From NCBI GenBank assembly GCA_910592005.1, contig CAJVPP010003031.1, positions 1 through 12,799 of the forward strand: a stretch of 12,799 nt of DNA. Direction: 5' to 3'. Numbering within the stretch: position 1 is the stretch's first letter; every line of letters starts with the position of its first letter. Both the position numbers and the translations under genes were made by a program. Under the pieces are notes generated by a model that saw only the letters and a program-made list of their open reading frames with translations, was not told the origin of the DNA and ran no database searches. This document shows positions 1-12,799 of this stretch, piece by piece. The stretch is from Funneliformis mosseae. Lineage: Eukaryota; Glomeromycota; Glomeromycetes; Glomerales; Glomeraceae.

Positions 1-50
1 TCATTTGAATATTTTTTTAATTGACTATAACAATTATAATGATGTTTCCA
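1..50 (-). CDS. Next kinase exon, truncated by the window edge
   Basis: Follows a 65-nt intron (51-115) with donor GTATAAAT and acceptor ATTTTAG. In phase 0 it encodes WKHHYNCYSQLKKYSNE, continuing ...FLNE as the C-helix stretch typical of these kinases (often N-E-W-K-x-H). The window ends here, so the HRD and DFG motifs are not visible. Confidence 0.75.
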
Positions 51-3000
51 CTAAAATAAAAATAAATTAATTTAAAACTTATAATTTAAAACTAAATATA
101 ATTATAAATTTATACCTCATTTAAAAATTTCTCATTTAGATTTGATGATTTATCAAAACTTTTAAGAATAATATCAATATTACCATTTCTAATCCAATTA
201 TTATTATTGTATGAATATGATTTAATAAATCCATCAATCCAAGTTGCTTTATATATAACGCTAAATCCTCCTTGATCAAAATATTTAATATTTTTAAATC
301 TATCATAAGAAATCCATTCAAATAGTTGTTTTTTATTTTGAGCATTCATTTGAATAGTTTGAATAAATTCATCAATAAATTTATTTTTGCTAGTCCAATT
401 AGAAAAACTTTGTTGAAATAAATTAGAATAACATTCTTTACACCATTCGCAACCAGTATTTTTTTTATTACAATTTAAGCAATTTTCTTATTTTCTAAAT
501 AATTATTTTATAGTATTAATATTACAATTATTATATTATTATTATTTTAAAATAAAAATATAATACTTACTTAATAGATATATTTATATATTATATTAAT
601 AATTTAAGTTAAAAATATAAAATATTAAATAAAAAATCTTTACCTTCTTTAATAATATATTAAATTTTAAATAAAAATTTAATTGGCTTTAAATTATAAT
701 AAAAAGTATAATTAAAATCTAACAATCAGTAAAAATAACTTACTATCTATTATATTATTAAATATTAATTATTTTTTTAAATAAAAATTTAGTTTATTTT
801 AAAATATAATATAAAATACAATTGAATATTAATAATCAATAAAAAATAACTTACAATCTAAATTATTAATTAATTTATAAATAAAAATTTAATTAACTTT
901 AAATTACATAAAAAGTATCATTAAATACTAATAATCAATAAAAATAACTTACCATCTATAGGATTTTTAAATAAAAAATTTAGTTAACTTTAAATTACAG
1001 TAATAAGTATAATTAAATACTAATAATTAATAAAAATAACTTACGCCCTAATAAAATTTAAATAAAAAATTAACTTTAAATTACCATAATAAGTATAATT
1101 AAATACTAATAATAAATAAAAATAACTTACATACTAATAAATAAAATTTAAATAAAATTTTGTTAATTTTAAATTACAGTAAACAGTATAATTAAATACT
1201 GATAATCAATAAAAATAACTTACTATCTATAATATTATTAATTATTATTTTAAATAAAAATTTTAGTTGACTTTAAATTATACTAACAAATATCATTAAA
1301 TACTGATAATAATTTACATGCTAAAAAAATTTATTTTTTTTAAATAAAAACTTAAATTTCAGTAACAAGTATAATTAAATACTAATAATTAATTCAATAA
1401 AAATAACTTACCTACTAATAAAATTTATTTTTTTAAATAAAAAATTTAGTTAATTTTAAATTACAATAACAAGTATAATTAAATACTAATAATCAATAAA
1501 TAATTTACAATCTATAGGATTTTTTAAATAAAAAATTTAGTTGATTTTAATTATAATAACAAATACAATTAAATACTAATAATTAATTTAATAAAAATAA
1601 CTTACCCACTAATAAAATTTATTTTTTTAAATAAAAAATTTAGTTTACTTCAAATTACAATAACAAATATAATTAAATACTAATAATTAATAAAAATAAC
1701 TTACTATCTATAGGATATTTTAAATCAAAAATTTAGTTAATTTTAAATTACAATAACAAAAATAATTAAATACTTATAATTAATAAAAATAACTAACCAT
1801 CTATAGGATTTTTAAATAAAAATTTAGTTAACTTTAAATTACAATAACAAGTATAATTAAATACTAATAATTAATAAAATAACTTACCATCTATAGAATT
1901 TTTTAAATAAAAAATTTAGTTGACTTTAAATTACAGTAATAAATATAATTAAATACTGAAAGTAAATAAAAATAATTTACGTTCTATAGGATTTTTTAAA
2001 TAAAAAATTTAGTTGATTTTAAATTACAGTAATAAGTATAATTAAATACTAATAATCAATTCAATAAAAATAACTTACCTTCTATTATATTATTAATTTA
2101 TTTTTTTAAATAAAAAATTTAGTTAACTTTAATTTATAATAACTAACAGTATAATTAATTACTAATAATTAATAAAAATAGCTTACCATCTATAGAATAT
2201 TTTAAATAAAATATTTAGTTAACTTTAAATTATAATAACAAGTATAATTAAATACTAATCAATAAAAATAATTTACCATCTATAGGAATTTTTAAATAAA
2301 AAATTTAGTTGTCTTTAATTTGTAGTAACTAACAGTATAATTAAATACTAATAATTAATAAAAATAGCTTACTATCTATAGGATTTTTTAAATAAGAAAT
2401 TTAGTTAACTTTAAATTACAGTAACAAGTATAATTAAATACTAATAATCAATAAAAATAACTTACAATCTATAGGATTTTTTAAATAAAAAATTTAGTTA
2501 ATTTTAAATTACAATAACAAGTATAATTAAATACTAATAATTAATAAAAATAACTTACATACTAATAAAATTTAAATAAAAAATATTATTGACTTTAAAT
2601 TACGATAATAAGTATAATATATGCTGATAATCAAAAATAACTTACATCCTAATAAAATTTAAATAAAAAATTTAATTAACTTTAAATTATAATAACAAGT
2701 ATAATTAAATACTAATAATCAATAAAAATAACTTACCATCTATAGGATTTTTTAAATAAAAATTTAGTTGATTTTAAATTACAGTAACAAGTACAATTAA
2801 ATATTAATAAACAATTCAATAAAAATAACTTACCCTCTAATAAAATTTATTTTTTTAAATAAAAAATTTAGTTGATTTTAAATTACAGTAACAAGTATAA
2901 TTAAATACTAATAAACAATTCAATAAAAATAATTTACCCTCTAATAAAATTTATTTTTTTAAATAAAAATTTAGTTAACTTCAAATTATAATAACAAGTA

Positions 3001-5580
3001 TAATTAAATACTAATAACTAATAAAAATAACTTACTATCTATAGGATATTTTAAATCAAAAATTTAGTTAATTTTAAATTACAATAATAAGAATAATTAA
3101 ATGCTGATAATCAATAAAAATAACTTACTATCTATTATATTATTTTATTTTTTAAATAAAAAATATAGTTGACTTTAAATTACAATAATAAGTATAATTA
3201 AATACTGATAATTAATAAAAATAATACATCTATAGGATTGTTAAATAAAAAATTAAGTTGATTTTAAATTACAGTAACAATTATAATATAATACTAATAA
3301 TCAATAAAAATAACTTACATCTTAATAAAATTTAAAAAAAATTTAATTGACTTTAAATTACAGTAACAAGTATAATTAAATACTGATGATTAATAAAAAT
3401 AACTTACTATCTATAGTATTTTTAAATAAAAAATTTAGTTAAATTTAAATTATAGTAAAAAATATAATTAAATACTGATAATTAATAAAATAACTTACTG
3501 TCTATTATATTTTTAATTATTAATTATTTTTTATATAAAAAATTTAGTTGACTTTAAATTATAGTAAAAAGTATAATTAAATATTATTAATTTATAAAAA
3601 ATAATTTACCATCTAATATATTATTAATTAATAATTATTTGTTTAAATAAAAATTTTAATTAAGTTTAAATTACAGTAAAAAGTATAATAAATACTAGTA
3701 ATTAATAAAAATAATTTACAATCTATTATATTATTAATTATTAAATATTTATTATTTAATAAAAAAATTTAATTAATTTTAAATTACAATAAAGTATAAT
3801 TAAATATTGATAATCAATAAAATTTACTTACAATCTATATTTTTTAAAAATAAAATATTTAGTTGATTTTAATTAAATACTAATAATTAATAAAAATAAC
3901 TTACATCCTAATAAAATTTAAAAAAATTTAGTTGACTTTAAATTACATAACAAGTATAATTAAATACTGATAATTAATAAAAATAACTTACTATCTATAG
4001 TATTTTTTAAATAAAAAATTAATTGACTTTAAATTATAATAAAAATTATAATTAAATAATAATAATAATAATCAATAAAAATAACTTACCTCCTAATAAA
4101 ATTTATTTTTTTAAATAAAAATTTTAGTTAAGTTTAAATTATAATAAAAAGTATAATTAAATACTAATAATTGATAAAAATAACTTACTGACTATTATTT
4201 TATTAATTATTAATTATTTTTTTAAATAAAAAATTTAATTAAATTTAACTTACAGTAAAAAGTATAATAAATACTGATGATTAATAAAAATAACTTACTC
4301 GCTTTAATAATATTTTATTTTTTAAATAAAAATTTAGTTAACAATAAAAAAGTATAATTAAATACTAATAATAACTTACTCACTAATATAATTTATTTAT
4401 TTATATAAAAATTTAGTTGACAATAAAAAGTATAATTAATACTGATAATCAATAAAAATAACTTACTGTCTATTGTATTATTAATTATTAATTAATTTTT
4501 AAATAAGCAATTAAATTAACTTTAAATTATAATAATTAATTAATTAATATCTTACTTTCTGTAATATTATAAATAATATTAATAATTTTATTTAAATATA
4601 ATAAAAATTTATAAAAATAATTTACCATCTACATTATTAATATTTTATTTTTAATAATTAAGTTTAAAGTATAAAAAATAGTATAATTAAACATAAATTA
4701 TTAATATAAATAATTTACCATCTAAAATATTATTAATTATTAAAAATTTTAATAAAATAAATAAATCAAATCAAATTTAAATTAAAATATAAAAAATAAA
4801 TAATTTACTCCCTATAGTATTATTTATTATTAAATATTATTTAAATAATAGTTTAATCAAATTAAAATTATATTCTTATAATATAATAAAAATTAAATAG
4901 CTTACAATCTAAATATTATTATCCATTAAATTTTTTTTTAAAAAATATTAATTATTAAATAATTGTATAAATAAAAAAAATAAAATAATGTTTATTACCA
5001 TTTAATTCTTTTAATGTAGGAATAATATTAGAAGTATCTGTAATTGGATCTAATATAATATATATATTTTTAAAATTAATTACTAATGTTATAGCAAAAT
5101 CTAATATTTAAATAATTTATTTTTATTTTAACATCTAAATTAATAAATTATAATATTTATAATTAATTATATTTGCTATTATGCTTACCTTTATTACTTG
5201 AAACTAATTTTATATTAAATAAAAACATAATTAAAGAATTAACAATATATAGTTAGAATTAATTTCATAATAATTTGTTCAAAATATAATTTAATTAATA
5301 AAGAATTATATTTTGATTTAAAAATAGATTATAGATAGATAAAAATATATTACCATTTAATTCTTTTAATGTAGGAATATTTGAAACTGGCTCTAATATA
5401 ATGTATTTATTTTTGAGAAATTTTTGAAATTAATTACTAATTATACAGTATATTTAAACGTTTATAATAAATGGTATTACCTTTTATTTCTTTTAATGAG
5501 GATGTTTCCTTAGCATCTGAAACTGGCTCTAATGTGAACTTAGGTTTTTTTTTTAAAAGAAATTTTTTATTGTCAGACAT
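1..5580 (-). CDS. Rhizophagus-type protein kinase gene with a one-codon microexon array (partial, 3' end off the left edge)
   Basis: Spliced minus-strand gene. Proposed exons in order: 5580-5481, 5392-5354, 5203-5189, 5049-4999, 45 three-nucleotide microexons between 4908 and 567, 486-116, and 50-1 (continuing off the window). Junctions up to the kinase exon are phase 1 and the 116/50 junction is phase 0; 100+39+15+51+135+371 nt gives exactly 237 codons, so the arithmetic closes. The ATG at 5580 has an in-frame TAA a few codons upstream, which excludes an N-terminal extension. The product would be a leader with repeated [ED]P[VI]..LKELN motifs, a 45-residue Asp/Asn/Tyr-rich microexon segment, a Cys-rich motif and the start of a kinase domain. 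It is probably a cytosolic Ser/Thr or Tyr-like kinase; the substrate is unknown. The weakest point is whether the microexons are really spliced in. An alternative is that the kinase starts at a local ATG near 349 and the array is an untranslated or decaying repeat. Confidence 0.65.
116..486 (-). CDS. Kinase exon: Cys-rich motif and start of the kinase domain
   Basis: A 371-nt exon (phase 1 in, phase 0 out). The acceptor is AATAAG at 487-489; the nearer TTTAG would bring in a stop in phase 1. The donor GAG|GTATAAAT is at 115. Residues start KNCLNCNKKNTGCEWCKEC, a CxxC...CxxCxxC cluster of the kind that precedes many Rhizophagus kinases and may bind a metal. Then come QQSFSNWTSKNKFIDEF, a linker, FEWISYDRF, and the kinase N-lobe: glycine-rich loop DQGGFSVIYKATW (Ser where most relatives have Gly) and a likely ATP-lysine in the strand IDIILKSF. 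It ends at FLNE, where these kinases usually have an intron before the C-helix region. The kinase assignment is strong; activity cannot be judged because the catalytic and activation loops lie outside the window. Confidence 0.85.
567..4908 (-). repeat. Tandem array of about 47 intron units separated by 3-nt microexons
   Basis: The unit is about 94 bp (spacing 70-112). On the minus strand each unit is donor GTAAGTTATTTTTATT, a middle with AGTATTTAATTATAC, a branch-like GTTAACTAAAT, then an acceptor of type CCTATAG, TTATTAG or ATAATAG. Triplets between AG and GT, given by lowest plus coordinate: 4906 ATT, 4809 GGA, 4719 ATG, 4626 ATG, 4556 AAA, 4467 ACA, 4380 TGA, 4299 CGA, 4189 TCA, 4090 GAG, 3992 ATA, 3905 GAT, 3832 ATT, 3720 ATT, 3610 ATG, 3499 ACA, 3408 ATA, 3319 AT, 3228 AT, 3129 ATA, 3036 ATA, 2938 AGG, 2834 AGG, 2737 ATG, 2646 GAT, 2559 TAT, 2466 ATT, 2373 ATA, 2277 ATG, 2187 ATG, 2079 AAG, 1981 AAC, 1888 ATG, 1798 ATG, 1705 ATA, 1606 TGG, 1509 ATT, 1412 TAG, 1318 CAT, 1224 ATA, 1131 TAT, 1045 GGC, 953 ATG, 855 ATT, 744 ATA, 644 AAG, 567 TAA. 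Read in phase 1 this gives DWNDENMTIRDRYYYDN, then NNKEDGLYYNDEEHDD, then MDLAYIWHDYKV. The copies nearest 5 kb are the most diverged. All calls are by eye; the last site (567) is weak. Confidence 0.75.
3228..3322 (-). other. Two decayed array units (2-nt gaps), predicted to be skipped
   Basis: At 3319-3320 the acceptor TTAG of the usual TTATTAG-GAT-GTAAG unit has become TTAA, one base different from the units at 2646 and 3905, leaving AG-AT-GT. At 3228-3229 a small deletion turns CTATAG-ATG-GTAAGTT into CTATAG-AT-GTATT. Including either or both 2-nt exons shifts the frame and brings in stops. Skipping both (one intron from 3407 to 3132, about 276 nt) keeps phase 1 and an open frame. They are the only two of 47 sites that break the three-base rule, and they are neighbours. 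Confidence 0.6.
4999..5049 (-). CDS. Exon 4, second copy of the DPI..LKELN repeat
   Basis: A 51-nt phase 1-1 exon. The acceptor is ...TATATTAG at 5050-5051 and the donor GTAATAAA at 4998. It encodes DPITDTSNIIPTLKELN, homologous to exon 2 with four extra residues. The last 20 or so bases and the donor are nearly identical to exon 2, which points to a duplication of exon plus intron. It is the last ordinary exon before the three-nucleotide array and sets the phase-1 carry (G) that makes the array readable. Confidence 0.65.
5189..5203 (-). CDS. Exon 3, 15-nt microexon
   Basis: A 15-nt exon flanked by the acceptor ...AAAATTAG (5204-5205) and the strong donor GTAAGCAT (5188). In phase 1-1 it adds VSSNK. 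The length is a multiple of three, so inclusion or skipping preserves the frame. It is intermediate in size between the 39- and 51-nt exons and the 3-nt ones downstream. It rests on splice-site signals alone, so alternative borders are possible. Confidence 0.5.
5354..5392 (-). CDS. Exon 2, first copy of the EPV..LKELN repeat
   Basis: A 39-nt phase 1-1 exon. The acceptor ends ...TTATATTAG at 5393-5394 and the donor is GTAATATA at 5353. With the carried G it encodes EPVSNIPTLKELN, a near repeat of the end of exon 1 (EPVSDAKETSSLKEIK). The acceptor AG lies inside what was coding sequence in exon 1 (the TTA GAG of Leu-Glu), so the duplicated exon seems to have recruited its splice site from coding DNA. 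No biochemical function is recognisable; it is probably a linker repeat. Confidence 0.65.
5481..5580 (-). CDS. Exon 1, start codon and basic leader
   Basis: The exon is 100 nt (33 codons plus one base), from ATG at 5578-5580 to the donor GTAATACC (intron starts at 5480). The peptide begins MSDNKKFLLKKKPKF, which is strongly basic, and continues TLEPVSDAKETSSLKEIK before the split Gly/Glu codon. It has no signal-peptide character. The second half (LEPVS...SLKEIK) is the template of the motif that recurs in exons 2 and 4. The exon is in phase 1 with exon 2. An in-frame TAA just upstream supports this start. Codon use is mixed, less extreme than in the array. Confidence 0.7.
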
Positions 5581-5640
5581 TTTATAAATTTATAAGAAAG
5601 AGAGAAAATATTTTTTTTTCAAAATGTACGATCATTTATG
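5581..5640 (-). promoter_or_regulatory. Probable promoter and leader of the kinase gene
   Basis: Upstream of ATG 5580 the minus strand carries a pyrimidine run (TTTTCTCTCTTTC) followed by TATAAATTTATAAA. CT-rich initiators and TATA-like boxes close to the start codon are common in fungal genes. The T-run further up marks the edge where composition changes from the AT-extreme array side to ordinary intergenic sequence. This is inference from position and base pattern only. Confidence 0.35.
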
Positions 5641-6449
5641 TGTTGTACAACGATATTAGGAATGAAGATCTTACCGCTACTCGTTGTTAAAAAGTTCTTT
5701 GGCTATTCAGCCATTTCTATACTTCATAAAGTTCATACTACTTCATCAGTTGTTGTAAGTGCTTTTTTTTTGTATTTTAGCGATATAGCAACGGATTGGG
5801 ATAAGTTTTCTTTTTTTGATAAATATAAATTAAATAGGCGATAAACTCCGCATGAGTATTTTCTATTTTTATACAAATCCATCGTGTTTTTTTACTGCGG
5901 CAACAATTATGATATAAATTTCGTTCTAGATAATTTTTTTTTTTTGTTCTACTTTATGATTTTGCGCCAATTATTGGATATTAAGAGCTAAGATTTGTTT
6001 ACGAAGGCGATATTCTATAATTAAAAGTATTTTCCAATTCATCGACATTTCGTTTAAAAATTATGGAAGTAAAAAACGTTTTTTTTCTTTCTGAGAGTGA
6101 TTATCATTTAAGGTTAAAAATTAATAGCTTTTTCAATCAAAACTTCAAGACGATTATTTTATCGGATTATTTCTTCGAAGTGTATCTAAGGCATTGTATA
6201 GTTATCTTGTTTAAATTTTGTTTATAACAAGTATATAGTTCTTAGTGAATTTTAATAAATATAACGAACATAAAAATTTTGAAACTATTTATTTACATCT
6301 GTTGGTGAAATTAACAAGTCGGTATATAGAAGGTCTCTGAAATAAATGATACCCCCAATTACGAAGGGCATTTATGTTGAAATTTGCAATCTTTAGCTAA
6401 AGAGTATTATACATTGTCAAAAATTTTATGAGACCGATAAAATTAATGC
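5641..6449. other. Intergenic stretch without a supported gene
   Basis: About 70 per cent AT and clearly less AT-extreme than the array. The only longer plus-strand open frame (5638-5844, 68 codons) has no recognisable motif and no splice partners. Nothing else could be assigned. Confidence 0.5.
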
Positions 6450-6722
6450 ATGTTGGAAAATGAACGTGTTAGAATAGAACAAGTTCATTACGTTCCTAAC
6501 GTTAATATTTTGGTATTAGAAGCTGGTCCACAGAATTCACAAATTAATGATATACATACATTTCCCTCGGTAAGTGTTTTTAGTATCAAATACTTTATAT
6601 TATCCTTTGGATTAACGATTTATTATAAATAGGCTTAACGAGAAAATGGAGTAAATTGGGGATATCGAAAAGAAGGTAACCGTATGCTGAACACGAGGAA
6701 GGTTATTGTTTGTTTTAAATAA
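6450..6722 (+). pseudogene. Possible GMC oxidoreductase N-terminal remnant
   Basis: Exon 6450-6569 (40 codons) starts MLENERVRIEQVHYVPNVN, continues ILVLEAGPQNSQINDIHTFPS, and ends at a consensus donor GTAAGT. A 63-nt intron with branch-like GATTAACG and acceptor AAATAG (6631-6632) follows. The next exon reads A-stop-RENGVNWGYRKEGNRMLNTRK before a second stop at 6720-6722. The order ENERV, then VLVLEAGP, then NWGYRKE, then LN.RK resembles the start of FAD-dependent GMC oxidoreductases (sugar or alcohol oxidases), where VLLLEAGP contacts the ADP part of FAD and a D-W-x-Y segment follows. No dinucleotide-binding GxGxxG precedes it, the spacing is short and a TAA interrupts it, so it would be a broken relic. 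Chance similarity is possible. Confidence 0.4.
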
Positions 6723-8044
6723 AATGGGCAGTTGCTATTAAATCACGTTACAGAACATATGATTAATATGTCTCGTAACTTCATTTTCAATAGCAAATGA
6801 CCCGAATGAACTAACACAGATAGTATTTATGTTATATACTTCATATAAATGTTTGATCAATGTAAATTATTTATATAAATATAATTAATGGATATTATAC
6901 GGTGAATTATTTATATTGGTATACGTCAAATTGAGAATTTAATTTTACGCCACCTTAAAATTATTTTATCAAAATTTTAGTTAATTTTATTCTTCCGCAT
7001 AAATATATTAAAAAAATTGAATTAAGCTATCAACTTTTAATTTATATCTCTCTTCAAGTGGCTAGACCTACAAATTTGATTGGTTCATCACTATTTTTAT
7101 CATTTAAAAACTACAATAAAATCTTTCATTTTTTAATAGTTTTGATAATTAATTAGTACAGTTCAAGGTTTCAAGTGTAAAATATTTTATAAATAATTAC
7201 AACATACGCGTTTTTCGTTCGTGTTTTATAGTAATTTTAATGATTTGGTCAAACTAAACAGCACAGCGAATTGCCGTTCATAAGGTATTGAAATACTTGC
7301 ATAAGGTTTTCTTTTTTTTAACTTCCAAGACATAATTTGAGAACTTTAATAGAAAATAAGCAAGATATGCTTATGTTGAGTTGTTCAGCGGGTATTAAAT
7401 TCATGGTCATTAATTTTTCATGATAATAGCTTAAATAGTTGCGGAGTTATAAATTTTGGTAATGAAAAGTTTTATTTAAATTATATTAAATATAATTGGC
7501 ATAAATTAAATAACTTTATCTAATAAAAAAAAAATGTATAAAACACAACGTTACAAAAAAATTTCTTTTCCAAAATAAATGTTACACGAATATATGAATC
7601 CTTTAATCCTTTTGAACCAATCATATTTAAGAATGGGTCGATAATATTATCATAAACCCAGGGTCTATGCTTTTTCAAAAATGATTATACAAATATAGAA
7701 TCAGCTTTGACCGTTCTCTTCTTTCAATCAAAATGCATTTGAAGCCCTCTTGATTATTTATAAGAAAAATGAGACATTATTATTCTAAATTATTCATAAA
7801 GTCAACCTCCATCGGATTCACGAAAACGTGAAGATACACTCGTCGTCTTTAAATGAAATACTACGGTACAGCGATGAAGTTGCTCGTTAGCTATCGTTAT
7901 TCGTTATTTGTTTTGGATATCATTTGTCATGTCTCGAAAGAATGGCTTATATTTTCGTTTACTTCTAGTCTCCTGTTCCTTTGCAACCATTGAATGAAGG
8001 TTTGAATTATAATAATAATAAAATAAAGGATATGATTAACGTAG
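6723..8044. other. Intergenic stretch, possible decayed coding
   Basis: No intact gene is visible. Short coding-like pieces occur on the plus strand, for example QPPSDSRKREDTLVVFK followed by a stop around 7804-7854, and a hydrophobic 23-codon frame starting with ATG at 7929 (MSRKNGLYFRLLLVSCSF...) that stops at once. Neither can be joined into a gene with confidence. I see no RNA gene. Confidence 0.4.
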
Positions 8045-8185
8045 CCAAAACATTATTTTTTGCAAAAGAAAGATGCGTGCGAAGACAATATCACTAGTGA
8101 AGCCAGTCGAAAGGCGACCGATACAAATGAAGACAATATCACTAGTGAAGCTAGTCGTAAGACGACTGTGACGAATCTAAAATAA
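8045..8185 (+). pseudogene. Coding-like 3' exon with a 16-residue tandem repeat
   Basis: An open frame with no ATG from 8045 to the TAA at 8183-8185. It encodes two 16-residue copies, each beginning EDNITSEASRK (8081-8128 and 8129-8176). Of the differences between the copies, four are third-position silent changes (GCC/GCT, CGA/CGT, ACC/ACT, ACA/ACG) and only two codons change residue, so the duplicated unit looks as if it evolved under protein constraint. The exon may begin at an AG just before 8045 or after the AAAAG at 8068; upstream exons were not identified. The parent gene is not recognised. Confidence 0.35.
8081..8176 (+). repeat. 48-bp direct tandem duplication, two copies
   Basis: Both copies begin GAAGACAATATCACTAGTGA. 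The first 23 bases match exactly and seven substitutions fall in the remaining 25. The period of 48 bases is a multiple of three and sits in an open frame. Confidence 0.85.
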
Positions 8186-9203
8186 AAGGTAAAAAGGCTA
8201 TCTACTTTCAACCTTCTCCATGAATGTTAACGCGGAGATTGTTTTCAGAAATCTCTACAATACGCGTATATAATTTCTAAGTTCATTATAATATATAATT
8301 TTTTTGCAAAATAACAGTTTTATATTTTTTTTATACCATTAATGAAATAAAGGAAAGTTCTAATTTGTTAATTAGAACGATACTACCTTCAATGAAATTA
8401 GAAAATAGGAAAGAAATAGCTTAATTTAAGAAAGTTACATTTAAAGCAAAAAAAAAAGATTGCATAATTAAATAATTTTACCTAGTAAAACTAATGAACA
8501 ATGAAATTTTCTTAATTTACGGCTTTATTCCTTTACTTTGTAACTAAATAACATCAAATACAAAATTTTCAGGCAAAAAAAGAGTTACCATAATTTATAA
8601 TCCTTAATTTTTTAGAAGACCAATATCAATTTAAGAAATCAAATTGTTGTTCCATTAATTGAAGCCAATCTGATCATCAATTATAAAACTAGAGTTTGCA
8701 GTTTTGCGGGGACTTCGTCCACGTTTAGCAATTAAGTAATTGATTGCATAACCAATAAAAATATAAAACCAAATTTTTGAAAACATTTAATTACATTGAT
8801 AAAAAGGAAGTTTAATTTTTATTAATTAAATTAATTTTTCTAATTTAATTCACAATTCGCCAGAAATGGAAAGAAAATGCATAGTGCAGATCGGGGCAAT
8901 TTTATATAATCAATTATAAAAAATCCAAAAATTGCAAAACGTCATGTTACACTAACTCCTGATTTAATCAGAAAACGATCCAAACTTGCATAATAAAAAA
9001 CGTCACTTAAAACCAAAGTTATTTATTGTATTAATACGTAATATACACTTTATTTGACATATTTCGCGCAATTGCATTTCCGGTTCATGATTATGGGTAC
9101 CAACTGTCTAATTGGAATAATTCAAGAAGAAAAAAAAGTAAAAAAAAAGGATCAAAACCGCTTAGGTCATTCTTAACAAAGGTATTATTTGCGATTTTTA
9201 TTA
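8186..9203. other. Intergenic stretch downstream of the SAP-type gene
   Basis: No gene seen. It contains the 8357-8378 hairpin, a GGAC-TTC-GTCC hairpin at about 8710-8720, and a palindrome CTGATT-T-AATCAG at 8959-8971. The sequence near 9197-9202 carries AATAAA on the minus strand just past the stop of the 9204-9977 gene and may serve as its poly(A) signal. Confidence 0.4.
8357..8378. repeat. Perfect 9-bp inverted repeat with 4-nt loop
   Basis: GTTCTAATT, loop TGTT, AATTAGAAC. It is a perfect hairpin in otherwise unassigned sequence. No poly-T tail or neighbouring gene suggests a terminator; it could be a small-element remnant or chance in AT-rich DNA. Confidence 0.5.
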
Positions 9204-9977
9204 TTATTTGGCCAAGTTTTGAATTTTTTTCGCCATTGCTTGCTTGTGTTGGCGGGAATACTGACTGATCCAGTTTTCAATTGTTTTCAACTTTGGTATA
9301 TCGCTCTCTTCGAGCTCATCTATTTCCACTTTCTTTTGCAGCGCTACAAGCATTTTTTTTGCTGAATATCGCTCACTTTTGTGGGTGTCACTGGCGTGAA
9401 AGAAACCTTTCAATAATTCCATTACTCCTTCAGGTATGTGTTTTCTGCCACCTTTCTTTCTGTATTCCTGGTTTTCTTTTAAAGCCCAACCAGATCGAAA
9501 ATAGTTGACTCTGTAGAAACCAATATCATCAGATATTATATAAAATATCGTGATATTTTCCTATTTTTTTTGAAGCAGTTGAACTCACTCGCTTTCTATT
9601 TCTATTTTCTTTTTTTTCTCCTTTCCCTTTTTAATCCTTATTTCCGAAATATTATTATTTTTCACCATGCTATTTATGTTAATCGCTGTTCTTGCTTCTA
9701 CATAACAAAAAGAAGATTAGTTGATTTAGTTGGTTAGTTGGATTTCATTACAAATTCAATTGCAAAAAAAATTTTTATTACCTTCTATTTTATTTATCAT
9801 TTCACATGCAATATTTTTGTTCAAAATTGCAATTAACTCTGGCCGATTCTCTTTCTCACCACAATACAGAGATCTTTTTTCTAACTCCTCTTTAATATTA
9901 TTTTTCATCAACCTCTTTATCCTAGCTATTTTATTTTGGGAGGAGTTATGATTTATTGATAGTAATGAATTATCCAT
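9204..9977 (-). CDS. SAP-motif protein, three exons, probable 3' part of a transposase-type gene
   Basis: Exons 9977-9782, 9697-9589 and 9510-9204. Donors are GTAATAAA and GTGAGTTC; acceptors are TTATGTAG (preceded by the branch-like CAACTAAT) and TTTCTACAG. Exon lengths 196+109+307 give 204 codons: 203 aa and a stop. Residues 27-55 (NNIKEELEKRSLYCGEKENR...ELIAIL) fit the SAP helix-turn-helix that binds AT-rich DNA. A lysine-rich linker follows (EIRIKKGKEKKKKIEIESE), then a C-terminal domain beginning VNYFRSGWALKENQEYRKK and including KSERYSAKKMLVALQKK and PKLKTIENWISQYSRQHK, which may be another helical DNA-binding unit. An in-frame TAA precedes the ATG. One base lost near 9965 would join it to the pseudogene just upstream, so it is probably the C-terminal end of that gene rather than an independent one. 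Confidence 0.6.
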
Positions 9978-10024
9978 TTAGAATCTGTATTTGTATGCGT
10001 GGAAATTAAGGGATTTGGTCGATA

Positions 10025-10318
10025 TTATTCATCACCCTTCATTGATTTACTAATAGTAGAAGGCGAGAAGTCATTCCATTTTTCAAAATTGGGAAGAGCA
10101 CGACAACGCATAAAACTACTGAATTTTCCATCAACAGGCCACTGAAATTCAAACTAATTGGAAATGCCAGCTATTACAGGTTTTTTCCCTTTCTGTTTCC
10201 GTTCCGGATTAATATTTGCAATTGCTGTTCCTCTAATACCTTTGATTGCTTTTTCTATGTCTTGACCTTCAGATATATTGTATCCTAGCCTAACGTATCG
10301 TTTGATTGCATGAGAAAT
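10025..10318 (-). pseudogene. Pseudogene exon block 5 (C-terminal to the core)
   Basis: Follows a 60-nt intron (10319-10378, GTTAATAA...TTTCTAG), phase 0. It reads ISHAIKRYVRLGYNISEGQD, then KGIRGTAIANINPERKQKGK, GISN-stop-FEFQWPVDGKF, RALPNFEKWNDFSPSTISK and GDE-stop. Reading on through the TAA gives YRPNPLISTHTNTDSKWII, which reaches the start of the SAP-motif frame with a one-base offset. This supports one ancestral gene across 12702-9204. Confidence 0.65.
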
Positions 10319-10378
10319 CTAGAAATATAATAAAGGTTTGTAAGCTATATTTTCACATTATACAATCTTTTTATTAAC

Positions 10379-11080
10379 CTGGGTATGATATGAATCGATA
10401 GTGGTTTTAGCTTCTCCTGCTTCCAAAAAAATCCAACTTCGAATTTCCATATCATACCAAGATTTCCAGTTTGTAATTATAGCTATTAACTCAGCACAAT
10501 AATAATAGACGCCATTATCAGATAAAATCCTTACCCACTTCAGTTTTTTTAAATGAATTAAAGACAACTTCAAAGCATGAGGTTGTGAATAACGCGTCTT
10601 GAACTGTATCTGAGGACCAATGATCAAAAGCTTTGATTTCTAATTCATGGTTATTAGCCTTTGTGTATACCAATATTGTATGTAGTGTTCACCCAGATTT
10701 TCCATAAAAGTCTGATTTTACCTCTCGTGTTGATTTTGGTAAAATTCTCATTTTATAATCCACCACAATAACAGCGCCTTCTTCACAAGAGTAAGAAAGT
10801 TTGCATTAAATTGAGTATTGAGGTATGTCTTGTGTACTTGATAAGACCAGTAATATTGAAGTTTTTTTCTATTTTCTATAATTTATTTGAAATCATTTGG
10901 CATAAGATAAACTAATTTATAAAAAAATTCTGATATCTTATTACATTGGTTGCAATTAGAAAAGTGGGGCTTGTCATATTCTCCAAAAGCATGTGGAAGA
11001 CAGTGTTCAAGACATTCAACATGATAAGTATGTCCTAGACAATCTACTTAAAGTTCTTTTTCATATTCATACTTTAAATG
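10379..11080 (-). pseudogene. Pseudogene exon block 4: DDE-like catalytic core
   Basis: It starts HLKYEYEKEL-stop-VDCLGHTYH, then a Cys/His cluster (HVECLEHCLPHAFGEY, HFSNCNQCNK) that could be a zinc-binding module. Next come LQYYWSYQVHKTYLNTQFNA, a one-base loss near 10799, and LSYSCEEGAVIVVDYKMRIL with a candidate first Asp. After GKSG-stop-TLHTILVY and AFDHWSSDT there is a frameshift in an A-run (about 10545), then KWVRILSDNGVYYYCAEL (second Asp) and WIFLEAGEAKTTIDSYHTQ (Glu). The D...D...E order fits an RNase-H-fold transposase or integrase core; spacing was not compared with a family model. The acceptor at 11081-11082 is one of two possible. Confidence 0.65.
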
Positions 11081-11189
11081 CTGGCGAACAAATTTAAGTT
11101 CTGTAATTAATTGATTTTAATAAATTTTTTTGAGTAATTATTTTATTATTTTTATTAATCACAACTTCTAACAATATATTTATATTTAC

Positions 11190-11609
11190 TTGTTGCTCTT
11201 TTTCGCTTATTCTTTCTATTATCAAAGTCTTTAGATCATCAAATACACCATATTCATATTCAGAATAAATACCACACAACCCTTTCAGATCTTCTCTATA
11301 TACATAAGGTCCATCTTTTAAATGTGCCAAAAATGTTGTTCTTTTCATACCAATGGGATATAACTTAAAGAATTTTTGCCACAATATTTCTTTTTGATTT
11401 TTTAGATATTTGAGCAGTTCACCAATTTTCGTATCCACCTTGTAAGAACTCAAATTTACAATATTTTTATCAGCAAAGAAATTCTGAAACTGGTTTTCCA
11501 TTTCTTCAATAATGCGAACTCGTGTAATAATTGATTTATCTATTACTGCACATTCTGGACCATTAACTTCGCAGTGATATCTAGCTTTTGCTATTATTTT
11601 AGACAATAC
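11190..11609 (-). pseudogene. Pseudogene exon block 3
   Basis: A 420-nt exon, 140 codons without a stop, following a 76-nt intron. It starts VLSKIIAKARYHCEVNGPEC, and includes KIGELLKYLKNQKEILWQKF, YPIGMKRTTFLAHLKDGPYV and YREDLKGLCGIYSEYEYGVF. The exon is complete in phase 0 and ends at a GTAAATAT donor (11189). The first in-frame initiator-like codon is TTG, not ATG, so this is an internal exon. It is the best preserved long block of the pseudogene. Confidence 0.65.
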
Positions 11610-11685
11610 CTATTTATAATATTGGTCGCAATTGTAAATATATGATGAGCATGCATTAATGTAAGTAAATAATAATAATATTTAC

Positions 11686-11922
11686 CTTGAGATTTTTTTG
11701 AAGTTCTTCATATTCAAAATTATTAGCAATTATTGATAAAGTTCGTATTTTTTCATCATCGCCTGTTTTATTCTCCTCTAGTGATTTTTGAAAATACTTC
11801 CAAAATTGATTGCTTAAGTTAAACACATTTGCTGGGATAGCATTTAGGAACCCGTTACAATATAAATTTTTCAAGGTATTTTGATCTACCAATGGATTAG
11901 GGTTTTAAGACCAAAATTCATA
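11686..11922 (-). pseudogene. Pseudogene exon block 2
   Basis: A 237-nt exon between acceptor AATTTAG (11923-11924) and donor GTAAATAT (11685), phase 0 at both ends. It reads YEFWS-stop-NPNPLVDQNTLKNLYCNG, then FLNAIPANVFNLSNQFWKYF and EENKTGDDEKIRTLSIIAN up to LQKNLK. The single stop (11905) would be CAA to TAA if Gln was ancestral. No ATG is present, so the open part is not an independent gene. Confidence 0.65.
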
Positions 11923-11988
11923 CTAAATTGAATATTTGATTTAAATTAATTGGTTTTAGCAAAAATTATTTATTAACAAATATATTAC

Positions 11989-12702
11989 CTCCAATTGATC
12001 TTTAGAAAATGGTGTAATATTTGTACATCCAGCAGCCTTCAGCATTACGTGTTATGCTCAAAGTTCACATTCATTGTGCAAATAATTTGGTAGATATATT
12101 TTTTTTAGTGTTTCACATAATTCAATGATTGTGCTTTCCTGTGCAAGCTAATTTTGAAATAATTGTCGCCAATTAATATTACTAAGTGTTTGTTTTCTCA
12201 AATAATAATTAAAAATATTATCTATAAGTGTTTCATTATTCTAAAATGTGGGCAAGCATGTAGGAATTTGTTATGCGTTAATAGTCTTTTGCGTCATTGA
12301 ATGTTCTAAACCAAACAGTTGTATACTATGATATTTTCTATAAACCCCACATTTTTCCATACTTTCATTGGACTAGAACTAAAAAAAACACTGGCTCATT
12401 GTCTTTTGGATATATTGAGATTTCATAATTTTCAGATCAAATTATTTGAACAAATAAAACACGTTTTTTATTGTAATCACTGATAAATAATGCAGTATAA
12501 CTTTCTATTATATTTTTTTGTCTGCCAACGCCTATATTTGTAATATACACTAAAATCTTACTATCTATTTTAATAGCGAATGCTTGAAAATGGAGATCTT
12601 TCAATGAGGCTTCCAGTAATTCATTATCATCCCAACCTAAAACAAGGGGTCCAGAAAATTTTGTCTTTAAATTAGAAAAAAGTCACTGATATAAACTTGT
12701 TA
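11989..12702 (-). pseudogene. Pseudogene exon block 1 (N-terminal part)
   Basis: Reads TSLYQ-stop-LFSNLKTKFSGPLVLGWDD, then a stretch including QAFAIKIDSKILVYITN, IIESYTALFISDYNKKRVLF, a stop, ENYEISIYPKDNEPVFFLVL, a frameshift over a T-run, then MEKCGVYRKYHSIQLFGLEH, NETLIDNIFNYYLRKQTLS, NINWRQLFQN-stop-LAQES and KAAGCTNITPFSKDQLE at the donor GTAATATA (11988). It has six or more stops and one frameshift. No catalytic motif is seen; it may be a regulatory or DNA-binding part. The upstream end is lost to the insertion at 12703. Confidence 0.65.
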
Positions 12703-12799
12703 CAGTCAACTCTTTCTACAATGAATTTTGATATAACGAATTTTACAATACAACGGATTTTTAGTGTCAGACAGATTTTTAAATATAAAAAAACCCTTA
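12703..12799. mobile_element. Terminus of a pogo/Tigger-type DNA transposon, cut by the window edge
   Basis: The element begins CAGTCAACTCT directly after a TA dinucleotide (12701-12702), the usual target site of the Tc1/mariner-pogo group. Subterminal imperfect repeats follow (TGATATAACGAATTTTAC, then ACAACGGATTTTTAG), and then ATAAAAAAACCC. Many pogo/Tigger ends in fungi have this CAGTCAACTC...ATAACGAA layout. It interrupts the reading frame of the neighbouring pseudogene. The other end and any transposase lie outside the window. Identification is from memory of the terminal pattern. Confidence 0.55.

Follow-up and report, generated by a model that had tools for sequence, protein, structure and literature searches.

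The minus strand of contig C3031 of Funneliformis mosseae raises the question of whether an AT-rich tandem repeat that precedes a kinase exon is a satellite within one long intron or a run of exons of one codon each. The window, that is the whole contig of 12,799 nt, was analysed together with the genome assembly to which it belongs (82 Mb in 4154 contigs). A preliminary description had reported that 45 of 47 repeat units between 567 and 4908 read AG-NNN-GT on the minus strand, with more than 12 different triplets. Our recount agrees on both points, giving 44 listed units plus a terminal TAA unit, and 20 different triplets, TAA included. The introns of this array measure 67–109 nt with a single exception of 276 nt, which spans both broken units, and the tandem repeat has periods near 93 and 276. 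It had also been proposed that about 45 consecutive one-codon exons lie between 4999 and 486. This proposal, in which splicing itself is inferred from sequence, withstood four tests: the absence of stops at neighbour joins only, the conservation of six exons, the higher G+C content of the triplets and a looser hold of stop avoidance where the kinase exon itself contains stops. The array design was found to be common to a large gene family, beyond the single gene of the preliminary description. With a probability that we put at about 0.9, 45 consecutive one-codon exons are predicted to encode a 45-residue segment that lies after an N-terminal leader and before the kinase exon.

The predicted gene model is given in Table 1. 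Exon 1 would provide the first residues of the protein, MSDNKKFLLKKKPKF, and the leader exons of 39, 15 and 51 nt each have a length that is a multiple of three. Arrays of paralogs are likewise preceded by similar exons of the type ..PTLKELN. When the two broken units are skipped, the predicted array product is DWNDENMTIRDRYYYDNNNKEDGLYYNDEEHDDMDLAYIWHDYKV; both of these units are apparently removed within the 276-nt intron. A TAA or TTA unit occupies the terminal place of the array in many paralogs. The kinase exon opens with CxxC..CxxC, followed by the beginning of a kinase domain, and the gene runs beyond the contig end, the window carrying its 5' half. The 233 residues predicted from the window itself, which end early in the kinase domain, had no match in Pfam. 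The fuller paralog on C2991, with exons joined by eye, matched PF07714 with an E value of 6e-27, and the named matches of the protein searches were kinase-like proteins of Rhizophagus, a plant-root symbiont. Together, these results show that the array genes belong to a Glomeromycotina kinase-like family. Elsewhere in the window, several open frames of 80–170 codons were observed on the minus strand at 9204–12682, which might be fragments of a single gene that is broken or rich in introns. A Pfam scan of five open frames from the right half of the window produced no match above the curated cut-offs.

Table 1. Predicted features of the array gene in the window (C3031) and arrays of a second kinase subfamily. 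A slash marks a predicted splice junction or a codon split.
Feature	Position	Strand	Description
Exon 1, kinase-family gene	5481..5580	-	100 nt from ATG; end phase 1 (..AAAG/gtaata)
Exon 2	5354..5392	-	39 nt, phase 1: EPVSNIPTLKELN
Candidate 15-nt exon	5189..5203	-	phase 1, VSSNK; based on splice sites only
Last leader exon	4999..5049	-	51 nt, phase 1: DPITDTSNIIPTLKELN
Array, 47 units (45 intact)	567..4908	-	AG/NNN/GT putative one-codon exons, AT-rich introns of about 90 nt
One-codon exons 1–6	4465..4908	-	ATT GGA ATG ATG AAA ACA = DWNDEN; resembles seven paralogous array starts
Two broken units	3221..3322	-	donor lost at about 3227; acceptor altered at about 3319
Last one-codon exon	567..569	-	TAA, read G/TA A/AA = Val-Lys
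Kinase exon	116..486	-	acceptor aataag/AAAATTGC, phase 1; donor gtataa inferred
One-codon arrays before divergent kinase subfamily	C237 20864–25300 (L009, L074); C1466 3166–6189 (L016)		subfamily motif ..KFIPFNQLINSKQLTTGGFGSIMKATW..

When the kinase exon was used as a query against the assembly, at least 154 matches were obtained, the window included (150 of 463 candidates scored), and a leader query (5200–5640) gave at least 49, again with the window (40 of 83 candidates scored). In the 30 best kinase loci, including the window, AG was located exactly 3 nt upstream of 139 of 145 GTAAGTTAT donors and at 0 nt from the donor in 3 of the 145; the stretches scanned for L038, L046 and L063 wrongly took in the kinase exon. 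Other exon lengths within the arrays were rejected, because AG at all other donor distances was at or below its background frequency of 0.035; an apparent 18-nt exon on C505, identified by inspection of a gap, is the one exception. No GTAAGTTAT donor was detected on the antisense strand of the 30 upstream stretches. Over the whole assembly, GTAAGTTATTTTTATT was found 430 times and AGNNNGTAAGTTATTTTTATT 377 times, so that 377 of 430 extended donors are preceded by AG-NNN, while controls with the pattern reversed matched 0 and 2 times. The first 100 listed places of AGNNNGTAAGTTATTTTTATT are spread over 33 contigs. Arrays count 45 units in the window and 13–41 in ten other genes studied at length. 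In these 11 genes the strict pattern recovers 98 of 294 units, and extrapolation from the exact pattern counts puts the possible total in the assembly at about 1,100 one-codon units, decayed copies included.

Detection of units by the intron core only was abandoned as too unspecific, 160 of 216 candidates being in the AG-NNN-GT register. The remaining 56, judged by eye, were mostly chance AT-rich matches or real units off register, and at least three were considered to be real broken units. Several irregular arrays were also observed. In L073 and L050 (contig C505), an apparent 18-nt exon in phase 1 lies in a 180-nt gap after a TTG unit; since it stands among one-codon exons, other multiples of three are possible. 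In L066 (C2991), array unit 4 is AAG followed by a GC donor (GCAAAT), and its inclusion gives the start DWIEEN. Array patterns at C650 16380–18564, C1065 13807–14324 and C1180 2887–5175 had no query-matched kinase exon in the fetched downstream stretch; these arrays may belong to other genes, be decayed copies, or have kinase exons beyond the stretch that was fetched.

Phase 1 is required by the leader exons as well as by the kinase exon, and the array must therefore be read in this phase. If it is translated, joins between neighbouring units must lack stop codons, whereas a junk array is free to contain them. The main set comprised the 11 genes, all with open kinase exons, and their 294 units, of which five were added by hand after inspection of gaps; units at most 135 nt apart were taken as neighbours. 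Not one stop was found at the 278 neighbour joins in phase 1. The phase 2 reading was rejected, as 83 of the 278 joins would be stops, and so was the phase 0 reading, in which triplets serve as whole codons (13 stops in 294). Joins that skip units carried stops in 9/262, 11/247, 15/233, 8/219 and 11/205 cases at lags 2 to 6 respectively, in total 54/1166, which is the rate predicted by shuffling. When the order of the units was shuffled within genes, a mean of 13.0 stops and a minimum of 3 were obtained, and none of 10,000 shuffles reached 0. After removal of the first six and the last two units, there were 0 stops in 191 joins, whereas shuffled orders had 8.2 on average and never fewer than 1. 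Likewise, AA, AG or GA never followed a triplet ending in T (0/74) and followed other triplets in 53 of 209 cases.

In an initial scan of 30 sequences by fixed pattern, 3 stops were found in 266 phase 1 joins and 85 in phase 2, compared with a shuffled mean of 10.7 and with 3 or fewer stops in 1 of 2000 shuffles. Two of the three stops belong to L038 and L047, whose kinase exon contains stops, and the third, in L064, was due to a unit missed by the pattern. For the 19 of the 30 loci outside the main set, joins were taken only from the 1,530 nt or less before the kinase exon. Ten of these loci have stops in the kinase exon and showed 3 join stops in 35; the nine others showed 1 in 54. Compared with 1/332 elsewhere, the 3/35 in loci with kinase-exon stops corresponds to a Fisher p of 0.003, although such p values are too small, because paralogs share ancestry and their joins are not independent; this and the five hand-added units make the probabilities only indicative. 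Loci whose kinase exon contains stops thus violate the neighbour-join rule more often. One observation counts against the main reading: L036 (C505, about 548, near the contig end) has an open kinase exon and a join stop, TAT followed by AGG, which may reflect either a decaying copy near the contig end or a skipped unit.

Conservation at the protein level was observed at the array start, where six consecutive one-codon exons read xW[IN]x[EQ]N in 8 of the 11 genes. The window has DWNDEN, and seven paralogs have DWIKEN, DWIEEN, DWIVEN, DWIEEN, DWIEQN, DWIDEN and KWIDQN; the last, from C1717, is obtained with its own leader and would be EWIDQN if the leader were assumed to end in G. In all eight genes the tryptophan codon is split T/GG across exons 1 and 2, and triplets 2 and 5 are invariant. 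Between pairs of genes, triplets 1, 3, 4 and 6 are identical at frequencies of 0.75, 0.36, 0.14 and 0.18, and the bodies of introns 1–5 have a mean identity of 0.67 versus 0.60 for base-shuffled sequence; the divergence at exons 3, 4 and 6 and the residual likeness of the introns were counted against the main reading. Three genes are omitted from this comparison. The first unit of C3961 has an apparent exon of 4 nt, so that its array starts GIDEN, and the array starts of C3422 and C1847 resisted alignment; the 4-nt exon, one gap in the unit series of C3422 and two in that of C1847, the GC donor of C2991 and the two broken units of the window were also counted against the main reading. At the other end, six of seven translated arrays (L040 in part) finish with Val and one with Ile, and in the five arrays joined to a kinase exon Lys or Arg follows the terminal residue.

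Asp, Asn, Glu and Tyr are abundant in the array segment, with Asp, Asn and Tyr at about the levels of shuffled triplets, and the segment contains an excess of Trp (19 versus 6.2 when shuffled), much of which comes from the shared array start. It may act as a linker of variable length, and one could guess that it serves the kinase as a spacer or for docking. In the 11 genes, triplet positions 1–3 have 22, 19 and 39% G+C, compared with mostly 1–7% at the adjoining variable intron positions and at most 11% besides the G at the fifth donor position. The 278 introns have a median length of 92 nt (range 65–109) and their lengths modulo 3 are distributed as 112, 70 and 96. A [TC]AACTAA box located 12–65 nt from the acceptor was found in a fraction of 0.42 of the introns and 0.00 of shuffled controls, and it may be the branch site; the general fungal branch motifs [CT]T[AG]A[CT] (0.76 versus 0.79 shuffled) and CTAA[CT] (0.05 versus 0.07) were not enriched.

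The same organisation was detected before a divergent kinase subfamily (Table 1), whose kinase exons align with the query along just 28 and 33 residues, with 43 and 39% identity and an E value of 0.001. AG is placed 3 nt before the donor in 9 of 10 cases on C237 and in 10 of 10 on C1466, and the two genes have no stop in 24 neighbour joins. The protein from C237, joined by eye, matches PF07714 with an E value of 7e-35.

These observations bear on three other ways of explaining the repeat. The array might be a satellite in one long intron from 4998 to 487, the splice-like sites being unused remnants of duplication. Its tandem arrangement and two broken units would be in line with this, and since leader and kinase exons share one phase, the frame remains open whether or not the array is included. 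A head-to-tail repeat without coding constraint does not, however, predict that stop avoidance is confined to lag 1 and phase 1, that the first six triplets are conserved as protein, that G+C is higher in the triplets than beside them, or that stop avoidance relaxes where the kinase exon contains stops. The repeat is tandem but coding constraint is present, and we regard an intronic satellite as very improbable. It is hardly credible at all that the units are recursive-splicing ratchet points for one long intron, with the three bases as a by-product, even though AG and GT are closely spaced, sequential removal is likely and recursive splicing has been discussed for a tiny exon in the available text of PMC4674806. 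Ratchet points, as described in the accessible part of PMC8605326, consist of a directly juxtaposed acceptor and donor; here the distance is 3 nt for 139 of the 145 donors and 0 nt for 3, and the triplets are under coding constraint.

A last alternative overlaps with the main reading and differs from it in the frequency of exon skipping. The one-codon exons would be real but mainly cassettes, whose stochastic or regulated inclusion would yield linkers varying in length and sequence, in the manner reported for micro-exon genes of flatworms. Because array exons are 3 nt long, nearly any skip keeps the frame, and with about 45 exons a low skipping rate would already make most mRNAs differ. Against this, joins at lags 2–6 carry stops at the compositional rate (54/1166), which gives no sign of selection keeping skipped products open and points to the fully included product as the one that selection maintains. 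A predominance of cassettes is therefore doubtful. The best reading is that the one-codon exons are real and mostly joined to their neighbours, as an extreme variant of micro-exon genes.

If the exons are joined in this way, the strong donor GTAAGTTAT and the TAG acceptor would mark each intron of about 90 nt as a recognised unit, and the array introns would be excised one after another. With stepwise removal, a 3-nt exon would never need to be defined from both sides, and its independence from any exonic signal would fit the free variation of the triplets. Intron definition and stepwise removal have been suggested for tiny plant exons in the available portions of PMC4674806 and PMC8831610. 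The translated product would contain every triplet joined to the next in phase 1, and an occasional exon skip would mostly cost one residue. The array probably lengthens or shortens through duplication or loss of intron-plus-codon units; both the variation in array length and the repeat periods near 93 and 276 are consistent with this. Since each unit carries exactly 3 exonic nt, such a gain or loss would change one residue with no frameshift. We consider it likely that in two subfamilies, dozens of loci and about 1,100 exons a variable N-terminal segment is built residue by residue through constitutive splicing, as an evolutionary in-frame ratchet.

A spliced array protein was searched for in a protein database and was present in none of the 7 matches of one search, nor in 21 examined among the 120 listed of 1269 matches of a second one; a third search gave one candidate, which did not match. 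These negative outcomes count against the main reading. Micro-exon genes are defined, in the available text of PMC7653826, by at least 7 exons, of which at least half are below 70 nt with a length that is a multiple of three, in runs of at least 4. The predicted transcripts, which have 45 consecutive 3-nt exons besides those of 39, 15 and 51 nt, fall within this definition. Like the micro-exon genes of schistosomes and tapeworms, as described in the same accessible literature, they show consecutive small exons with lengths mostly divisible by three and larger flanking exons. For flatworm micro-exons, however, that literature sets only an upper length bound of 36 or 70 nt, whereas the present arrays are counted runs of 13–45 exons, nearly all of exactly 3 nt, in fungal kinase genes. 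Genes of the schistosome type are further characterised by a signal peptide in the 5' exon and by alternative inclusion of micro-exons in transcripts.

Aphid bicycle and megacycle genes also have very many small exons sharing one phase, with more than 100 microexons in a megacycle gene (PMC9168663, in part). The internal exons of bicycle genes are, in that source, almost all in phase 2, whereas the leader, array and kinase exon described here are in phase 1. A megacycle protein has about 2000 residues, which requires exons well above one codon in length, compared with one codon each before the kinase domain. In the consulted portions of the flatworm and aphid literature, long runs of exactly one-codon exons are not described. 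A 1-nt exon is spliced in Arabidopsis APC11, and an alternatively spliced 3-nt exon is cited in the same article (PMC4674806); a 1-nt exon in Fusarium CYP621A has read support (PMC12940212). As presented in the accessible parts of these reports, each gene has one tiny exon, whereas dozens are consecutive here and recur throughout a family. The SP7-like effectors of Rhizophagus likewise form a family within the Glomeromycotina, contain repeat modules and have a conserved intron ahead of the first repeat, but they are effectors with signal peptides and not kinases (PMC11333574, in part); the word "microexon" is absent from the main text of that article. Among the titles and abstract openings of open-licence PMC articles, no report of one-codon exon arrays or of such Glomeromycotina genes was found.

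Gene-prediction pipelines overlook 3-nt exons. If the arrays are spliced as proposed, such pipelines will misread array genes, exon-definition models would be strained, and these genes would provide a natural system in which to test stepwise, intron-defined splicing. Confirmation by RNA would mean that the spliceosome joins dozens of consecutive 3-nt exons faithfully enough for selection to act on the product. For this kinase-like family, the arrays would then be a means of adding single residues to a protein, or removing them, without disturbing the reading frame.
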